The notes beneath the pieces are model-generated. The model searched no databases. It was not told the origin of the DNA and worked only from the letters and a program-made list of their open reading frames with translations. Shown here piece after piece: positions 1-64,000 of a stretch of 64,000 nucleotides of DNA. The position numbers and the translations under genes are program-made. Numbering within the stretch: position 1 is the first letter of the stretch; each line of letters opens with the position of its first letter. The stretch spans positions 1 to 64,000 of the forward strand of contig JAJZRG010000016.1 of NCBI GenBank assembly GCA_021802825.1. The letters are read 5' to 3'. The stretch comes from Chloroflexota bacterium (GTDB taxonomy: Bacteria; Chloroflexota; Limnocylindria; Limnocylindrales; CSP1-4).

Positions 1-94
1 CGCGCACGCCGCTGCGCGCGGCGACCCCGGCACGACTCGGCCGCCGGCGCGCGGCGGGGGTCCCGGGCGGCAGCCGGCGGGCGGCTTCAGGAAC
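1..94 (+). repeat. Dispersed intergenic repeat, copy A
   Basis: About 94 bases that recur at 32064-32156 with roughly 90% identity (eight substitutions and one single-base gap by eye). The copy begins with a GC-rich inverted repeat (CGCGC ... GCGCG) and ends in CTTCAGGAAC. It lies just beyond the stop codon of the acylphosphatase gene and may extend left of the window. No reading frame in it is convincing. Both copies lie 3' of a minus-strand gene in the same orientation, so a structured 3'-end or REP-like element is possible. Confidence 0.75.
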
Positions 95-123
95 CGGCCG
101 GTAGCGGCGCCGTGGCGACGCGG

Positions 124-450
124 TCAGTCGCCGCGGTGCTCGCCGCTCGCGACGCGAAACCCCCGACCGATGCCCCGGGCCGGCTCGCGCCGCTCGATGA
201 CCCGCTCCACGATCGACGCGGGCGGCCCCTCGCTGAGGCGGGCCAGCAGCTCGTCGAGCACGCCACGGGACCCCTCGGCGACGACGTGGACGCTCCCGTC
301 GCGCTCGTTCGCGACGAAGCCGTCCAGGCCGAGGTGCTCGGCCTCGCGCAGGACGAAGTAGCGAAATCCGACGCCCTGGACGCGCCCCCGGACGGACGCG
401 TCGAGCCGCTCGCGATCCGCGCCGCCCGCCCGGCCCTCGGCGGAGCTCAT
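124..450 (-). CDS. acyP: Acylphosphatase
   Basis: A 108-residue protein of the acylphosphatase family, which hydrolyses the carboxyl-phosphate bond of small acyl phosphates in the cytoplasm. The diagnostic GRVQGVGFRYFV stretch lies near residues 21-32 and carries the catalytic arginine; the GFVANERDGSV stretch supplies the catalytic asparagine. The ATG at 450 overlaps the holB stop codon (ATGA), so I prefer it to an ATG 24 bases upstream that would lie inside holB. Length matches the family (about 90-110 residues). It is the last gene of a minus-strand run and is probably translated by coupling with holB. Confidence 0.9.
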   Translation of the reverse strand: MSSAEGRAGGADRERLDASVRGRVQGVGFRYFVLREAEHLGLDGFVANERDGSVHVVAEGSRGVLDELLARLSEGPPASIVERVIERREPARGIGRGFRVASGEHRGD

Positions 451-1664
451 GCGGCCCCCCGGCGGCGCGGCCATGCGAGCAGCAGCACGTCGAGCAGCAG
501 CTCCGGGGTGACGTTGCCTCTCACGAGACCGTCCGCCTCCGCGATGCGCGGCAGGAACGTCGCGGCGGCTCCGGGTGGGATTTCGCGCGCAGCCGCCTCG
601 AGCTCCTCGAGGAGCGCGGGGTCGCGCACCGTTCGGCGCGCGCCGCGCTCGGCCAGCACGAGATCTCGGGCTACATCGCGCCAGACCTCGAGCAGCTGGG
701 CGATCGAGCGTCGCCGGTCCTTCGCCGTGACCTTCGTGGCGCCCTCGGTCTCGTCGGCGTCCGGCGCGACAGCGTCGGGGGGCCCGCCCGCGTCATCCCC
801 GCCGGTCGGCTTCGCGCCGCCTCGTCCCCGCCCGCGCCGGCCACCCGCACCCTCCGGGTCGGGTACCGGGGCGAGCGCCTGCTCGAGCTGCTGCGCGAGG
901 TCTCCGGCGCGAGCCTGGAGCAGCCTGGCCGCCGCAAGACGCGTGGCAGGCCCACTGGCAAGCAGGTCCAGCAGAGACCGGGCGAGCTCGCCGCGGATCG
1001 TGACGGCATCCGGCGCGGCGGCGTAGGCGACGGCGAGGCCAGCGCGACCACCCGTGAGCCGGGCGAGGCGCGCCGCAGTGGGCGCGTCGGCCAGCCCGCG
1101 CTCCGCGAGCAGGCGCTCCGTGTCGGGGATGGCCACGGTCCCGAGGCGGAGCCGGGCGCAGCGCGACTTGATGGTGGGGAGCATCAGCTCCTCGTCGTCG
1201 GTGCACAGGATGATCGTGGTGCCGGGCGGCGGCTCCTCAAGGAGCTTGAGCAGCGCGTTCTGGGCCACCTCGTTCGCCTGGTGGGCGTCGCGCACGATGA
1301 CGACCCGCTGCCCGGCCTCCATCGCGAGCAGCACGAGCTCCGCGGCGAGCCCGCGCACCGTGCCGGGCTCCGGGCTGTCGTCCCTGCCCACCTGGATCTG
1401 CTGGCCGGCCCCCGTGGGGAGCAGCCAGTGGAGGTCCGGGTGATTGCCGTGCTCCACCATCCGGCAGGTCCGGCAGGTTCGGCATGGCCGGTCAGGGCCG
1501 GTGGCACCGGAGCACAGCAGCCCGGCGGCCAGGTCCAGCGCCAGCGACACCTTGCCGACCGACGCAGGACCGCTGATGAGCAGGGCGTGCGGCACCGACG
1601 AGCCGAGCATGGCGTGGACGGCCGCGACCGCGGCCGGGTGGCCGACGGTCAGGAAGCCGTCCAC
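447..1664 (-). CDS. holB: DNA polymerase III delta' subunit (clamp loader)
   Basis: Clamp-loader subunit delta', about 405 residues from a GTG at 1664. Visible features: a P-loop-like GPASVGKVSLA near residue 32, a zinc-binding cysteine group (C-x8-C-x2-C-x2-C) near residues 51-67, a LLKLLEEPP element and the sensor motif IKSRC. The same frame stays open for another 486 codons upstream, but that stretch is antisense-like low-complexity sequence opposite the tail of the NYN gene and does not resemble any delta' protein, so the start is placed just after the NYN stop codon. The C-terminal half contains a basic Gly/Arg-rich linker (RGRGRGGAK), unusual for the family. The exact start is uncertain because no strong ribosome binding site precedes the GTG. 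Confidence 0.85.
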   Translation of the reverse strand: MDGFLTVGHPAAVAAVHAMLGSSVPHALLISGPASVGKVSLALDLAAGLLCSGATGPDRPCRTCRTCRMVEHGNHPDLHWLLPTGAGQQIQVGRDDSPEPGTVRGLAAELVLLAMEAGQRVVIVRDAHQANEVAQNALLKLLEEPPPGTTIILCTDDEELMLPTIKSRCARLRLGTVAIPDTERLLAERGLADAPTAARLARLTGGRAGLAVAYAAAPDAVTIRGELARSLLDLLASGPATRLAAARLLQARAGDLAQQLEQALAPVPDPEGAGGRRGRGRGGAKPTGGDDAGGPPDAVAPDADETEGATKVTAKDRRRSIAQLLEVWRDVARDLVLAERGARRTVRDPALLEELEAAAREIPPGAAATFLPRIAEADGLVRGNVTPELLLDVLLLAWPRRRGAA

Positions 1665-1704
1665 GTCGAGTGTCTCGGACGAGGGTGCCGCGTTGGCTCG
1701 GGGC

Positions 1705-3924
1705 TCAGCCCTCGGCGGGCTCTGCCTTCTTGCGCGTCGCCGTGCGGCGCTTCGGGGTTTCGGCGGCCGGAGTTGCTGCGGCCGGGGACGCCGTGGCAGG
1801 CGCCTCCGGGGCAACGGCCTCGGCAGTCGGCTTGCGAGTCGTCCGGCGCTTCGGCGCCTCGGCGGCGGGTGCCGTCGCGGGCGTCTCGGCCACAGCCTCG
1901 GTGACCGGGGCGGCCTTGCGGGGCGTCCGGCGCTTGGGGGCCTCGGCCGTGGCAGCGAAAGCCTCCGGAGCCGCGGCCGTGGGCGCGGCCGGCGCGGCGG
2001 TCGAAGCCTCGGCAGCCAACGCGGCAGGCCGACGGGTCGGACGACGCTTCGGCGCCTCGGCGGCGGGCACGACGGCGGTCTCCCCGGTCGGGACGAGCGC
2101 AGTCGAAGAGCCACCAGCCGACGCACCCTCGGCAGCCGGAGCGGCGCGGCGCGTCGTCCGGCGCTTGGGCGCCTCTGCGGTGCCTGCGTCTGCCTTCGCA
2201 GCCTCACCAGCCGGAGCCGGCCCACGCTGGACCCTGGCCGGCGTAGATGCTGGCGCGTCCCGGCGCGATCGCTGCATCTGGGCGAGCAGGATCTGCTCGA
2301 GCTCGGGCGGAACCTCGCTCCACGGCTCGTCGCCGCCGGAGCGCGGCGCACGCTCGACCCGGTCAGGCCGATCGCTGCGGCCGCCACGCGGCGGCTGCTG
2401 GGGGCCGCGACCGGCACCGCCCCGGGACGGCTCGGCGTAGCGGCTGCCCCCACCCATGCCACCGCCACCGGTGCTCGGCATACCGCGGGAGCCGCCGTAG
2501 CGCTCCCGCTCGATGGCCGCGTTGTAGGCGCCGCGGGCACCGCCGCGACCTCCGCCGCCACCACGGCCGCCACGACCAGCCTGGCCCTGACCACCCCGCC
2601 GCCGCTCGGCCAGCAGGTACTCGGGGATCTCGGGCTCGTCAAGGTCCTCGTCTTCCGCGGGCAGCGGCGCGACGCCGCTCGTCGCGGGGCGCGTGGTTGT
2701 GCCGAGCTGCGCGTCCCAGACCGAGCCGAACGGTGTCGCGGGCTTGCGGGCGCGCGACGTGGACAGGACGTCCATGTCGTCGAAGGGCGTGGGAAGCTCG
2801 CCCGATGCCGCCCGGCGAGCCGGGCGCTCCTGGCGTGCGGGACGCTCGGGCCGTGCGGCGCTCTCCGTCGCAATGACCGCGGGAGCCTGGCCCTCGGCCT
2901 CGGCGCCCTCGGCCGCAAGGGCCTCCTCGTCCTCCTCGCCCGGGACGGCCGCGCCGCCCTCGGCGACCACGTCGCCCTCCTGCCGACCACGACCCCGGCC
3001 ACGGCCACCGCGGCGGCGGCGGCGGCGCCGACCGGCCTCGCCCTGCCCACCCTCGGCGGCGCCGACCTCGGCGGCGCCGACCTCGGCGCCTGTCGTCTCG
3101 TCAAGCTCCTCGGGTTCCTCACCGCTGACCACGGGCGTCGCGACCGCGACCGCCCGCGACAGCCGCTCGCCCGGCAGCGCGATCAGCTGTCCGCCGGACG
3201 CGCCGGACGCGGAAGCCGCCACCTCGTCGTACCGCGGCGCGTCATGGCGAGGCGCGTCGTAGCGCGGCCCGCGCGCCGGCCGTCCGCCGCGGGATGAGGC
3301 TGCGACCTCCTCTCGCTCGCGGCCGTGGCCGCCGCGGCCCCGGCCGCCGCGGCCCCGGCCCGTGCCCTCGGTGATCTTGTCCGGGACCTCGGTCATCGAC
3401 AGGTCTTCGTCGTCGTCCGCCACCCGCCGGCCCGAACGGGTGGAGCTCTTGTCGACCTTGGCGATCTGGGTGATGTCGGTGAACAGGTCCGCGACCTCGA
3501 TCAGGTCCGACGACGTGTTCCCGCGGAAGCTGATGACCTCGCAGCGGACGCCCATCTCCTGCACCGCGCGGATGGCCGAGGCGAAGTCGCCGTCGCCCGA
3601 GACGATGACCGCGATGTCGAGGTTTCGGGCGGTCTTCATCATGTCCACGACGAGCTCGATGTCGAGGTTGGCCTTGACCTTGCCGTCGCCGTACTTGCGG
3701 ATGTCCTTGCTCACGACCTTGTACTGGTGGCGGGCGAGGAACTGGTGGAAGTTGCGCTGGTTCTCGTTGTCCGGGTCGAGGCCGGTATAGGCGTACGCGC
3801 GGACGAAGTCCCGTCCCGCGGTGGCCGCCTTCAGCAGCGTGACGTAGTCGATGTCCACGCCGGCCGCCTTGGCCGCGTAGAAGATGTTCGCCACGTCCAC
3901 GAAGACGGCGACGTTCTTGCCCAA
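1705..3924 (-). CDS. NYN-domain (LabA/DUF88) protein with RGG boxes and a basic repeat tail
   Basis: A 739-residue protein from a TTG start preceded by AGGAG seven bases upstream. Residues 1 to about 155 are a NYN (PIN-like nuclease) domain of the LabA/DUF88 type: VFVDVANIFY, LDIELVVDMM and VSGDGDFASAI carry the conserved aspartates that bind metal and cut RNA in this family. The remaining 580 residues are low-complexity: Arg/Gly runs typical of RGG boxes (roughly residues 190-310 and 440-500), then an Ala/Pro/Glu-rich tail (585-739) with five spaced copies of PKRR(T/P)xxR(K/R), like histone H1-type or AT-hook-like tails. Family knowledge predicts RNA processing or decay; nucleic-acid binding by the tail is inference. 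holB follows after about 40 bases. Confidence 0.8.
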   Translation of the reverse strand: MGKNVAVFVDVANIFYAAKAAGVDIDYVTLLKAATAGRDFVRAYAYTGLDPDNENQRNFHQFLARHQYKVVSKDIRKYGDGKVKANLDIELVVDMMKTARNLDIAVIVSGDGDFASAIRAVQEMGVRCEVISFRGNTSSDLIEVADLFTDITQIAKVDKSSTRSGRRVADDDEDLSMTEVPDKITEGTGRGRGGRGRGGHGREREEVAASSRGGRPARGPRYDAPRHDAPRYDEVAASASGASGGQLIALPGERLSRAVAVATPVVSGEEPEELDETTGAEVGAAEVGAAEGGQGEAGRRRRRRRGGRGRGRGRQEGDVVAEGGAAVPGEEDEEALAAEGAEAEGQAPAVIATESAARPERPARQERPARRAASGELPTPFDDMDVLSTSRARKPATPFGSVWDAQLGTTTRPATSGVAPLPAEDEDLDEPEIPEYLLAERRRGGQGQAGRGGRGGGGGRGGARGAYNAAIERERYGGSRGMPSTGGGGMGGGSRYAEPSRGGAGRGPQQPPRGGRSDRPDRVERAPRSGGDEPWSEVPPELEQILLAQMQRSRRDAPASTPARVQRGPAPAGEAAKADAGTAEAPKRRTTRRAAPAAEGASAGGSSTALVPTGETAVVPAAEAPKRRPTRRPAALAAEASTAAPAAPTAAAPEAFAATAEAPKRRTPRKAAPVTEAVAETPATAPAAEAPKRRTTRKPTAEAVAPEAPATASPAAATPAAETPKRRTATRKKAEPAEG

Positions 3925-3976
3925 GGTTGACTCCTATGTGGTGAGGCAGGCCCGGCGCCTCCGGGTTGCCTGGGCG

Positions 3977-4444
3977 CTAGGGGCGGCGGGCCGAATCGGC
4001 CCCCGCGAGCGGCCGCCGGAGCATCGGCCCGGCAGCTGCAAACCCGGCTCGCGTCAGGCGAGCGAGGTCCGCGGGATCGGAGGGCTGCGCCATCTCGACC
4101 GTCGCGCAACCCTTGTTGGCGGCGGATCTGAGGAGCTCCTCCAGTAGGGCATCCGTCACGCGATCCAGATCATGGTCGGGCCCCACCACCAGGAAGTCGA
4201 CCGTCCCCACGTACCCGCCGGCGGTCACCGACGGGCGCAGGACGAGCAGGGCCCCGCCCACGAGGACCCGTCGCGTCTCCGCGACGAGCAGGCTCGCGTT
4301 CGGAAGATAGACGAGCTGGCGAAGCAGGTCCGCGGCATCGAGCGGACCGCGGCCGGCGTCCCGGATCGACGCCCGGCCAATGGCGGCCAGTCGTTCAATG
4401 TCCGTGATGCGGGCCTGACGGACCAGGTACTCCACGCCGAGCAC
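3977..4444 (-). CDS. GNAT-family N-acetyltransferase
   Basis: A 155-residue GCN5-related acetyltransferase domain from a GTG start. It opens with the usual VRQARITDIERLAAI first strand and helix, contains the central LLVAETRRVLVGGALLVL strands and VGTVDFLVVGPDHDLDRVTDALLEELL, where the acetyl-CoA pyrophosphate loop lies (the canonical QxxGxG/A is degenerate here), and ends in a strand-helix with GFAAAGPMLRRPL. The substrate cannot be read from the sequence. First gene of the minus-strand run GNAT-NYN-holB-acyP, 52 bases ahead of the NYN start. An alternative GTG three codons downstream is possible. Confidence 0.75.
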   Translation of the reverse strand: MLGVEYLVRQARITDIERLAAIGRASIRDAGRGPLDAADLLRQLVYLPNASLLVAETRRVLVGGALLVLRPSVTAGGYVGTVDFLVVGPDHDLDRVTDALLEELLRSAANKGCATVEMAQPSDPADLARLTRAGFAAAGPMLRRPLAGADSARRP

Positions 4445-4797
4445 GTACCTCGTACAGCGAGCGGTCGGTGCGCCGGGATCCCGAGGCGATCATGCGATCG
4501 GTCGGGGCGGCCCCGCGCCTGGCCGCCAAGAGGGGCTTTGGGAGGCGAGCGACACGAGGCTCGAACAGCCATCCCGAAGCGAGACGACGAAGGGGGCCGG
4601 TTGCGAACGGCAACCTTGCATCCCCAGCGCCAGCCCCTATCATACGGCATCGCTCCGGCGCACTCGTTCCGGGCGTAAGGGTCCCTCGACCGTCGAGCTG
4701 TCACCGCTGCGCCGGGCACACCCGGCCACTCAGGGACGACTCGGCGGCCCGCCGCCATGGCGGCGCCGGGCAATCGAGGGGTATTGGAGGAGGTCGG
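4445..4797. other. Divergent intergenic region, GNAT / livJ
   Basis: A 353-base non-coding stretch between divergent operons. It contains the livJ promoter (separate entry), a ~150-base livJ leader with several short GC-rich hairpin possibilities, and an optimal Shine-Dalgarno sequence GGAGGAGGT at 4786-4794. I see no convincing small gene or recognisable riboswitch core in it. Confidence 0.6.
4599..4643 (+). promoter_or_regulatory. Probable livJ promoter with adjacent inverted repeat
   Basis: A -35-like TTGCAT at 4616-4621 and a -10-like TATCAT at 4638-4643, separated by 16 bases, give an expected start near 4650. Immediately upstream of the -35 lies a 6-bp inverted repeat GGTTGC-GAACG-GCAACC (4599-4615), placed where an activator or repressor could contact RNA polymerase. 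Confidence 0.5.
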
Positions 4798-6084
4798 ATG
4801 AAGTACGCGCGTGTGGGCGCGGCCTTGACGGTGTTCGCCGTCGTGGCCTCGGCCTGTAGTGGCAGCACGGCGAGCCCGTCGGCCGCGGCCGCGAGCGGCG
4901 GTGCCTCGGGCGGCACCGGAGCCACCATCAACGTCAAGGTGGGCATCGAGCTGCCGATGACCGGCGGCGAGGCCCCGAACGGCGTTCCCACGGCCAACGG
5001 CGTGGCCCTGGCACTGTCCCAGATCCAGGTCCCGGGCTTCAACATCACGATCAACCAGCAGGACGACGCGGTCAACGGCAAGCACAGCGCTGACCAAGGC
5101 GCCAAGAACATGTCGGCCCTGGCGAACGACCCGTCGGTGCTGTTCGTCGTCGGTCCCTACAACTCGAACGTTGCCCAGGCCGAAATCCCGGTCAGCAACG
5201 CCGCCGGCCTGATGCAGTGCAGCCCGGCCAACACCGCGGTCGGCCTGACCAAGGGCGACGCGGCAAAGGCGCTGCGCAAGACCTACCCCGACAAGATCGC
5301 CTACGTCCGCGTTGCCACGACGGACGACAACCAGGGCGCGGGCACCGCCGATATCGCCTACAACATCGCCAACGCCAAGACCGCGTACGTCCTCGACGAC
5401 ACCCAGACCTACGGCAAGGGCCTTGCTGACGGCTTCGAGGCCGCGTACAAGGTCTTCGGCGGCACCGTGGCCAAGCGCGACGGCGTGCCGGACAGCACCA
5501 CCGACTTCAACAGCTACGTGACCACCCTCAAGAGCCTGAACCCGGGCATCATCATGTACGGCGGCGTCACCACGTCCGGCATCGGCCTGTTCCGCAAGCA
5601 GATGGCCCAACAGGGTCTGGCGACCATCCCGCTCGTCGGCGGCGACGGCATCAGCGACGGCTCGGCAGCCACGCCCAGCTCGTACCTGAACATCGCCGGG
5701 CCCGACGGGGACGCCAACTCCTACAGCACGGTCGCGGCCATCCACGACATCCCGGACCCGGCGAAGTTCAGCAATGACTACAAGGCCAAGTTCAACTCCG
5801 ATCCCGGCGCCTACAGCGCCCCGGGCTACGCGTGCACCCAGATCTTCCTGGAGGCCCTCAAGGCCGTCAGCCCCGGGGTGACGGACCTGGGCAAGCTCCG
5901 CGAGGCGGTCCGCGCCTACGTCGCTGACCCGACCCACACGTTCGACACCGTTCTGGGCAAGGTGGGCTTCGACGCCAACGGCGACACCACCCAGCACACC
6001 ATCTCGTACTACCAGTTCGATCCCACGACGAAGGACTGGAAGTTCCTCAAGCAGCGGGACTTCACCGCCGACCCGGTCAAGTAG
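4798..6084 (+). CDS. livJ: Branched-chain amino acid ABC transporter, substrate-binding lipoprotein (LivJ/LivK type)
   Basis: A 428-residue periplasmic-binding-protein-like lipoprotein. The N-terminus has a short positive stretch, a hydrophobic core and a lipobox (VVASAC, Cys20), followed by a Ser/Ala/Gly linker typical of lipoproteins anchored outside the membrane. The mature part starts VKVGIELPMTGGEAPNG and keeps the type I binding-protein fold signatures (SADQGAKNMSAL, VLFVVGPYNSNVAQAE, TYGKGLADGFEAAYK). The start is fixed by GGAGGAGGT six bases before the ATG; longer in-frame alternatives would destroy the signal peptide. First gene of livJHMGF. The ligand is inferred from the family (branched-chain amino acids, sometimes amides, urea or aromatic acids) and is not proven. 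Confidence 0.92.
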   Translation: MKYARVGAALTVFAVVASACSGSTASPSAAAASGGASGGTGATINVKVGIELPMTGGEAPNGVPTANGVALALSQIQVPGFNITINQQDDAVNGKHSADQGAKNMSALANDPSVLFVVGPYNSNVAQAEIPVSNAAGLMQCSPANTAVGLTKGDAAKALRKTYPDKIAYVRVATTDDNQGAGTADIAYNIANAKTAYVLDDTQTYGKGLADGFEAAYKVFGGTVAKRDGVPDSTTDFNSYVTTLKSLNPGIIMYGGVTTSGIGLFRKQMAQQGLATIPLVGGDGISDGSAATPSSYLNIAGPDGDANSYSTVAAIHDIPDPAKFSNDYKAKFNSDPGAYSAPGYACTQIFLEALKAVSPGVTDLGKLREAVRAYVADPTHTFDTVLGKVGFDANGDTTQHTISYYQFDPTTKDWKFLKQRDFTADPVK

Positions 6085-6097
6085 CGCCGACCCATCA

Positions 6098-6134
6098 GAT
6101 GAGGGCCGGGACGCCAGGCGTCCCGGCCCTCATC
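6098..6134 (+). terminator. Perfect 18-bp hairpin between livJ and livH
   Basis: GATGAGGGCCGGGACGCC (6098-6115) is followed after one base by its exact reverse complement. No T-tract follows, so it is more likely a partial terminator or a 3' mRNA-stabilising hairpin. Such elements commonly keep the binding protein in excess over the membrane and ATPase subunits. Confidence 0.55.
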
Positions 6135-6184
6135 CTCTCCCGCCGTCAGCCCCCGTTCACGCCCCCCGCACCGGTGATGCGCCG

Positions 6185-7252
6185 ATGACGACTGCCGTCC
6201 AGGGATCGAGATCCCGCCTGCCCGTGTTGGACCGTCGCTGGCTCACGCCGATCGGCGTGGTCCTGGCGTTGGTCGGCGCGTTCCTGCTGATGTATCTCGG
6301 CAGCTGCTCGACGGTGGGCGCCGGCACGTGTGACCGCTTCTCGCAGGGCGAGGATCAGTTCATCAACGCCCTGACCGTGGGCGGGATGTACGCCCTGATC
6401 GCACTGGGCTACACGATGGTCTACGGCATCATCGAGCTGATCAACTTCGCCCACGGCGAGGTGTTCATGTGCGGCTCGTTCGTGTCGTGGGGCCTGCTGA
6501 CGAACCTCGGCTTCACCGGCCCCATCAGCGATCCCCTCCTGCTGGCCGGGGTGCTCGTGCTGGCCTTCCTGGTCTCCATGGTCGTCATGGGCGTCGTCGG
6601 CGTGGTCATCGAGCGGCTCGCCTACCGGCCGCTGCGCAATGCGCCGCGCCTGACCCCGCTGATCACCGCGATCGGCGTGTCGTTCATCCTCCAGAACATC
6701 ATCTTCGTGGGGATCAGCAACTCCTTCGTCAACTCCCCGCAGATCATCCCGAACCCACTGCTCGAGCTGGGCGCGATCCACATCCGCCTGATCAACCTGT
6801 TCGTGATCGTGCTGACCCTGGGCCTCATGACGGCCCTCCACCTGTTCATCAACCGTACCTCGCTCGGGCGGGCGATGCGGTCCACGGCCATCGACCGTGA
6901 CGCAGCCCAGATCATGGGCGTGAACATCAACTCGACGATTGCGCTGACGTTCTTCATCGGCTCGGCACTGGCGGGTGCCGCCGGCGTGGTCCAGGGCCTG
7001 TACTTCGGCGTGACGCAGTTCCAGATCGGATTCCAGGGCGGCCTCAAGGCGTTTACCGCCGCGGTCCTGGGTGGCATCGGCAACACGACGGGCGCAGCCG
7101 TTGGCGGCTTCATCATCGGCTTCATCGAGGTGCTCGCGAGCACCTATGGGTACGGCCGGTGGAGCGAGGCCGCGGTCTTCACCACACTCGTCCTCGTCCT
7201 CGTTTTCCGGCCGACGGGCATCCTCGGCCAGCAGCTGGCGGATCGGGCATGA
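6185..7252 (+). CDS. livH: Branched-chain amino acid ABC transporter permease LivH
   Basis: A 355-residue inner-membrane permease of the LivH family. After an N-terminal helix (residues 21-40) and a short external loop containing two cysteines, the family's conserved start GGMYALIALGYTMVYG and the INFAHGEVFM motif are evident, followed by about seven further hydrophobic helices. The coupling-helix region (GRAMRSTAIDRDAAQIMGV) contacts the ATPases. It pairs with LivM to form the channel. The extra N-terminal helix and ~50-residue extension exceed the usual ~300 residues. The stop overlaps the livM start (ATGA). Confidence 0.92.
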   Translation: MTTAVQGSRSRLPVLDRRWLTPIGVVLALVGAFLLMYLGSCSTVGAGTCDRFSQGEDQFINALTVGGMYALIALGYTMVYGIIELINFAHGEVFMCGSFVSWGLLTNLGFTGPISDPLLLAGVLVLAFLVSMVVMGVVGVVIERLAYRPLRNAPRLTPLITAIGVSFILQNIIFVGISNSFVNSPQIIPNPLLELGAIHIRLINLFVIVLTLGLMTALHLFINRTSLGRAMRSTAIDRDAAQIMGVNINSTIALTFFIGSALAGAAGVVQGLYFGVTQFQIGFQGGLKAFTAAVLGGIGNTTGAAVGGFIIGFIEVLASTYGYGRWSEAAVFTTLVLVLVFRPTGILGQQLADRA

Positions 7253-8433
7253 GCGCAGCGATGAACCGCGCGGCGGGACCGCGCCAAACCCTCGGCCTCC
7301 GAAGGTTCATGGGCCGTCACCAGTCCCTGTCCATCCTGGTGCTCGCGATCATCGTGGCGGTTGCGCTGCCGCTGGTTGTCACCCTGCCGATCATCAGCGG
7401 CTTCGGCATCCAGAAGGACTGGGTCACCGGCTTCGCGCAGGCGGGCGTGTTCGTCCTCCTCGCGCTGGGCCTCAACGTCGTCGTCGGCTTCGCGGGCCTG
7501 CTCGACTTGGGCTACGCCGCGTTCTTCGCCATCGGCGCCTACACGTTCGCGTACGCGGCGTCGGGCTTCACCGGGCTCGACTTCCCGTTCTGGCCGATGC
7601 TGCTGGTCGGCGCCGGCGTGGCCGCGATCTTCGGGGTACTGCTCGGTGCGCCGACGCTCCGTCTGCGCGGCGACTACCTAGCGATCGTGACCCTCGGGTT
7701 CGGCGAGATCGTGCCCGTGGTGTTCAACAACGCCGACACGTACACCAACGGCACGAACGGCATCACGGGCATCAGCCAGCCCAGCCTCTACGGCCTGGCC
7801 GGGATCTACGGGTTCGGGTTCACGAACCCGTACCTGTACTACATCACGGTCTTCGTGATCATCACCCTCGTGATCATGCTGCTCTATCGCCTGCAGGACT
7901 CGCGCATCGGCCGGGCGTGGGTCGCCATCCGGGAGGACGAGCTCGCGGCCGCGTCGATGGGCATCAACACCGTCACGACCAAGCTGCTCGCATTCGCGAT
8001 TGGCGCCTCCACCGCCGGCTTGGCGGGCGTGTTCTACTCGGCCAAGCTGTCCTCGGTCACGCCGGACCAGTTCAAGTTCGACGTCTCGTTCACCGCCCTC
8101 GCCATGGTCGTCCTCGGCGGCATGGGCAACATCTGGGGCGTCGCCGCTGGCGCGCTGATCGTGTACGAACTGCAGAGCCAGGGCCTCAAGCAGCTGGACC
8201 AGTTCATGCATGCGCTGAACTTGCCGGCCATCGCGCTCGGCCCGCTGGTGATCAACCTGAGCCAGATCAACTACATCAACTTCCAGAACCTGCTCTACGG
8301 CCTGGCGCTGGCGCTGATGATGCTGCTGCGACCGGAGGGGCTGTTCCCGAGCCGCAGACGGCGCCGGGAGCTCCATGAGGAGCCTGCGAGCGACGAGCTG
8401 GCCTCTCCCGATGCAACAGGAGAGCGGGAATGA
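7249..8433 (+). CDS. livM: Branched-chain amino acid ABC transporter permease LivM
   Basis: A 394-residue permease of the LivM family, partner of LivH. It has hydrophobic segments throughout, the conserved GLNVVVGFAGLLDLGYAAFFAIGAYTFAY block near residue 80 and the EAA-like coupling region GRAWVAIREDELAAASMGIN. The ATG overlaps the livH stop by four bases, and the hydrophobic N-terminal helix begins near residue 25, consistent with this start. The C-terminus is a charged cytoplasmic tail (RRRRRELHEEP). Confidence 0.92.
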   Translation: MSAAMNRAAGPRQTLGLRRFMGRHQSLSILVLAIIVAVALPLVVTLPIISGFGIQKDWVTGFAQAGVFVLLALGLNVVVGFAGLLDLGYAAFFAIGAYTFAYAASGFTGLDFPFWPMLLVGAGVAAIFGVLLGAPTLRLRGDYLAIVTLGFGEIVPVVFNNADTYTNGTNGITGISQPSLYGLAGIYGFGFTNPYLYYITVFVIITLVIMLLYRLQDSRIGRAWVAIREDELAAASMGINTVTTKLLAFAIGASTAGLAGVFYSAKLSSVTPDQFKFDVSFTALAMVVLGGMGNIWGVAAGALIVYELQSQGLKQLDQFMHALNLPAIALGPLVINLSQINYINFQNLLYGLALALMMLLRPEGLFPSRRRRRELHEEPASDELASPDATGERE

Positions 8434-9479
8434 CGGAGCCGATGCCCATGACCCCGGCCCCCGCTCCCGCCTCACCTGCCCTTGGCGGGGAACTCCTCCT
8501 CGACGCCCGGCAAGTGTCCAAGCGCTTCGGCGGCCTCGTCGCAGTGCGGACCGTGGACTTCAATATCCCGACCGGGTCGATCGTCAGCCTGATCGGCCCC
8601 AACGGCGCAGGGAAGACCACGTTCTTCAACGTGATCGCCGGCGTCTACGAACTGTCCGAGGGCGAGATCCTGTTCAACGGCGAGGTCGTTGTCGCTCGGC
8701 AGCGGCGCACGTGGGCGGAGCCCATCTTCTGGTTCCTGATCCCCACAATCGTGCTCCTGCTCGCGATCGGCACGCTCCTGATGGGCATCCAGGTCCTCGG
8801 GGAGCTGCTGGTGCTGGTCACGCTGCTCGGCGTGATCTCTGCCCTGCTGGTGGCGCTGATGCGGCCGCGCTGGTACGTGGCACTGCTGGCGCGCTTCGGG
8901 ATCTTCCGCAGCTCGCGCCCCAATGAGATGGTGGCGCTGGGGATCGGCCGGACATTCCAGAACATCCGCCTGTTTGCCAACATGACCGCGCTCGAGAACG
9001 TCATGGTCGGCATGCACAGCCGGATGCGGGCCACGCCGCTTGACGCTGCGTTCCGCCTCGGGCGCCACAACCGCGAGGAGGAGGCGGCCGTCCGGGACGC
9101 CCGCAAGTGGATCCGCTACGTGGGCATGGCGGGCCTAGAGAACGAGGTGGCCCGCAACCTGCCCTACGGCAACCAGAGGCGACTCGAGATCGCACGGGCC
9201 CTGGCCAGCCAGCCCAAGCTGCTGCTGCTCGATGAGCCCACCGCCGGCATGAACCCGGTGGAGACGCGCGAGATGACGGAGCTGATCGCCCGCGTCCGGA
9301 GGGAACTCGGGATCACGATCCTGCTGATCGAGCACGACATGAAGGTGGTGATGGGCGTCAGCGACCGCGTGACCGTCCTCGACCACGGCGAGAAGATCGC
9401 CGAGGGGAGCCCGGACGAGGTCCGGGCCAACCCGCGGGTGATCGAGGCCTACCTGGGCCGGGGAGCAGCGTCGGCATGA
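8430..9479 (+). CDS. livG: Branched-chain amino acid ABC transporter ATPase LivG with a transmembrane-hairpin insertion
   Basis: A 349-residue LivG-type ATPase. Walker A GPNGAGKT (56-63), the LivG-type signature LPYGNQRRLEIARAL (244-258), Walker B LLLLDEP (264-270) and H-loop histidine (EHD, 302) are all intact, and GIGRTFQNIRLF (171-182) is the Q-loop region. Between GEILFNGE and PNEMVALGIGRTFQ, where ordinary LivG proteins have about ten residues, this protein has roughly 75 extra residues (about 86-163) containing two strongly hydrophobic segments (99-122 and 124-144) separated by GE and bounded by Trp/Arg. This looks like a membrane hairpin inside the nucleotide-binding domain. There is no frameshift. 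The start overlaps livM and the stop overlaps livF. Confidence 0.9.
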   Translation: MTEPMPMTPAPAPASPALGGELLLDARQVSKRFGGLVAVRTVDFNIPTGSIVSLIGPNGAGKTTFFNVIAGVYELSEGEILFNGEVVVARQRRTWAEPIFWFLIPTIVLLLAIGTLLMGIQVLGELLVLVTLLGVISALLVALMRPRWYVALLARFGIFRSSRPNEMVALGIGRTFQNIRLFANMTALENVMVGMHSRMRATPLDAAFRLGRHNREEEAAVRDARKWIRYVGMAGLENEVARNLPYGNQRRLEIARALASQPKLLLLDEPTAGMNPVETREMTELIARVRRELGITILLIEHDMKVVMGVSDRVTVLDHGEKIAEGSPDEVRANPRVIEAYLGRGAASA

Positions 9480-10234
9480 CCACGGACACCGTGCCCACCC
9501 GCCAGCGGCCGTCCACGGACGGGCAGCCGCTGCTGCGGCTCACCGACATCCACAGCTACTACGGCAACATCCACGCCCTCCAAGGCATCTCGATCGACGT
9601 GTTCAGAGGCGAGATCGTCACGCTGCTCGGCGCCAACGGCGCGGGCAAGACGACCACGCTGCGCACGATCCACGGGCTGATCCACCCGAAGAAGGGGAAG
9701 ATCGAGCTTGACGGGCGGGACATCACCACGATGCCCGCCCACGAGCACGTCCGGGTGGGCATCGGCCAGTCCCCTGAGGGGCGCAGGATCTTCTCGCGGA
9801 TGACCGTGATGGAGAACCTCCAGATGGGGGGCTACAGCCGCAAGGACAAGGCGGGCCTCCACGAGGACTACGAGCGGGTCTTCGACCTGTTCCCGCGCCT
9901 CCGCGAGCGGCGCAGCCAGGCGGGCGGCACCCTGTCCGGCGGTGAGCAGCAGATGCTGGCCATGGGCCGTGCGCTCATGACCCGCCCGACGCTGCTGCTG
10001 CTCGACGAGCCGTCGATGGGTCTCGCGCCGATCCTGGTCGAGGAGATCTTCGCGATCATGAAGGACATCAACCGCCAGGGCACCACGGTCCTGGTGGTGG
10101 AGCAGAACGCGCTGATGGCGCTCGGCGCCGCGGACCGCGGGTATGTGCTCCAGACCGGCACCATCGTTCGGTCCGGCGACGCGAAGGACCTGCTCGAGGA
10201 CCCGGAGGTCCAGAAGGCGTACCTCGGCGGCTGA
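9476..10234 (+). CDS. livF: Branched-chain amino acid ABC transporter ATPase LivF
   Basis: A 252-residue ATPase of ordinary LivF size. Walker A GANGAGKTT, Q-loop (GIGQSPEGRRIFSRMTVMENL), signature LSGGEQQMLAMGRAL, Walker B LLLLDEPSMGLAP and the switch region VVEQNA are all present. LivF proteins have Gln-Asn where most ABC ATPases have the H-loop histidine context, and that is seen here. It forms the ATPase heterodimer with LivG and lacks the hydrophobic insertion seen there. The ATG overlaps the livG stop; it is the last gene of the operon, followed by a hairpin shared with the convergent gene. Confidence 0.93.
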   Translation: MTTDTVPTRQRPSTDGQPLLRLTDIHSYYGNIHALQGISIDVFRGEIVTLLGANGAGKTTTLRTIHGLIHPKKGKIELDGRDITTMPAHEHVRVGIGQSPEGRRIFSRMTVMENLQMGGYSRKDKAGLHEDYERVFDLFPRLRERRSQAGGTLSGGEQQMLAMGRALMTRPTLLLLDEPSMGLAPILVEEIFAIMKDINRQGTTVLVVEQNALMALGAADRGYVLQTGTIVRSGDAKDLLEDPEVQKAYLGG

Positions 10235-10324
10235 CGCCCGCGACACGTCGCAGACTGGGAGCGGGGCCTGACGACGGGTGCCGCTCTTCCAGGTGCGCCG
10301 CGCCCGGCCGGCGGCTCAGCGGCT

Positions 10325-10343
10325 CCGGGCCGCGGCGGCCCGG
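10325..10343. terminator. GC-rich hairpin between convergent livF and minus-strand gene
   Basis: CCGGGCCG (10325-10332) and CGGCCCGG (10336-10343) form a perfect 8-bp stem with a three-base loop between two converging genes. It has no T-tract in either direction; the position suggests a bidirectional terminator. Confidence 0.5.
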
Positions 10344-10347
10344 CGGG

Positions 10348-10779
10348 TCAGCGCTGCTCGGGTGAGAGGAACACCTCGAACGCAGCGCGGCCCAGCAGTA
10401 CCGCGCCGACCACCTCGATCCAGAAGCCGTAGGCGCGGTTCGGCAGGAGACCCGACGGGTCCGCCAGGGCGCCCGACGTCGGCACCCAGAGGACCACGCC
10501 CAGGATCGCAACGGCGGCCAGCACGGCGAACGAGACCCAGTGGTCCAGCGGCGCCGGCCGGTCGCCCATCGCGTAGGGCAGCGCCAGCAAAGCGAGCGTG
10601 GCGAGGCCTGCCAGGAAGCTCGCGAACCCGGTGCCGTCGAACGCGGTGTAAACGCGAGTGGGCAGCTCCGACGTCCCGCCGCCCTGCTGATACCAGGGCA
10701 GGACGCTGCCGACGACGAGCAGCACGCTCGCGATGAGCGCGAGCCGACGGGCGGACCCGAGCGAGCGGCGGTACATCAC
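10348..10779 (-). CDS. Small membrane protein of unknown function
   Basis: A 143-residue protein (GTG at 10779, or ATG one codon later) with four hydrophobic stretches at about residues 12-30, 51-70, 81-100 and 120-137, i.e. a small polytopic membrane protein. Short polar loops contain WYQQGGGTSELPTRVYTAFDG (extracytoplasmic by charge) and SGLLPNRAYGFW. It resembles the many uncharacterised four-helix proteins of actinobacteria and Chloroflexota, but I do not recognise a named family. The start overlaps the hpt stop (GTGA), indicating translational coupling with hpt. Confidence 0.65.
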   Translation of the reverse strand: MMYRRSLGSARRLALIASVLLVVGSVLPWYQQGGGTSELPTRVYTAFDGTGFASFLAGLATLALLALPYAMGDRPAPLDHWVSFAVLAAVAILGVVLWVPTSGALADPSGLLPNRAYGFWIEVVGAVLLGRAAFEVFLSPEQR

Positions 10780-11342
10780 TGGGGTTCGCCGTACACCTCG
10801 GGGCGGAGCACGCCCACGAAGCGCAGGTTGCGGTACCGCTCGCCGTAGTCGAGGCCATAGCCCACGACGAACTGGTCCGGGATCTCGAACCCGCGATAGT
10901 CCACGGGGATCTCCACCAGGCGCCGCGCGGGCTTGTCGAGCAGCGTGCAGATCCGCAGCGACGCGGGGCCCTTGCCCTTCAGATAGCGGATCAGGTAGTT
11001 GAGGGTGAGGCCGGTGTCGATGATGTCCTCGACGAGCAGGACGTCCTCACCCGCGATGCTCGCCGAGAGGTCCTTGATGATCCGGACCAGGCCCGACGAC
11101 TCGGTCGCTGTCCCACCGTACGAGCTGACCTCCATGAGGTCGATCCGCAGTGGCAGGTCGATCTGGCGCATCAGGTCCGCCATGAACGGCAGCGAGCCCT
11201 TGAGGACCGAGACGAGCGTCAGCTGGCGCCCCGCGTAGTCCTCGCTGATGCGGCGGCCCAGTTCCGCGGTCTTGGCGGCGATCACCTCTTCGGTCAGCAG
11301 GACCTCGCCGATGTCGGCGTTGAGATCGACGGTTCGGGTCAT
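10776..11342 (-). CDS. hpt: Hypoxanthine phosphoribosyltransferase
   Basis: A 188-residue type I phosphoribosyltransferase that salvages hypoxanthine/guanine to IMP/GMP with PRPP. The PRPP-binding loop VLLVEDIIDTGLTL (about 97-110), the LVSVLKGSLPFMADL substrate loop near residue 43 and the C-terminal FVVGYGLDYGERYRNL typical of bacterial Hpt are all present. Length is normal. A GGAGG lies about 17 bases before the ATG, rather far, so a slightly different start is possible. It is the third gene of a minus-strand group that starts at the zinc-ribbon gene. Confidence 0.93.
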   Translation of the reverse strand: MTRTVDLNADIGEVLLTEEVIAAKTAELGRRISEDYAGRQLTLVSVLKGSLPFMADLMRQIDLPLRIDLMEVSSYGGTATESSGLVRIIKDLSASIAGEDVLLVEDIIDTGLTLNYLIRYLKGKGPASLRICTLLDKPARRLVEIPVDYRGFEIPDQFVVGYGLDYGERYRNLRFVGVLRPEVYGEPQ

Positions 11343-11431
11343 GCGCTGGTCAGCGAGGCCTCCTAGGCTGGTGGTCGGCGTATGGCTGGATCATCGCGCG
11401 TCCGGGCCGGCAGCGCACGGCCGTCGGCCCG

Positions 11432-12145
11432 TCAAGGCAGGGTACCGGTCGAAGGGAAGCCGTTCGGGGCGCCCGGAGGGACACTCTCGGCGACAGGGCC
11501 GCCCGCGGCAAGGGACGCGGCGCGAGCGGCGGCGCGGCGGCGGCGACCCCGGCGACGGCCGCGGGGGGTCCGGCCAGCGTCCGGATCGTCGTCGAGCCGA
11601 CCGGCGGGACCGAAGGCGTCGGCCGGGTCGTCAGCGGCCTCGTCGTCGTCGTCCGACTGCACCTCTCCGTCCGTCGCCGTGTCCGCCTGCCTCGGCGACA
11701 CGCGTGCATCACGGCGCGCAGCAGCCTCCTGGCCGCCTGCCTGTGCCTGGGCGCGCGGCGGGGTCGCCTGGCCGACCGTCCCCGACAGCTCCGCGGCGAG
11801 CGCAAGGCGGCCGAACTTGAGCAGCAGCATCCGGAAGTCGCGCGCGTAGAAGAGCTTGATCCGGACGTCGGGGTACAGCTCCCGCAGGCGTCGCAGCTTG
11901 CGGTTCTTCTTGCGCACCAGGCTCTGCTTGAGCGTGGTCAGCTCGAGGTACATGTCCAGGTCCGGCAGGTAGAAGTCGGGCGAGAAGCTCTCGATCACGT
12001 CGCCGTCGAGGCTCCAGCCGATCGGGAACGTGTCGGGCTCGTACGTCCAGCGGACATCGTAGAAGTCGAGGATCCGGGCGAGCTCGGCCTCGCTCGCGTG
12101 CGCGAACGCCGGGCGCGGCGCGGGAGCCTCCGCGTCGTCCGTCAC
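11432..12145 (-). CDS. PD-(D/E)XK-like protein with a basic disordered tail
   Basis: A 237-residue protein from a GTG overlapping the previous stop (GTGA). Residues 10 to about 110 form a compact domain: ARILDFYDVRWTYEP, then FSPDFYLPDLDMYLELTTLKQ and KKNRKLRRLRELYPDVRIKLFYARDF. The order Glu ... Pro-Asp-Phe ... Glu-Leu-Thr-x-Leu-Lys resembles the Asp/Glu-x-Lys core of restriction-like nuclease folds, although the usual E-x-K lysine is displaced. From about residue 130 the protein is Ala/Asp-rich and ends with RGRRRGRRRRAAAR. A nuclease function is only a fold-level inference. It lies between a zinc-ribbon gene and hpt. Confidence 0.55.
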   Translation of the reverse strand: MTDDAEAPAPRPAFAHASEAELARILDFYDVRWTYEPDTFPIGWSLDGDVIESFSPDFYLPDLDMYLELTTLKQSLVRKKNRKLRRLRELYPDVRIKLFYARDFRMLLLKFGRLALAAELSGTVGQATPPRAQAQAGGQEAAARRDARVSPRQADTATDGEVQSDDDDEAADDPADAFGPAGRLDDDPDAGRTPRGRRRGRRRRAAARAASLAAGGPVAESVPPGAPNGFPSTGTLP

Positions 12146-12480
12146 GCCGTGTCACCGAGAATCGACCGCAGGTCACCCGGCCAGCCCTCGAGGAAGCGGT
12201 GCATCTCGTCCACGTCCGACTCGTCGATCGGCGGGGCGCCGGCGAGGCGGGCCTCGGTCGCCGGATCGAGCTCGGGGTGGCGATCGGTGTCCAGCCTCGG
12301 GTGCGCCGAGTCCGGGATCACGAGCGAGAGCGTGCGGCTGCCGCAGCCCTTGCAGGTGAGCTGGACGAAGGCGACGTCGCCCCGGTCGGCGAGGACGTCG
12401 ATGTCGTCACCGAGGATGGCGGCTCCGCACGACGCGCAGCTGGTCCCGGCCAGGCGCTTCCGGAGTCTGCGGTCATCCAT
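12142..12480 (-). CDS. Small zinc-ribbon protein
   Basis: About 112 residues from the ATG at 12480. Two cysteine pairs, CASC near residue 16 and CKGC near residue 45, form a four-cysteine zinc ribbon; between them lies DDIDVLADRGDVAFVQLT. The C-terminal half is acidic (PIDESDVDEMHRFLEGW). Proteins like this are widespread and uncharacterised; I do not know the function. This start is chosen because a TAGACT -10 element sits seven bases before it (leaderless arrangement). A longer frame would run into the csoR operator. It is divergent from csoR with only 76 bases between the start codons. Confidence 0.65.
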   Translation of the reverse strand: MDDRRLRKRLAGTSCASCGAAILGDDIDVLADRGDVAFVQLTCKGCGSRTLSLVIPDSAHPRLDTDRHPELDPATEARLAGAPPIDESDVDEMHRFLEGWPGDLRSILGDTA

Positions 12481-12487
12481 CGGAGCC

Positions 12488-12493
12488 AGTCTA
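12488..12493 (-). promoter_or_regulatory. Leaderless-type -10 element of the zinc-ribbon gene
   Basis: Read on the minus strand, TAGACT is followed by seven bases and then the ATG at 12480. Transcription would begin at or next to the start codon. The CsoR operator at 12529-12547 lies about 36 bases upstream, so CsoR might influence this promoter too. Confidence 0.45.
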
Positions 12494-12528
12494 GCGAAGC
12501 GCGTCGCCTCGGGCAGCGGTCGAAGTGG

Positions 12529-12549
12529 GATACCCCCGTGGGGTATCAT
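12529..12549. promoter_or_regulatory. CsoR operator overlapping a leaderless -10 element
   Basis: GATACCCC-CGT-GGGGTATC (12529-12547) is a perfect 8-bp palindrome of the ATACCCC...GGGGTAT type bound by CsoR repressors. Its right half overlaps TATCAT (12544-12549), which lies seven bases from the csoR ATG. A bound repressor would therefore cover the -10 region; copper binding would release it, by family precedent. Confidence 0.8.
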
Positions 12550-12556
12550 CTCGCGC

Positions 12557-12901
12557 ATGGGCGAGACCACGACGACGGCGGGGCACGCCGACCACTTCCG
12601 GCACAGCTACAGCAAGGACCGGGCACAGCTGGTGCGCCGGCTGGCCAAGGTGGAGGGCCAGGTGCGCGGCATCGCGCGGATGATCGAGCGGGACGAGTAC
12701 TGCGTGGACATCCTCCAGCAGACGGCGGCCCTTCGGGCGGCGGTGGACGCCATCTCGATCCTCATCCTTGAGGACCACGTCCAGGGATGCGTGCGGACCG
12801 CCGCGGAGCGGGGCGAGGCGGACAAGTACGTGGACGAGGTGATCGACGTGGTGCGTCGCACCCTAGGGCGGCCGGTGCGCGGCGGGTCGCGCGCGGGTTA
12901 G
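12557..12901 (+). CDS. csoR: Copper-sensing transcriptional repressor CsoR
   Basis: A 114-residue protein of the CsoR/RcnR family (all-helical tetrameric repressor). The DNA-binding basic face (DRAQLVRRLAKVEGQVRGIARMIE) and the copper-ligand set are present: Cys in EYCVDILQQ and the His-x3-Cys pair in EDHVQGCV, the C-H-C triad of true copper sensors. The ATG at 12557 follows a palindromic CsoR operator so closely that there is no room for a Shine-Dalgarno sequence, implying a leaderless, autoregulated transcript. No copper ATPase or chaperone gene lies beside it in this window, so its targets must be elsewhere or the gene itself. Confidence 0.93.
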   Translation: MGETTTTAGHADHFRHSYSKDRAQLVRRLAKVEGQVRGIARMIERDEYCVDILQQTAALRAAVDAISILILEDHVQGCVRTAAERGEADKYVDEVIDVVRRTLGRPVRGGSRAG

Positions 12902-13189
12902 CGCGTCACGGTCCTCGCGTGGTCCTCGCCCAGGTCAGCGCGCGCCCGCACGTCGGCGCGCACTGCCTCCGCGCGTCGCATGCAGGGCGTCGCCTGGGAG
13001 GCGCCGGATTCGGTCGCCCTGGGTCAGTACGTCGCCTCCGGGACGACGACTTGGCGGGGATCAGGGTCGCCCGGCCCGGAATTGCGTCGGGTCGTGGCGT
13101 GGCAGGCGATGGTTCGACGGCCGATGCGGGAATCCGTCGCCTGGCAGGCGACGCACTGGGCTGGTGCTCGGACGGCGCGGGGTCGAGTC
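12902..13189. other. Intergenic region between csoR and HIT gene (convergent)
   Basis: About 290 bases without a supported gene. It contains a perfect 17-base palindrome GTCGCCTGGCAGGCGAC (13136-13152), a plausible terminator stem for the two convergent genes, and several degenerate copies of the GTCGCCTggga / GGCAGGCGA motif to its left (from 12986). No tRNA or small ORF with a start signal is visible. Confidence 0.5.
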
Positions 13190-13666
13190 CTACTCTCCGG
13201 CACGCAGAACTTCAACGGCTGCTCGGAGCTCAGCGATCGCATGCTCGTGACCCCGCAACGCCTCGCCACCATCCATCATGAACAGGGGCGGCGACGAGGG
13301 ATTCGGATCGTCGAGGTAGCGGGGCACGATGTGCGCGTGGAGGTGAGGCAGCGTATTGCCCAGCAGCATCACGTTGAGCTTCGCGGGCCGGTACACAGCC
13401 TCAATCGCCCGGGAGACAAGGCGGAGCTCGGCCGTGAATGAGGACCACTCGGCACCATCGAGCTCCGTCAGGTCCGCGACGTGGCGACCCCGCCAGAACA
13501 CGAGGGTGTAGCCCGCGGCCGCGGTCGGCGAGCACAAGTAGGCGTCCGCGGTCGGGCCCTGTGAGAAGCGCCTGCCGTCCGGGATCGTCTCGGGCCGTCC
13601 TTCCGCGCAAGCCGGACAAGCGACGCCGCGACGGCGCTGCTCCCAGTCCGCGGGCCAGGTGCTCAT
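13190..13666 (-). CDS. HIT-family nucleotide hydrolase/transferase
   Basis: A 158-residue histidine-triad protein. The catalytic HIT motif appears as LPHLHAHIVPRY (HxHxH) near residues 108-119, preceded by KLNVMLLGN, the usual strand before the active site. A CPAC pair near residue 17 suggests a small zinc site, as in galactose-1-phosphate uridylyltransferase/HIT-like proteins. HIT proteins hydrolyse nucleoside phosphoramidates or dinucleoside polyphosphates; the substrate is not readable here. The start is supported by TAGGAT six bases upstream (leaderless). Confidence 0.88.
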   Translation of the reverse strand: MSTWPADWEQRRRGVACPACAEGRPETIPDGRRFSQGPTADAYLCSPTAAAGYTLVFWRGRHVADLTELDGAEWSSFTAELRLVSRAIEAVYRPAKLNVMLLGNTLPHLHAHIVPRYLDDPNPSSPPLFMMDGGEALRGHEHAIAELRAAVEVLRAGE

Positions 13667-13672
13667 GTCAAG

Positions 13673-13678
13673 ATCCTA
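13673..13678 (-). promoter_or_regulatory. Leaderless-type -10 element of the HIT gene
   Basis: On the minus strand TAGGAT is followed by six bases (CTTGAC) and the ATG at 13666, with no Shine-Dalgarno sequence in between. Confidence 0.5.
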
Positions 13679-13977
13679 CGCGACTTCGAGCAGATGACCG
13701 TCCGGGGAGCATTGGCTCGGGCACACGGCGTCGGACGTGGACCATCGGCGCAGGCGCGCACGATCTGCCAGACGGGTTTCGCCAGATGACCGCCGTGGGC
13801 CGCTGTCCGGGAACTTCTTGGACAAGGGCCGTCGTGCGGTCATTTGGGAGGAAGATCGGCGAATGTCGGCCCAGATGCTCGCGCTGAGAGCAGATGGCGG
13901 AAGACGGCCGAATAGGGACCGCCGGGCGAGCATGTGGCGGAATCGCGCCCCGTGAACTGCGGGTGCGACCCGTCCGG

Positions 13978-14017
13978 TTATCCACGGATTCGCCGGCCAA
14001 GAACGAATCGTGGATAA
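13978..14017. promoter_or_regulatory. Inverted pair of DnaA-box-like sequences
   Basis: TTATCCACG (13978-13986) and its exact inverse CGTGGATAA (14009-14017) each match the DnaA box TTATCCACA at eight of nine positions. They are the arms of a nearly perfect longer inverted repeat (TTATCCACGGATTCG with one base missing on the other side) around a 14-16 base spacer. They lie just upstream of rsmG, a gene that often neighbours bacterial replication origins. No AT-rich unwinding region or further boxes are visible, so an origin is not claimed. Confidence 0.35.
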
Positions 14018-14149
14018 CCTCCCTTGACCCGCGCCCCGCCTCGGCCTAACGTCCGCACTCCGCCACTGGCGCGAGCGCCGCGGGAGGCGCCTTCAGCGAG
14101 GGGCATCGGGGAGACCCGAGCCAGAACCGACCTGACGGCGCGAGACCGC

Positions 14150-15001
14150 ATGGACGCCCGCCGCGGCGAACGATCGACGCCGGGAGCGGCTCCCGGGCGG
14201 GCCTGGCATTCGACACAGGAGGGTGCCCTGGACCGGCCGAGAGGTCCGCTCCCGACGCGCGTTTCGGACCTGCCGGCGCTGCCCAGGGGGTATGAGGACA
14301 CGCTCAATGCCGGACTCGCCGCCCTCGGCGTCACGCTGGACCAGGCGGCGCGCGAGATCGTGGACGGCCACGTCCGCCTGCTGCTCGCCTGGAACCAGGC
14401 GATCAACCTCACCGCGATCCGTGACCCGGTCGAGGTCGCGCGCGCGCACGTGCTCGACAGCCTCGCCGCCGTCCCACTGCTGCGCGGACTCGGGGTGCGG
14501 CGCCTGCTCGACCTCGGCAGTGGCGGCGGGTTCCCGGGCCTGCCGCTGATCGCCGCGCTGGGCGCCGAGCGCGCGCTGCTCGTGGACTCGGTGGGCAAGA
14601 AGGCGCGCTTCCTCGCGACCGTGATCGACGCGACCGGGCTCGCCCGCATCGCCACGGCCGAGCAGGTCCGCGCCGAGGCCCTGGCGTTCGACGGGCGAGA
14701 CCGCGAGCAGTGGCCCGTGGTCACCGCCCGCGCCGTGGCCCCGATGGCCGAACTGGTCGAGGTGGCGCTGCCGCTCGTCGCGCCCGGCGGCATCCTCGTC
14801 GCGTGGAAGGGAGCGGCGGCCGAAGAGGAGCTGGCCGCGGCGGGACCGGCACTGCGGGCGCTCCGAGCTGGACCGGTCCGCGTCCTGCACGCGGGCGTCC
14901 CCGGCCTCGACGACCACCGGCTCGTCGTCGTCCCGCGCCACGGGGCGATCGACGCCCGCTTCCCGCGCGATCCCGCGGAGCGCCGTCGCCGGCCCCTCTG
15001 A
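14150..15001 (+). CDS. rsmG: 16S rRNA (guanine-527-N7)-methyltransferase RsmG
   Basis: RsmG (GidB) methylates G527 of 16S rRNA with S-adenosylmethionine. The conserved part starts at LPRGYEDTLNAGLAALGV and includes LLLAWNQAINLTAIRDPVE, the HVLDSLA block, SAM-binding LLDLGSGGGFPGLPLI and VDSVGKKARFL. The N-terminus is ambiguous: ATG 14150 is used here (283 residues), a TTG at 14024 would be longer, and a CTG at 14228 is five bases after AGGAGG and would give 258 residues, closer to the family size. The C-terminus is arginine-rich. Unlike at many origins, parA/parB do not follow. Confidence 0.88.
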   Translation: MDARRGERSTPGAAPGRAWHSTQEGALDRPRGPLPTRVSDLPALPRGYEDTLNAGLAALGVTLDQAAREIVDGHVRLLLAWNQAINLTAIRDPVEVARAHVLDSLAAVPLLRGLGVRRLLDLGSGGGFPGLPLIAALGAERALLVDSVGKKARFLATVIDATGLARIATAEQVRAEALAFDGRDREQWPVVTARAVAPMAELVEVALPLVAPGGILVAWKGAAAEEELAAAGPALRALRAGPVRVLHAGVPGLDDHRLVVVPRHGAIDARFPRDPAERRRRPL

Positions 15002-15009
15002 GACGCCCT

Positions 15010-15064
15010 GGCGGCCCATGTGAGGCCCCATGGCGGCCCCTCGGCGGCCCGTTGGCGGCCCCAC
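15010..15064 (+). repeat. Five tandem 11-bp GGCGGCCCnnn units
   Basis: Units begin at 15010, 15021, 15032, 15043 and 15054; four start with GGCGGCCC and the second is a variant (TGAGGCCCC). The 11-base period puts each unit on the same face of the helix. The array sits between the rsmG stop and the -10 element of the phosphoesterase gene. Confidence 0.7.
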
Positions 15065-15072
15065 CGCTGCGC

Positions 15073-15078
15073 TACGCT
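15073..15078 (+). promoter_or_regulatory. Leaderless-type -10 element of the phosphoesterase gene
   Basis: TACGCT is followed by six bases and the ATG at 15085; no ribosome binding site is present. Confidence 0.5.
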
Positions 15079-15084
15079 GGCCCG

Positions 15085-15807
15085 ATGCGCGCGCTCGTCC
15101 TCTCCGACGTCCACGCCAACATCGTCGCCCTCGACGCGGTGCTCGCCGCCGCGCCGTCCGTGGACGAGGTGTGGCAGCTGGGCGACATCGTGGGCTACGG
15201 TCCGGAGCCCGACGCGGTGGTGGACCGGCTCCGCGGCCTGGGCGCGGTGGGCGTGCGCGGCAACCACGACTTGGCCGCCATCGGCGGCATCGACATCGAC
15301 TCGTTCAACGTGGACGCCCGCCGCGCGATGGAGTGGACGCGGACGGCCATCGGCGACGAGACCCGGGCGTGGCTGGCGGCCCTTCCCGAGCTCCTGGTCC
15401 GCGGCGACTGGACGCTCGTCCATGGCAGCCCCCGGGATCCCGTCTGGGAGTACGTCACGTCCACGCCGGTCGCCCGGGCGGCGATCGCCGACCTCGAGAC
15501 CCCATTCGGCCTCCACGGTCACACGCACATCCCGATCGGCTATCTGGAGGAGGGCGGCGTCCTGGGCACGATGAGCCCGAGCTCCGGGTCCCTCCTCGAG
15601 CTGGGCGGCCGGCGGGCGCTCCTCAACCCGGGCAGCGTGGGCCAGCCCCGCGACGGCATTCCCGCCGTCTCCTGGATGGTCGTGGACACTGACGCGGGGA
15701 CCGCCTCCTGGCATCGGACGTCGTACGACATCGCCTCCGTCCAGGCGGCGATGGAGGCCCTGCACCTGCCGCCCCGTCTCGTCGAGCGCCTGGCGTACGG
15801 CCTCTAG
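15085..15807 (+). CDS. Calcineurin-like metallophosphoesterase (YfcE/DUF2437-type)
   Basis: A 240-residue binuclear metallophosphoesterase. All five motifs are seen: LSDVHAN (DxH), GDIVGYGPEPD (GDxxxYG), GVRGNHDLAA (GNHD), LVHGSPRDP (H) and GLHGHTHIPI (GHxH). This is the family of small cytoplasmic phosphodiesterases with unassigned or 2',3'-cyclic nucleotide substrates. A long frame continues upstream but lacks similarity, and a TACGCT element six bases before the ATG supports this start. The stop is three bases before the kimA-like gene, so it may be co-transcribed with potassium transport genes; whether its substrate is a cyclic dinucleotide is speculative. Confidence 0.88.
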   Translation: MRALVLSDVHANIVALDAVLAAAPSVDEVWQLGDIVGYGPEPDAVVDRLRGLGAVGVRGNHDLAAIGGIDIDSFNVDARRAMEWTRTAIGDETRAWLAALPELLVRGDWTLVHGSPRDPVWEYVTSTPVARAAIADLETPFGLHGHTHIPIGYLEEGGVLGTMSPSSGSLLELGGRRALLNPGSVGQPRDGIPAVSWMVVDTDAGTASWHRTSYDIASVQAAMEALHLPPRLVERLAYGL

Positions 15808-15810
15808 CCG

Positions 15811-17844
15811 ATGATCGGCGGACGGAAGCCCCTGGCGGGCCGCAAGCCTGGCGACCGGCGAGTTCGGGTCCAGCGCGCGCACACGCCGTACTTCCGCTAC
15901 ACCGGCCCCGGCCAGCTCGTCGCGAAGCCCGCCGCGAGTGCACCCACCGAGGAGCTCGGACGCGCGATCGCCCGCGTCAAGCTCGCCCTGATCGGCCGCC
16001 CGCTCGCGAGCGACGAGGAGATCGGCGAGCGGCTGCCGAAGAAGAAGGCCCTCGCGATCTTCAGCTCCGACGCCATCTCGTCGTCGGCGTACGCGACCGA
16101 GGAGATCATCCTCGCGTTCATCCTGGCCGGGACCGCGGCTGCCGCCTTCGAGCTCTCGCTGTGGGTCGCCCTCGCGATCGCCGCCCTGCTCGGCGTGGTC
16201 GCCATCAGCTACCGGCAGGTGTGCATCGCCTACCCGACCGGCGGTGGCTCCTACTCCGTGTCCAAGGCCAACTTCGGGCGCAACGCGTCGCTCGTCGCGG
16301 CCTCGGCGTTGCTCATCGACTATGTCCTGACGGTGGCTGTCTCCACGTCGAGCGCGGTCGAGCAGATCGTCTCCGCGCTGCCGCCCCTCGACCCGTGGCG
16401 GGTGGAGATCGGCCTCGCGGCCGTGGGGCTGATCACGCTCGGCAACCTGCGGGGCCTCCGCGAGGCGGGCAACATCTTCGCCATCCCGACGTACCTGTTC
16501 CTGGGCGGTGCCTTCCTGATGATCGTCGCGGGTCTCGTCCGGATTGTGGCCTTCGGCGACAGCGGCCCGGTGCCCTCGGCGGAGTCGATGCGAGTGGCCC
16601 AGGAGACGGCAGCCGACGTCGGGGTCCTGATCCTGCTGCGCGCCTTCGCCTCTGGTGCTGTGGCGCTCACGGGCACCGAGGCGATCGCGACCGGCGTGCC
16701 GGCCTTCAAGCCGCGCGAGTCGGCCAACGCGGCCAAGACCCTGGTCGCCATGGCGATCATCCTCGGCACGCTGTTCGTGGGGATCACATTCCTCGCGACC
16801 CACTACCACATCGTGCCCGTCGAGATCCCCAAGCAGACCGTCATCTCCCAGATCGCCCGGCACGTCTACGGCGAATCGATCCTGTTCCTGCTGTTCCAGA
16901 CGTTCACCGCGCTGCTCCTGTTTCTCGCCGCGAACACCAGTTACAACGCCTTCCCGCGCCTCGTGGCGGTCTTGGCCGAGGACGGCTTCATGCCCCGCCA
17001 GTTCTCGTTCCGCGGCGACCGCCTCGCCTACTCCATGGGCATCGTCGTGCTGGGGATGATCGCGGCCGGGGTGATCATCGGCGGCAGGGCGTCCACGCAC
17101 GCGCTGATCCCCCTGTACGCGGTCGGCGTGTTCATCGACTTCACCATCGCCCAGGCGGGCATGGTCCGGCACTGGTGGTCGGAGAAGAGCGCGGGATGGC
17201 GGCAGCGGATCGTGATCAACGCACTCGGCTGCGGACTGACTGCCGTCATCGCCCTCGTCGTCACCTCGGTCAAGGCCCCCACCTCGCTCGTTGTGGTGGT
17301 CCTGATCCCGACACTCGTCTCGATGATGCTGTTCGTCCGGCACCAGTACGACGGCCAGGCGCGGGAGCTGGCGGTGGCATCCGACATCGTCTTCGAGCAC
17401 CCTCATCGTCACCAGCGGATCGTCATCCCGGTCAACGGCATCAACCGGTCGGTCGTCCAGGCCGTCATGTTCGGGCGCACGCTGGCTGGGCACGACGGGG
17501 ACCTGCTGGCGGTGTTCGTGACCACCGACCCAGCCGAGGCGGGACGGCTCCGCGAGCGCTGGTCTCACCAGTTCCCGACCGTGCCCCTGGTGATCGTGGA
17601 GTCGCCCTACCGAGCGCTGGTGGGGCCGGTGGTGACGTACCTCGACGTGCTCGAGATGGCGCGGCCCCCCGAGACGGAGGCGCCGACGACCATCGTGGTC
17701 ATACCCGAGTACGTGGCGCGCCACTGGTGGGAGCGGATGCTCTACAACCAGTCCGCGCGACGGCTGCGGGCGGCGCTGGTGGGGCGCGAGCACACGGTGA
17801 TCGCGGATGTGCCGTATCGTCGCAGCGAGCACATTGGACACTGA
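15811..17844 (+). CDS. kimA: KimA-like APC-superfamily potassium permease, copy 1
   Basis: A 677-residue transporter of the amino acid-polyamine-organocation superfamily that closely follows the layout of Bacillus subtilis KimA (YdaO): FSSDAISSSAYATEEI, ISYRQVCIAYPTGGGSY, LIDYVLTVAVSTSSA, LRAFASGAVALTGTEAI, LFLAANTSYNAFPRL and LIPLYAVGVFIDFTIAQAGM. About twelve membrane helices (roughly residues 95-520) are followed by a ~150-residue cytoplasmic universal-stress-like domain (IVIPVNGINRSVVQAV...). An N-terminal basic extension of about 60 residues, absent from KimA of Bacillus, is shared with the next gene. By family precedent it takes up potassium with protons and may be inhibited by c-di-AMP. 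Confidence 0.85.
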   Translation: MIGGRKPLAGRKPGDRRVRVQRAHTPYFRYTGPGQLVAKPAASAPTEELGRAIARVKLALIGRPLASDEEIGERLPKKKALAIFSSDAISSSAYATEEIILAFILAGTAAAAFELSLWVALAIAALLGVVAISYRQVCIAYPTGGGSYSVSKANFGRNASLVAASALLIDYVLTVAVSTSSAVEQIVSALPPLDPWRVEIGLAAVGLITLGNLRGLREAGNIFAIPTYLFLGGAFLMIVAGLVRIVAFGDSGPVPSAESMRVAQETAADVGVLILLRAFASGAVALTGTEAIATGVPAFKPRESANAAKTLVAMAIILGTLFVGITFLATHYHIVPVEIPKQTVISQIARHVYGESILFLLFQTFTALLLFLAANTSYNAFPRLVAVLAEDGFMPRQFSFRGDRLAYSMGIVVLGMIAAGVIIGGRASTHALIPLYAVGVFIDFTIAQAGMVRHWWSEKSAGWRQRIVINALGCGLTAVIALVVTSVKAPTSLVVVVLIPTLVSMMLFVRHQYDGQARELAVASDIVFEHPHRHQRIVIPVNGINRSVVQAVMFGRTLAGHDGDLLAVFVTTDPAEAGRLRERWSHQFPTVPLVIVESPYRALVGPVVTYLDVLEMARPPETEAPTTIVVIPEYVARHWWERMLYNQSARRLRAALVGREHTVIADVPYRRSEHIGH

Positions 17845-17912
17845 GCCGAGCGCGCGATGAGCGCGCCTGACTGCGCCCCGAGCGCCGCACGAGGTCGCCC
17901 CGAAACCAGCCC

Positions 17913-19997
17913 ATGATCGGTGGCAGACGACCGCTCCAGGGTCGCAAGATCGCGGACAAGCGCGTCCGCGTCGAGCGTCCGCACTCGGCCTACTTCCGCT
18001 ACGCCGGCCCGGGCCAGCTCGTGGCGAAGCCCGCCGCGTCCGTGCCGCGCTCCGGCCTCGAGCGCCAGTACCAGCGCGCGAAGGCGTGGCTCATCGGCCG
18101 GCCCCTCGCGAGTGAGGACGAGATCACCGAGCGCCTCTCGAAGCGCCTTGCCCTGCCGATCTTCAGCTCGGACGCCATCTCGTCCTCGGCCTACGCTACC
18201 GAGGAGATCCTGAGGGTCCTGGCGCTGGCAGGCACCGGGGCGCTGTTCCTGTCCATCCCGGTCGCCATCGCCATCGCCGTCCTGCTGACCGTCGTGGCGA
18301 TCTCGTACCGGCAGGTCTGTCGGGCCTTTCCCGCTGGCGGCGGCGCGTACGCCGTCGCGCGCCAGGAGCTGCTCCCGATGCTCGGCCTGGTGGCCGCGGG
18401 GGCCCTGCTCATCGACTACGTGATGACCGTGGCGGTGTCCACCTCGTCGGCGATGGACCAGCTCATCTCGATCCTGCCCGGGATCGACAGCGGCCAGGAC
18501 CACCGGCTGCGGATCGTGATCGCCGTGGCGGTGATCGGCCTGATCACGGTCGCGAACCTGCGCGGCCTGCGCGAGTCGGGGAACATCTTCGCGGTCCCCA
18601 CGTACCTGTTCGTGGGCCTTGCGCTGCTGATCGTCGGCAGCGGCGTGTTCCACGTGGTGACGGGCACGTACACGGCCTACCCGCGACAGCCCGAGGCGAT
18701 GCCGATGGGGACCGAGGCGATCGGGGTGTTCCTCGTGCTGCGGGCCTTTGCCAGCGGCTCCGTGGCGCTCACCGGCGTCGAGGCCATCGCCAACGGCGTC
18801 CCCGCGTTCAAGCCCCCCGAGGCCAAGAACGCGGGCAACACGCTGCTCGCGATGGCCGTGCTCCTGGGCGTCATCTTCATCGGCGTCACGATCATTGCCC
18901 GCGAGTACGACATCGTCCCCTCCGCCGACCTGTCGGGCGGCCCCACCGTCATCGCGATGGTGGCCCAGACGGCCTTCGGCAACGGCAACCCGCTCTACTA
19001 CCTGTTCCAGGTCGCGACCGCGCTGATCCTGTTCCTGGCCGCCAACACCAGCTTCAACGCGTTCCCGCGCCTGGGCGCGATCCTGGCCGAGGACGGCTAC
19101 TTCCCGCGCCAGTTCGGGTTTCGCGGCGACCGTCTCGCGTTCAGCTGGGGGATCATCCTCCTGGCGGCGATCGCTGCGGGCCTGTACGTCGCGTTCGAGG
19201 GCAACACCACACGGCTGATCCCGCTCTACTCGGTGGGCGTGTTCGTCTGCTTCACGCTCAGCCAGACCGGCATGGTCCGGCACTGGATCCGAACCCACGA
19301 GAGCGGCTGGTGGTGGCGGATGGGGGTGAACGCCTTCGGCGCGCTGCTCACCCTCATCGTCCTGGCCATCGTGCTGACCGAGAAGTTCCAGGGCGGCGCG
19401 TGGATCGTAGCGGTGCTGATCCCGATCCTGGTCGCGATGATGCTGTTCATCCAGCGCCAGTACAACGCGTCGGCGCGGCAGCTCGCCATCGGGCCCGAAT
19501 TCGTCCTCAAGCCCGCGCTGCGCGATGAGCGCGCGATCGTGCCGGTGCCCGGCCTCACCCGGGCGGTGGTGCGAGCGGTCAACGTGGCACGCTCGATCGC
19601 CGATGACGTCCTGGCGGTCTACATCTCTGACGACCCGGAGGACGCGCGACGGATGCGGGAGCGATGGGAACGGCAGATGCCCGGCGTCCAGCTGGTCATC
19701 GTCGAGTCGCCATACCGGGCGCTGGCGGGGCCGCTGATGGCCTACCTCGACGTGCTCGAGCTCGCGTGGCCACCGGACAAGCCGCAGCCCATCACGTTCG
19801 TCGTGATCCCCGAGTACGTGGCCCGGCACTGGTGGGAGCGGATCCTGTACAACCAGTCAGCCCGGCGCCTGCGCGCCCTCCTCGTCGGCCGGCCCCACAC
19901 CGTGGTAGTGGACGTCCCGTACCGGCGCGACGAGGGCGACCGCTTCCACGGGCTCGACGCCGATCCGCGACACGAAGGTGCCCCAACCGACACCTGA
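17913..19997 (+). CDS. kimA: KimA-like APC-superfamily potassium permease, copy 2
   Basis: A 694-residue paralogue of the preceding gene, alike along its whole length, including the N-terminal extension (MIGGRRPLQGRK, YFRYAGPGQLVAKPAAS), the core motifs (FSSDAISSSAYATEEI, LFLAANTSFNAFPRLGAIL) and the C-terminal soluble domain ending VPYRRDEGDRFHG. Differences include ISYRQVCRAFPAGGGAY and a longer extracytoplasmic loop near residue 310. It evidently arose by tandem duplication; divergence suggests different affinity or use as a heterodimer (KimA is a dimer). 68 bases separate the two genes, and a universal stress gene and two TrkA genes follow. Confidence 0.85.
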   Translation: MIGGRRPLQGRKIADKRVRVERPHSAYFRYAGPGQLVAKPAASVPRSGLERQYQRAKAWLIGRPLASEDEITERLSKRLALPIFSSDAISSSAYATEEILRVLALAGTGALFLSIPVAIAIAVLLTVVAISYRQVCRAFPAGGGAYAVARQELLPMLGLVAAGALLIDYVMTVAVSTSSAMDQLISILPGIDSGQDHRLRIVIAVAVIGLITVANLRGLRESGNIFAVPTYLFVGLALLIVGSGVFHVVTGTYTAYPRQPEAMPMGTEAIGVFLVLRAFASGSVALTGVEAIANGVPAFKPPEAKNAGNTLLAMAVLLGVIFIGVTIIAREYDIVPSADLSGGPTVIAMVAQTAFGNGNPLYYLFQVATALILFLAANTSFNAFPRLGAILAEDGYFPRQFGFRGDRLAFSWGIILLAAIAAGLYVAFEGNTTRLIPLYSVGVFVCFTLSQTGMVRHWIRTHESGWWWRMGVNAFGALLTLIVLAIVLTEKFQGGAWIVAVLIPILVAMMLFIQRQYNASARQLAIGPEFVLKPALRDERAIVPVPGLTRAVVRAVNVARSIADDVLAVYISDDPEDARRMRERWERQMPGVQLVIVESPYRALAGPLMAYLDVLELAWPPDKPQPITFVVIPEYVARHWWERILYNQSARRLRALLVGRPHTVVVDVPYRRDEGDRFHGLDADPRHEGAPTDT

Positions 19998-20062
19998 GGC
20001 ACGAGGGGAGCGCGTTTGTGCGCTGGCCCCGGTGGTATCGTGACCCGGCGCGGCGGCCGACC

Positions 20063-20080
20063 GGACGCCACGGGGCGTCC
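20063..20080 (+). promoter_or_regulatory. Hairpin in the leader of the usp-trkA genes
   Basis: GGACGCC-acgg-GGCGTCC forms a 7-bp stem with a four-base loop 36 bases before the uspA start, downstream of kimA copy 2. Either a terminator for the kimA pair (without T-tract) or a leader structure. Confidence 0.35.
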
Positions 20081-20115
20081 CCGTCGCCGTCGTCTCATCT
20101 GGAGGCGCATCGCCT

Positions 20116-20574
20116 GTGGCCGATTCGTCGGCACCCCAGTTCCGGCGTGCCGTGGTTGCACTGTCGGGCGGACGGACTGACCGACCCATCGTGGCCCTCG
20201 CGGCGGAAGTCGCCAAGTTGAGCCACGCCGAGCTGGTGGGCGTCCACGTGGTCGAGATCGACTGGACCCTCCCGCTCGACGCCGACGTCGCCGGCCGGTC
20301 TGAGGACGCGCAGCGGGTCCTGGATATCGCGGAGGCAACGGCCGAGGCCAGTCGCTACCGGCTGGAGACGGTCCTGCTCCAGGCGCGTGACGTGGGAGCC
20401 GCGATCGTGGACGAGGCCTCCGAGCGGAGCGCTGACATGATCATCTGCGGCCTGCCCTTCAGGCGCCGCTTCGGTGGCGACTTCGCCATCGGCGGCACCG
20501 TCCCGTACATCCTGAAGAACGCGCCCTGCGCGGTGTGGGTCGTCCGCGAGGCGATGCCCAAGGAGCAAGCATGA
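20116..20574 (+). CDS. Universal stress protein (UspA family)
   Basis: A 152-residue UspA-fold protein from a GTG start preceded by GGAGG ten bases upstream. RRAVVALSGGRTDRPIVALAAEVAKL is the first strand and helix; DMIICGLPFRRRFGGDFAIGGTVPYILKNAPCAVWVVR is the ATP-binding loop region with the G-x2-G-x9-G-like spacing, somewhat altered. Together with the KimA and TrkA genes around it, a role in sensing ATP or cyclic nucleotides for potassium homeostasis is a reasonable inference. The stop overlaps the next ATG (ATGA). Confidence 0.85.
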   Translation: MADSSAPQFRRAVVALSGGRTDRPIVALAAEVAKLSHAELVGVHVVEIDWTLPLDADVAGRSEDAQRVLDIAEATAEASRYRLETVLLQARDVGAAIVDEASERSADMIICGLPFRRRFGGDFAIGGTVPYILKNAPCAVWVVREAMPKEQA

Positions 20575-21056
20575 AGGCCGTGATCGTCGGCTGCGGGCGC
20601 GTGGGCGCTGGCCTGGCCGACGCCCTTGACCGCGCCGGGTGGCAGGTCCTGATCATCGACCGCGCAACCGCGGCATTCGACCGCCTGCCGTCCACCTTCG
20701 GCGGGACCGCGCTCCGCGGCGACGGCACGGACGAGGACGTGCTCCGACGCGCCGGGGCCGAGGGGGCGGACCTGTTCCTCGCCCTGACCGAGGGCGACAA
20801 CCGCAACATCATGGCGGCCCAGCTGGGGATCGAGGCGCTGGGCGCGGCCCGGACGGTTGCCAAGATCAACGACCCCGTGCGCGCTGAGGCCTACGCGCTG
20901 CTGGGCATCGCGACCCTGTGCCGCACGAACCTCATGGAGAGGGAGGTGCTCTCCTTCCTGGGCCAGGCGCCCGGCGAGCGCCCCGGCATCTTCCTGCCGG
21001 CCAACGGGCACACCCACCCGCTGGGTGCTGGCGAGACCAGCGCGACGGAGGGCTGA
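20571..21056 (+). CDS. TrkA-N (RCK) domain protein without C-terminal domain
   Basis: A 161-residue regulator consisting of a single RCK_N Rossmann domain: KAVIVGCGRVGAGLADAL (NAD/ATP-binding GxGxxG), the acidic end of strand 2 (IIDR), FGGTALRGDGTDEDVL and ALTEGDNRNIMAAQL. It lacks the TrkA_C (RCK_C) ligand-binding domain present in its neighbour. RCK proteins gate Trk/Ktr potassium channels. No TrkH/KtrB pore gene lies in this window; the only local potassium carriers are the two KimA-like proteins. The ATG overlaps the uspA stop. Confidence 0.88.
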   Translation: MKAVIVGCGRVGAGLADALDRAGWQVLIIDRATAAFDRLPSTFGGTALRGDGTDEDVLRRAGAEGADLFLALTEGDNRNIMAAQLGIEALGAARTVAKINDPVRAEAYALLGIATLCRTNLMEREVLSFLGQAPGERPGIFLPANGHTHPLGAGETSATEG

Positions 21057-21059
21057 GCG

Positions 21060-21731
21060 ATGTTCGTACTGGTCGTCGGGGGCGGCAAGGTCGGCTACTA
21101 CCTGGCCAAGGAGCTGATCGACTCGGGACACGAGTGCGTGCTCATGGAGAAGGACCGCGCGCGGGCGGACACCATCCGCGACGAGATCGGATCCGTGGTG
21201 ATCGCCCAGGACGGCTGCGAGGGCAAGTACCTCCGCGAGGCGGGCGCGAACCGGGCCGACATCGTGGCCGCGGTGACGGGCGACGACGAGGACAACCTGG
21301 TCATCTGCCAGATGTCGAAGCACCACTTCGACGTGCCGCGGACGATCGCCCGGGTCAACAACCCCAAGAACGAGCGGCTGTTCCGCCACCTCGGCGTGGA
21401 CGAGATCATCAGCCCCACGCGGATGATCCTGGGGTCGATTGAGCAGGACATCCCGGTCCACGAGCTGCTTCACCTGGCGGCGCTGGGCGAGGGCGAACTT
21501 GAGATCATCGAGGCGCACCTCCAGCCCGGGTCGCCGGCCATCGGGCGGGTGGCCACGGACCTGCGGGTCCCCTCCGGCTGCTCGCTGTTCGGCGTCATCC
21601 GCAACGGCGCGCCGACGCCGCTGCGCTCGGACACGATCCTCGCCGAGGGCGACAAGGTGATCGCGATCGGGCGGCCGGACTGCGAGGTGGAGCTGCGCCA
21701 GCAGTTGATCGGGGAGCAGCAGGACCAGTAA
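21060..21731 (+). CDS. trkA: TrkA-type potassium regulatory protein (RCK_N + RCK_C)
   Basis: A 223-residue protein with an RCK_N domain (FVLVVGGGKVGYYLAKEL, VIAQDGCEGKYLREAG, VTGDDEDNLVICQMSK) and a complete C-terminal RCK_C domain (LEIIEAHLQPGSPAIGRVATDLRVP ... LRSDTILAEGDKVIAIGR). RCK_C domains bind c-di-AMP or other ligands in several phyla. It starts three bases after the preceding stop, and the two RCK genes probably encode a hetero-octameric ring or act on separate partners. It is the last gene before the repeat array. Confidence 0.9.
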   Translation: MFVLVVGGGKVGYYLAKELIDSGHECVLMEKDRARADTIRDEIGSVVIAQDGCEGKYLREAGANRADIVAAVTGDDEDNLVICQMSKHHFDVPRTIARVNNPKNERLFRHLGVDEIISPTRMILGSIEQDIPVHELLHLAALGEGELEIIEAHLQPGSPAIGRVATDLRVPSGCSLFGVIRNGAPTPLRSDTILAEGDKVIAIGRPDCEVELRQQLIGEQQDQ

Positions 21732-21734
21732 GGC

Positions 21735-21918
21735 GGGCGCCGGGCACTGGCTCGGGGCAGCGGTTTGAGTCGCTGAGGACTCGAATGCCGCGTTGCCGAG
21801 CGTGGCTGCCGCCCGGAGGCGGCGGTTCGGGGCGCCGCGCGTGCCCGCCTGTCCCGATTCTGATGCCCACCTGACTCGCGGGGGACCGCCTGAGCGGCGG
21901 CTCCGGGCAGCGCGTTGA
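21735..21918 (+). repeat. Tandem repeat array, left part (copy 1)
   Basis: A ~152-base unit (GAGTCGCTGAGGACTCG... at 21767 to ...GCAGCGCGTTGA at 21918) preceded by part of another unit. The same unit returns directly right of the insertion element at 23181 and again at 23365. Each unit opens with a small inverted repeat (GAGTC...GACTC) and contains a conserved GGCGGTTCGGGGCGCCGCGC segment and CCCGATTCTGATGCCC. No coding potential is convincing. Confidence 0.75.
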
Positions 21919-21992
21919 ATGTCATGAAGAAGGGCCTCCGCGGTGAGATCGTTGGGTTCTCGCGGAACCAATCACCTGGAGGCCCGCCCACG

Positions 21993-23033
21993 TTGTACGC
22001 CGGATTGGACCTGTCGCGCCAGAGGCTTGACGTGCACGTGCTCGACGAGGATGGCCGGACGGTCGAGGTGACCGCGGTGCACCCCGATGCCGACGCCCTG
22101 CGGACGCTGGTCTCGATCGTCGGCCGCCACGGCCAGGAGGTGACCGCGACCATCGAGTCGATGAACGGGGCCCGGTTCGTGCGCGACCAGCTCGAGCTTG
22201 CCGGCTGGGACGTCGAGATCGCCGACGCGGTCAAGGTCAAGGGCCTCGCCCCCCTGGCCGCCAAGACCGATCGGATCGACGCCCGGGTGCTGGCCGAGCT
22301 CGGCCGGCGGGACCTCGTACCAGCCATCTGGCTGCCCGACCCGGAGACGCGGGCCGAGCGGGAGCGGGCGCGGTTCCGCCTCCACCTCGCCCGCCACCGG
22401 ACGGCGCTCAAGAACCGGGTCCACGCCACCCTGATCGCGTTCGGCCACCCGGTGCCGGTGAGCGACCTGTTCGGCGTCGCCGGGCGGGAGCTCCTCGCCT
22501 CGCTCGCGATCCCGGAGCCCTGGGCGACGACCCTCGCGACGAGCCTCCGCTTCGTGGACGAGCTCGACGCCCAGATCGACGGGTGCGAGCGGGAGCTGCG
22601 CGCGCTGGGCGCCGACCACCCCGACATCGGGCTGCTCCGAACGGTGCCCGGGATCGCCTGGGTGCTGGGCTACACGATTGCCTCCGAGATCGGCGACATC
22701 GGCCGGTTCAGCAGCGCGAAGAAGCTCGCCGGGTACACCGGGCTGTGTCCCCTCGTCCGCCAGTCGGGCGGGAGGGATGACCGGGGGCCGCTCGCCAAGA
22801 ACGGCCCCAAGTACCTGCGCTGGGCGCTCATCGAGGCGGCGACCCACGCCGCCCGCCACCCCGTGTACAAGGAGCGGTACGAGCGCAACAAGCGACGGCT
22901 CGGCCGCCAGCGCGGGTCCAAGGTCGCCCGCGTCGACATCGCCCGCGAGCTGTCCACCGCCATCTGGCACATGCTCACCAGGCGTGAGCCGTTCGCCCCC
23001 GGCAGGTCCCACGAGTCGACTCTGGTCGCCTGA
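21993..23033 (+). CDS. IS110-family transposase (DEDD RuvC-like N-terminus, Transposase_20 C-terminus)
   Basis: About 346 residues from a TTG ten bases after GGAGG, beginning YAGLDLSRQRLDVHVLDEDG, the first catalytic Asp of the DEDD/RuvC-like domain; ATIESMNGARF, KVKGLAPLAAKTDRIDARVLAEL supply the next acidic residues. The C-terminal half has the Transposase_20 features (LLRTVPGIAWVLGYTIASEIGDIGRFSSAKKLAGYTGLCP, and a serine in VRQSGG). An ATG at 21924 inside the left inverted repeat would lengthen it by 23 residues. The gene appears intact. IS110 recombinases use a structured bridge RNA rather than terminal repeats to choose sites. Confidence 0.92.
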   Translation: MYAGLDLSRQRLDVHVLDEDGRTVEVTAVHPDADALRTLVSIVGRHGQEVTATIESMNGARFVRDQLELAGWDVEIADAVKVKGLAPLAAKTDRIDARVLAELGRRDLVPAIWLPDPETRAERERARFRLHLARHRTALKNRVHATLIAFGHPVPVSDLFGVAGRELLASLAIPEPWATTLATSLRFVDELDAQIDGCERELRALGADHPDIGLLRTVPGIAWVLGYTIASEIGDIGRFSSAKKLAGYTGLCPLVRQSGGRDDRGPLAKNGPKYLRWALIEAATHAARHPVYKERYERNKRRLGRQRGSKVARVDIARELSTAIWHMLTRREPFAPGRSHESTLVA

Positions 23034-23180
23034 CGACCCTCCGTTGAGATGGACCGCCGGAGCATCCGATCCAACCTGGTCCTCACCATCGAGGAGGCGA
23101 TAGAGAGATGAGCACGACTCACCCCACTGATCGATCGCTCCGGTTCAGACCGGACCTTGACAACGGCCCTTCTTCATAGA
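23034..23180 (+). ncRNA. Candidate bridge RNA region of the IS110/IS1111 element
   Basis: The 147 bases between the transposase stop and the right end are where IS1111-group elements encode their bridge RNA. Visible structure includes CCGGT-TCAG-ACCGG (23140-23153). Short matches fit guide roles: CGTTGAG (23042-23048) equals the left target flank with its core, CGACTC (23115-23120) is complementary to the right flank GAGTCG, and ATAGAGAG (23100-23107) equals the element's right end (23176-23183). The order left-target, left-donor, right-target differs from IS621 and no right-donor guide was found, so this is tentative. Confidence 0.4.
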
Positions 23181-23550
23181 GAGTCGCTGCGGACTCGAAT
23201 TGGGTCTCGCCGAGCGTGGCCGCCGCTCGGAGGCGGCGGTTCGGGGCGCCGCGCGTGCCCGCCCGTCCCGATTCTGATGCCCGCATGACTCGCGGGGGAC
23301 CGCCTGGCTCGCGGGGCCGCCTGAGCGGCTGCTGGCGCCGGGCAGCGGCTCCGGGCAGCGCTTTGAGTCGCTGCGGACTCCAGTTGGGCGTTACTGAGCG
23401 CGGCCGCCGCTCGGAGGCGGCAGTTCGGGGCGCCGCGCGTGCCCGCCCGTCCCGATTCTGATGCCCGCCTGACTCGCGGGGGACCGCCTGGCTCGCGGGG
23501 CCGCCTGGCTCGCGGGGACCGCCCGACTCGCGGGGACCGCGGACGTGCGG
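23181..23550 (+). repeat. Tandem repeat array, right part (copies 2 and 3)
   Basis: Copy 2 (23181-23364) and copy 3 (from 23365) match copy 1, with extra internal duplications near their ends: an approximately 18-base unit of the form GACTCGCGGGGGACCGCCTG is repeated four times at 23471-23546, and further GC-rich degenerate copies reach about 23620. The region between here and the hsp20 promoter (23550-23730) shows no gene. Confidence 0.7.
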
Positions 23551-23737
23551 GCACGGCTGGGCCGCGGAGGGCCGCTGGCTCGCGCGGGGACCGCTGAGCC
23601 GCGGGCGCCTCGGCGCGCGGAGCGCCGTCCCGGGCGCAGTTGCCGGCGCCTGCCCCTGATTCAGCGCACCTGCAGCGCCACCGGCTGGGGTCAGGGAAGG
23701 GCGGCCTCGACCGCAATCTGGTAGTAACCATCCACAC

Positions 23738-23786
23738 AAGATAAAGGACACTTATCTTGACAACGCCATTGTCATGGTTCTAGCCT
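23738..23786 (+). promoter_or_regulatory. hsp20 promoter with two consecutive inverted repeats
   Basis: A consensus -35 TTGACA (23757-23762) and a -10-like TAGCCT (23781-23786), 18 bases apart, precede hsp20 by about 55 bases. AAGATAA-N7-TTATCTT (23738-23758) abuts and overlaps the -35, and TGACAA-N5-TTGTCA (23758-23774) lies between -35 and -10. The first has the same 7-7-7 geometry as the HspR box (HAIR) but a different sequence; the second resembles small-heat-shock repressor sites only loosely. Both positions favour repression. Confidence 0.65.
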
Positions 23787-23840
23787 CTGAACTGCCCGGT
23801 ATTCCTGATCCAGCCGGGCCATGTGCAGGAGGTAGATGCG

Positions 23841-24356
23841 ATGACGCTGACCCGTCGCCCGTCGCCCTTCGGCGAGCTGCTGACGCTTCGCCAGGCGATG
23901 GATCGCCTGTTTGACGACACCATGTTCCGGCCGTTCAACGGCGTTGCGGGAACCGAGTACAGCCGCGTGCCGCTGGACGTCCGCACCACGCCGGACGCAC
24001 TGGTCGTGGAGGCGTCCCTCCCCGGCGTGAAGCCCGAGGACGTGGACATCACGGTCGAGAACGGCACTCTGACAATCAAGGCCGAGGACAGCGCGGAGCG
24101 CGCGAACGACGAGGGCGGCTGGCTCGTGCGCGAGATCGCCCGCGGCTCCGTGATGCGGACCGTCACGCTTCCCAGTGGCCTCGAGGCCGACAAGGCCGAG
24201 GCCACCTTCGAGCACGGCGTCCTCAGACTGCGGATCCCCAAGGCAGAGCAGGTGAAGCCCCGCCAGATCCGGATCCAGCCGGTGAGCAATGGCCAGGCCG
24301 CGCACGTCGAGACCAAGCAGGTTGAGCTTGGCGCCCAGTCGGGCCAGAAGGCCTAG
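23841..24356 (+). CDS. Small heat shock protein (Hsp20/alpha-crystallin family)
   Basis: A 171-residue ATP-independent holdase. The N-terminal FGELLTLRQAMDRLFDD is a typical sHSP start. The alpha-crystallin domain runs from about residue 42 (VPLDVRTTPDALVVEASLPGVKPEDVDITVENGTLTI) to the closing GLEADKAEATFEHGVLRLRIPKAE, with the GVLRLRIPK motif intact. The start is set by AGGAGGT eight bases upstream, below a TTGACA promoter with inverted repeats. First gene of the hsp20-hspR-lon-cbpA-clpB cluster. Confidence 0.93.
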   Translation: MTLTRRPSPFGELLTLRQAMDRLFDDTMFRPFNGVAGTEYSRVPLDVRTTPDALVVEASLPGVKPEDVDITVENGTLTIKAEDSAERANDEGGWLVREIARGSVMRTVTLPSGLEADKAEATFEHGVLRLRIPKAEQVKPRQIRIQPVSNGQAAHVETKQVELGAQSGQKA

Positions 24357-24360
24357 TCAG

Positions 24361-24738
24361 GTGTCCGGTGCGCGTCGGCCTGACCGGGACGCCACACGGC
24401 CGGTCTACGTCATCAGCGTCGCCGCGACGCTTGTCTCGGCGCATCCCAGGACCCTCCGCATCTACGAGGACGAGGGCTTGGTGTGCCCGGCGCGCACCCC
24501 TACCAACATCAGGCTCTATTCCGAGGAGGACATTCGCCGGATCCTGTGGATCCGACACCTCACTCGGGACCGCGGGGTCAACCTCGCGGGGGTCCGCACG
24601 CTGTTCGAGCTCGAGGAGCGCCTCGGCAAGCGGATCCTGGAAGCGCTGTACGACGAAGGCACCCGCGGCCGCGGGGAGGCATCACCGGAGGCCGGCCCAG
24701 CCGGGACCCCCGGCGGTGACCGGCCTCCCGGCCGCTGA
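24361..24738 (+). CDS. hspR: Heat shock regulator HspR (MerR family)
   Basis: About 125 residues from a GTG five bases after the hsp20 stop. PVYVISVAATLVSAHPRTLRIYEDEGLV is the characteristic HspR/MerR helix-turn-helix start, and NIRLYSEEDIRRILWIRHLTRDRGVNLAGVRTLFELEE the wing and coiled coil. HspR binds DnaK and represses chaperone operons until heat titrates the chaperone. No sequence matching the classical HAIR box (CTTGAGT-N7-ACTCAAG) was found here; the box-like geometry upstream of hsp20 is the best local candidate. DnaK and GrpE are not in this window. Confidence 0.9.
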   Translation: MSGARRPDRDATRPVYVISVAATLVSAHPRTLRIYEDEGLVCPARTPTNIRLYSEEDIRRILWIRHLTRDRGVNLAGVRTLFELEERLGKRILEALYDEGTRGRGEASPEAGPAGTPGGDRPPGR

Positions 24739-24808
24739 TCAAGAACCACCCACAAGCACGTCCCAACCGTCGCGCCGGACCGCCGGCCCGGCACGCAAAG
24801 GAGAACTC

Positions 24809-27346
24809 ATGGCGAAGCAGGCGACGAGAGTCGAGCAGGAGGCGCTTCCCGAGGGGCAGCGCGAGGTCCCGCTCGTTGCGCTCCGGGAGACCGTGATCTT
24901 CCCGGAGATGATCGTCCCGCTCCAAGTCGGGCGGGAGAAGAGCGTCGCGGCCCTCAATGCGGCGGTCGAGGCCAGCGGGCCGATCGTGCTGGTCACCCAG
25001 CGAACCGCCGAGCAGGAGGACATCACCGACCCGTCGGAGCTTTACGGCGTGGGCACCATCGCCAAGATCGCCCAGGTCGTCCAACTCCAAGACGGCACCG
25101 TGCGGGCCATCGTCCAGGGCCAGAATCGCGTCCGCGTCGTCCGCTTCGCCAAGACCTCGCCGCACCTCTCTGCGGTCATCGAGGATCTGCACGACGCGGT
25201 CCCGACCGGCGTGGAGATCCAGGCGCTGATGCGCAGCGTCCAGGCGCAGATCGAGCAGTACGTCGCCAGCGGCGCGCCCGTGCCGCCCGAGGCCGGGGTC
25301 GCCGCCCGCAACATCACCGAGCCCGGGCTGCTCGCGGACATGGTGGCGTACAGCCCCGAGATGTCCACCGAGCAGCGCCAGGAGCTGCTCGAGACCACCG
25401 ACGTCGAGCAGCGGCTCAAGCTCGTCTCCGCGTTCCTCGCCCGCCAGACCGAGATCCTCGAGCTCAAGGGGAAGATCCAGAGCGAGGTCAAGTCCGAGAT
25501 GGACAAGACCCAGCGGGAGTACATCCTGCGCGAGCAGCTCAAGGCGATCCAGCGCGAGCTGGGCGAGGACGACCCGCAGCAGGCCGAGATCAACGAGCTG
25601 CGCGAGAAGGTCGAGTCCGCGGGTATGCCCGAGGAGGTCCGCGCCCGGGCGATCAAGGAGATCGACCGGATGAGCCGGATCCCGTCCGCCTCGCCCGAGG
25701 TCGGCGTGATCCGCACCTACGTGGACTGGCTGGTCGGACTGCCGTGGAACGTGACCACGGACGACCGCCTCGACATCAAGGAAGCCGCCCGGATCCTCGA
25801 GGAGGACCATTACGGCCTCGACAAGATCAAGGAGCGCATCCTCGAGTACCTCGCTGTGCGCAGCCTTGCGGACACCATCCGCTCGCCAATCCTGCTGTTC
25901 GTGGGCCCTCCCGGCGTGGGCAAGACGAGCCTGGGCAAGAGCATCGCCAAGGCGATGGGCCGGAAGTTCGTCCGCATGAGCCTCGGCGGCATCCACGACG
26001 AGGCGGAGATCCGCGGCCACCGGCGCACCTACATCGGCGCGCTCCCCGGCCGGATCATCCAGAGCATCAAGACCGCCGGCACGAACAACCCCGTGTTCAT
26101 GCTCGACGAGGTCGACAAGATCGGCATGGACTTCCGGGGCGACCCGTCGTCCGCGCTGCTCGAGGTGCTCGACCCGGAGCAGAACTTCAGCTTCCAGGAC
26201 AACTACCTCGAGGTCCCCTTCGACCTCCGCAAGGTGCTTTTCATCGCCACGGCCAACCTGATGGACCCGATCCCGGCACCGCTGCGCGACCGGATGGAGA
26301 TGATCCAGCTGCCGGGATACACCCAGCAGGAGAAGGTCGAGATCGCCAAGCGGTTCCTCATCCCCAAGCAGATGGAGAACCACGGGCTCAAGGCCAAGCA
26401 CATCGAGGTGACGGACATCGTCCTGACCGAGCTCGTGCAGGCCTACACCCACGAGGCCGGCGTCCGGAACCTCGAGCGCGAACTCGCCAACATCATGCGC
26501 AAGGTCGCCCGCTCGGTCGCCGAGGGGCGCAAGCGCAAGACCGTGGTGGACCTCAAGAAGCTCGAGGAGTACCTCGGGCCGCCGCGCTTCGAGTACGGCG
26601 AGCTTGAGGCCGAGGACCAGATCGGCTCGGCCACGGGGCTTGTCGTGACGGAGGTCGGTGGCGACGTCGTCGCCGTCGAGGTCACCAAGATGGAGGGCAA
26701 GGAGGACTTCATCCTCACCGGCCAGCTGGGCGACGTCATGCGCGAGTCGGCCCGCGCGGCACTGTCCTGGATCCGGTCGCACGCCGACACGCTGGGCATC
26801 CCGCGCGAGACGTTCGAGCGCAACACGCTCCACATCCACGTCCCGGCCGGCGCCATCCCCAAGGACGGGCCGTCGGCGGGCGTCACCATGGCCACGGCGA
26901 TGGTGTCGGCGCTGACCGGCATCCCCATCCGCAAGGACGTCGCGATGACCGGCGAGATCACCCTCCGGGGCCGCGTCCTCCCGATCGGTGGGCTGAAGAG
27001 CAAGATCCTTGCCGCGCACCTCTCCGGTGCCGCGATGGTGATCCTGCCCCGCAAGAACGAGAAGGACCTCCGTGACATCCCCGAGGAGATCCGCAAGCAG
27101 GTCAAGCTGGTCCTCGCCGACACGATGGATCAGGTGCTCGAGGCCGCGCTCCGGCGTCGGCCCCAGCCGCTCAAGCCAACCACCTCCACCGCGGGCGGCG
27201 AGTCCGAGAACAAGGAGTCCAAGGGCCCGGCGGTCAGCCGCGTCCGCCGCTCCCCGTTCCCCGGCGAACAGCCCACGGTCGTGGCCGGCGCCGTCACCGA
27301 GCCGACGGGAGGGTTCGACCTCTCCGCCGGCCAGGGCCGCCGCTAG
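24809..27346 (+). CDS. lon: ATP-dependent protease Lon
   Basis: An 845-residue LonA. The N-terminal LON substrate-binding domain ([21 protein letters not shown]), central coiled coil (about 210-270), AAA+ module with Walker A GPPGVGKT (366-373) and Walker [11 protein letters not shown] (430-439), and serine-lysine protease domain with catalytic Ser689 (KDGPSAG) and Lys732 (GGLKSK) spaced 43 residues apart as in E. coli. The C-terminus carries an extra ~65-residue polar, probably disordered tail. The start is fixed by AAAGGAGAA just upstream; a long open frame before it is not Lon. Confidence 0.97.
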
Positions 27347-27370
27347 GCAGCGCCGAAAGGGTCCGGCCCG

Positions 27371-28459
27371 ATGGAGTACCGCGACTACTACCAGATCCTC
27401 GGGGTGCCGAGGTCGGCCAGCCAGGCCGACATCAAGAAGGCATTCCGGAAGCTGGCGCGCGAGTACCACCCGGACCGGAACCCCGGCGACAAGGCGGCCG
27501 AGCGCAAGTTCAAAGACGCCAACGAGGCCAACGAGGTCCTCTCCGACCCGGAGAAGCGCAAGCAGTACGACATGCTGGGCGCCAACTGGGACCAGTACCA
27601 ACGGGCGGGCGGCGGCCGCTCCGGCACCGACCCGTTCGGGCCGGGCGGCCCCTTCGCCGGCGTCAACTTCGGCGCGGGCGGGCGCCCCAACGTCCGCTAC
27701 GAGTTCCACTCGACGGGAGATGGGTCGGGCTTCTCAGACTTCTTCCGCATGTTCTTCGGCGGGGCTGAGGCAGACGCCCAGAGCGCCCAGAGCGCCCAGA
27801 GCGCCCGGGGCGGCCGAGCCGGAGCGGCCGCTGGTGCGAGCGGGCCGAGCTTCGAGGACATCCTCGCCGGCATGGGCGCGATCCCCGACACCGAGTCGGC
27901 CGGATCGCCTCGAACCAGAACCTTCTCACAAGCGGCCCGCGGTCATGCCAGGGAGGAGATCGAGGCGCCGGCCGAGCTGACCCTCGAGGAGGCCTTCCAC
28001 GGCACGACCCGCCTCGTCGAGGTTGAGGGCAAGCGCTACGAGGTCTCGATCCCGCGCGGCATCGACACCGGCGGCCGGATCCGATTGGCGGGCAAAGGCC
28101 CCCGCGGCCGCGACGTCGTGGTCACGGTGAGGGTGCGCCCCCACGAGGTGTACACCCGCCGCGGCGCCGACCTCGAGCGCGAGCTGCCGGTCACCCTGCG
28201 CGAGGCGCTGCTGGGTGGGCAGGTGCCCGTGACGACGCTCAAGGGCCGGATCCTGCTCACCATCCCCGCTGGCACGCAGACCGGCAAGACGTTCCGGCTG
28301 ACCGGCCAGGGGATGCCCAAGCTCAAAGGCGAGGGCGCCGGCGACCTGTACGTCAAGGTGCGCGTTGTGCTGCCCACCACGCTCGACGCAGAGGCCAAGA
28401 AAGCAGCCGACAGATTCCTCGACCTCGTCCACCAGCCAGACCCCCGCGCGACGGCCTGA
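27371..28459 (+). CDS. cbpA: J-domain co-chaperone without zinc finger (CbpA/class B DnaJ)
   Basis: A 362-residue Hsp40. The J domain (residues 4-68) has the HPD tripeptide in YHPDRN. It is followed by a Gly/Phe-rich linker (about 75-150) with an unusual AQS tandem (encoded by an 11-base-like GCCCAGAGC repeat near 27778), then the two beta-barrel C-terminal domains ([33 protein letters not shown] ... [37 protein letters not shown]). No CxxCxGxG zinc-finger repeats, hence the CbpA type. It works with DnaK, which is encoded elsewhere. It lies 24 bases after lon and 46 before clpB. Confidence 0.92.
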
Positions 28460-28505
28460 CCGAAGCGCCCCAGACGTCCCCGATGTAACAACGAGAACCC
28501 GAGCC

Positions 28506-31265
<2,760 letters not shown>

Positions 31266-31283
31266 CCGCGGTCGCGGGCGGCC

Positions 31284-31961
31284 GTGCGCTTCGAGGAGAT
31301 CCTCCGGCGGCTCGAGCCGCTGCCGGAGGTGCTGCCCGAGGGGCCGCCCTCGCTGATGCCCCTGCTGCACGACGCCGGCGGGACGCGCCCCGTGCCCGGG
31401 CCGGACGTGCCCGGCGCGAGCGGGCGCCCGGCGGCCGTGCTGCTGCTGCTCTACCCCGACGCTGCCGGCGACGCGCAGATCGTGGTGACCGAGCGGACTG
31501 ACCGTGGCGGCCACCACTCGGGCGAGGTGTCGTTCCCGGGCGGTCGGGCGGAGCCGGAGGACGCCGACCTCGAGGCCACGGCGCTGCGCGAGGCGGCGGA
31601 GGAGGTGGGGCTCGACCCCGCCGAGTGCGGGCTGACCCTCGTCGGCCGGCTGCCGGCGATGTGGGTCCCGGTGTCGGACTTCATGGTCACGCCGGTCGTG
31701 GCTGTGGCCGCACGGCGCCCATCGATGCGCCCCCAGCCCAGCGAGGTCGCCGCGATCCTGCACCTGCCGGTGTCATCGATCATGCCGTCCGCCCCGCTGA
31801 CCTCGCGCGAGCGTGAGATGCGCGGGCGGCGGCTGACGTATGGCGCCTACCCAATCGACCACCTGCCGGGCGCCTCGCCCAACCTCGTCATCTGGGGCAT
31901 GACGGCGCGCGTGCTCGGCGGCCTGGGCGCCTGGCTGGCGCGGGACGAGGCTGGAACCTAG
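31284..31961 (+). CDS. Nudix hydrolase, CoA pyrophosphatase type (NudL-like)
   Basis: A 225-residue Nudix protein from GTG 31284. The Nudix box GGRAEPEDADLEATALREA followed by AEEVGL is complete, and it is preceded by VVTERTDRGGHHSGEVSFPGG, the HH-G-x-x-x-FPGG element that marks CoA-diphosphate hydrolases (NudL/PCD1). LPAMWVPVSDFMVTPVVAV matches the downstream family segment. It probably cleaves CoA and oxidised CoA into 3',5'-ADP and phosphopantetheine. It begins 18 bases after clpB and may be read through from it. Confidence 0.88.
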   Translation: MRFEEILRRLEPLPEVLPEGPPSLMPLLHDAGGTRPVPGPDVPGASGRPAAVLLLLYPDAAGDAQIVVTERTDRGGHHSGEVSFPGGRAEPEDADLEATALREAAEEVGLDPAECGLTLVGRLPAMWVPVSDFMVTPVVAVAARRPSMRPQPSEVAAILHLPVSSIMPSAPLTSREREMRGRRLTYGAYPIDHLPGASPNLVIWGMTARVLGGLGAWLARDEAGT

Positions 31962-32383
31962 TGTCCCGATTCGCCGGTCCCTCGCTGGTTGAGTCGGGTC
32001 AGGGTCAGGATCGCCCCCCGCACGCATGGGTCGCGCCGCGAACCCCCGGGTCGGGCCGGCGCCCGCGCACGCCACTGCGCGGGCGACCCCGACACGACTC
32101 GGCCACGGGCGCGCGGCGTTGGTCCCGGGCGGCAACCGGCGGGCAGCTTCAGGAACGGGACGCTAGGCGGTCTCGCGGGAAGAGTCGGCTCGGGCGCCCA
32201 CGGAAAGACTGGATTCCCGCAGCCGGCCGCCCGCCCTCAAGGCTGATCAGCGCTGCACCGGCCGAAGGTCGCCGGGCTCGATCCGTCGGTGCCATCGCGA
32301 CCAGTTCGCGTTCGCCGACCGCTGCGGAGTCCCCACGCGTTCTATCCCCAGCAGTGTCCCCTCGTCGAAGGCCGCCCCCAGTC
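31962..32383. other. Convergent intergenic region with repeat copy B
   Basis: About 420 bases between converging nudix and cupin genes. It contains dispersed repeat copy B, with an 8-bp hairpin GCCCGCGC...GCGCGGGC at 32061-32084 that could terminate transcription, and otherwise no supported gene. Confidence 0.55.
32064..32156 (+). repeat. Dispersed intergenic repeat, copy B
   Basis: Matches positions 1-94 at about 90% identity, in the same orientation, ending in CTTCAGGAAC. The left end overlaps a perfect 8-bp inverted repeat (32061-32068 with 32077-32084). Confidence 0.75.
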
Positions 32384-32854
32384 CTAGTCCGGCTCCCCCT
32401 CGAGGGCACCTGGCCCCGGACGCCTCGGTCGCGGCGCGAGCGAGCCGACCCCGCGGGCGATCGGCCGGGCCGGCGGATCAGCCGGCCCCAGGTCCTCCGC
32501 CAGGTCGAACGCCAGCAGCTTCGGGTCTTCCGCCAGCTCCACCACGATCGCACGCATCGGCACGCCCTCGGTCCAGGCCGCGTGGAGCACGTCGGGCGGC
32601 CACACCACGGCCTCGCCGGCGGCGACCCGCGCCCGCTCGTCGCCCACTCCCACCCAGCCTCCGCCCTCGATCACGAGGAACAGCGTGGTGCGAGGGTTCG
32701 AGTGCGGGATGATGCGCGCCTGGCGCCCGAAGGCCAGCTCGGCGACGAGGCCGGACGCGCGCGACTCGATGACCTGGCCCTCGATCCCCACCGTGCCCGC
32801 GGGTCCGTCGGGCCGGCGGTGCCCAACCCCGAACCGCCGAACCTCGATGCTCAC
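32384..32854 (-). CDS. Cupin-domain protein
   Basis: A 156-residue single-domain cupin from a GTG start. RIIPHSNPRTTLFLVIEGGGWVGVG corresponds to cupin motif 1 with a reduced set of metal ligands, and AGEAVVWPPDVLHAAWTEG to motif 2 with its histidine. The end (PARPIARGVGSLAPRPRR) is basic and Pro-rich. Such proteins range from sugar isomerases to quercetinases and ligand sensors; I cannot name a substrate. It follows a small membrane protein gene after 50 bases and converges on nudix. Confidence 0.75.
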   Translation of the reverse strand: MSIEVRRFGVGHRRPDGPAGTVGIEGQVIESRASGLVAELAFGRQARIIPHSNPRTTLFLVIEGGGWVGVGDERARVAAGEAVVWPPDVLHAAWTEGVPMRAIVVELAEDPKLLAFDLAEDLGPADPPARPIARGVGSLAPRPRRPGPGALEGEPD

Positions 32855-32904
32855 GGCGGCGACACTCGGGCGCTCGTCACGCGCTCGATACGCGGGCGAC
32901 TGCC

Positions 32905-33354
32905 CTACCGGCGGCGGCGCCGGCGACGCGACGTCTTCGCCCGGATCGTCGTCTCGGGGTGCGCGAACCGCTCGCGGGTGAAGTAGCGCTGCTTGGCCAG
33001 CTGGCGCTGGTACGCGGCGAACTCGGGCGGAAACTTGCGGTATCGGATCCACACCGTGAGGGCCAGGCCGCTGACCAGCGTGCCCAGCACGAGGATCATG
33101 TCGAAGCTGAAGACCCAGTAGACGAGCATCAGCGACGCTGTGATCACGGCGGTCCACATCAGCCACTCGTACATCTGGACGTAAACCGCGTGGCGGCGCA
33201 GGTGCCGCGAGCGGATGTTGTACACCGCCACAGCCGCGATGAGCCAGAACAGCGAGGCCCACGTCAAGGGGCCGTGCAGGTCGGGCACGTTGTGCTGAGT
33301 GAAGGCTTTGAACAGGTATTCCCAGGGCAGGATCTGCACGCGTGACGTCTCCAC
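32905..33354 (-). CDS. Small membrane protein of unknown function
   Basis: About 149 residues from GTG 33354 (a second GTG lies five codons later). Three hydrophobic helices are seen: FWLIAAVAVYNI, WLMWTAVITASLMLVYWVF and MILVLGTLVSGLALTVWI, followed by a basic tail ending in a run of arginines (KTSRRRRRRR). Positive-inside charge puts the C-terminus in the cytoplasm. No named family recognised. It is divergent from purH, and an inverted repeat lies between the two starts. Confidence 0.65.
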   Translation of the reverse strand: METSRVQILPWEYLFKAFTQHNVPDLHGPLTWASLFWLIAAVAVYNIRSRHLRRHAVYVQMYEWLMWTAVITASLMLVYWVFSFDMILVLGTLVSGLALTVWIRYRKFPPEFAAYQRQLAKQRYFTRERFAHPETTIRAKTSRRRRRRR

Positions 33355-33390
33355 GTCGGCCGAGTCTGGACCGGCCAGGTGATGGGCTGT

Positions 33391-33422
33391 CCGAGTATGC
33401 CATGGGGCCGGGGTATACTCGG
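33391..33422. promoter_or_regulatory. Symmetric operator/promoter between purH and the membrane-protein gene
   Basis: CCGAGTAT (33391-33398) and ATACTCGG (33415-33422) form an 8-bp inverted repeat with a 16-base spacer. Each half holds a -10-like element pointing outward: TATACT on plus (33414-33419) and CATACT on minus. The symmetry suggests a shared regulator for the divergent genes, possibly a purine repressor, although it does not match any PurR box I know. Confidence 0.5.
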
Positions 33423-33520
33423 CAGCCAGAATTGCGCCAGCCTGAGCGGGATCACGGGGACGTGCCCCGGTTGCCGCCCACACAGCGCGATAGCCACCCG
33501 CCGCAGGAGGAACAGCGCAG

Positions 33521-35068
33521 GTGCGTGCGCTGCTGTCGGTCGCCAACCGTGACGGGATCTCGGCGTTCGCGCGCGAGCTCGCGCACCTCGGCGCTGAGCT
33601 CTACGCAACCGATGGCACGCGCGAGCATCTCGCCGCGGACGGCATCGAGGTTGCCTCGGTCAGCGACCTCACGGCCGTTCCCCCGCTGGTCGGCGGTCAG
33701 GTCCGGACGTTCCACCCCGCCATCTACGCCGGGATCCTCGCCCGGCGCGACGTGCCGGAGCAGATGGATCAGCTCGCCGAGCACGGCATCGGCCCCATCG
33801 ACCTCGTCGTCGTCAACGTCAAACCGTTCGCACCGGAGGTCGGCAAGCGCCACATCGGCATCGACGATGCGATCGAGATGATCGACGTCGGCGGCGCCGC
33901 GCTCCTGGCCGCGGCCGCGCGCAATGCCGCGGGCGTCGTCGCGGTGGCCAGCCCCAAACACTACGAGGCGGTCCTCGAGGAGTTGCGGACGCTGGGCCAG
34001 GTCTCCGCCGACACGCGCTACCGCATGGCCGCTGACGCCTACGGCGCGGTCGCGGCCTACTATGCCGAGATCGCCGCCTACCTCAACCAGATCTCGAACA
34101 ACAACTTCCCCCAGCGACTCGCGCTCGTGCTCGAGAAGGTCAGCGACCTGCCGTACGGCGAGAACCCGCATCAGCGCGCCGCGTTCTACCGCGAGACGAC
34201 CCACCGGTCGGGCACGCTGGCCGACGCCACGCAGCTGGCTGGCGGGGCGCCCACGTTCAACAATCTGCTCGACCTCGACGCCGCATATCGGATCGCCCTG
34301 GACTACACGGCGCCCACGGTCGCGATCACCAAGCACACCGACCCGGTGGGGCTGGCGTCGGCATCCGAACTGGTGGAGGCCTATCGTCGGGCGCTGGACA
34401 CGGACCCGGTCGCCAGCTTCGGCGGGATCGTGGGAGTCAACCGCGAGCTCGACGGGCCCACGGCCCGCGAGATCGCCGCGAACTCGTACGAGGCGGTCGT
34501 CGCGCCCGGGTACTCGGATGCGGCGCAGGGGATCCTCAGCGCGCGGCAGGGCCTCGAGCTGCTGTCCGTCCCAGCCTCGCCAACCGACGGCATGCGCGAC
34601 TACGGGATCGCCAACCTCGACTTCAAGCGCGTCGCCGGCGGCCTGCTCGTCGAAGCCCTCGACCGGCTGGACATCGATCGCGGTCAGCTCCAGGTGGTCA
34701 CGCGCCGCCACCCGACACTGGGCGAACTGACCGACCTGCTGTTCGCCTGGCGCGCCGTCCGCCACGTCCGCTCCAACGCAATCGTCCTGGCGCGGAACGG
34801 GGCCACGGTGGGCATCGGGGCCGCCCAGGCCAGCCGGAGCGTGGCCGTGGACATCGCGCTCAAGCGGGCGGGTGACCGGGCCAAGCTCGCGGTCATGGCG
34901 TCGGACGCGTACTTCCCCTTCCCCGACGGGATCCAGATTGCAGCCAACTCTGGTGTGACCGCAATCATTCAGCCGGGCGGCTCCATCCGCGACGAGATGG
35001 CGATCGAGGTCGCCGACCGGCACCACCTCGCCATGGTCTTCACCGGGCGGCGCCACTTCCGGCACTGA
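33521..35068 (+). CDS. purH: Bifunctional AICAR formyltransferase / IMP cyclohydrolase
   Basis: A 515-residue PurH from GTG 33521 (AGGAGG ten bases before), catalysing the last two steps of IMP synthesis. The N-terminal cyclohydrolase domain has [26 protein letters not shown] and [17 protein letters not shown]; the C-terminal transformylase has [60 protein letters not shown] and the terminal TGRRHFRH. Several usually invariant positions differ: KHTDPVG (271-277) instead of KHTNPCG, NVKPF instead of NLYPF, and GAAQASR instead of GAGQMSR. The Lys-His pair is kept, so activity is likely, but this is a divergent branch. Confidence 0.9.
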
Positions 35069-35249
35069 GCACACCGCCAATTCTGAGTTCCCGCCCATCG
35101 CCGCCAGCCTTCGCGACACCGAGCACCGACCGCCAGCGCCGCGCCAAGCCAGCCCCGTGCCACGCCACCCGCGCCAGACCCGCGCCAAACGAGTCCCTCG
35201 CCAACCCCGAGCCCCGCCGGCCCTGCCGGCCCAGCGACCGGAGGCCCCG

Positions 35250-36233
35250 ATGGAACAGCTGCTGGCCCTCGAGATGGTCCGCGTGACCGAAGCCGCCGCG
35301 ATCGCGTCGGCACGGTTCATGGGCCGCGGCCTGCGCGACGAGGCCGATGCCGCCGCCACCGAGGCGATGCGCCGGGTGATGGACGAGGCGGACATCGCGG
35401 GGACCATCGTGATCGGCGAGGGCGAGCGCGACGAGGCCCCGATGCTCTACATCGGTGAGCTGGTGGGCCGGCGGGACCGCTCGGGCGACGCCGCGGCCGT
35501 GGACATCGCGGTGGACCCCCTGGAGGGCACGAACCTGGTGGCCACGGGGCAGGGCGGCGCGCTGACCGTCCTCGCCGCCTCCGAGCGCGGCGGCCTCACC
35601 CACGCCCCGGACACGTACCTCGACAAGCTGGCGGTGGGGCCGATCGCCGCCGGGTGCGTGGACATCACCCGGCCGCCGGCCGAGAACTGCCACCGCATCG
35701 CCGACGCCCTCCGCCGCAAGGTCACCGACATCACGGTGATCATCCTCGACCGCCCGCGCCACGCTGACCTCATTGCCGAGGTGCGCTCGACGGGCGCCCG
35801 CATCAAGCTCATCTCCGACGGCGACGTCTCGGCCGCGATCTCGTGCGCGGTATCGGGCACCGGCGTGCACGCGGTCATGGGGATCGGAGGGGCGCCCGAG
35901 GGGGTCATCACCGCCGCCGCGCTGCGCTGCCTGGGCGGCGAGCTCCAGGCGAGGTTCCGCTTCCGCAACGACGAGGAGCGTGAGCGCGCGGAGAAGATGT
36001 TGGGCCACGCGGACGAGTCGAGGGTCTACCGGACGGAGGAGCTCGCGTCGGGCGAGAACCTGGTCTTCGCGGCCACGGGCGTGACGGGGGGCGACCTGCT
36101 CGAGCCCGTGCGCTTCTTCGGCGGCGGCGCCCGGACGCACTCGCTCGTGATGGCCTACCAGGCGAAGCAGGTGCGCTTCGTGGACACGGTGCACATGTTC
36201 GACCGTGACAGGCCGCCGTCCGTCCGCCTGTAG
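35250..36233 (+). CDS. glpX: Fructose-1,6-bisphosphatase class II (GlpX)
   Basis: A 327-residue GlpX-type phosphatase: [57 protein letters not shown] (metal-binding DPLEGT), [33 protein letters not shown] and a normal C-terminus. It dephosphorylates fructose-1,6-bisphosphate in gluconeogenesis; some homologues also act on sedoheptulose-1,7-bisphosphate. A GGAGG lies seven bases before the ATG. The 180 bases between purH and this gene are C-rich with repeated GCGCCA motifs and hold no gene. Confidence 0.94.
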
Positions 36234-36378
36234 GTCCGGCGAGCCGCGACGGCGGTGGTGCGATGGACCGCGGTGAGCTCCGGTAGGACTATCCGGTCAT
36301 GGCGCGGCCACGCACCACGCCTACGCTTGCCCGCACGATCTTCGAGGGAGGTCGGGGCACCCAAGACGAGGGAGCGGC

Positions 36379-37908
36379 TTGGACGCGTTCGAGGTCTTGA
36401 TGGTCGGCGGGCTGCTGGTGGCGCTCGTCGGCGGACTGGCGGCAACGGCCGGCTACTCAGCCCTGGTCGTCCGGCGGCAGATGCGGCAAATCCAGAGGCT
36501 CGCTGAGCGGCTGACTACGGCCGCCGGGAAGGCCGATCTCGCTGCTGCCGACGCCGCCGCAATCGAGGATCCGCATCTCCGCCACGCCTTCGAGCAGCTC
36601 GCGGCCCGCGTGGCAGCCACCTGGGAGCTGGCCACCGTGGATCCGCTGACCGCGGTTCCCAACCGCCAGGCCGTGCTGAGCCGAGTGGACGAGGAGCTGG
36701 CGCGGGCGGCGCGGTACAAGCGGCCGCTCACAGTCGTGATGCTGGATCTCGACCACTTCAAGCGGCTCAACGACACGTACGGGCACGTTGCCGGCGATTC
36801 GGCCCTTCGCCAGGTTGCGCAGCGGCTCGCCGCGAACATCCGGTCTGTCGACATGGTTGGCCGATTCGGTGGCGAGGAGTTCCTGCTGGTCCTGCCGGAG
36901 ACCGACGCCGACGCGGCCGCCTCGCTCGCCGAGAAGCTCCGCCGCGTGGTCTCGGGGACACCAATTCGCCTGCTCGATGGGCACGAGGCGACGGTCACCG
37001 TGTCTGCGGGCGTCGCGGGCGGGCCAGGCGAGCTGCTCCGCGCGGATACGCTCATCCGGGACGCGGACGCCGCCCTCTACTCGGCCAAGGCGTTGGGTCG
37101 GAACACGGTGTATGTCTTCCGGGAGCTCGGGGACGAGGCCACGGTCCGCCGCTCGCCCATCCGCCCGGAGGCACGATCGGCAGCCGTCGAGGTTGGGCGT
37201 GCCGCGATGGCAGCTGCCCAGGAGGCTCTCCTCGCATCGCTCGACGGGCGCCCAGCCTGGGCGGGCAAGCCATCCACACTGATCGCGGAGGGGTCGATCG
37301 CCCTGGCTCGCGCGATCGACCTGCCCGTGGGCGAGCTCGACCGGATCCGGACGGCCAGCCTGTTGCATGACCTGGGCAAGATCGCCATCCCCGAGGAGAT
37401 CCTCGCGAAGCCGGCGGACCTGCGGCCCGCCGAGTGGCGCGTGGTCACCGAGCATCCCAAGATCGGCCATGTGGTCCTCGAGCAGGCGGGAGCGCTGCGC
37501 GACGCGGCCCTGATCGTGCTCCACCACCACGAGTGGTTCGATGGCCGGGGGTATCCCTACGGTCTCGCCGGGGTGGACATCCCCATCGGGGCACGGATCG
37601 TGTCGATCTGCGACGCGTACGAGGCGATGATCGGTGGCCGTCCGTATCGCGCGGCGATCTCGCACGAGGCGGCGATCGAGGAGCTGCGCCGGATGGCGGG
37701 CGTCCAGTTCGACCCCCAGCTGGTCGAGGTATTCGCGGAGCAGTTCCCGAACGGCGTGCCGTGGGAGCCCGAATCGCTTCCAAGCCCGTCGCTTCGGGCT
37801 GTCCGCGAGGCGTGGCCCGAGCACTCCGAGGGTGTCGCAGCCAGCCGCACCCCGACCACGGCCCAGCTGCACGACGCGGTCCACGCGGCGAGGCGCCGCG
37901 CCGTCTGA
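36379..37908 (+). CDS. Membrane-anchored GGDEF and HD-GYP protein
   Basis: A 509-residue c-di-GMP enzyme from a TTG start (GGGAG six bases upstream; TACGCT at 36322). One membrane helix (about 7-30) is followed by a short coiled coil, then a diguanylate cyclase domain with intact GGEEF (164-168) and an inhibitory RxxD (RSVD, 155-158) five residues before it. The C-terminal HD-GYP domain has LLHDLGKIAIPEEIL (HD at 330-331) and HHEWFDGRGYPYG (383-395), but the usual first histidine of the HD fold (normally HxxRV) is absent, replaced by KPSTLIAEGS. Synthesis of c-di-GMP is therefore likely; hydrolysis is doubtful. Confidence 0.9.
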   Translation: MDAFEVLMVGGLLVALVGGLAATAGYSALVVRRQMRQIQRLAERLTTAAGKADLAAADAAAIEDPHLRHAFEQLAARVAATWELATVDPLTAVPNRQAVLSRVDEELARAARYKRPLTVVMLDLDHFKRLNDTYGHVAGDSALRQVAQRLAANIRSVDMVGRFGGEEFLLVLPETDADAAASLAEKLRRVVSGTPIRLLDGHEATVTVSAGVAGGPGELLRADTLIRDADAALYSAKALGRNTVYVFRELGDEATVRRSPIRPEARSAAVEVGRAAMAAAQEALLASLDGRPAWAGKPSTLIAEGSIALARAIDLPVGELDRIRTASLLHDLGKIAIPEEILAKPADLRPAEWRVVTEHPKIGHVVLEQAGALRDAALIVLHHHEWFDGRGYPYGLAGVDIPIGARIVSICDAYEAMIGGRPYRAAISHEAAIEELRRMAGVQFDPQLVEVFAEQFPNGVPWEPESLPSPSLRAVREAWPEHSEGVAASRTPTTAQLHDAVHAARRRAV

Positions 37909-38055
37909 CGGCGGCGGACGGAGAGCATGCCTCGGCGGGCCTCACGGGATCCGGGATCCGATGCCCGGGTCGGCGTCGGATGCGTCGCGTGTCAGATGCG
38001 TCGAGGGCGCGACACGCTAGGCTGACCGGGATCACGCCGTACCCGGAGGCCTCCG

Positions 38056-38646
38056 TTGGACCTCGTCGCCGACCGCGTCCGCTCCGTCATGACCACCCTC
38101 GAGGCGCGCGACGCCGCAGACCGCATCGACGGCACCCCGCAGGTGGAGCGCCTCCGCGCCATTCGGCCCGAGGTCGGACAGCTGCTCGTCACGCTGATCG
38201 TGGCGACGGGCGCTCGGACGATCGTCGAGGTGGGGACGAGCAGCGGGTATTCGGCCCTCTACCTCGCCAGCGGCGCGCGCCAGACGGGCGGACGCGTGGT
38301 TACCTTCGACATCGATCCGGCGAAGGTCGAGCTGGCGGCACGGACGTTCGCGGCCGCTGGCGTCGATGACGTTGTCGAGCTCCGGCATGGCGACGGGCTC
38401 GCGGGGCTGGCCGCGTTCGCGGGCCGGGCGGACCTCGTCTTCATCGACGCCGAGAAGGGCGACTACCTAGGTGCGCTGGGCCCGGCGATCGAGGCGCTCC
38501 GACCGGGCGGTCTGCTGGTCGCAGACAACCTGACGTCGCACGAGGCCGATCTCGCCGGGTTCCGCGACGCGGCGCTTGGGGACGGGCGACTGGTGGGGCT
38601 GGTCGTGCCCATCGGGCGGGGCGAGCTCGTGGCGGCGCGGTTGTGA
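38056..38646 (+). CDS. O-methyltransferase (family 3-like, SAM-dependent)
   Basis: A 196-residue class I methyltransferase from a TTG start (GGAGG six bases upstream). The SAM-binding motif IVEVGTSSGYSALYLA, acidic strand end VVTFDIDP and LVFIDAEKGDYLGAL (metal-binding Asp region of catechol-type methyltransferases) are present, as is GGLLVADNL. Substrates of this family are catechols, caffeoyl-CoA or tRNA uridines (TrmR); none can be selected here. The stop overlaps the next GTG (GTGA). Confidence 0.88.
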   Translation: MDLVADRVRSVMTTLEARDAADRIDGTPQVERLRAIRPEVGQLLVTLIVATGARTIVEVGTSSGYSALYLASGARQTGGRVVTFDIDPAKVELAARTFAAAGVDDVVELRHGDGLAGLAAFAGRADLVFIDAEKGDYLGALGPAIEALRPGGLLVADNLTSHEADLAGFRDAALGDGRLVGLVVPIGRGELVAARL

Positions 38647-39386
38647 GCGCGGCCTTCGATCCGCGGCGGATCGTCGCCATGGGTGGCGGTGGCTTCAGCA
38701 TGAACGACTCCTTCTCGCCCCTGGACGGGCTGGTCCTGTCAGTCGCGCGCGAGGCGGCGGCCCGGCGAGGCGCGCGCGACGCCTCCCGGCCCCGCGTCTG
38801 CTTCATCGGCACCGCGAGTGGCGACGCGGAGACTTATCTCGCCAGGTTCCACGCCGCCTGGGACGACGTGGCCGAGGCGAGCCAGCTGCTGCTGTTCAAC
38901 CGCGAGGTGGAGGACATCGGCGAGTTCCTCGGGTCGCAGGATGCCGTCTACGTCGGCGGTGGGAACACGGCGAACATGCTCGCCATCTGGCGGGTCCACG
39001 GGGTCGACGAGGCGCTCCGGTCGGCGTGGCAGCGGGGCGTCGTGATGGCCGGCATCTCGGCCGGCTCGCTGTGCTGGTTCGAGGGCGGGACGACGGACTC
39101 GTTCGGGCCGAACCTCGCACCCTATCGCGGCGGGCTTGGCATCCTGGCGGGCAGCAACAGCCCCCACTTCGACGGCGAGGAGCGGCGGCGCCCGCTCTAC
39201 CACCGTCTCATCGCCGCCGGCGAGCTGCCCGACGGCCTGGCCGCCGATGACGGGGCCGCGCTCGTGTTCCATGGCACCACGCTGACTGAGTGCGTCAGCG
39301 AGCGCCAGGGCGCCGGCTGCTATCGGGTCACACGGACGGATGAGGGCGCGGCCGAAGTCGCGCTGCCGGTCCGCCAGCTGCCCTGA
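38643..39386 (+). CDS. Peptidase family S51 (dipeptidase E-like)
   Basis: A 247-residue protein of the S51 family, relatives of aspartyl dipeptidase PepE and cyanophycinase. IVAMGGGGFSM opens the flavodoxin-like fold, VCFIGTASGDAETYLARF and DAVYVGGGNTANMLAIW follow, and the nucleophile elbow is AGISAGSLCWFEGG with the catalytic serine. HFDGEERRRPLYHRLI supplies a histidine. Family knowledge suggests hydrolysis of Asp-X peptides or similar; specificity is unproven. The GTG overlaps the methyltransferase stop. Confidence 0.85.
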   Translation: MSAAFDPRRIVAMGGGGFSMNDSFSPLDGLVLSVAREAAARRGARDASRPRVCFIGTASGDAETYLARFHAAWDDVAEASQLLLFNREVEDIGEFLGSQDAVYVGGGNTANMLAIWRVHGVDEALRSAWQRGVVMAGISAGSLCWFEGGTTDSFGPNLAPYRGGLGILAGSNSPHFDGEERRRPLYHRLIAAGELPDGLAADDGAALVFHGTTLTECVSERQGAGCYRVTRTDEGAAEVALPVRQLP

Positions 39387-39472
39387 TCGCCGCCGCCGTC
39401 TATGCTCGCGGCGCGCCGGGAACGGTTGGCTGCCGACGGGGCGGGGACCGCTGGGAAGCGGCGGGGCGACGC

Positions 39473-40075
39473 TCAGCCGAGCGGTCGCCACCCCTCGCCG
39501 CTCCACGCCGCCACCGCCCGCGCGGCGGCATCGCCCTCCGCGGCCCGCTGCCGATCAGCCGCCGCGAGCACCGTCTCGTCCCAGCCCGGCGGCACCAGCC
39601 GAGGCGCCAGATCGGCCAACGGCGCCAGCACGAACAGCCGGTGGTGCGCCTCCGGGTGCGGAACCGTCAGCGGCAGGGCGGCCTTCGCCGGGTTGGAGCT
39701 CCTGCCCGCCCGGGGCCGTTCCACGGAGATCGCGTTCCGCCCGAACACCAGCAGGTCGAGGTCCACCTCGCGCGGGCCCCACCGCTCCCGTGGCTGGCGC
39801 CCGAAGTCGCGCTCGATGCCCTTGAGCGCCACCAGCAGCTCGGACGCCGAGTCGGCCGGCGACGCTCCCGGCTTCACAAGAACGTCCAGCGCCACGACGG
39901 CGTTGCGGAACTCCGGCTGGTCGAGGACGCCGACCGGCGCCGTGGCGTAGAGCCGAGACACGCCCCGAAGCCGCAGCCCGGGCCGTCGAGCCAGGGCGCG
40001 GATGGCCTCGGCGAGGGTCGCAGCCGCATCGCCGACGTTCGCGCCAAGCCCGACGTACGCCCGCACCCGAGCCAC
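39473..40075 (-). CDS. folK: 6-hydroxymethyl-7,8-dihydropterin pyrophosphokinase
   Basis: A ~200-residue HPPK of the folate pathway. YVGLGANVGD, the VSRLYATAPVGVLDQPEFRNAVV block and the signature RERWGPREVDLDLLVFG (ATP/Mg and pterin binding) are intact, followed by LPLTVPHPEAHHRLFVLAPLADLAP. GTG 40075 is preferred because GGAGG lies ten bases before it; the frame stays open for over 450 codons upstream, but that part is a shadow of the opposite-strand methyltransferase gene. No other folate genes are adjacent. Convergent with the S51 peptidase gene. Confidence 0.92.
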   Translation of the reverse strand: MARVRAYVGLGANVGDAAATLAEAIRALARRPGLRLRGVSRLYATAPVGVLDQPEFRNAVVALDVLVKPGASPADSASELLVALKGIERDFGRQPRERWGPREVDLDLLVFGRNAISVERPRAGRSSNPAKAALPLTVPHPEAHHRLFVLAPLADLAPRLVPPGWDETVLAAADRQRAAEGDAAARAVAAWSGEGWRPLG

Positions 40076-40204
40076 CGTTCGCCACCTCCAGATCGGCCGA
40101 TGGTCGGCCCACCGACGACCGAAACCGACGATACCCCCATCCCGCCGACGGGTCCGGCGGCGGCGCGGTCCGGCTAGCATCATGCGCGTGACGAGACACC
40201 AGCC

Positions 40205-41413
40205 ATGAGCGGCATCCCCGGCTACCGCGTCGAGCGCCTGCCGGACCCCGAGGCGGTGGGCGAGGACGCGACCCTCGTCGAGGCGCTGCGCGACGAGATC
40301 CGTCGCGACGGCCCGATCACGTTCGCCCAGTTCATGAACCGCGCCCTGTACGAGCCGGGCCACGGCTACTACCGACGCGCGGAGCCCGGGCCGGGGCCGG
40401 CGGGCGACTTCATCACCGCTCCCGAGGCCCATCCGATCTTCGGTGCGGCGGTCGGGCGGCTCGTGGCCCAGGCGTGGGACGCGCTCGGGCGGCCCGGCCC
40501 GTTCAGGATCACGGAGCCGGGCGCCGGGACGGGCGCGTTGGCCACGGGCCTCCTCGGGGGCCTCCGTGACGACGCCAGCCCGATGCTCGACGCCCTCCGC
40601 TACCGCCCGCTCGAGGTGGAGCCCGCCCGCCTGGCGACCCTCCGAGCGCGCCTCGCCGCTGACCGTCTCGACGCCCACCTGGCGGACGACAGACTCCCGG
40701 ACGAGCGGGTCGAAGCCGGCGCTGTCATCGTGAACGAGGTCCTCGACGCGCTCCCGGTCCACCGTGTCGTCGGCAGGCCGGAAGGGCTGCGCGAGCTGCT
40801 CGTCGGGCTCGATGGCACGGGACGGTTCGCGACCGTCGAGGCCGAGCCCACCACGCCGCGGCTCGCGGAGCGCCTCGTCCTCGAGGGGGTGGTGCTCGAG
40901 GCGGGCCAAGTCACCGAGATCTGCCTCGGCATCGACGCCTGGCTCGCGGGCGTCGCGAACCACCTCGAGCGCGGGGTCGTCGTCCTGATGGACTACGCCG
41001 CCGAGCCGGCCGCGCTCCACGGAGCCGCCCGCCCCACCGGCACGCTTCGCGCATTCGCGCGCCACGCCGTCGGCGCCGACCCGTTCCGGCACGTCGGCCG
41101 GCAGGACCTCACCGCCACCGTGGACCTCGCCGCGGTGCGGGCCGCCGCGGCCCGAGCCGACCTCGCGCCGCTCGGCGAGACCACCGCGGGCGAGCTCCTC
41201 GCCGCCGTCGGCGACGACCTGCCGAGCCGGTACCTCCGGCGCGAGGGCGCTTCGCTGCAGGACGCGCTGAGCCTCCGCTCGGCCCTGGCCCGACTCCTCG
41301 ACCCGCGCGGCCTCGGCGGCTTCCGCGTGCTCGTCTTCGGCCGTGGCGTCCCGCCCGACACCCGCCTCGACGCCCTTCGCAGGATCGCGAAACCGTCCAG
41401 TGGCGCGCGCTGA
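40205..41413 (+). CDS. SAM-dependent methyltransferase, MidA/NDUFAF7 family
   Basis: A 402-residue protein of the DUF185 family. GPITFAQFMNRALYEPGHGYYRR is the family's hallmark N-terminus, DFITAPEAHPIFG and ITEPGAGTGALATGLL hold the SAM site, and AVIVNEVLDALPVHRV is the conserved central motif. Mitochondrial NDUFAF7 (MidA) dimethylates an arginine of NDUFS2 (NuoD) during complex I assembly. Here the gene lies directly upstream of the nuo operon on the same strand, and NuoD keeps the corresponding HGVLR arginine (Arg68). A TAGCAT -10-like element (40175-40180) precedes it. Confidence 0.9.
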   Translation: MSGIPGYRVERLPDPEAVGEDATLVEALRDEIRRDGPITFAQFMNRALYEPGHGYYRRAEPGPGPAGDFITAPEAHPIFGAAVGRLVAQAWDALGRPGPFRITEPGAGTGALATGLLGGLRDDASPMLDALRYRPLEVEPARLATLRARLAADRLDAHLADDRLPDERVEAGAVIVNEVLDALPVHRVVGRPEGLRELLVGLDGTGRFATVEAEPTTPRLAERLVLEGVVLEAGQVTEICLGIDAWLAGVANHLERGVVVLMDYAAEPAALHGAARPTGTLRAFARHAVGADPFRHVGRQDLTATVDLAAVRAAAARADLAPLGETTAGELLAAVGDDLPSRYLRREGASLQDALSLRSALARLLDPRGLGGFRVLVFGRGVPPDTRLDALRRIAKPSSGAR

Positions 41414-41490
41414 CGGCGTGGCCGCAATCGGCCTGCTGCTGGTGGGCATGGTCCTGCCGCGGATCTGAAAGGTCCGCTCGGCCCCGCCAC

Positions 41491-41519
41491 GCTGGGCCCG
41501 AGGTCCTCTGCGGCCCAGC
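41491..41519 (+). terminator. Hairpin between the MidA-type gene and nuo operon
   Basis: GCTGGGCC (41491-41498) pairs with GGCCCAGC (41512-41519) across a 13-base loop. It could end the methyltransferase transcript; no T-tract is seen. Confidence 0.4.
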
Positions 41520-41528
41520 CTCCGCTGC

Positions 41529-41534
41529 TAGAAT
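41529..41534 (+). promoter_or_regulatory. Candidate -10 element of the nuo operon
   Basis: TAGAAT lies about 112 bases before nuoA, directly after the hairpin at 41491-41519. No good -35 is visible, so the strength and exact start are uncertain. Confidence 0.4.
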
Positions 41535-41645
41535 GGCTGCTGACTTGAGGGCGCGCATGCCGACGCGCGCCAAGGCAACTTCGCATCGCGCACGAGGGCC
41601 GGGACCCCGTTCCGGGATCGGCCCGCGTCCGACCTCGAGGACTTC

Positions 41646-42014
41646 GTGGACCAGCTCTGGGGCAATCTCTGGTACGTCGGGGGTTTCGCAGTCGCGGGCA
41701 CGCTGTTCGTCTTCGGGACGATCGGGCTCGCCTGGCTGATCTCCCACCGGACGCGCGGCGACCAGCACAAGGGCTACCCATACGAGTCGGGCATCGACAC
41801 GTTCGGCGACAGCCACGCCCGCTTCGGCATCTCGTTCTACATCTACGCCCTGATGTTCGTGGCCTTCGACGTCGAGATCGTGTTCATCTTCCTGTGGGCG
41901 CTGATCTTCCAGAGCCTGCTCCTGGCCGGCTTCGTGAGCATGCTGATCTTCGTGGCGATCCTGATGCTCGGACTGGCCTACGCGTGGCGTAAGGGAGTGC
42001 TCTCGTGGCGATGA
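41646..42014 (+). CDS. nuoA: Complex I subunit NuoA
   Basis: A 122-residue membrane subunit with three helices (about 10-33, 65-88, 92-115) and the conserved [38 protein letters not shown] block that lies near the quinone channel. GTG start; the nuoB GTG overlaps its last ten bases. First gene of the nuoABCD-H-...-JKLMN operon. Confidence 0.95.
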
Positions 42015-42742
42015 CCCCCGACGGCCCCGCCGAGGCGGCCACCCCCGCCGCCGAGGACCCGGTCTCCGGCGGCGACAGCGCTCTGGTCACGGCCCCGCCG
42101 GGCGATGTGAGCTCGCCGATCATCGTCCCCAATACGCTCTGGACGTCTGCCCGGCCGAACGCCTACGAGAGCACCGCGGCGCCGTTCACGCACCTGCGGG
42201 AGCTCGAGCACTCGGACCTCCTCCTGTCCGACACGGCGCGCTGGGGCCAGCTCGAGGTCATCCCCACCAAGGCCGACCTGATCATCGACCTCATCCGCAT
42301 GAACAGCCTCTGGCCGCTCCTCTCGGGCCTCGCCTGCTGCGCGATCGAGATGATGTCCGCGGCCACGTCCAAGAACGACATGGACCGCTGGGGCATGTTC
42401 CCGTTCCGCGCCTCGCCCCGCCAGGCCGACGTGCTGATCGTTGCGGGCACGCTGACCACCAAGATGGCCGGACCGCTCGTCCGCCTGTGGGAGCAGATGC
42501 CCGAGCCCAAGTGGTGCGTGGCCATGGGCGACTGCACCTGCTCGGGCGGCCGCTACAAGCGCTCGTACTCCACCATCGAGGGCATCGATCGCGTGATGCC
42601 GGTTGACGTGTACGTCCCGGGCTGCCCGCCGCGCCCGGAGGGCCTCATCTACGGGATGATGAGACTCGGCCAGCTCGTGAAGGAGCGACGCGGCCACTGG
42701 CCCGACCACCCGATCGGCCCCACCGTGCCGCAGGACGTCTAG
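42005..42742 (+). CDS. nuoB: Complex I subunit NuoB (cluster N2)
   Basis: A 245-residue subunit that holds the terminal [4Fe-4S] cluster N2, which hands electrons to quinone. The tandem cysteines in [11 protein letters not shown], the cysteine(s) in MGDCTCSGG and [13 protein letters not shown] give the four ligands; an additional Cys in GDCTC replaces the usual Ser/Ala. The N-terminal ~60 residues are an Ala/Pro-rich extension compared with typical 160-220 residue Nuo[23 protein letters not shown] is also conserved. Confidence 0.95.
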
Positions 42743-42745
42743 CGA

Positions 42746-43294
42746 ATGGACCGAACGCTCAAGGCCCGTCTCGAGGCGAGGCTCGCCGACCGGCTGACCG
42801 GGCCCGTCCGGCAGCGCCACGACCAGACCGAGATCCGGATCCGGCCCGCAGACCTGATCGACGTGATGCGCGTGCTCCACGACGATCCGCAGTTCGAGTT
42901 CATCATCCTGGCGGACCTCGCGGGCGTGGACACCGGCGACACGATGCAGGCTGTGTACCACCTGTGGTCCAACAAGACGCCCGATTGGCTGCGCGTCATC
43001 GCCGAGGGCCTGTCGCGCGACGACCCGCGCGTGCCGTCGCTGACCGGGCTGTGGCCCGGCGCCGAGTGGATGGAGCGCGAGGCCTACGACATGCTGGGCA
43101 TCGTGTTCGAGGGCAACCGCGACCTGCGGCGCATCTACATGCCGCCCGACTACAAGAGCTTCCCGCTGCGCAAGGACTTCTACCTGCCCGATGACTCGGC
43201 GCGCGGGCCGGGCGGCGGCGTCCGGCACGTCGAGGAGCCCTACGCGCCACTGGCAGCGACCGAGCGCAGCATCCGTCGGACGGTGAAGCCCTGA
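42746..43294 (+). CDS. nuoC: Complex I subunit NuoC
   Basis: A 182-residue 30-kDa-type peripheral subunit. Conserved parts: EFIILADLAGVDTGD, YHLWSNKTPDWLRVIAEGLSRDDPRVPSLTGLWPGAEWMEREAYDMLGIVFEGNRDLRRIYMP (the signature of the 30-kDa family) and SFPLRKDFYLP. Separate from NuoD, as in most bacteria other than enterics. The stop overlaps the nuoD ATG (TGATG). Confidence 0.95.
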   Translation: MDRTLKARLEARLADRLTGPVRQRHDQTEIRIRPADLIDVMRVLHDDPQFEFIILADLAGVDTGDTMQAVYHLWSNKTPDWLRVIAEGLSRDDPRVPSLTGLWPGAEWMEREAYDMLGIVFEGNRDLRRIYMPPDYKSFPLRKDFYLPDDSARGPGGGVRHVEEPYAPLAATERSIRRTVKP

Positions 43295-44535
43295 TGACCG
43301 CTCCCGCACAGCCCGGCCACCCGCACCCGTCTTTGGACGACCCGCGGATCATGCTCGACGGCCAGATCGGCCAGTACGAGCAGGTGCCGCCGTACCCGCC
43401 GCGCACCGAGCGCGAGGCCGAGTTCTACACGCTCGGCGACGGCGAGATGTTCCTCAACATGGGTCCCCAGCACCCGTCCACGCACGGCGTGCTGCGCGTG
43501 GTCCTCAAGATCAACGGTGAGCGGGTCGTGGACCTCGACCCCGTGTTGGGCTACCTGCACCGCGGCGTCGAGAAGCTGTGCGAGAACAGCGACTACCACC
43601 ACATCATCAGCCAGATCGACCCGCTCGAGTACGTCAGCTCGCTGTTCATGGAATGGGCGCCCGTCATGGCGTTCGAGCAGCTGATGGACGTCCAGGTGCC
43701 CCGGCGCGCGGAGTACATCCGGGTCCTGACCGGCGAGCTCCTGCGCATCGCGAGCCACGCCCTGTTCCAGGGCTGGATGGCGCTCGACCTCGGCGGCCTC
43801 ACACCGATCCTGTACTCGTTCATCGAGCGCGACGAGATCGTCGAGATGCTGGCGGCGGTCACCGGCCAGCGGATGCTGTTCAACTACTTCCGCATCGGCG
43901 GCGTCAACGGCGACCTCAACCACGAGTTCATGTCCCGTCTGGGCGACTGGATGAGCCGGGCGGCGGTCCAGCACGAGGCCAACATCGGCCTGCTCAACGA
44001 GAACGAGATCTTCGTCCGCCGAATGCGCGACATCGGCCGCGTGGACCGCGACACCGCGCTGCGCATGGGCGTCACCGGGCCCAACATCCGGGCCGCCGGG
44101 ATCCCGTTCGACGTGCGGCGCGCGCACCCGTACTCGGTCTACCCGGAGCTTGAGTTCAACGTCCCGGTCCGGGGCTCCAATGGCAGCGGCGACTCGCTCG
44201 ACCGCTACCTGCTCCGCCTGGACGAGGTGCGCGAGAGCATCCGGATCATCGACCAGTGCCTCCACAACATGCCCGACGGCCCGGTCATGGCCCGCCTGCC
44301 GCGCCTCCTGCGGCCACGGCCCGGCCGCGCCTGGGCCGCGGTCGAGTCGCCCCGCGGCCTGTTCGGCACCTACGTGATCTCCGACGGCACCGACCAGCCG
44401 TTCCGCTTCCGGATCCACGACCCCTCGTTCGTGAACCTCCAGCTCGTCGGGATGCTGATGAAGGACAACCTCATCGCGGACACCATGGCCGTGATGGCCA
44501 GCCTCGACCCGGTCATGGGGGGCATCGACAAGTGA
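43294..44535 (+). CDS. nuoD: Complex I subunit NuoD (49-kDa)
   Basis: A 413-residue quinone-binding subunit. MGPQHPSTHGVLR (56-68), YLHRGVEKLCE, DPLEYVS, and ENEIFVRRMRDIGRV are conserved; the quinone-site His (HPSTHG) is intact, as is the C-terminal region, here DPSFVNLQLVGMLMKDNLIADTMAVMASLDPVMGGIDK. Arg68 corresponds to the arginine that MidA/NDUFAF7 dimethylates in NDUFS2. The first ~50 residues are an extension. The GTG of nuoH overlaps the stop. Confidence 0.95.
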   Translation: MTAPAQPGHPHPSLDDPRIMLDGQIGQYEQVPPYPPRTEREAEFYTLGDGEMFLNMGPQHPSTHGVLRVVLKINGERVVDLDPVLGYLHRGVEKLCENSDYHHIISQIDPLEYVSSLFMEWAPVMAFEQLMDVQVPRRAEYIRVLTGELLRIASHALFQGWMALDLGGLTPILYSFIERDEIVEMLAAVTGQRMLFNYFRIGGVNGDLNHEFMSRLGDWMSRAAVQHEANIGLLNENEIFVRRMRDIGRVDRDTALRMGVTGPNIRAAGIPFDVRRAHPYSVYPELEFNVPVRGSNGSGDSLDRYLLRLDEVRESIRIIDQCLHNMPDGPVMARLPRLLRPRPGRAWAAVESPRGLFGTYVISDGTDQPFRFRIHDPSFVNLQLVGMLMKDNLIADTMAVMASLDPVMGGIDK

Positions 44536-45911
44536 CCGCGATCAGCCGTTCACTGGGCAACGTGACAACGGCCGGCAGGATCGTGATCCCGCTGCTGCTG
44601 CTCATCCTGGTCGTCGGGCCGCTGGTGACGGTGTTCCTCGCCACGGTCATCGGGCCGTGGGTGTCGGGCGTCGTCTACTCGAACCTGGGCATCGTGCGGT
44701 TCGTGGTCGCGATCACGGCGATCCTGCTGTTCAGCATCCCGGCCGCGTTCATCATCATCTACATGGAGCTCAAGGTCATCGCCTACATGAACCTGCGGGT
44801 GGGCCCCAACCGGGTGCTCCCCGCGGGCGCGGCCCACTCGGTGATCGCGGGGCTCAAGGTGCTGACCAAGGAGGACTTCAGCCCCTCCTCCGCCGACAAG
44901 ACGATCTTCACCTGGGCACCGGTCATGGTGTTCCTCACCGCGGTGATGACCTTCATGGTCATCCCGTTCGGGCCGGGGCTGGTGGGAGCGCCGCTCAACA
45001 TCGGCCTGCTGTACCTGTTCGCGGTCGGCGGCATGACGGTGGTCGGCCTGCTGCTCGCCGGCTGGTCCTCGTTCAACAAGTACTCGCTGCTGGGCGGCCT
45101 CCGCTCGGCTGCGCAGGTGGTCTCCTACGAGATCCCGCTCACGCTGTCCGTGGTCGGGCTGATCCTCCTGGCGGGGACGCTGAGCATCGACTCCATCGCG
45201 CGCCAGCAGGCCGGCTGGTTCTGGGACTGGTTCGTCTTCCGCCAGCCGCTGGGCGCGCTGATCTTCTTCATCGCCGGGGTCGCCGAGGCCAACCGAACGC
45301 CGTTCGACCTCACCGAGGCCGATTCGGAGATCGTGGCCGGGTTCGCCACCGAGTACTCGGGGATGCGTTTCGGTTTCCTGTTCTTCGCCGAGTACGTGAA
45401 CGTGTTCATCATGTCGGCGCTGATCGTGACCATGTTCTTCGGCGCCTGGAACGCGCCCGTGGACCTCAACGCGGTGCTCGGGTACTTCCACCTGGCGCCG
45501 TTCTGGGTCTACCTCGACCCGGGGCAGCTGGGCCTCGGGCTGCTGCTGGTGCTCGCCGCGGTGCCGCTCCTGGCCACGCTCGCGCTGGCAGCGCCGGTCT
45601 ACATGCTGCGCGACAACATGCCGGCCTGGAAGGCGCTCCTCATCGGCTTCGTCCTGTTCAACGCGCTGCTCATCGGCGCGCTCGGCCTCGTCGCGTACAT
45701 CGACTGGGACTGGGTGGCCGGCCTCGTCTGGTTCATGCTCAAAGCGTTCACCTTCGTGTTCGTCTTCGTCTGGATGCGGGGCACGTTCCCGCGGGTCAGG
45801 ATCGACCAGCTGATGGGTTTCGCGTGGAAGTGGCTGCTGCCCGCCGCGCTGCTCAACCTGTTCGTCACGGCGTTCGCCATCGTCATCCTCAAGTCGGCGG
45901 GGGTGCACTGA
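44532..45911 (+). CDS. nuoH: Complex I subunit NuoH
   Basis: A 459-residue membrane subunit that with NuoB/NuoD encloses the quinone chamber. Conserved YMELKVIAYMNLRVGPNRV, GWSSFNKYSLLGGLRSAAQVVSYEIPL, GVAEANRTPFDLTEADSEIVAGFATEYSGMRFGFLFFAEY and the late WMRGTFPRVRIDQLMGFAWKWLLP are all present. Nine or more helices. GTG 44532 overlaps the nuoD stop; a much longer open frame before it is a shadow. Between nuoD and nuoH a nuoE/F/G block is missing, since the electron-input genes lie after nuoH in this operon. Confidence 0.95.
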   Translation: MTAISRSLGNVTTAGRIVIPLLLLILVVGPLVTVFLATVIGPWVSGVVYSNLGIVRFVVAITAILLFSIPAAFIIIYMELKVIAYMNLRVGPNRVLPAGAAHSVIAGLKVLTKEDFSPSSADKTIFTWAPVMVFLTAVMTFMVIPFGPGLVGAPLNIGLLYLFAVGGMTVVGLLLAGWSSFNKYSLLGGLRSAAQVVSYEIPLTLSVVGLILLAGTLSIDSIARQQAGWFWDWFVFRQPLGALIFFIAGVAEANRTPFDLTEADSEIVAGFATEYSGMRFGFLFFAEYVNVFIMSALIVTMFFGAWNAPVDLNAVLGYFHLAPFWVYLDPGQLGLGLLLVLAAVPLLATLALAAPVYMLRDNMPAWKALLIGFVLFNALLIGALGLVAYIDWDWVAGLVWFMLKAFTFVFVFVWMRGTFPRVRIDQLMGFAWKWLLPAALLNLFVTAFAIVILKSAGVH

Positions 45912-46570
45912 TGACCACCGTGCCCGGCATGGGCCTCATCCGCGGCATGGGGCTGACCCTCGGTCGGTTCTTCGCGCCCAAGGCCACGATCATGTGGCCC
46001 GAGGAGGAGGCCGACGTCGCACCCCGGTTCCGGGGCCGCCTCCAGCTCCTGTACGACGAGTACGGCACGCTCAAGTGCGAGACGTGCTTCCAGTGCGCCC
46101 AGGCCTGCCCGATCGAGTGCATCGACATGGGCGGGGTGGACACGCGCGGCCGGTTCCACGTCCACTGGGGCCCGCCCGAGACGTACGGAGAGCGGCGCGA
46201 GGAGTCCGCGATGCGGCGCGCCGGCCGGCCGGTGGCCGATCCCGCCTTCACCCGCTTCGACCCGATGGACGTGACGCCCGTCAACGCGATCGCCGAGGAG
46301 CACGACTACGAGCCCAAGGACCTGCTCCCGATGCTCGAGGGCATCCAGGCGGCCTACGGCTACCTGCCCGTGGCCGCGCTCAAGCAGCTGTCGCGCCAGA
46401 CCGGCGCCTGGTACGCGTTCGTCTACGGGACAGCGAGCTCGTTCAATCACCTCCGCTTCGAGCCGCCCGCGGTGACCACGGCCGCGCCCGCCGGCGAGGC
46501 CCTGCGGTCGGCCGAGGCCGGCTACGTCAGCGCCCTCGACGCCGCCCTGGGCGGGAGGCCGACCCGATGA
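45911..46570 (+). CDS. Fusion of a NuoI N-terminal half and a cluster-less NuoE fragment
   Basis: A 219-residue protein found where nuoI is expected. Residues 13-75 match NuoI: GLTLGRFFAPKATIMWPEEE, PRFRGRLQL and one ferredoxin motif C56-x2-C59-x2-C62-x3-C66-P with an extra Cys70. The second CxxCxxCxxxCP motif of NuoI is absent. Residues about 125-187 match the helical N-terminal part of NuoE (LLPMLEGIQAAYGYLPVAALKQLSRQTG, VYGTASSFNHLRFEP), but the protein ends before the four cysteines of the [2Fe-2S] cluster N1a. It starts at the nuoH stop (TGATG) and overlaps the next gene (ATGA). No frameshift is visible. A shortened, rearranged electron-input subunit is the best reading. Confidence 0.8.
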   Translation: MTTVPGMGLIRGMGLTLGRFFAPKATIMWPEEEADVAPRFRGRLQLLYDEYGTLKCETCFQCAQACPIECIDMGGVDTRGRFHVHWGPPETYGERREESAMRRAGRPVADPAFTRFDPMDVTPVNAIAEEHDYEPKDLLPMLEGIQAAYGYLPVAALKQLSRQTGAWYAFVYGTASSFNHLRFEPPAVTTAAPAGEALRSAEAGYVSALDAALGGRPTR

Positions 46571-47910
46571 CCACCCCGTTCCTCGCCACGCCCGCCAGCT
46601 GGCCGGCGATCCTGCTGGGGCGCGTGAAGGCGCTCGAGGCCAACCCGTGGGACCTCGACGCAGCCGTCCGCGCGGGCGCCTTCGAGGGGCTCAAGGCCGC
46701 CGTCCGGACGGGCGCCACCGGCACCATCGCCGAGGTCGGGGCATCGGGCCTGCGCGGTCGCGGCGGAGGCGGATACCCCACCGGCGACAAGTGGCGGGCG
46801 GCTGCCTCGAGCGCCGCGGAGCAGCGCTACGTCATCGCGAACGGTTACGGCGCTGACCCCGCGACGCAGATCGACGCCGCGCTCCTCGCCGCGGACCCGT
46901 GGTCCGTCATCGAGGGCCTGGTCATCGCGGCGTTCGCGGTGGGTGCCACAGAGGCGTACCTCATCGTCCGGGGCGACGACACGGCACTGGCCACCCGGCT
47001 CGTGGCCGCGGTCGCCGAGGCCGAGGAGGCGGGCTTCATCGGGGACGACGTGGCGGGCTCCGGCCACCGCGTCAACGTGATCGTGCGGGGGCTCCAGGGC
47101 TCCTACATGCTGGGCGAGGAGACAGTCCTCATCCGCGCCCTCGAGGGGCGGCGCGCCGCGCCGGACCAGCGTCCGCCGTACCCCACCGAGCGCGGCCTCT
47201 GGGACCGCCCTACGGTCGTGAACAACATCCTCACGCTCGCGGCCGTCCCGTGGATCCTCAAGAACGGCGCCGCGGCCTTCGCCTCGGTGGGCGCGCCGGA
47301 CGCGCCGGGCACCGCGCTCGTGCAGCTGCGCGGGCCGGGCGGCGCGGGCATCGCCGAGGTCCCGCTGGGCACCCCGTTGGGCGACATCGCCAGCCTCGCG
47401 GGCGGCGCTGGCGGACGCCCGCTCAAGGCCCTGATCGTGGGCGGGCCCACGGGCGGCTTCCTGCCGGCGGACGCGCTCGGCACCCCGTACGCCTTCGCAC
47501 CCCTCCGCGACGCCGGCGCGCACATGGGCTCAGGCTCGATCGTCATCGCCGATGACCGGGCGTGCGTCGTGGACCTCGCCCGCCTGCTGACCCGCTTCTC
47601 CGCGGACCAGGCGTGCGGCAAGTCGATCCCCTGCCGGATCGGCCTGCGGCGCCTGTCCGAGATCGCCGACCGGGCGACGGCGGGCACCACGCGCGCCGGC
47701 GACGCCCAGCTCGCCGCTGACCTGTCGCACGACGTCGGGGCCAGCGCCCTGTGCGATCACGAGCGGACCGCAACCCTTGCCCTCGCCTCCGTCCTCCGCT
47801 ACTTCCGCTCCGAGCTTGACGACCACATGCTCCGCAGCACCTGCCCCGCCGGCGTCTGCACGCCGATCGCGGTGGCAGCTGGTGCGGCGTCCCGGGGAGC
47901 CAGCGCATGA
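46567..47910 (+). CDS. nuoF: NuoF-like flavoprotein with altered FMN/NADH and cluster-N3 sites
   Basis: A 447-residue homologue of NuoF and the beta subunits of soluble formate dehydrogenases/hydrogenases. LRGRGGGGYPTGDKW (62-76) is the glycine-rich FMN loop, GSYMLGEETVLIRALEG and RPTVVNNILTLA match the family. Three departures: the usual CNxDExEPGTFKDR motif reads ANGYGADPATQIDAA (91-105); the N3 cluster motif CGxCxPC reads CGKSIPC (350-356), i.e. serine at 353; and the fourth ligand Cys396 is kept. FMN-based NAD(P)H oxidation may therefore be changed or lost. The C-terminus (TCPAGVCTP) brings two extra cysteines. Overlaps both neighbours by four bases. Confidence 0.85.
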   Translation: MTTPFLATPASWPAILLGRVKALEANPWDLDAAVRAGAFEGLKAAVRTGATGTIAEVGASGLRGRGGGGYPTGDKWRAAASSAAEQRYVIANGYGADPATQIDAALLAADPWSVIEGLVIAAFAVGATEAYLIVRGDDTALATRLVAAVAEAEEAGFIGDDVAGSGHRVNVIVRGLQGSYMLGEETVLIRALEGRRAAPDQRPPYPTERGLWDRPTVVNNILTLAAVPWILKNGAAAFASVGAPDAPGTALVQLRGPGGAGIAEVPLGTPLGDIASLAGGAGGRPLKALIVGGPTGGFLPADALGTPYAFAPLRDAGAHMGSGSIVIADDRACVVDLARLLTRFSADQACGKSIPCRIGLRRLSEIADRATAGTTRAGDAQLAADLSHDVGASALCDHERTATLALASVLRYFRSELDDHMLRSTCPAGVCTPIAVAAGAASRGASA

Positions 47911-50492
47911 CCGACCTCGCTATCCGCCCCGCCGACGAGGCCCCGCCCCTTCGGCCCGAGTCCCGGCCGGACCTGCCGGCCAAATTGGACACCGTCACGC
48001 CCCGTGACGACTCGCTCGCCGAGCGGCTGATCACCACCCAGGCGCCGCAGCGCCCCCAGAGCACGCCGCGCATCCGCCTCGAGGTGGACGGTCGGCTGAT
48101 CGAGGGCTTCGAGGGCCAGACGATCCTCGAGGTCTGCCGCGACAACGGGATCGAGATCCCCACGCTGTGCTATGAGCCCAAGCTGCCCGGCTTCGGCGCG
48201 TGCCGGATGTGCGTGGTCGAGGTCGAGGGCGAGACGGCTCCGCCGATCAGCTGCTCGCGGGCGGCCGAGGCGGGGATGAAGGTCCAGACCCAGACCGACG
48301 AGCTGCGTCGCCTGCGACGGACCAACCTCGAGCTGATCTTCTCGGACCACAACGCGTACTGCCTGCCGCCATGCCAGAACAAGTGCCCGAGCCACATCGA
48401 CATCCCGGGCTTCCTGCGGGCGAACGCCGAGGCGAACTGGCGCGAGTCGGCGCGGATCTTCAAGCGCACCATCCCGTTCCCCAGCATCCTGGGCCGCGTC
48501 TGCCCCGCCCCGTGCGAGGAGCACTGCCGGCGTGACGAGGTGGACGAGGCGATCGCGATCCGCGACAGCCACCGCTATGCCGGTGACCAGGTCCTGCGCG
48601 CGCTGCGCGACGATGGCGTCGAGCCGCCCGTCCCGTTCGAGAAGCAGGCCCCGTCCGGGCGCCGCGTCGCCGTCATCGGCTCCGGACCGGCCGGCATGTC
48701 GGCCGCGTACTACCTGCTGCTCGCCGGCCACGACGTGACGATCCTGGAGCGCGACCCGGCGCCCGGCGGCATGCTCCGCTACGGCATCCCGCAGTACCGC
48801 CTGCCCAAGGTCGAGGTCCTCGAGGCAGAGTACGAGTCCGTCACCCGCCTCGGCGGCAAGATGGTCTGCAACCAGGAGCTGGGCAAGGACTACAGCCTCG
48901 ACGACCTCCAGCACCAGGGCTACGACGCGGTCCTCCTCGCGATCGGCTGCTACGACACCAACAAGCTGGGCATCCCCGACGAGGACGCCGACGGGGTCAT
49001 CGATGGCCTCGAGTACCTGCGGACCGCGACGCTCGGCCTACCGTACCCGGGCCACGAGGGCTCGCGGGTCGTCGTGGTCGGCGGCGGGTTCACCGCGATG
49101 GACTGCTCGCGCACGTCAGTCCGCCAGGGCGCGTCCGAGATCACGCTGGTCTACCGGCGCGACATGAAGGACATGCCCGCCTCTTCCGAGGTCCACGAGG
49201 CCATCGAGGAGGGCGTGACCGCGATCTTCCAGGCAGGCCCGACCCGCGTGCTCAAGGGCGCCGATGGCAAGGTCGGGGGGATCGAGTTCATCCGGATGCA
49301 GCTGGGCGATCCCGACGCCTCTGGCCGGCGCCGCCCCGAGCCCGCCCCCGGCACCGAGTTCACGATCCCGTGCGACCGGGTGCTGCTGGCCATCGGCCAG
49401 GGGCCGGACCTGAGCTGGTTCGGCTCCGGCAACGACGGGGTCACCGCGACCAAGCAGCGGCGCCTCAAAGCCGACGCGGTCACGTTCGCGACGGACCGCT
49501 CCGGCGTCTTCGCGACCGGCGACGTCCGGACCGGCGCGGCGACCGTCGTCGCCGCCATCGCCGAGGGCCGCCGCGCCTCGTACGCGGTGGACGCGTACCT
49601 GCGGGGCATGGACCTAGGCGCCATCAAGACCCGCCAGCAGCTCGCCGAGCCGCAGCCCGAGTTCCTCTCGATCGTCCCGTTCACGGGCGAGGTCAAGGAG
49701 CCGCGCTACCGCTTGAAGGCGCTCGAGGCCGAGGCGCGCAACACCAGTTACATCGAGTACGAGATCCCGTACACGCCGGCCGAGGCGGTCGCGGAGTCCA
49801 CGCGCTGCCTCCAGTGCACCTGCGAGGCGATTGGGTACTGCGACCTGCGGCGCCTGGGCATCGAGTACGGCACGACGCTCAAGACCCTCGAGAAGGGCTA
49901 CCACCAGGGCGCCGGCTACCGCTCGGTCACCGAGAACCGGTTCACCGGCTACAACCACGACTACGTCCGTGACGACAGCCACGCGTTCATCCTCCGGGAG
50001 CCCGCGCGGTGCATCGACTGCGGCCGGTGCGCCAACGTGTGCGCCGAGGTGGTGGGAGCCGCCTGCTACGACTTCATGCGGACGGGCTTCGACGCCCTGG
50101 TCACCACGCCGCTGGACATGAGCCTCAACGACACGCCCTGCGTGTCCTGCGGCCGGTGCGCGGAGACCTGCCCGACGGGTGCGCTGATGCCCAAGCCGCG
50201 CGTGCTCCAGAAGTACGAGGTGGACGAAAGCCGCTGCATCCTGTGCGGCATCTGCGTTGACGCCTGCCCCTACGATGCCGTCCGCGACAGCGACCAGTTC
50301 GAGCTCAGCCACACGTCCCGCGAGGAGCCGATGATCGACCTCCTCGCGCTGGCCACGGTCGAGCGCGAGACGGAGATGAGCTACATCCGCCGGGAGCGCG
50401 ACTGGGCCGAGCGGGCCCGGGCCGAGGGCCGTCTGATCGACGAGTCCCGACGCCTGCCCGTCCTGCCTGCCTCGCTGACGGGACGGCGCTGA
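47907..50492 (+). CDS. Multidomain electron-input subunit: NuoG-type [2Fe-2S], GltD-like oxidoreductase, and C-terminal ferredoxin clusters
   Basis: An 861-residue iron-sulfur flavoprotein in the place of nuoG. Domains in order: NuoG-like [2Fe-2S] ferredoxin (58-125; Cys88, 99, 102, 116); GltD-type paired-cluster N-domain (Cys152, 156, 160, 199, 203, 207; GRVCPAPCE); FAD site GSGPAG (258-263) with GGMLRYGIPQYRLPK; NAD(P)H site VVVVGGGFTAMD (388-399) with the YRR typical of NADPH users; CLQCTC (634-639); two NuoG/FDH-type [4Fe-4S] motifs (Cys702-712 and 745-755); and a last CILCGICVDACP (777-788) followed by FELSHTSREE, which resembles the second half of NuoI. The large molybdopterin-like domain of NuoG is missing. 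It overlaps the nuoF stop (ATGA). Confidence 0.85.
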   Translation: MTDLAIRPADEAPPLRPESRPDLPAKLDTVTPRDDSLAERLITTQAPQRPQSTPRIRLEVDGRLIEGFEGQTILEVCRDNGIEIPTLCYEPKLPGFGACRMCVVEVEGETAPPISCSRAAEAGMKVQTQTDELRRLRRTNLELIFSDHNAYCLPPCQNKCPSHIDIPGFLRANAEANWRESARIFKRTIPFPSILGRVCPAPCEEHCRRDEVDEAIAIRDSHRYAGDQVLRALRDDGVEPPVPFEKQAPSGRRVAVIGSGPAGMSAAYYLLLAGHDVTILERDPAPGGMLRYGIPQYRLPKVEVLEAEYESVTRLGGKMVCNQELGKDYSLDDLQHQGYDAVLLAIGCYDTNKLGIPDEDADGVIDGLEYLRTATLGLPYPGHEGSRVVVVGGGFTAMDCSRTSVRQGASEITLVYRRDMKDMPASSEVHEAIEEGVTAIFQAGPTRVLKGADGKVGGIEFIRMQLGDPDASGRRRPEPAPGTEFTIPCDRVLLAIGQGPDLSWFGSGNDGVTATKQRRLKADAVTFATDRSGVFATGDVRTGAATVVAAIAEGRRASYAVDAYLRGMDLGAIKTRQQLAEPQPEFLSIVPFTGEVKEPRYRLKALEAEARNTSYIEYEIPYTPAEAVAESTRCLQCTCEAIGYCDLRRLGIEYGTTLKTLEKGYHQGAGYRSVTENRFTGYNHDYVRDDSHAFILREPARCIDCGRCANVCAEVVGAACYDFMRTGFDALVTTPLDMSLNDTPCVSCGRCAETCPTGALMPKPRVLQKYEVDESRCILCGICVDACPYDAVRDSDQFELSHTSREEPMIDLLALATVERETEMSYIRRERDWAERARAEGRLIDESRRLPVLPASLTGRR

Positions 50493-50501
50493 GAGGGACG
50501 T

Positions 50502-51038
50502 GTGACGCTGCCTTCGACGATCCCGCTCCTGGGGTTCGGGTGGAATGACCTGCTGTTCCTGGTGTTCGCCGCGCTGATGGTGATCTCCGGCCTGGCCGTG
50601 GTCCTGCAGCGGGACATCCTCCGCAGCGGCCTGTCGATGATCTTCTGCTTCGCCGCGCTGGCCGGGCTGTACGTCCTCCTGGGGACGCCGGTCGTGGCTG
50701 GCGCGCAGGTCCTGGTCTACATCGGCGCCATCAGCGTGCTGGTGCTGTTCGCGATCATGCTGACCCAGACGAAGGTGGCGCCCCGGGCGCTGGTGTTCCA
50801 GACGCAGGCACTGCCAGCGGGCATCGCGGCGGTGATCCTCGCGCTGCTGATCGGCCTCACCGTGGTGTCCACGGCCTGGCCGGCGCAGGCCGCGGCGACG
50901 GCGGTGCAGGCGGCCGACCTCGCGACGAAGCTGTTCTCCGCCTACACCCTGCCGTTCGAGATCGTGAGCGTCCTGCTGCTGGCCGCGGTGGTGGGCGGGG
51001 TGTTCCTCGCCAAGCGCGAGCGCGGGGAGGCCGAGTGA
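50502..51038 (+). CDS. nuoJ: Complex I subunit NuoJ
   Basis: A 178-residue membrane subunit with five helices. The conserved LRSGLSMIFCFAALAGLYVLLG and AQVLVYIGAISVLVLFAIML (with the pi-bulge helix) are evident. GTG start nine bases after the preceding stop; the stop overlaps nuoK. Confidence 0.93.
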   Translation: MTLPSTIPLLGFGWNDLLFLVFAALMVISGLAVVLQRDILRSGLSMIFCFAALAGLYVLLGTPVVAGAQVLVYIGAISVLVLFAIMLTQTKVAPRALVFQTQALPAGIAAVILALLIGLTVVSTAWPAQAAATAVQAADLATKLFSAYTLPFEIVSVLLLAAVVGGVFLAKRERGEAE

Positions 51039-51370
51039 TGCTGAGCTTCCTCAACGGGATCTCGCAGAACCTCGACACCTACCTGGTCCTGTCGGGGATC
51101 CTGTTCGCGATCGGCTCCTTCGGGTTCCTCGCCCGGCGCAACGCGATCAGCATGCTCATGTCGATCGAGCTGATGGTCAACGCCGTCAACCTCGCGTTCA
51201 TCGCGTTCGGCGCCTTCAGCCCAGCCCTCGCCGCCGACGCCAGCTCGATCGCGCTGATCGTCATCGCCTCGGCCGCCGCCGAGGCCACCGTGGGCCTCGC
51301 GATCGTGATCGCCATCTACCGCAACAAGAAGACGCCGCTCGTCGACGAGTACGACGCGATGCGGCAGTAG
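51035..51370 (+). CDS. nuoK: Complex I subunit NuoK
   Basis: A three-helix 110-111 residue antiporter-like subunit. YLVLSGILFAIGSFGFLARRN, LMSIELMVNAVNLAFIAF (proton-path glutamate) and ASAAAEATVGLAIVIAIYR (second glutamate) are present. Either GTG 51035 or ATG 51038 may start it; both overlap the nuoJ stop. Confidence 0.94.
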   Translation: MMLSFLNGISQNLDTYLVLSGILFAIGSFGFLARRNAISMLMSIELMVNAVNLAFIAFGAFSPALAADASSIALIVIASAAAEATVGLAIVIAIYRNKKTPLVDEYDAMRQ

Positions 51371-51379
51371 GGGCGGGCC

Positions 51380-53365
51380 ATGCCGTACGAGACGCTGATC
51401 CCGCTCATCCCGCTGCTGCCTATCCTGGGCTTCGGCTTCACGGCCCTGTTCGGGCGCCGCCTCCAACTGCGGTACGGGCGCTGGGCGGCCGAGATCGTCC
51501 CCGTGGGCCTGATCATCGCGGTCTGGGTGATCGCGATGATCGTCGTGGTCCCCGCCCTCCAGCACGTCGAGCCCTTCCCCGCGGAGAAGGGCCTCGACGT
51601 CAAGGTCTGGACGTGGATCCCGGCGGGCAGGCTCCAAGTGGACATGGGGTTCCATGTCGACGCGCTGACCGCCTGCCTCCTGATCGTGGTCACCACGATC
51701 GGCATGCTCGTGCACATCTACTCGATCGGGTACATGGCGCACGACAGGGCGACCTGGCGGTTCTTCGCCTACCTGAACCTGTTCATGTTCTCGATGCTCG
51801 TGCTGGTCCTGGCCAACAACTGGCTGCTCGTGTTCGCGGGCTGGGAGCTGGTAGGCCTGTCGAGCTACCTGCTCATCGGGTTCTGGTACCACAAGCGCTC
51901 GGCGGCCCTGGCCGCCAAGAAGGCGTTCATCGTCAACCGGGTCGGCGACGTCGGGTTCGCGCTCGGGATCATGGCGATCTTCGTGAACACAGGGACGCTG
52001 AACATCCAGGATTCGCTCGGGAAGCTGACGGCCGGCGGCGCCATGACGATCCCGCTCATCGTCGTCGCCCTGCTGGTGTTCTGCGGCGCCATGGGCAAGA
52101 GCGCGCAGTTCCCGCTCCACGTCTGGCTGCCGGACGCGATGGAGGGCCCCACGCCGGTGTCCGCCCTCATCCACGCGGCCACGATGGTGAACGCGGGCGT
52201 GTACCTCGTCGCCCGCGCCAACCCCCTTTTCGCCAGCGCCCCCCAGGCCATGGTGGTCGTGGCCGGCATCGGCATCTTCACCGCCATCCTCGCGGCGTCG
52301 ATCGCCTTCACCCAGACGGACATCAAGCGCGTGCTGGCGTTCTCGACGCTCTCGCAGCTCGGCTACATGTTCGCGGCGCTCGGCGTGGGGGCGTTCACCG
52401 CGGCGATCTTTCACCTGATGAGCCACGGCTTCTTCAAGGGCCTGCTGTTCCTCGACTCCGGCTCCGTGATCCACTCGGTCCACGACGAGCAGGACATGAA
52501 CCGCATGGGCGGGCTGTGGCGCAAGATCCCGATCACCCACGCGACGATGCTCATCGGCACGATCGCGATCGCCGGCATCCCGCCGCTCGCGGGCTTCTTC
52601 AGCAAGGACGAGATCCTGGGCGAGGCGTTCAAGAACGGCTTCGTCTGGGTGTGGGCGATCGGCGTCCTCGTGGCGGTCATGACCGCGTTCTACATGTGGC
52701 GCCTCATGGGCAAGACGTTCTACGGCGAGTCGCACGTCGACCCGTCCGTGGCGCCCAAGGTCCACGAGTCCGCCTGGCAGATGACGCTGCCGCTGGTGCT
52801 GCTCGCGATCCCGTCGATCGGGTTCGGCGCCGCGGTCGGCTGGCCGCTCGGCAACGGCCTGCTGGTGCAGTGGCTCGAGCCCGTCTTCAGGGGCGCCGAG
52901 GAGAAGCTCGCCTTCGTCAAGGCCGAGACGTTCCTGGGCATGCCGGTGGACACCGCGCTGATCGCGATCTCGGTGATCGCTGCCCTGGCGGGCCTCGTCA
53001 CGGGCATCGTGCTGTTCGGCTTCTTCAGCCTCCGCAACGTTCAGCAGAAGCGGGTCGACGCCATCGCGAACACGAACAGCGTCACGCGCTTCATCTACCG
53101 CGGCTCGCTCAACAAGTGGTGGTTCGACGAGCTGAACGACCTGCTGTTCATCCGGATCGGCGGGCGCGTCGCTGCGTCCCTGTGGTGGTTCGACCGGACC
53201 ATCGTGGACGGGACGGTCAACGGCGTCGGCACCGTCGTGAAGGATGCGGGCACCGGCCTGCGGCAGATCCAGACGGGCCGCGTCCAGAACTACGCCCTGG
53301 GCATCGCGATCGGGCTGATCGTGATGGCGGGCTCCTTCCTCCTGATCGTGGGGCAGCCTCGATGA
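51380..53365 (+). CDS. nuoL: Complex I subunit NuoL
   Basis: A 661-residue antiporter-like subunit with the two inverted five-helix repeats. WELVGLSSYLLIGFWYHKRSAALAAKKAFIVNRVGD, GKSAQFPLHVWLPDAMEGPTPVSALIHAATMVNAGVYLVAR and the SHGFFKGLLFLDSGSVIH block hold the conserved Glu, Lys and His residues of the proton channel. Residues after about 540 include the long lateral helix and final anchor. The stop overlaps the nuoM ATG. Confidence 0.96.
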   Translation: MPYETLIPLIPLLPILGFGFTALFGRRLQLRYGRWAAEIVPVGLIIAVWVIAMIVVVPALQHVEPFPAEKGLDVKVWTWIPAGRLQVDMGFHVDALTACLLIVVTTIGMLVHIYSIGYMAHDRATWRFFAYLNLFMFSMLVLVLANNWLLVFAGWELVGLSSYLLIGFWYHKRSAALAAKKAFIVNRVGDVGFALGIMAIFVNTGTLNIQDSLGKLTAGGAMTIPLIVVALLVFCGAMGKSAQFPLHVWLPDAMEGPTPVSALIHAATMVNAGVYLVARANPLFASAPQAMVVVAGIGIFTAILAASIAFTQTDIKRVLAFSTLSQLGYMFAALGVGAFTAAIFHLMSHGFFKGLLFLDSGSVIHSVHDEQDMNRMGGLWRKIPITHATMLIGTIAIAGIPPLAGFFSKDEILGEAFKNGFVWVWAIGVLVAVMTAFYMWRLMGKTFYGESHVDPSVAPKVHESAWQMTLPLVLLAIPSIGFGAAVGWPLGNGLLVQWLEPVFRGAEEKLAFVKAETFLGMPVDTALIAISVIAALAGLVTGIVLFGFFSLRNVQQKRVDAIANTNSVTRFIYRGSLNKWWFDELNDLLFIRIGGRVAASLWWFDRTIVDGTVNGVGTVVKDAGTGLRQIQTGRVQNYALGIAIGLIVMAGSFLLIVGQPR

Positions 53366-54906
53366 CCGGCTCCGGCCTCGTGACGCTCGTCACCTTCCTG
53401 CCGCTGGTCGGCGCCATCGTCGTCGCGTTCACGAACGGCGAGCGGGCCAACCAGGCGCGCTACGCGGCGCTCGGCTTCGCGCTCCTGACCTGGGTCGTCT
53501 CGCTCGTCATGCTGACCCAGTTCGTCAGCAGCCCCGGCACCACGCAGTTCATCGACCAGGCGCCCTGGATCCCGGCCTTCGGCATCCAGTACAAGGTGGG
53601 CGCCGACGGGCTCTCGATGGTTCTCGTGGTGCTGACCACGACACTCACGTGGATCAGCATCCTCGCCTCCTTCTCCCCGATCCAGAACCGGGTGAAGGAG
53701 TACATGATCTCGTTCCTGGTGCTCGAAGTCGGCATGACCGGCGTGTTCGTGGCCCAGGACCTGTTCCTGTTCTACATCTTCTGGGAAATCGTGCTCGTCC
53801 CGATGTACCTGATCATCGGCATCTGGGGCGGCAAGAACCGCATCTACGCGACGATCAAGTTCGTCCTGTACACCCTCGTCGGCTCGCTGCTGATGCTGGT
53901 CGCGATCCTGGCGACGGCGTTCCTCTACCAGTCGGGCCACGGCGGCTCGTGGGCCAACGCGTTCGACCTCGCGTCGCTGGTCGCCTGGGCGGGCGAGGGC
54001 CATTTCAGCGGCACGTTCGGGATCCTCGCCTTCGGCGCCTTCGCGCTGGCGTTCGCCATCAAGGTCCCGATGTTTCCGTTCCACACCTGGCTGCCCGACG
54101 CGCACGTCGAGGCGCCGACCGCAGGCTCGGTGATCCTGGCCGGCGTCCTGCTCAAGCTGGGCGGCTACGGCTTCATCCGGTTCGCCATCCCGCTGTTCCC
54201 CGAGGCCGCCCACAGCTGGGCGCCGCTGATCATCGTGCTCAGCCTGATCGGCATCATCTACGGCGCGATCGTGGCCCTGGTGCAGCCGGACCTCAAGAAG
54301 CTCGTCGCGTACTCGTCGGTCAGCCACATGGGCTTCGTGACCCTGGGCATCTTCACCTTCCAGCAGCAGGCGCTGCAGGGCGCGATCCTCCAGATGGTCA
54401 ACCACGGGCTCATCACGGGTGCCTTGTTCCTGCTCGTGGGCGTGATCTACGAGCGGACCCACGATCGGACCATCGCCAAGATGGGCGGCCTGGGCGCGGC
54501 GCTGCCCGTGTACTCGGCGGCGCTCGGGTTCTTCGTCTTCGCCTCGGTGGGGCTGCCCGGGCTGTCCGGGTTCGTGGGCGAGTTCCTGACCCTGCTGGGC
54601 ACCTTCGCGGCCATGCCGGCCGCGGCTGTGGTCGCCACCTTCGTCATGATCTTCGCCGCGGGCTACCTGCTCTGGATGCTCCAGCGCATGGCGTTCGGCG
54701 AGCTGTCCGAGTTCCTCAGGGGCCTGGGCTCCCACTTGACGGATATGAAGCCCATCGAGGCCATGACGCTGGTGCCGCTCGGCGCGCTCGTGGTGGTGTT
54801 CGGGCTGTACCCGGGTCTGGTGCTCACCCTTGTCTCGGGCTCGGTCGAGACGACCATCCGCTACGCGACACAGGCCGCGCCCATCGCCCTCGGGCTGTGG
54901 CGGTAG
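53362..54906 (+). CDS. nuoM: Complex I subunit NuoM
   Basis: A 514-residue antiporter-like subunit. FYIFWEIVLVPMYLIIGIWGG (conserved Glu), FAIKVPMFPFHTWLPDAHVEAPTAGSVILAGVLLKLGGYGFIR (Lys and His residues) and VNHGLITGALFLLVGVIYERTHDR are all normal. About fourteen helices. Confidence 0.96.
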   Translation: MTGSGLVTLVTFLPLVGAIVVAFTNGERANQARYAALGFALLTWVVSLVMLTQFVSSPGTTQFIDQAPWIPAFGIQYKVGADGLSMVLVVLTTTLTWISILASFSPIQNRVKEYMISFLVLEVGMTGVFVAQDLFLFYIFWEIVLVPMYLIIGIWGGKNRIYATIKFVLYTLVGSLLMLVAILATAFLYQSGHGGSWANAFDLASLVAWAGEGHFSGTFGILAFGAFALAFAIKVPMFPFHTWLPDAHVEAPTAGSVILAGVLLKLGGYGFIRFAIPLFPEAAHSWAPLIIVLSLIGIIYGAIVALVQPDLKKLVAYSSVSHMGFVTLGIFTFQQQALQGAILQMVNHGLITGALFLLVGVIYERTHDRTIAKMGGLGAALPVYSAALGFFVFASVGLPGLSGFVGEFLTLLGTFAAMPAAAVVATFVMIFAAGYLLWMLQRMAFGELSEFLRGLGSHLTDMKPIEAMTLVPLGALVVVFGLYPGLVLTLVSGSVETTIRYATQAAPIALGLWR

Positions 54907-54916
54907 GAGGCGATAG

Positions 54917-56428
54917 GTGAACCTCTCGGTGAGCCCCGCCGACGCAGTGGCGATGGCCCCGTTCATCGCCGCGGTCCTCGCGGCGATGGCGGTGATCCTT
55001 GTTGACTTCGTGTGGCCGGGGCGCAGGACAGCCGCGCTCCTGACGACGTTCGTGGGCCTCGCGATCGTGGCCGGGCTGATCCTGGTGGCGAATGAGGGCG
55101 CCCGGACGACGCAGAACGGTGTCAGCACGGTGTTCAACGGCTCCTACCGCGTGGACGCGCTGACGACGTTCCTGGACCTGCTGTTCGTCTCCATCGCCGG
55201 GCTCACCGCGGCGTTCGCGCCCGACTACCTGGGCGAGCGCCGACTGCCCGTGGCCGAGTTCAACGCGACGCTGCTGTTCGCGATGACAGGCGCGATGCTC
55301 CTAGCGGGCTCCGCCGACCTTATCGTCCTGTTCCTGGGCCTTGAGCTGATGGTCCTCCCGGGCTATCTGCTCGCCGGCTTCCACAAGAACGACGGCTTCT
55401 CGACCGAGGGTGCGATCAAGTACTTCCTGCTGGGCTCGTTCAGCTCAGCCATTTTCCTGTTCGGCCTGGCGTTCGTGTTCGGCATGACCGGCACGACGCG
55501 GATCGACGGCGTCGCGGGTTACCTGAAGGCGATCGTGGCCGGAACGGCGCCGTTCAGCCCCGCTCTCGGGATGGGCCTCGCGTTCCTGACCACGGGCGTC
55601 GCGTTCAAGATCGCGGCGGTCCCGTTCCACTACTGGACGCCGGACGCCTACCAAGGCTCCCCGACGCCCGTCACCGGCTACCTCTCGGTGGGCCCCAAGG
55701 TGGGCGCCTTCGCGCTGATCATCCGGCTGTTCGCGGGCGCGCTGCTGCCCATGGCGGTGCAGTGGAACGTGGTGATCATCGTCCTCGCCGCGACCACGAT
55801 GACTCTCGGCAACCTGGTGGCGCTCACGCAGGACAACGTCAAGCGGATGCTGGCGTACTCCTCGATCGCGCACACCGGGTACATGCTGGTCGGCTTCGCG
55901 GCGTTCGCCGCCGGCCAGGCGCAGGGCCTCGAGGGGCTGCTCTACTACGGCGCTGCCTACTCGTTCATGAACCTGGGCGCGTTCGCCGTGATCGCCTCGA
56001 TCCAGCGCCGGACCGGCATCACGAGCAACCTCTCGACGTTCGCCGGGCTCATCCGCCGCGAGCCCGCACTCGCCTGGCTCATGACGCTGTTCCTGCTCTC
56101 GCTCACCGGCATTCCGCCGACCGCCGGGTTCTTCGGCAAGTTCTACGTGATCCTGGCGGCGGTCCAGGCCGGGAACACGAACCCATGGCTGACCGGCCTG
56201 GCCGTGCTCGCGATGCTGAATGCGGCCGCGGCGGCCTTCTACTACCTGCGCGTCGTGGTCTACATGTTCATGCGCGACCCGTCAGAGGAGGTCGCCTCGA
56301 TCGGCCACGGGCGGCTCGTGTGGGCCGGGCTGGCGGTCTCGACCGTCATGACGATCGCGCTCGGGCTGTTCCCCGGCATCCTGCTCGGGCTCGTGTCCAG
56401 CGCCGCAGCCGCGGTCCACGTCAACTAA
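54917..56428 (+). CDS. nuoN: Complex I subunit NuoN
   Basis: A 503-residue antiporter-like subunit. FLGLELMVLPGYLLAGF, FKIAAVPFHYWTPDAYQGSPTPVTGYLSVGPKVGAFALIIR, VKRMLAYSSIAHTGYMLVG and LTGIPPTAGFFGKFYV are diagnostic. GTG start with GGAGG six bases upstream. Last gene of the operon. Confidence 0.96.
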   Translation: MNLSVSPADAVAMAPFIAAVLAAMAVILVDFVWPGRRTAALLTTFVGLAIVAGLILVANEGARTTQNGVSTVFNGSYRVDALTTFLDLLFVSIAGLTAAFAPDYLGERRLPVAEFNATLLFAMTGAMLLAGSADLIVLFLGLELMVLPGYLLAGFHKNDGFSTEGAIKYFLLGSFSSAIFLFGLAFVFGMTGTTRIDGVAGYLKAIVAGTAPFSPALGMGLAFLTTGVAFKIAAVPFHYWTPDAYQGSPTPVTGYLSVGPKVGAFALIIRLFAGALLPMAVQWNVVIIVLAATTMTLGNLVALTQDNVKRMLAYSSIAHTGYMLVGFAAFAAGQAQGLEGLLYYGAAYSFMNLGAFAVIASIQRRTGITSNLSTFAGLIRREPALAWLMTLFLLSLTGIPPTAGFFGKFYVILAAVQAGNTNPWLTGLAVLAMLNAAAAAFYYLRVVVYMFMRDPSEEVASIGHGRLVWAGLAVSTVMTIALGLFPGILLGLVSSAAAAVHVN

Positions 56429-56511
56429 CGGAGCTCGCGCGAGTCGGGTCGTCGAGTCGTTGAGCAGCGCCTCCCGGGCTTCCGCTCGCGTCAGTCAGCC
56501 GCGCCCGGCGA

Positions 56512-56793
56512 TCACGAAGGCGATGGCCGAGCCGCTGACGGGGACAAGGACTGCAGCACGCTCGGGCTGGCCGCAGGCGGAGATGAGGGCAAGGGCGCGA
56601 TCAGGCTCGGGCTCGCCGACGGGGCGGGGGCGGGTGTCGGGCTGGGTGACGGCGTCGGAATGACGATCGGGGAGGGCGTCGGCTGAACGGGTGGCGGCGG
56701 AGGGGGCAGGAGCGCTACGGCACCACCGACGACGAGACCCCCCACGAGGATCCCAAGGACTAGCCCGGATCCGATTGCCACTTTCGTCCCCAT
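56512..56793 (-). CDS. Small membrane-anchored Pro/Ser-rich protein
   Basis: About 93 residues from ATG 56793: a single hydrophobic helix (VAIGSGLVLGILVGGLVVGGAVALL) followed by a run of prolines and a Pro/Thr/Ser tail with PTPSPS and APSASPS repeats, probably a wall-spanning or surface stalk. No family recognised. The start is supported by TACGCT seven bases upstream on the minus strand. It is divergent from two sortase-fold genes that have similar Pro/Ser linkers, so a shared cell-surface role is plausible. Confidence 0.55.
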   Translation of the reverse strand: MGTKVAIGSGLVLGILVGGLVVGGAVALLPPPPPPVQPTPSPIVIPTPSPSPTPAPAPSASPSLIAPLPSSPPAASPSVLQSLSPSAARPSPS

Positions 56794-56800
56794 CAGCGCG

Positions 56801-56806
56801 AGCGTA
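56801..56806 (-). promoter_or_regulatory. Leaderless-type -10 element of the Pro/Ser-rich membrane protein gene
   Basis: On the minus strand TACGCT is followed by seven bases and ATG 56793. Confidence 0.45.
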
Positions 56807-56862
56807 CCAGCACCAACGGGTAGGAGCGGTTTGTCGGCGCCGGGAGCTACCATGCGGGCGCC

Positions 56863-57615
56863 ATGCCGAACGCCGCCCGAACCCGCCGCCTCCCGACCGC
56901 CCTGGCGGCGCTCGGGATCCTCGGGGCCCTGGCCCTCGTCGTTGCCGGCTCCGCCAGGCCAGTTGCCCCGTCACCGCTGGCAAGCGGCTCGGTCGTCACG
57001 CTGGCCGTCTCACCCTCGCCGTCCCCGTCGCTCGAGTCGTCGCCGGACCCCACCACGGACGTCTTCGCGTCGGACTCGCCCGCCCCCAGCGGTTCGGCCT
57101 CGCCGTCCCCGTCGCCCACCCGGGCGACGTCAACCGGGAAGGCAGTCACCACTCGTGTGGTCATCGCGGCCCTGGGGATCGACCTGGCCGTGGTCAAGTC
57201 ACCGCCCGCCGATGTCTACCCGTACTGCAACGTGGCGATGTACTTGGGCAGCCCGCTGGGCCAGCCCGGCAGCAAGCGGGCAACCTACATCTTCGCGCAC
57301 GCGCGGGACGGCATGTTCGGCCCCATCTACGAGCTCACGATGGTCAAGCGGACTCCGAACAACATGAAGGGCATGCTCGTGGACGTGTACACGAGCGATT
57401 CGATGAGGCACACCTACAGGATCGCGAAGGTGCTGCCGCACCAGCTGTCGCTCAAGGCACCCTTCGCCGTCCGTTCGGACCAGCTCTGGCTCCAAACCTC
57501 GGAGGGCCCCCGGGGGACGCCGGGCAAGACGCAGGTGGTGGCCAATCCAGTGTCAGTGACACCGGCCGACTACGCCGCGTCCCACCCCAGGGCGCAGCGC
57601 GTCCGCTGTGGCTAG
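56863..57615 (+). CDS. Sortase-fold protein with Ser at the catalytic Cys position, copy 1
   Basis: A 250-residue exported protein: N-terminal membrane anchor (about 13-30), a Ser/Pro/Thr linker (50-95), then a sortase-like beta barrel from residue 97 (VVIAALGIDLAVV). TYIFAHARDGMFGPIYEL contains the His (146) of the sortase active site, but the strand that should read TLxTC reads LWLQTSEGPRG, giving Ser213 in place of the cysteine; Arg217 may be the third residue. A conserved YPYCNVAMY adds a cysteine elsewhere. By architecture it is close to class E/F sortases; whether it is a serine-dependent transpeptidase or a binding protein is open. 47 codons of linker resemble those of its paralogue. 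Confidence 0.7.
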   Translation: MPNAARTRRLPTALAALGILGALALVVAGSARPVAPSPLASGSVVTLAVSPSPSPSLESSPDPTTDVFASDSPAPSGSASPSPSPTRATSTGKAVTTRVVIAALGIDLAVVKSPPADVYPYCNVAMYLGSPLGQPGSKRATYIFAHARDGMFGPIYELTMVKRTPNNMKGMLVDVYTSDSMRHTYRIAKVLPHQLSLKAPFAVRSDQLWLQTSEGPRGTPGKTQVVANPVSVTPADYAASHPRAQRVRCG

Positions 57616-57622
57616 TGGGCCC

Positions 57623-58366
57623 ATGCGCAGCCTGACCCGCTCCCTCCGAGCCCTGTTCGCGAGGCTGGTCCCCGCGGTCCTGACCGCCGCGGGCGTCGTC
57701 ATCGTCACCGCGGGGTTGCTCGCGTACGGCGATCCCTCCACCGCCGGCGCGATGCTGTCGCCGTCCGATGGCGTTCCAGGGCCGATGCCGTCGCTGTCGC
57801 TCGACCTGCCGTCGATTGCCCCCGCCCAGTCCGGTTCATCCGGCTCTCCTGCGCCCTCCGCGTCCGGCGATGCCGTCGTCACGCGCGTCGCCGTTCCGGC
57901 GCTGCGGATCGACCTTCCGGTCGTGGCGGGTCCCCCGGATGGAACGTACCCGTACTGCAATGTGGCGATGTACTACGTCGATCCCAGCCTGGGCCAGCCC
58001 GGCTCGGGCAAGCCGACATACCTGTTCGCCCATGCGCGCGATGGGATGTTCGGGCCGATCTACCGCCTGACCATCCAGCTCGGGACGCCGAACAAGATGG
58101 TCGGCATGCTGGTCCAGGTGTACACGAGCGACAACAGGCTCTACCAGTACGAGATCACCGCGGTCTACCCCCACCAGCTGAACATGAACCGCGCGTTCGA
58201 CGGCAAACAGGAGGAGCTGTGGCTCCAGACCTCCGAGGGCAAGCACGGGACGCCGGGCAAGACGCAGGTCCTCGCCATGCCGCTGTCGGTGTGGAGCGTG
58301 GACCCCAAGCTCGCCCACCCCGCCGTCCCCCAGCAGCTCGTCTGCCCCGACGCCCCGCCGGGCTGA
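57623..58366 (+). CDS. Sortase-fold protein with Ser at the catalytic Cys position, copy 2
   Basis: A 247-residue tandem paralogue of the preceding gene (ATG 57623; a GTG 15 bases upstream, overlapping the previous gene, is possible). Membrane anchor (about 15-35), Ser/Pro linker, and a sortase-like domain with PTYLFAHARDGMFGPIYRL (His137) and LWLQTSEGKHGTPGKTQV, where Ser204 replaces the catalytic Cys. YPYCNVAMYYVDPSLGQPGSGK is shared with copy 1. The substitution in both copies argues against a sequencing error. Confidence 0.7.
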   Translation: MRSLTRSLRALFARLVPAVLTAAGVVIVTAGLLAYGDPSTAGAMLSPSDGVPGPMPSLSLDLPSIAPAQSGSSGSPAPSASGDAVVTRVAVPALRIDLPVVAGPPDGTYPYCNVAMYYVDPSLGQPGSGKPTYLFAHARDGMFGPIYRLTIQLGTPNKMVGMLVQVYTSDNRLYQYEITAVYPHQLNMNRAFDGKQEELWLQTSEGKHGTPGKTQVLAMPLSVWSVDPKLAHPAVPQQLVCPDAPPG

Positions 58367-58558
58367 GGCGGCCCGCGTCGGCCTCGCCGGATACGGGCGA
58401 CGACTCGCGATCCTTCCGCCAGAACGCAAGCATCTCGCACCCAAGCCGCGGCGGAGAGACCTCCCCGGCGGCCGAAGGGGACGAGGTCGGCCCGGGCACC
58501 GCGGTGGGCCGGGCGAAGCCGGGACGAGCGAGGCCGGGTGGCGGCGGGAAGGCCTGGC

Positions 58559-59605
58559 CTAGATCCAGTTGCGCTGGTGGAGGACCCAGGCGAGCACGAA
58601 CGCGGCTACGAACACGCTGCCGGTCACCAGCCAGAAGCCGATCGCCTCGGTGCCCGCGAAGGCCGCGCCCGCCTCGCTCATGCCGAAGATGCCCGCGAAC
58701 GCCGCGATCCCCGCCAGGATCACGGTGACGCCGGTGAGGCGCTTCATGATGACCGAGAGGTTGTTGTTGATCGTGGACAGGTAGACATCGAGCGTGCCCG
58801 CCACGAGGTCACGGTCGTTGTCGAGCTCGTCGGTGACCCGGATTAGGTGGTCGTAGACGTCGCGGAAGTAGACCACGTGCTCGGTCGCGACCAGCGGCAG
58901 ATCGCGGTTCGTGAGCTGGTTGAAGATCTCGCGCGCCGGTGAGGTCGCCCGGCGCAGGCCGATCAGCTCGCGCTTGAGGCCGAACAGGCGCTCCAGCGTC
59001 TGGGGCGTGGCGTTGCGGATCACGTCGTCCTGAAGCGCGTCGATCTGGTCCTCGATGGCGTCCATCACCGGGAACAGCGCGTCCACCAGGCCGTCCGTGA
59101 TGGCGTAGAGCAGGAAGTCGGGGCCGCGCTTGAGGACGGTGCCCGGGTCGCCGTGGAGCTGGTCGAGCGCGAACGGGTCCCAGCCCTCGCCGTGCACGGT
59201 CAGCAGCGAGCGCGGGCCGAGCACGAGGTCCACCTCGACGGTCGTCACCTCCCGGTCGTAGCGCACCGAGAACATGACGATGTGGATCGACCCCTCGATC
59301 TCCTCGAACTTCGCGCGCTGGTTGCGCTCGGCGATGTCCTCCGCGATGAGCGGGTGCAGGTCGAGGAGGGCGGCGATCTCGGTGACGTCGCTGCCGTCGG
59401 GGGCGGTGACGTCCACCCAGACCGTGGCGGCGGGATCGCCCAGGACTTCAGCGAGGCCCTCGTGGTCGGCCAGGGTGACGACGCGCTCGCCGCTCCAGGC
59501 GAACCCGCGCAGGCGTGCCGGGGCTGCGGCGCGCGGCGAGCCTGAGGCCGAGGGCGCGAGGGCGGCGGTTGCGGCGGACGGCTCGCGAGCGGGGTCGGGG
59601 GGCAT
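58559..59605 (-). CDS. corA: CorA-family divalent cation channel with GMS in place of GMN
   Basis: A 348-residue CorA-like protein: acidic cytoplasmic domain, long stalk helix (about 175-290, ending LSTINNNLSVIMKRLTGVTVIL) and two C-terminal membrane helices. The pore motif that is GMN in nearly all CorA proteins reads GMS here (residues 308-310, in AGIFGMSEAG). The loop after it (EAGAAFAGTEAIG) is acidic as usual. The Asn forms the selectivity filter for hydrated magnesium, so conductance or ion choice may differ. ATG start 12 bases after the MFS stop, same strand. Confidence 0.9.
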   Translation of the reverse strand: MPPDPAREPSAATAALAPSASGSPRAAAPARLRGFAWSGERVVTLADHEGLAEVLGDPAATVWVDVTAPDGSDVTEIAALLDLHPLIAEDIAERNQRAKFEEIEGSIHIVMFSVRYDREVTTVEVDLVLGPRSLLTVHGEGWDPFALDQLHGDPGTVLKRGPDFLLYAITDGLVDALFPVMDAIEDQIDALQDDVIRNATPQTLERLFGLKRELIGLRRATSPAREIFNQLTNRDLPLVATEHVVYFRDVYDHLIRVTDELDNDRDLVAGTLDVYLSTINNNLSVIMKRLTGVTVILAGIAAFAGIFGMSEAGAAFAGTEAIGFWLVTGSVFVAAFVLAWVLHQRNWI

Positions 59606-59617
59606 CGGCCTCTCGGT

Positions 59618-61234
59618 CTACGGGCCCGGGGCAGGTACTCCGGCGGTCGCGAGCATACGCCGCCGGGTCTTGAGCAGAAGCGTCGGCACGACGGCAGCCG
59701 CCGTGACCGCCGCGGCCAGGAGGCACACGCCCACCATGATCTGGGCCGCCTCGCTCGCGGCCCAGGCCTCGAGCGCCGCGACCACCTGCCCGTCCCGCAG
59801 CGGGCGGTCCCGGAGGTACTCCGGGATGAACTGCTTGTAGGCGTCGGCCGTGGCGTACACCTGGTCATAGAGCCGGTCGATGGTCGTGGAGCCGTAGGCC
59901 GTGAGGATCGCGAGACCGATGGCCATGCCGGCCATCCGCGCCACCGTGACCACCGCGGCCGCAGCGCCGTATGCGGACGCCTCGACCGCCTGCGTGGCGG
60001 CCGTGGTCCGAGGCGTGACCGTGAGGCCGAAGCCGGCGCCGAACAGCGCCAGGGTGCCCGCCGCGGCGAGGATCGAGGTGTCGGGCGTCCAGCGGGACAT
60101 GAGCGCCAGCCCCGCGACGGACCCGGCGAGGCCCACCAGTGTGACCAGCCGCAACCCGAGCGCGCGCAGCGCCCAGCCCGAGACGAGCGCCCCGACCGCC
60201 GTCGCCGCCGCCAGGGCGCCGAGGGCCACGCGCTGCTCGTCGGGACCGCCGTACAGCACCCGGTCCACGAAGACCGCCGCCCCGACGATCGCTGTGGCGA
60301 GGCCGTAGCCCGTCAGCAGCGACACGAGCGCAGCCGACGCGAATGCCGGCCGCAGGAACAGCCGCGGGTCGAGGAAGGGGTCGCGGACCCGAAGCCCCCT
60401 CGCCACCGCCAGCGGGATCGCCACCAGCGCAGCGAGCGCCAGCCCGCCCGCCACGAGCACCGGATCCAGCCCACCGGCGCCCGCGGCCTGGCGGCTCCCC
60501 AGCAGCGTCAGGGCGCCCAGCGTCCCGACCAGCGCGATGCCGACCAGCGCCCCGCCCGGCAGGTCCACGCGCCCCCGCCGGCGCGGCGTGTCCCAGCCCG
60601 ACGACACCGCCCACGCGATCGCGAGCGCGGCGATGCCCACGGGCACGTTGACATAGAAGACCCACCGCCAGGCCGGGACGAAGAACGAGTCGATCGCGGC
60701 CCCCGCCGGGATGCCGAGCCGGGCCAGCGCCGAATTCGGGTGGACCGCGTCGAGGATCGCGGCGCCCAGGAACGGCCCGGCCGCCATGCCCAGGAATGTC
60801 AGCGCCCCCACGACGCCCAGCGCCCTCGGCCGGGCGCGCCCCTCGAACAGGTGCGCGGCGGCCGAGGTGGCCAGCGGGACCAGCGCGCCTCCGCCCACCG
60901 CCTGGACCAGGCGGGCGGCGATCAGCTGCTCGAGGCTCTGGGAGGCCCCCGCCAGCGCGGAACCGACGGTGAACACGGCGATGGCCGCGAGGAACGGGCG
61001 CCGGTTGCCCCACAGGTCGCCCAGGCGCCCCGCCAGCGGCATCGTGACGACGTAGACCAGCAGGTAGCCGTTGATGATCCAGGAGGCCTCACGCAGGCGC
61101 GTCCAGCCGGCGATGTCGCCCACGATCGCGGGCAGGGCCACCGCCGTGATCATGAGCTCCAGCCCAGCGACGAACACCCCGGTGCCCAGCACCGCCAGGA
61201 GAACCGCGGCCTCGCCGGTCGAGCGTCGCTCCAC
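59618..61234 (-). CDS. MFS transporter, DHA2 (14-helix) drug:proton antiporter family
   Basis: A 538-residue efflux protein with about fourteen helices. ELMITAVALPAIVGDI and WIINGYLLVYVVTMPLAGRLGDLWGNRR (motif A) and GMAAGPFLGAAIL (motif C, antiporter) identify the EmrB/QacA group. The substrate is unknown. The GTG start has TACACT six bases upstream (leaderless). corA follows after 12 bases. Confidence 0.9.
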   Translation of the reverse strand: MERRSTGEAAVLLAVLGTGVFVAGLELMITAVALPAIVGDIAGWTRLREASWIINGYLLVYVVTMPLAGRLGDLWGNRRPFLAAIAVFTVGSALAGASQSLEQLIAARLVQAVGGGALVPLATSAAAHLFEGRARPRALGVVGALTFLGMAAGPFLGAAILDAVHPNSALARLGIPAGAAIDSFFVPAWRWVFYVNVPVGIAALAIAWAVSSGWDTPRRRGRVDLPGGALVGIALVGTLGALTLLGSRQAAGAGGLDPVLVAGGLALAALVAIPLAVARGLRVRDPFLDPRLFLRPAFASAALVSLLTGYGLATAIVGAAVFVDRVLYGGPDEQRVALGALAAATAVGALVSGWALRALGLRLVTLVGLAGSVAGLALMSRWTPDTSILAAAGTLALFGAGFGLTVTPRTTAATQAVEASAYGAAAAVVTVARMAGMAIGLAILTAYGSTTIDRLYDQVYATADAYKQFIPEYLRDRPLRDGQVVAALEAWAASEAAQIMVGVCLLAAAVTAAAVVPTLLLKTRRRMLATAGVPAPGP

Positions 61235-61240
61235 GGGCCG

Positions 61241-61246
61241 AGTGTA
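61241..61246 (-). promoter_or_regulatory. Leaderless-type -10 element of the MFS gene
   Basis: On the minus strand TACACT is followed by six bases and GTG 61234. Confidence 0.45.
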
Positions 61247-61312
61247 CGGGCTGCGGCGGCCCGAAGGGCTGATCGGAGTCGCGCGGGGATCGCCGGGACT
61301 GGGGGCCTGACC

Positions 61313-61957
61313 CTAGACGCTCCGCTTGACGGCCGCGTCCGCGAGGGCGTCGCCAGCCTCGCCGATCCGCAGGCCCACCACGTCCAGGCGCCGGATGAGA
61401 TCGCGCACCTTGAGGAGTGCGACGGTCACCTCGCCGCTTCGGTACAACGAGGCCAGCTCGAGCTCGTAGAGGCGACGGATCTGCGCCCCGGCGCGCTTGG
61501 ACACCGACGCACGCTGCCCGATCTGCGACGGCGCGTCCACGATCGAGCGGACGGCGTCTCGCAGTGACCCGAGGGCGAGGATCACCGCCTCGAGCAGCGG
61601 CACCAGCCTCGGCTCGACCGTCATCTCGAACAGGTCCCACTCGCGGAGGAAGTCGCGCAGGTTGTCCAGAACGTCGTCCACCAGGCGCGAGATGCGGAAC
61701 AGGTCCTCGCGGTCGATCGGTGTCACGAGCGCACGCGACAAGTCGGCCAGCAGCTGGGTGCGGAGTGCGTCGCCCTCGTGCTCGATGATCACGATCCTCT
61801 CCCGGGCGTCCTCGCGGGACGTGATCCCGGAGACGACGTCGCGGGCCAGCCGCGCCCCGGCGATGGTCGCGTCGAGGTGACCCACCAGCAACTGCTCGAA
61901 CACCCGGTTCGAACCGCCGCCGAGGTCGCGGAGCACCCTGAGGAGCGAGTACGTCAT
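61313..61957 (-). CDS. DUF47 (PhoU-like) partner of the PiT transporter
   Basis: A 214-residue all-helical protein of the DUF47/YkaA family. QLLVGHLDATIAGARLARDVVSG, RIVIIEHEGDALRTQLLADLSRALVTPIDREDLFRISRLVDDVLDNLRDFLREWD is the family signature with its metal-binding Glu/Asp residues. ATG 61957 overlaps the pit stop (ATGA); an ATG nine bases upstream is possible. DUF47 genes are commonly paired with pit and probably modulate phosphate uptake. Confidence 0.9.
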   Translation of the reverse strand: MTYSLLRVLRDLGGGSNRVFEQLLVGHLDATIAGARLARDVVSGITSREDARERIVIIEHEGDALRTQLLADLSRALVTPIDREDLFRISRLVDDVLDNLRDFLREWDLFEMTVEPRLVPLLEAVILALGSLRDAVRSIVDAPSQIGQRASVSKRAGAQIRRLYELELASLYRSGEVTVALLKVRDLIRRLDVVGLRIGEAGDALADAAVKRSV

Positions 61958-62958
61958 CGTGCCCATCCTGCAACGGCGGCGAACAGCGCCGCGATAACGA
62001 CGGAGGCCGGCAGCGTGACGAGCCAGGCGACGACGATCCGCATCGCCTGGCCCCAGCGGACCTGTCGATAGGCGGCGCTCGCGCCCGCGCCGACCAGCGC
62101 GGCCGTTGTTGACTGGGTCATCGACACCGGGGCGCCCAGGGCTGCGCCGCCGAACACCGCAAGGGCCGCCGACAGTTCGGCGATCCCAGTCTGCGCGGGC
62201 CGGGTGGGCGCGATACCGCGGCCGAGTGCCGTTCCGTAGCGCGGGACCCCGAGCAGCGCCCCGAGCCCGAACAGCACCCCGATCGCGACGAGCTCTAGCG
62301 GCTCCGGGCGGATGGTGGGCTCGACGGCCGTGGTCACCGCCGCCACCGAGAGCACCGCGATCATCTTCTGGCCGTCGTTCGCGGCGTAGGCGAGGCACTG
62401 GAGGAGGAAGCCGCCCACCCGCAGGATCGCCAGGCGCGCCTGCAGCGGGGCGCGGCGGGGCATGGCGGGCAGGAGACGCTGGAGAGCGAAGGCGAGGGCG
62501 CCGCTCGCCAAGGGAGCGACGGCGCCAGCGACGAGCGCGAGCAGCACGGAGCCCCAGCCCACCGCCAGCCCCGACCCGAGGCCCACGCCCACGATCGCCC
62601 CCGTGAGGGCCAGCGTAAGGCTAGTCGGCAGGCCCTGACGCTGGAGGACGAAGACGACGGCGACGGCCACGATCACCGCGGCCAGCAGCGCGGACCGGCC
62701 GCTGTCGCCCTCGAAGGCCACGAGGCGGTGGACGAACGTCGCGGCGACTTCCGTGCCCAGCAGCACGGGCCCGAGCGCGAGCACCACGGACAGGATCACG
62801 AGTGCCGCGAGCGGGCGGACAAAGCGGTCGCCGAGGTTGAGTGCGACGAGCGCCGCACCGTCGTTGGCGCCGCACACGAGTGCGAATGCGAGAGCGGCCA
62901 CGGTCAACACGGACAGAGCTCGGCCAATCCCCAGTCCCCTGCTACGGCAAGTCATCAT
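61954..62958 (-). CDS. pit: PiT-family inorganic phosphate transporter
   Basis: A 334-residue low-affinity phosphate permease with about ten helices. The duplicated PiT signature is visible as VCGANDGAALVALNLGD near residue 28 and LAYAANDGQKMIAVL in the second half. The start at ATG 62958 removes an unrelated 75-codon upstream stretch and is supported by TAGTCT eight bases upstream. It pairs with the overlapping DUF47 gene. Confidence 0.9.
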   Translation of the reverse strand: MMTCRSRGLGIGRALSVLTVAALAFALVCGANDGAALVALNLGDRFVRPLAALVILSVVLALGPVLLGTEVAATFVHRLVAFEGDSGRSALLAAVIVAVAVVFVLQRQGLPTSLTLALTGAIVGVGLGSGLAVGWGSVLLALVAGAVAPLASGALAFALQRLLPAMPRRAPLQARLAILRVGGFLLQCLAYAANDGQKMIAVLSVAAVTTAVEPTIRPEPLELVAIGVLFGLGALLGVPRYGTALGRGIAPTRPAQTGIAELSAALAVFGGAALGAPVSMTQSTTAALVGAGASAAYRQVRWGQAMRIVVAWLVTLPASVVIAALFAAVAGWAR

Positions 62959-62966
62959 GCCCTGCC

Positions 62967-62972
62967 AGACTA
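62967..62972 (-). promoter_or_regulatory. Leaderless-type -10 element of pit
   Basis: On the minus strand TAGTCT is followed by eight bases and ATG 62958. Confidence 0.4.
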
Positions 62973-63092
62973 CGGTTGGGCGGGCCGATCCAGGGTGATC
63001 GACGGAGTATATGGGCGCGACGTCGGCCGCCCGGGAGGCGACCCGCCCGCGGAGCGAAGCTGGTGCGTCACTCGCCTCCCAGCCCTGTCGCG

Positions 63093-63133
63093 CTGGCAGA
63101 AAGCAGCTGGCCGATGACACTGGCAGAAAGCAG
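63093..63133 (+). repeat. Two direct copies of CTGGCAGAAAGCAG
   Basis: CTGGCAGAAAGCAG occurs at 63093-63106 and 63120-63133, 27 bases apart, immediately upstream of the arsR -35 element. Position suggests an activator binding site. Confidence 0.55.
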
Positions 63134-63135
63134 GG

Positions 63136-63164
63136 TTGACACGTCTGTCGTGCGCGCCTAGGAT
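63136..63164 (+). promoter_or_regulatory. Strong promoter of arsR
   Basis: TTGACA (63136-63141), 17 bases, then TAGGAT (63159-63164): the best sigma70-type match in the window. The predicted start near 63171 falls inside the first operator. Confidence 0.75.
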
Positions 63165-63194
63165 CAACGCCGATTGATATCAACCGTCGTTGAT
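63163..63194. promoter_or_regulatory. Twin ArsR-type operators
   Basis: Two adjacent copies of ATCAA-N6-TTGAT (63163-63178 and 63179-63194) directly follow the -10 element and cover the start point. Symmetric AT-rich arms with a short spacer are typical of ArsR/SmtB dimers, so the adjacent arsR product is the likely ligand and the operon is probably autorepressed. Confidence 0.7.
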
Positions 63195-63232
63195 GCGACG
63201 GTCAGTCCAGCCCATAGGGAGCCAGCAGGCGC

Positions 63233-63595
63233 GTGTCACCCTCCCCGGCCCGGATCCGGAGCACCATCGCGAGCGTTGTCGAGGTACCTGACGACCTCCG
63301 CGAGCTGCGCAAGGTCCACAAGGTGCTCGCGGACGCGAACCGCCTGCGCATTCTGCGGCGGCTGGCCGACGGGCCCGCCACCGTGAACGACCTGGTCGAC
63401 GCCGTCGGCCTCTCGCAACCCCTCGTGTCGTGGCACCTGAGCAAGCTGCGCGAGGTCCACCTCGTCAGCGCCCGCCGCGTGGGCCGCGGGATCGTGCATA
63501 CCCTCGAGTTTGAGGCGTTCGAGGCCTTCGCGGCCCGCCAGTCGCGGGCGCTGGGCCTCGACACCGGAGCGACCCGAGGGAGGCAGGATCCGTGA
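63233..63595 (+). CDS. ArsR-family transcriptional regulator
   Basis: A 120-residue winged-helix repressor from GTG 63233. VHKVLADANRLRILRRLADGPATVNDLVDAVGLSQPLVSWHLSKLREVHLVSARRVGRGIVHTLE is the ArsR helix-turn-helix and wing. The metal motif ELCVCDL of true arsenic/cadmium sensors is absent (TVNDLVD instead), so it senses something else. Under a strong promoter with twin operators; the stop overlaps the GTG of the phosphatidyltransferase gene (GTGA), implying coupled expression. Confidence 0.9.
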   Translation: MSPSPARIRSTIASVVEVPDDLRELRKVHKVLADANRLRILRRLADGPATVNDLVDAVGLSQPLVSWHLSKLREVHLVSARRVGRGIVHTLEFEAFEAFAARQSRALGLDTGATRGRQDP

Positions 63596-64000
63596 GCGGC
63601 ACAATGATCTCGCCCGAGCTGCGGGCGAGGGTGAGGGGCCTGATGACCCCGATCGCGGTCGGACTGGGCAGACTCGGCCTGTCGCCGAACGCACTCACGG
63701 TCATCGGCTTCCTGATCGCCTGCATCGCCGCGGTCGCGGCCGGGCTCCAGGCGTGGCTGGCAGCGGGCATCCTCGTCATCGTCGGCGGCGTGTTCGACCT
63801 GTTCGACGGCGCGCTCGCGCGTGCGACGAACCAGGCGAGCAAGGCCGGGGCGTTCCTTGACTCCACCTTCGACCGGTGGGGCGAGGGCGTCGTCTACATC
63901 GGCATCGCCATCGGGTGCCAGGGCTCCGCGTTCAACCTCGGAGCAGTCCTGGCGACCGCGGCGATGCTCTCATCGTTCATGGTCAGCTACACGCGCGCCC
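63592..64000 (+). CDS. CDP-alcohol phosphatidyltransferase (partial, runs off the window)
   Basis: 136 codons are visible from GTG 63592. The catalytic CDP-OH-P motif D-x2-DG-x2-AR-x8-G-x3-D-x3-D is perfect (DLFDGALARATNQASKAG, then AFLDSTFD), with the first helices LTVIGFLIACIAAVAAGL and AGILVIVGGVFDL. The enzyme moves a phosphatidyl group from CDP-diacylglycerol to an alcohol. The N-terminus (LMTPIAVGLGRLGLSPNALT) resembles phosphatidylinositol-phosphate synthases of actinobacteria. The 3' end is beyond 64000. Confidence 0.92.
   Translation, partial: MSGTMISPELRARVRGLMTPIAVGLGRLGLSPNALTVIGFLIACIAAVAAGLQAWLAAGILVIVGGVFDLFDGALARATNQASKAGAFLDSTFDRWGEGVVYIGIAIGCQGSAFNLGAVLATAAMLSSFMVSYTRA

Follow-up and report, generated by a model that had tools for sequence, protein, structure and literature searches.

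The locus studied here raises the question of whether two adjacent sortase-like genes, both of which encode serine in the place of the catalytic cysteine, still specify working enzymes. Sortases fasten proteins to bacterial cell walls; they are cysteine transpeptidases by definition, and they serve both as drug targets and as protein-ligation tools. The two genes are located in a window of 64,000 nucleotides (the whole stretch of DNA that was analyzed) from a Chloroflexota genome of 3.93 Mb that is 90% complete. A first-pass annotation of this window had described the genes as encoding tandem sortase-fold proteins without the catalytic cysteine, which could be either serine-type transpeptidases or non-catalytic surface binders. 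On balance, we favor the reading that the pair represents tandem serine-type sortases that are derived from His-Cys-Arg ancestors and most likely still perform acyl transfer, and we hold this preference with modest confidence.

The tandem genes, their fold and their active-site residues

Both open reading frames were recovered as annotated (Table 1). They are separated by 7 nt, with the ATG at 57623 being a more likely start of gene 2 than the GTG at 57608. The gene 1 product consists of a hydrophobic segment at approximately residues 10–30, a Pro/Ser/Thr linker and a domain from residue 97, and the gene 2 product of a membrane anchor at approximately residues 10–35, a linker and a domain from residue 87. 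The C-terminal domains are about 155 residues each, and the N-terminal hydrophobic segments have a mean hydropathy of 2.3 across 19 residues in both proteins. From this layout, each product is expected to sit on the outer side of the membrane, tethered by its N-terminal anchor through a flexible linker. The dN/dS values relative to the nearest relative are 0.29 for gene 1 and 0.24 for gene 2, indicating that both are real genes. The pair is preceded by nuoN and followed by a divergent corA-like gene.

Table 1. Positions in the window of the two sortase-fold genes, their putative functional residues and the neighboring gene.
Feature	Position	Strand	Comment
Pro/Ser-rich membrane-anchored protein	56512–56793	-	93 aa; ATG at 56793, end at 56512; N-terminal hydrophobic segment
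Gene 1	56863–57615	+	Open reading frame; ATG start; 250 aa; secreted sortase-fold protein
Gene 1 Cys122 (YPYC)	57226–57228	+	Proposed disulfide partner Cys249 (57607–57609); the only two cysteines of the protein
Gene 1 His146 (FAHARDGMF)	57298–57300	+	Catalytic position; 71/71 in the family
Gene 1 Ser213 (TCG; LWLQTSEG)	57499–57501	+	Sortase Cys position; Ser in 71/71
Gene 1 Lys222	57526–57528	+	Sortase Arg position; Lys in 70/71
Gene 2	57623–58366	+	Open reading frame; 247 aa; N-terminally anchored sortase-fold protein
Gene 2 Cys112 (YPYC)	57956–57958	+	Proposed disulfide partner Cys241 (58343–58345); the only two cysteines of the protein
Gene 2 His137	58031–58033	+	Catalytic position; family alignment
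Gene 2 Ser204 (TCC)	58232–58234	+	Sortase Cys position; family alignment
Gene 2 Lys213	58259–58261	+	Sortase Arg position; family alignment

Variation in architecture was observed among the relatives. Orthologues of gene 1 at loci L006, L008 and L009 have lipobox-like N-termini (VGAC, VAGC) where the window copy reads VAGS, and the anchoring mode of gene 1 may therefore have changed. Locus L041 (2413–3825) encodes two serine-sortase domains in one chain with a lipobox-like N-terminus. At loci L042–L049, an extra secreted N-terminal domain of approximately 110 aa replaces the membrane anchor and linker; this domain had no Pfam match in L044.

The Pro/Ser-rich anchored protein that had been noted beside the pair looks real, its reading frame being preserved in the nearest relative only (L035, 80% over 60 aa). 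It has neither a sorting signal nor an LPxT-like C-terminus, and was rejected as a sortase substrate on this ground and because it is conserved solely in that relative.

The assignment of the pair to the sortases was supported by profile, fold and family. The Pfam Sortase model (PF04203, cut-off 26.6 bits) matched gene 2 with 31.5 bits and gene 1 with 19.1 bits, which is below the cut-off, and gene 1 was placed via its 51% identity to gene 2. A phmmer search with gene 2 against the PDB sequences gave no match, and NCBIfam gave no sortase model. The AlphaFold (AF2) model of the gene 1 domain had a pLDDT of 83 and a pTM of 0.82; that of gene 2 was weaker (pLDDT 67) and gave the same answer as to the fold. 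The PDB matches listed for both models were sortases without exception. The best match to the gene 1 model was 5hu4, with a Foldseek E-value of 5e-8, a Z-score of 16.1 (VIA) and an rmsd of 2.9 Å over 138 residues. With regard to classes E and F, the SrtE structures shared the top ranks with those of class A, and the SrtF structure 5uus scored lower (Z 13.7). All sortases are said to have a His-Cys-Arg active site (PMC13257024). The pair thus consists of sortases by fold and descent, yet fails the definition in the literature.

In both copies, the histidine of FAHARDGMF is kept and the serine of LWLQTSEG takes the place of the cysteine, as the annotation had indicated. To this we add that a lysine (GKTQV) in both proteins aligns with the catalytic arginine. 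Searches recovered relatives from 23 of the 41 near genomes and, class-wide, from 146 of 177. An alignment of 71 domains of the same type as the window pair (pairwise identity: median 49%, minimum 22%) showed that His, Thr and Ser are each present in all 71 domains, and Lys in 70. Both TCN and AGY codons are used for the serine, which argues that serine itself is maintained. Across all 160 aligned sortase domains that were collected, the nucleophile site is occupied by either Ser or Cys and never by another residue. The earlier argument that a serine in two copies implies selection is weak on its own, since the copies are paralogues, and it gains its force from the family-wide conservation and the use of both codon classes. 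Chance or decay as the source of the serine is ruled out by the family conservation and the dN/dS values.

Serine and cysteine lineages in the class

Several other sortase lineages were identified in the class. The sequence triad was His-Ser-Arg in all 24 members of lineages f4 and f3, and in nine members of the C62 group, the tenth being His-Cys-Arg. The seven members of lineage f5 all have His-Ser with a glutamate in the Arg column, so that a basic residue at this position is not universal. Some genomes of the class also encode a paralogue, here called b (LQTCVG...R), which is canonical His-Cys-Arg in 17 of 17 cases. Scattered copies of a canonical cysteine sortase paralogue (L176–L192; YRWGCAG...LQTCVG..R) have an apparent extra cysteine pair.

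The best 30 sortases from other Chloroflexota classes were all His-Cys-Arg, as were the nearest relatives outside the class of the window genome, which makes cysteine the ancestral state. A sortase tree was computed with the nucleophile column removed, and required at least three nucleophile changes, the simplest scenario being two changes from Cys to Ser and one from Ser to Cys, although long branches in this tree leave the details uncertain. The latter change is placed at L052 (1744–2619), which has a cysteine (LTLETC), is nested among the serine copies of the C62 group at 97/87 and has the same LPRTD neighbor. Judging from the alignment and the tree, L052 represents an apparent return to cysteine.

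The gene order nuoN-[Ser sortase]-corA-MFS is common to the family of the window pair, and nuoN and the MFS gene also flank the f5 genes. The conserved order indicates that the serine sortase gene is old and vertically inherited. As far as sampled, the serine-type sortase family is confined to a single class of the Chloroflexota.

Sorting signals and the probable function of the serine-type sortases

Sortase substrates are recognized from a textbook sorting signal, which consists of an LPxT motif, a membrane helix and basic residues. In all ten C62 loci, a secreted protein that we take to be Ig-like (this family name and "ice-binding-like" below are presumptive readings of the sequence alone) is encoded directly upstream of the sortase on the same strand, and ends with LPxT(S/D), a hydrophobic helix and basic residues. 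The motifs are LPRTD, LPSTS, LPNTS or LPRTS, and they adjoin the nine serine enzymes and the single cysteine enzyme alike. This group includes a third sortase from the window genome (L050, G000:C62, approximately 6984–8433, minus strand; LTLQTSTSY, His-Ser-Arg). The gene immediately upstream encodes a secreted Ig-like protein that ends with LPRTD(T), a helix and RR, and this protein is very probably sorted by the enzyme. Elsewhere, an ice-binding-like protein ending with LPSTST was found alongside one f4 sortase, LPSTST proteins not linked to the sortase locus were found in the f4 genomes G127 and G142, and an LPPTG protein was found at the cysteine-type outgroup locus L233.

A search for paralogue b, in which the positive controls were detected, gave no match in nine genomes (G000, G021, G099, G100, G046, G056, G127, G142 and G143); for the window genome, G000, this absence rests on the 90% complete assembly. 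All nine genomes encode sorting-signal proteins, and the only other cysteine sortase in them was the divergent L150 in G099. The case for active natural serine sortases is thus built on the substrates that adjoin the C62 enzymes and on the several genomes with sorting signals that show only serine sortases. The latter provides the strongest support for a functional natural serine sortase.

The result for the window pair itself was different. The search for LPxTG-like substrates that the annotation had proposed was successful for the third sortase, with its LPRTD neighbor, but no sorting-signal substrate was found for the His-Ser-Lys pair, so that its catalysis is something we infer. The sorting-signal profile gave no match in most of the searched genomes that have the His-Ser-Lys type and lack the C62 type. 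The exception is G016, which has a match and also a cysteine sortase; this genome had been considered as a His-Ser-Lys-only genome with an LPSTST protein, and was withdrawn when the cysteine paralogue was detected. The Gram_pos_anchor model (PF00746) gave nothing above the cut-off in the window genome, and scores weakly in nearly all controls.

As serine-type sortases, the window proteins would bind an extended LPxT-like signal, in which the serine, activated by His and/or Lys, would attack the peptide carbonyl. An ester acyl-enzyme would form and then be resolved by an amine or by water. Replacement of Cys184 by Ser in SrtA of S. aureus makes activity fall dramatically (PMC4827206), and a working serine sortase must therefore carry compensating changes. 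A broader version of this hypothesis is that natural serine sortases, the His-Ser-Lys type included, are present throughout the class after two separate changes from Cys to Ser and one return, and that LPxT(S/D) has replaced LPxTG as the sorting signal. We propose this version tentatively.

Of the choice between transpeptidase and binder that the annotation had left, the His-Ser-Arg paralogues beside sorting-signal substrates favor catalysis; the His-Ser-Lys pair itself may be either. The fold may have been retained on the cell surface for non-catalytic binding, either to extended peptides or to wall components, with Ser, His and Lys lining the site. This explanation agrees with the missing substrate beside the window pair and the few sorting signals in genomes with only the His-Ser-Lys type, with the replacement of Arg by Lys (and by Glu in f5), with the double-domain protein L041 and with the lipoprotein-like N-termini of some gene 1 relatives, binding proteins often being lipoproteins. 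The dramatic fall in activity in the S. aureus mutant points in the same direction. However, a mere binding function is disfavored by His, Thr and Ser being invariant in domains of down to 22% identity, by a site that tolerates only Ser or Cys, by the apparent return to cysteine in L052 and by the pairing of His-Ser-Arg relatives with sorting-signal substrates. We consider loss of catalysis the less likely of the two readings.

Hydrolysis is less probable still, and we regard it as a minor candidate. Here, water would resolve the ester acyl-enzyme, and surface proteins or wall peptides would be released or trimmed rather than attached. The combination of Ser with Lys or His is reminiscent of the Ser-Lys hydrolases, and the lack of a substrate signal near the window genes is consistent with this function, whereas the complete sorting signals next to the homologues with linked genes fit anchoring.

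Of the 71 family domains, 70 have both the YPYC cysteine and a C-terminal cysteine, a pair that the other lineages lack. The two probably form a disulfide, as judged from this co-occurrence, and the bond could keep the C-terminal tail close to the groove, at its N-terminal edge. The annotation had named the YPYC cysteine as a residue that might occupy the active site; although this cysteine is nearly invariant (70/71) and, according to the alignment, is situated immediately ahead of the strand lining the sortase substrate groove, a role as a relocated nucleophile is highly improbable given its companion in the C-terminal tail, its absence from the f4, C62 and f5 serine sortases and the invariant Thr-Ser at the original site.

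Comparison with known sortases

A literature search, with most subscription journals outside its reach, identified no publication on a natural serine sortase. If the preferred reading of the pair as serine-type sortases is correct, a serine version that is present across a class and has linked substrates would mean that the sortase fold can swap its nucleophile and stay functional. Such enzymes should work without a free thiol, and would offer a natural experiment on what the scaffold needs for an exchange of Cys for Ser. If inactive, the proteins would represent the first conserved pseudo-sortase family known to us.

The window pair shares the beta-barrel, the position of the histidine, the threonine before the nucleophile and the N-terminal anchor with the sortases of classes A–F (PF04203), for example SrtA of Listeria monocytogenes (5hu4) and SrtE of Thermobifida fusca and Streptomyces. 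It differs from these in having Ser for Cys, Lys for Arg and a C-terminal tail that is probably disulfide-bonded. The His-Ser-Arg sortases of C62 and f4 in the same class are homologous to the pair and have the serine nucleophile site in common with it, but they have kept the arginine and lack the cysteine pair, and those of C62 adjoin LPxT(S/D) proteins. Paralogue b is a Pfam sortase that resembles the pair in having LQT before the nucleophile, whereas it is canonical His-Cys-Arg, has a scattered distribution and was not detected in the window genome. Finally, the laboratory mutants SaSrtA C184S and T. fusca SrtE C222A (9j0t) display, like the window pair, a sortase fold without the catalytic cysteine. 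These mutants are artificial, and activity is strongly reduced in C184S, whereas the serine in the family of the window pair is natural and conserved.
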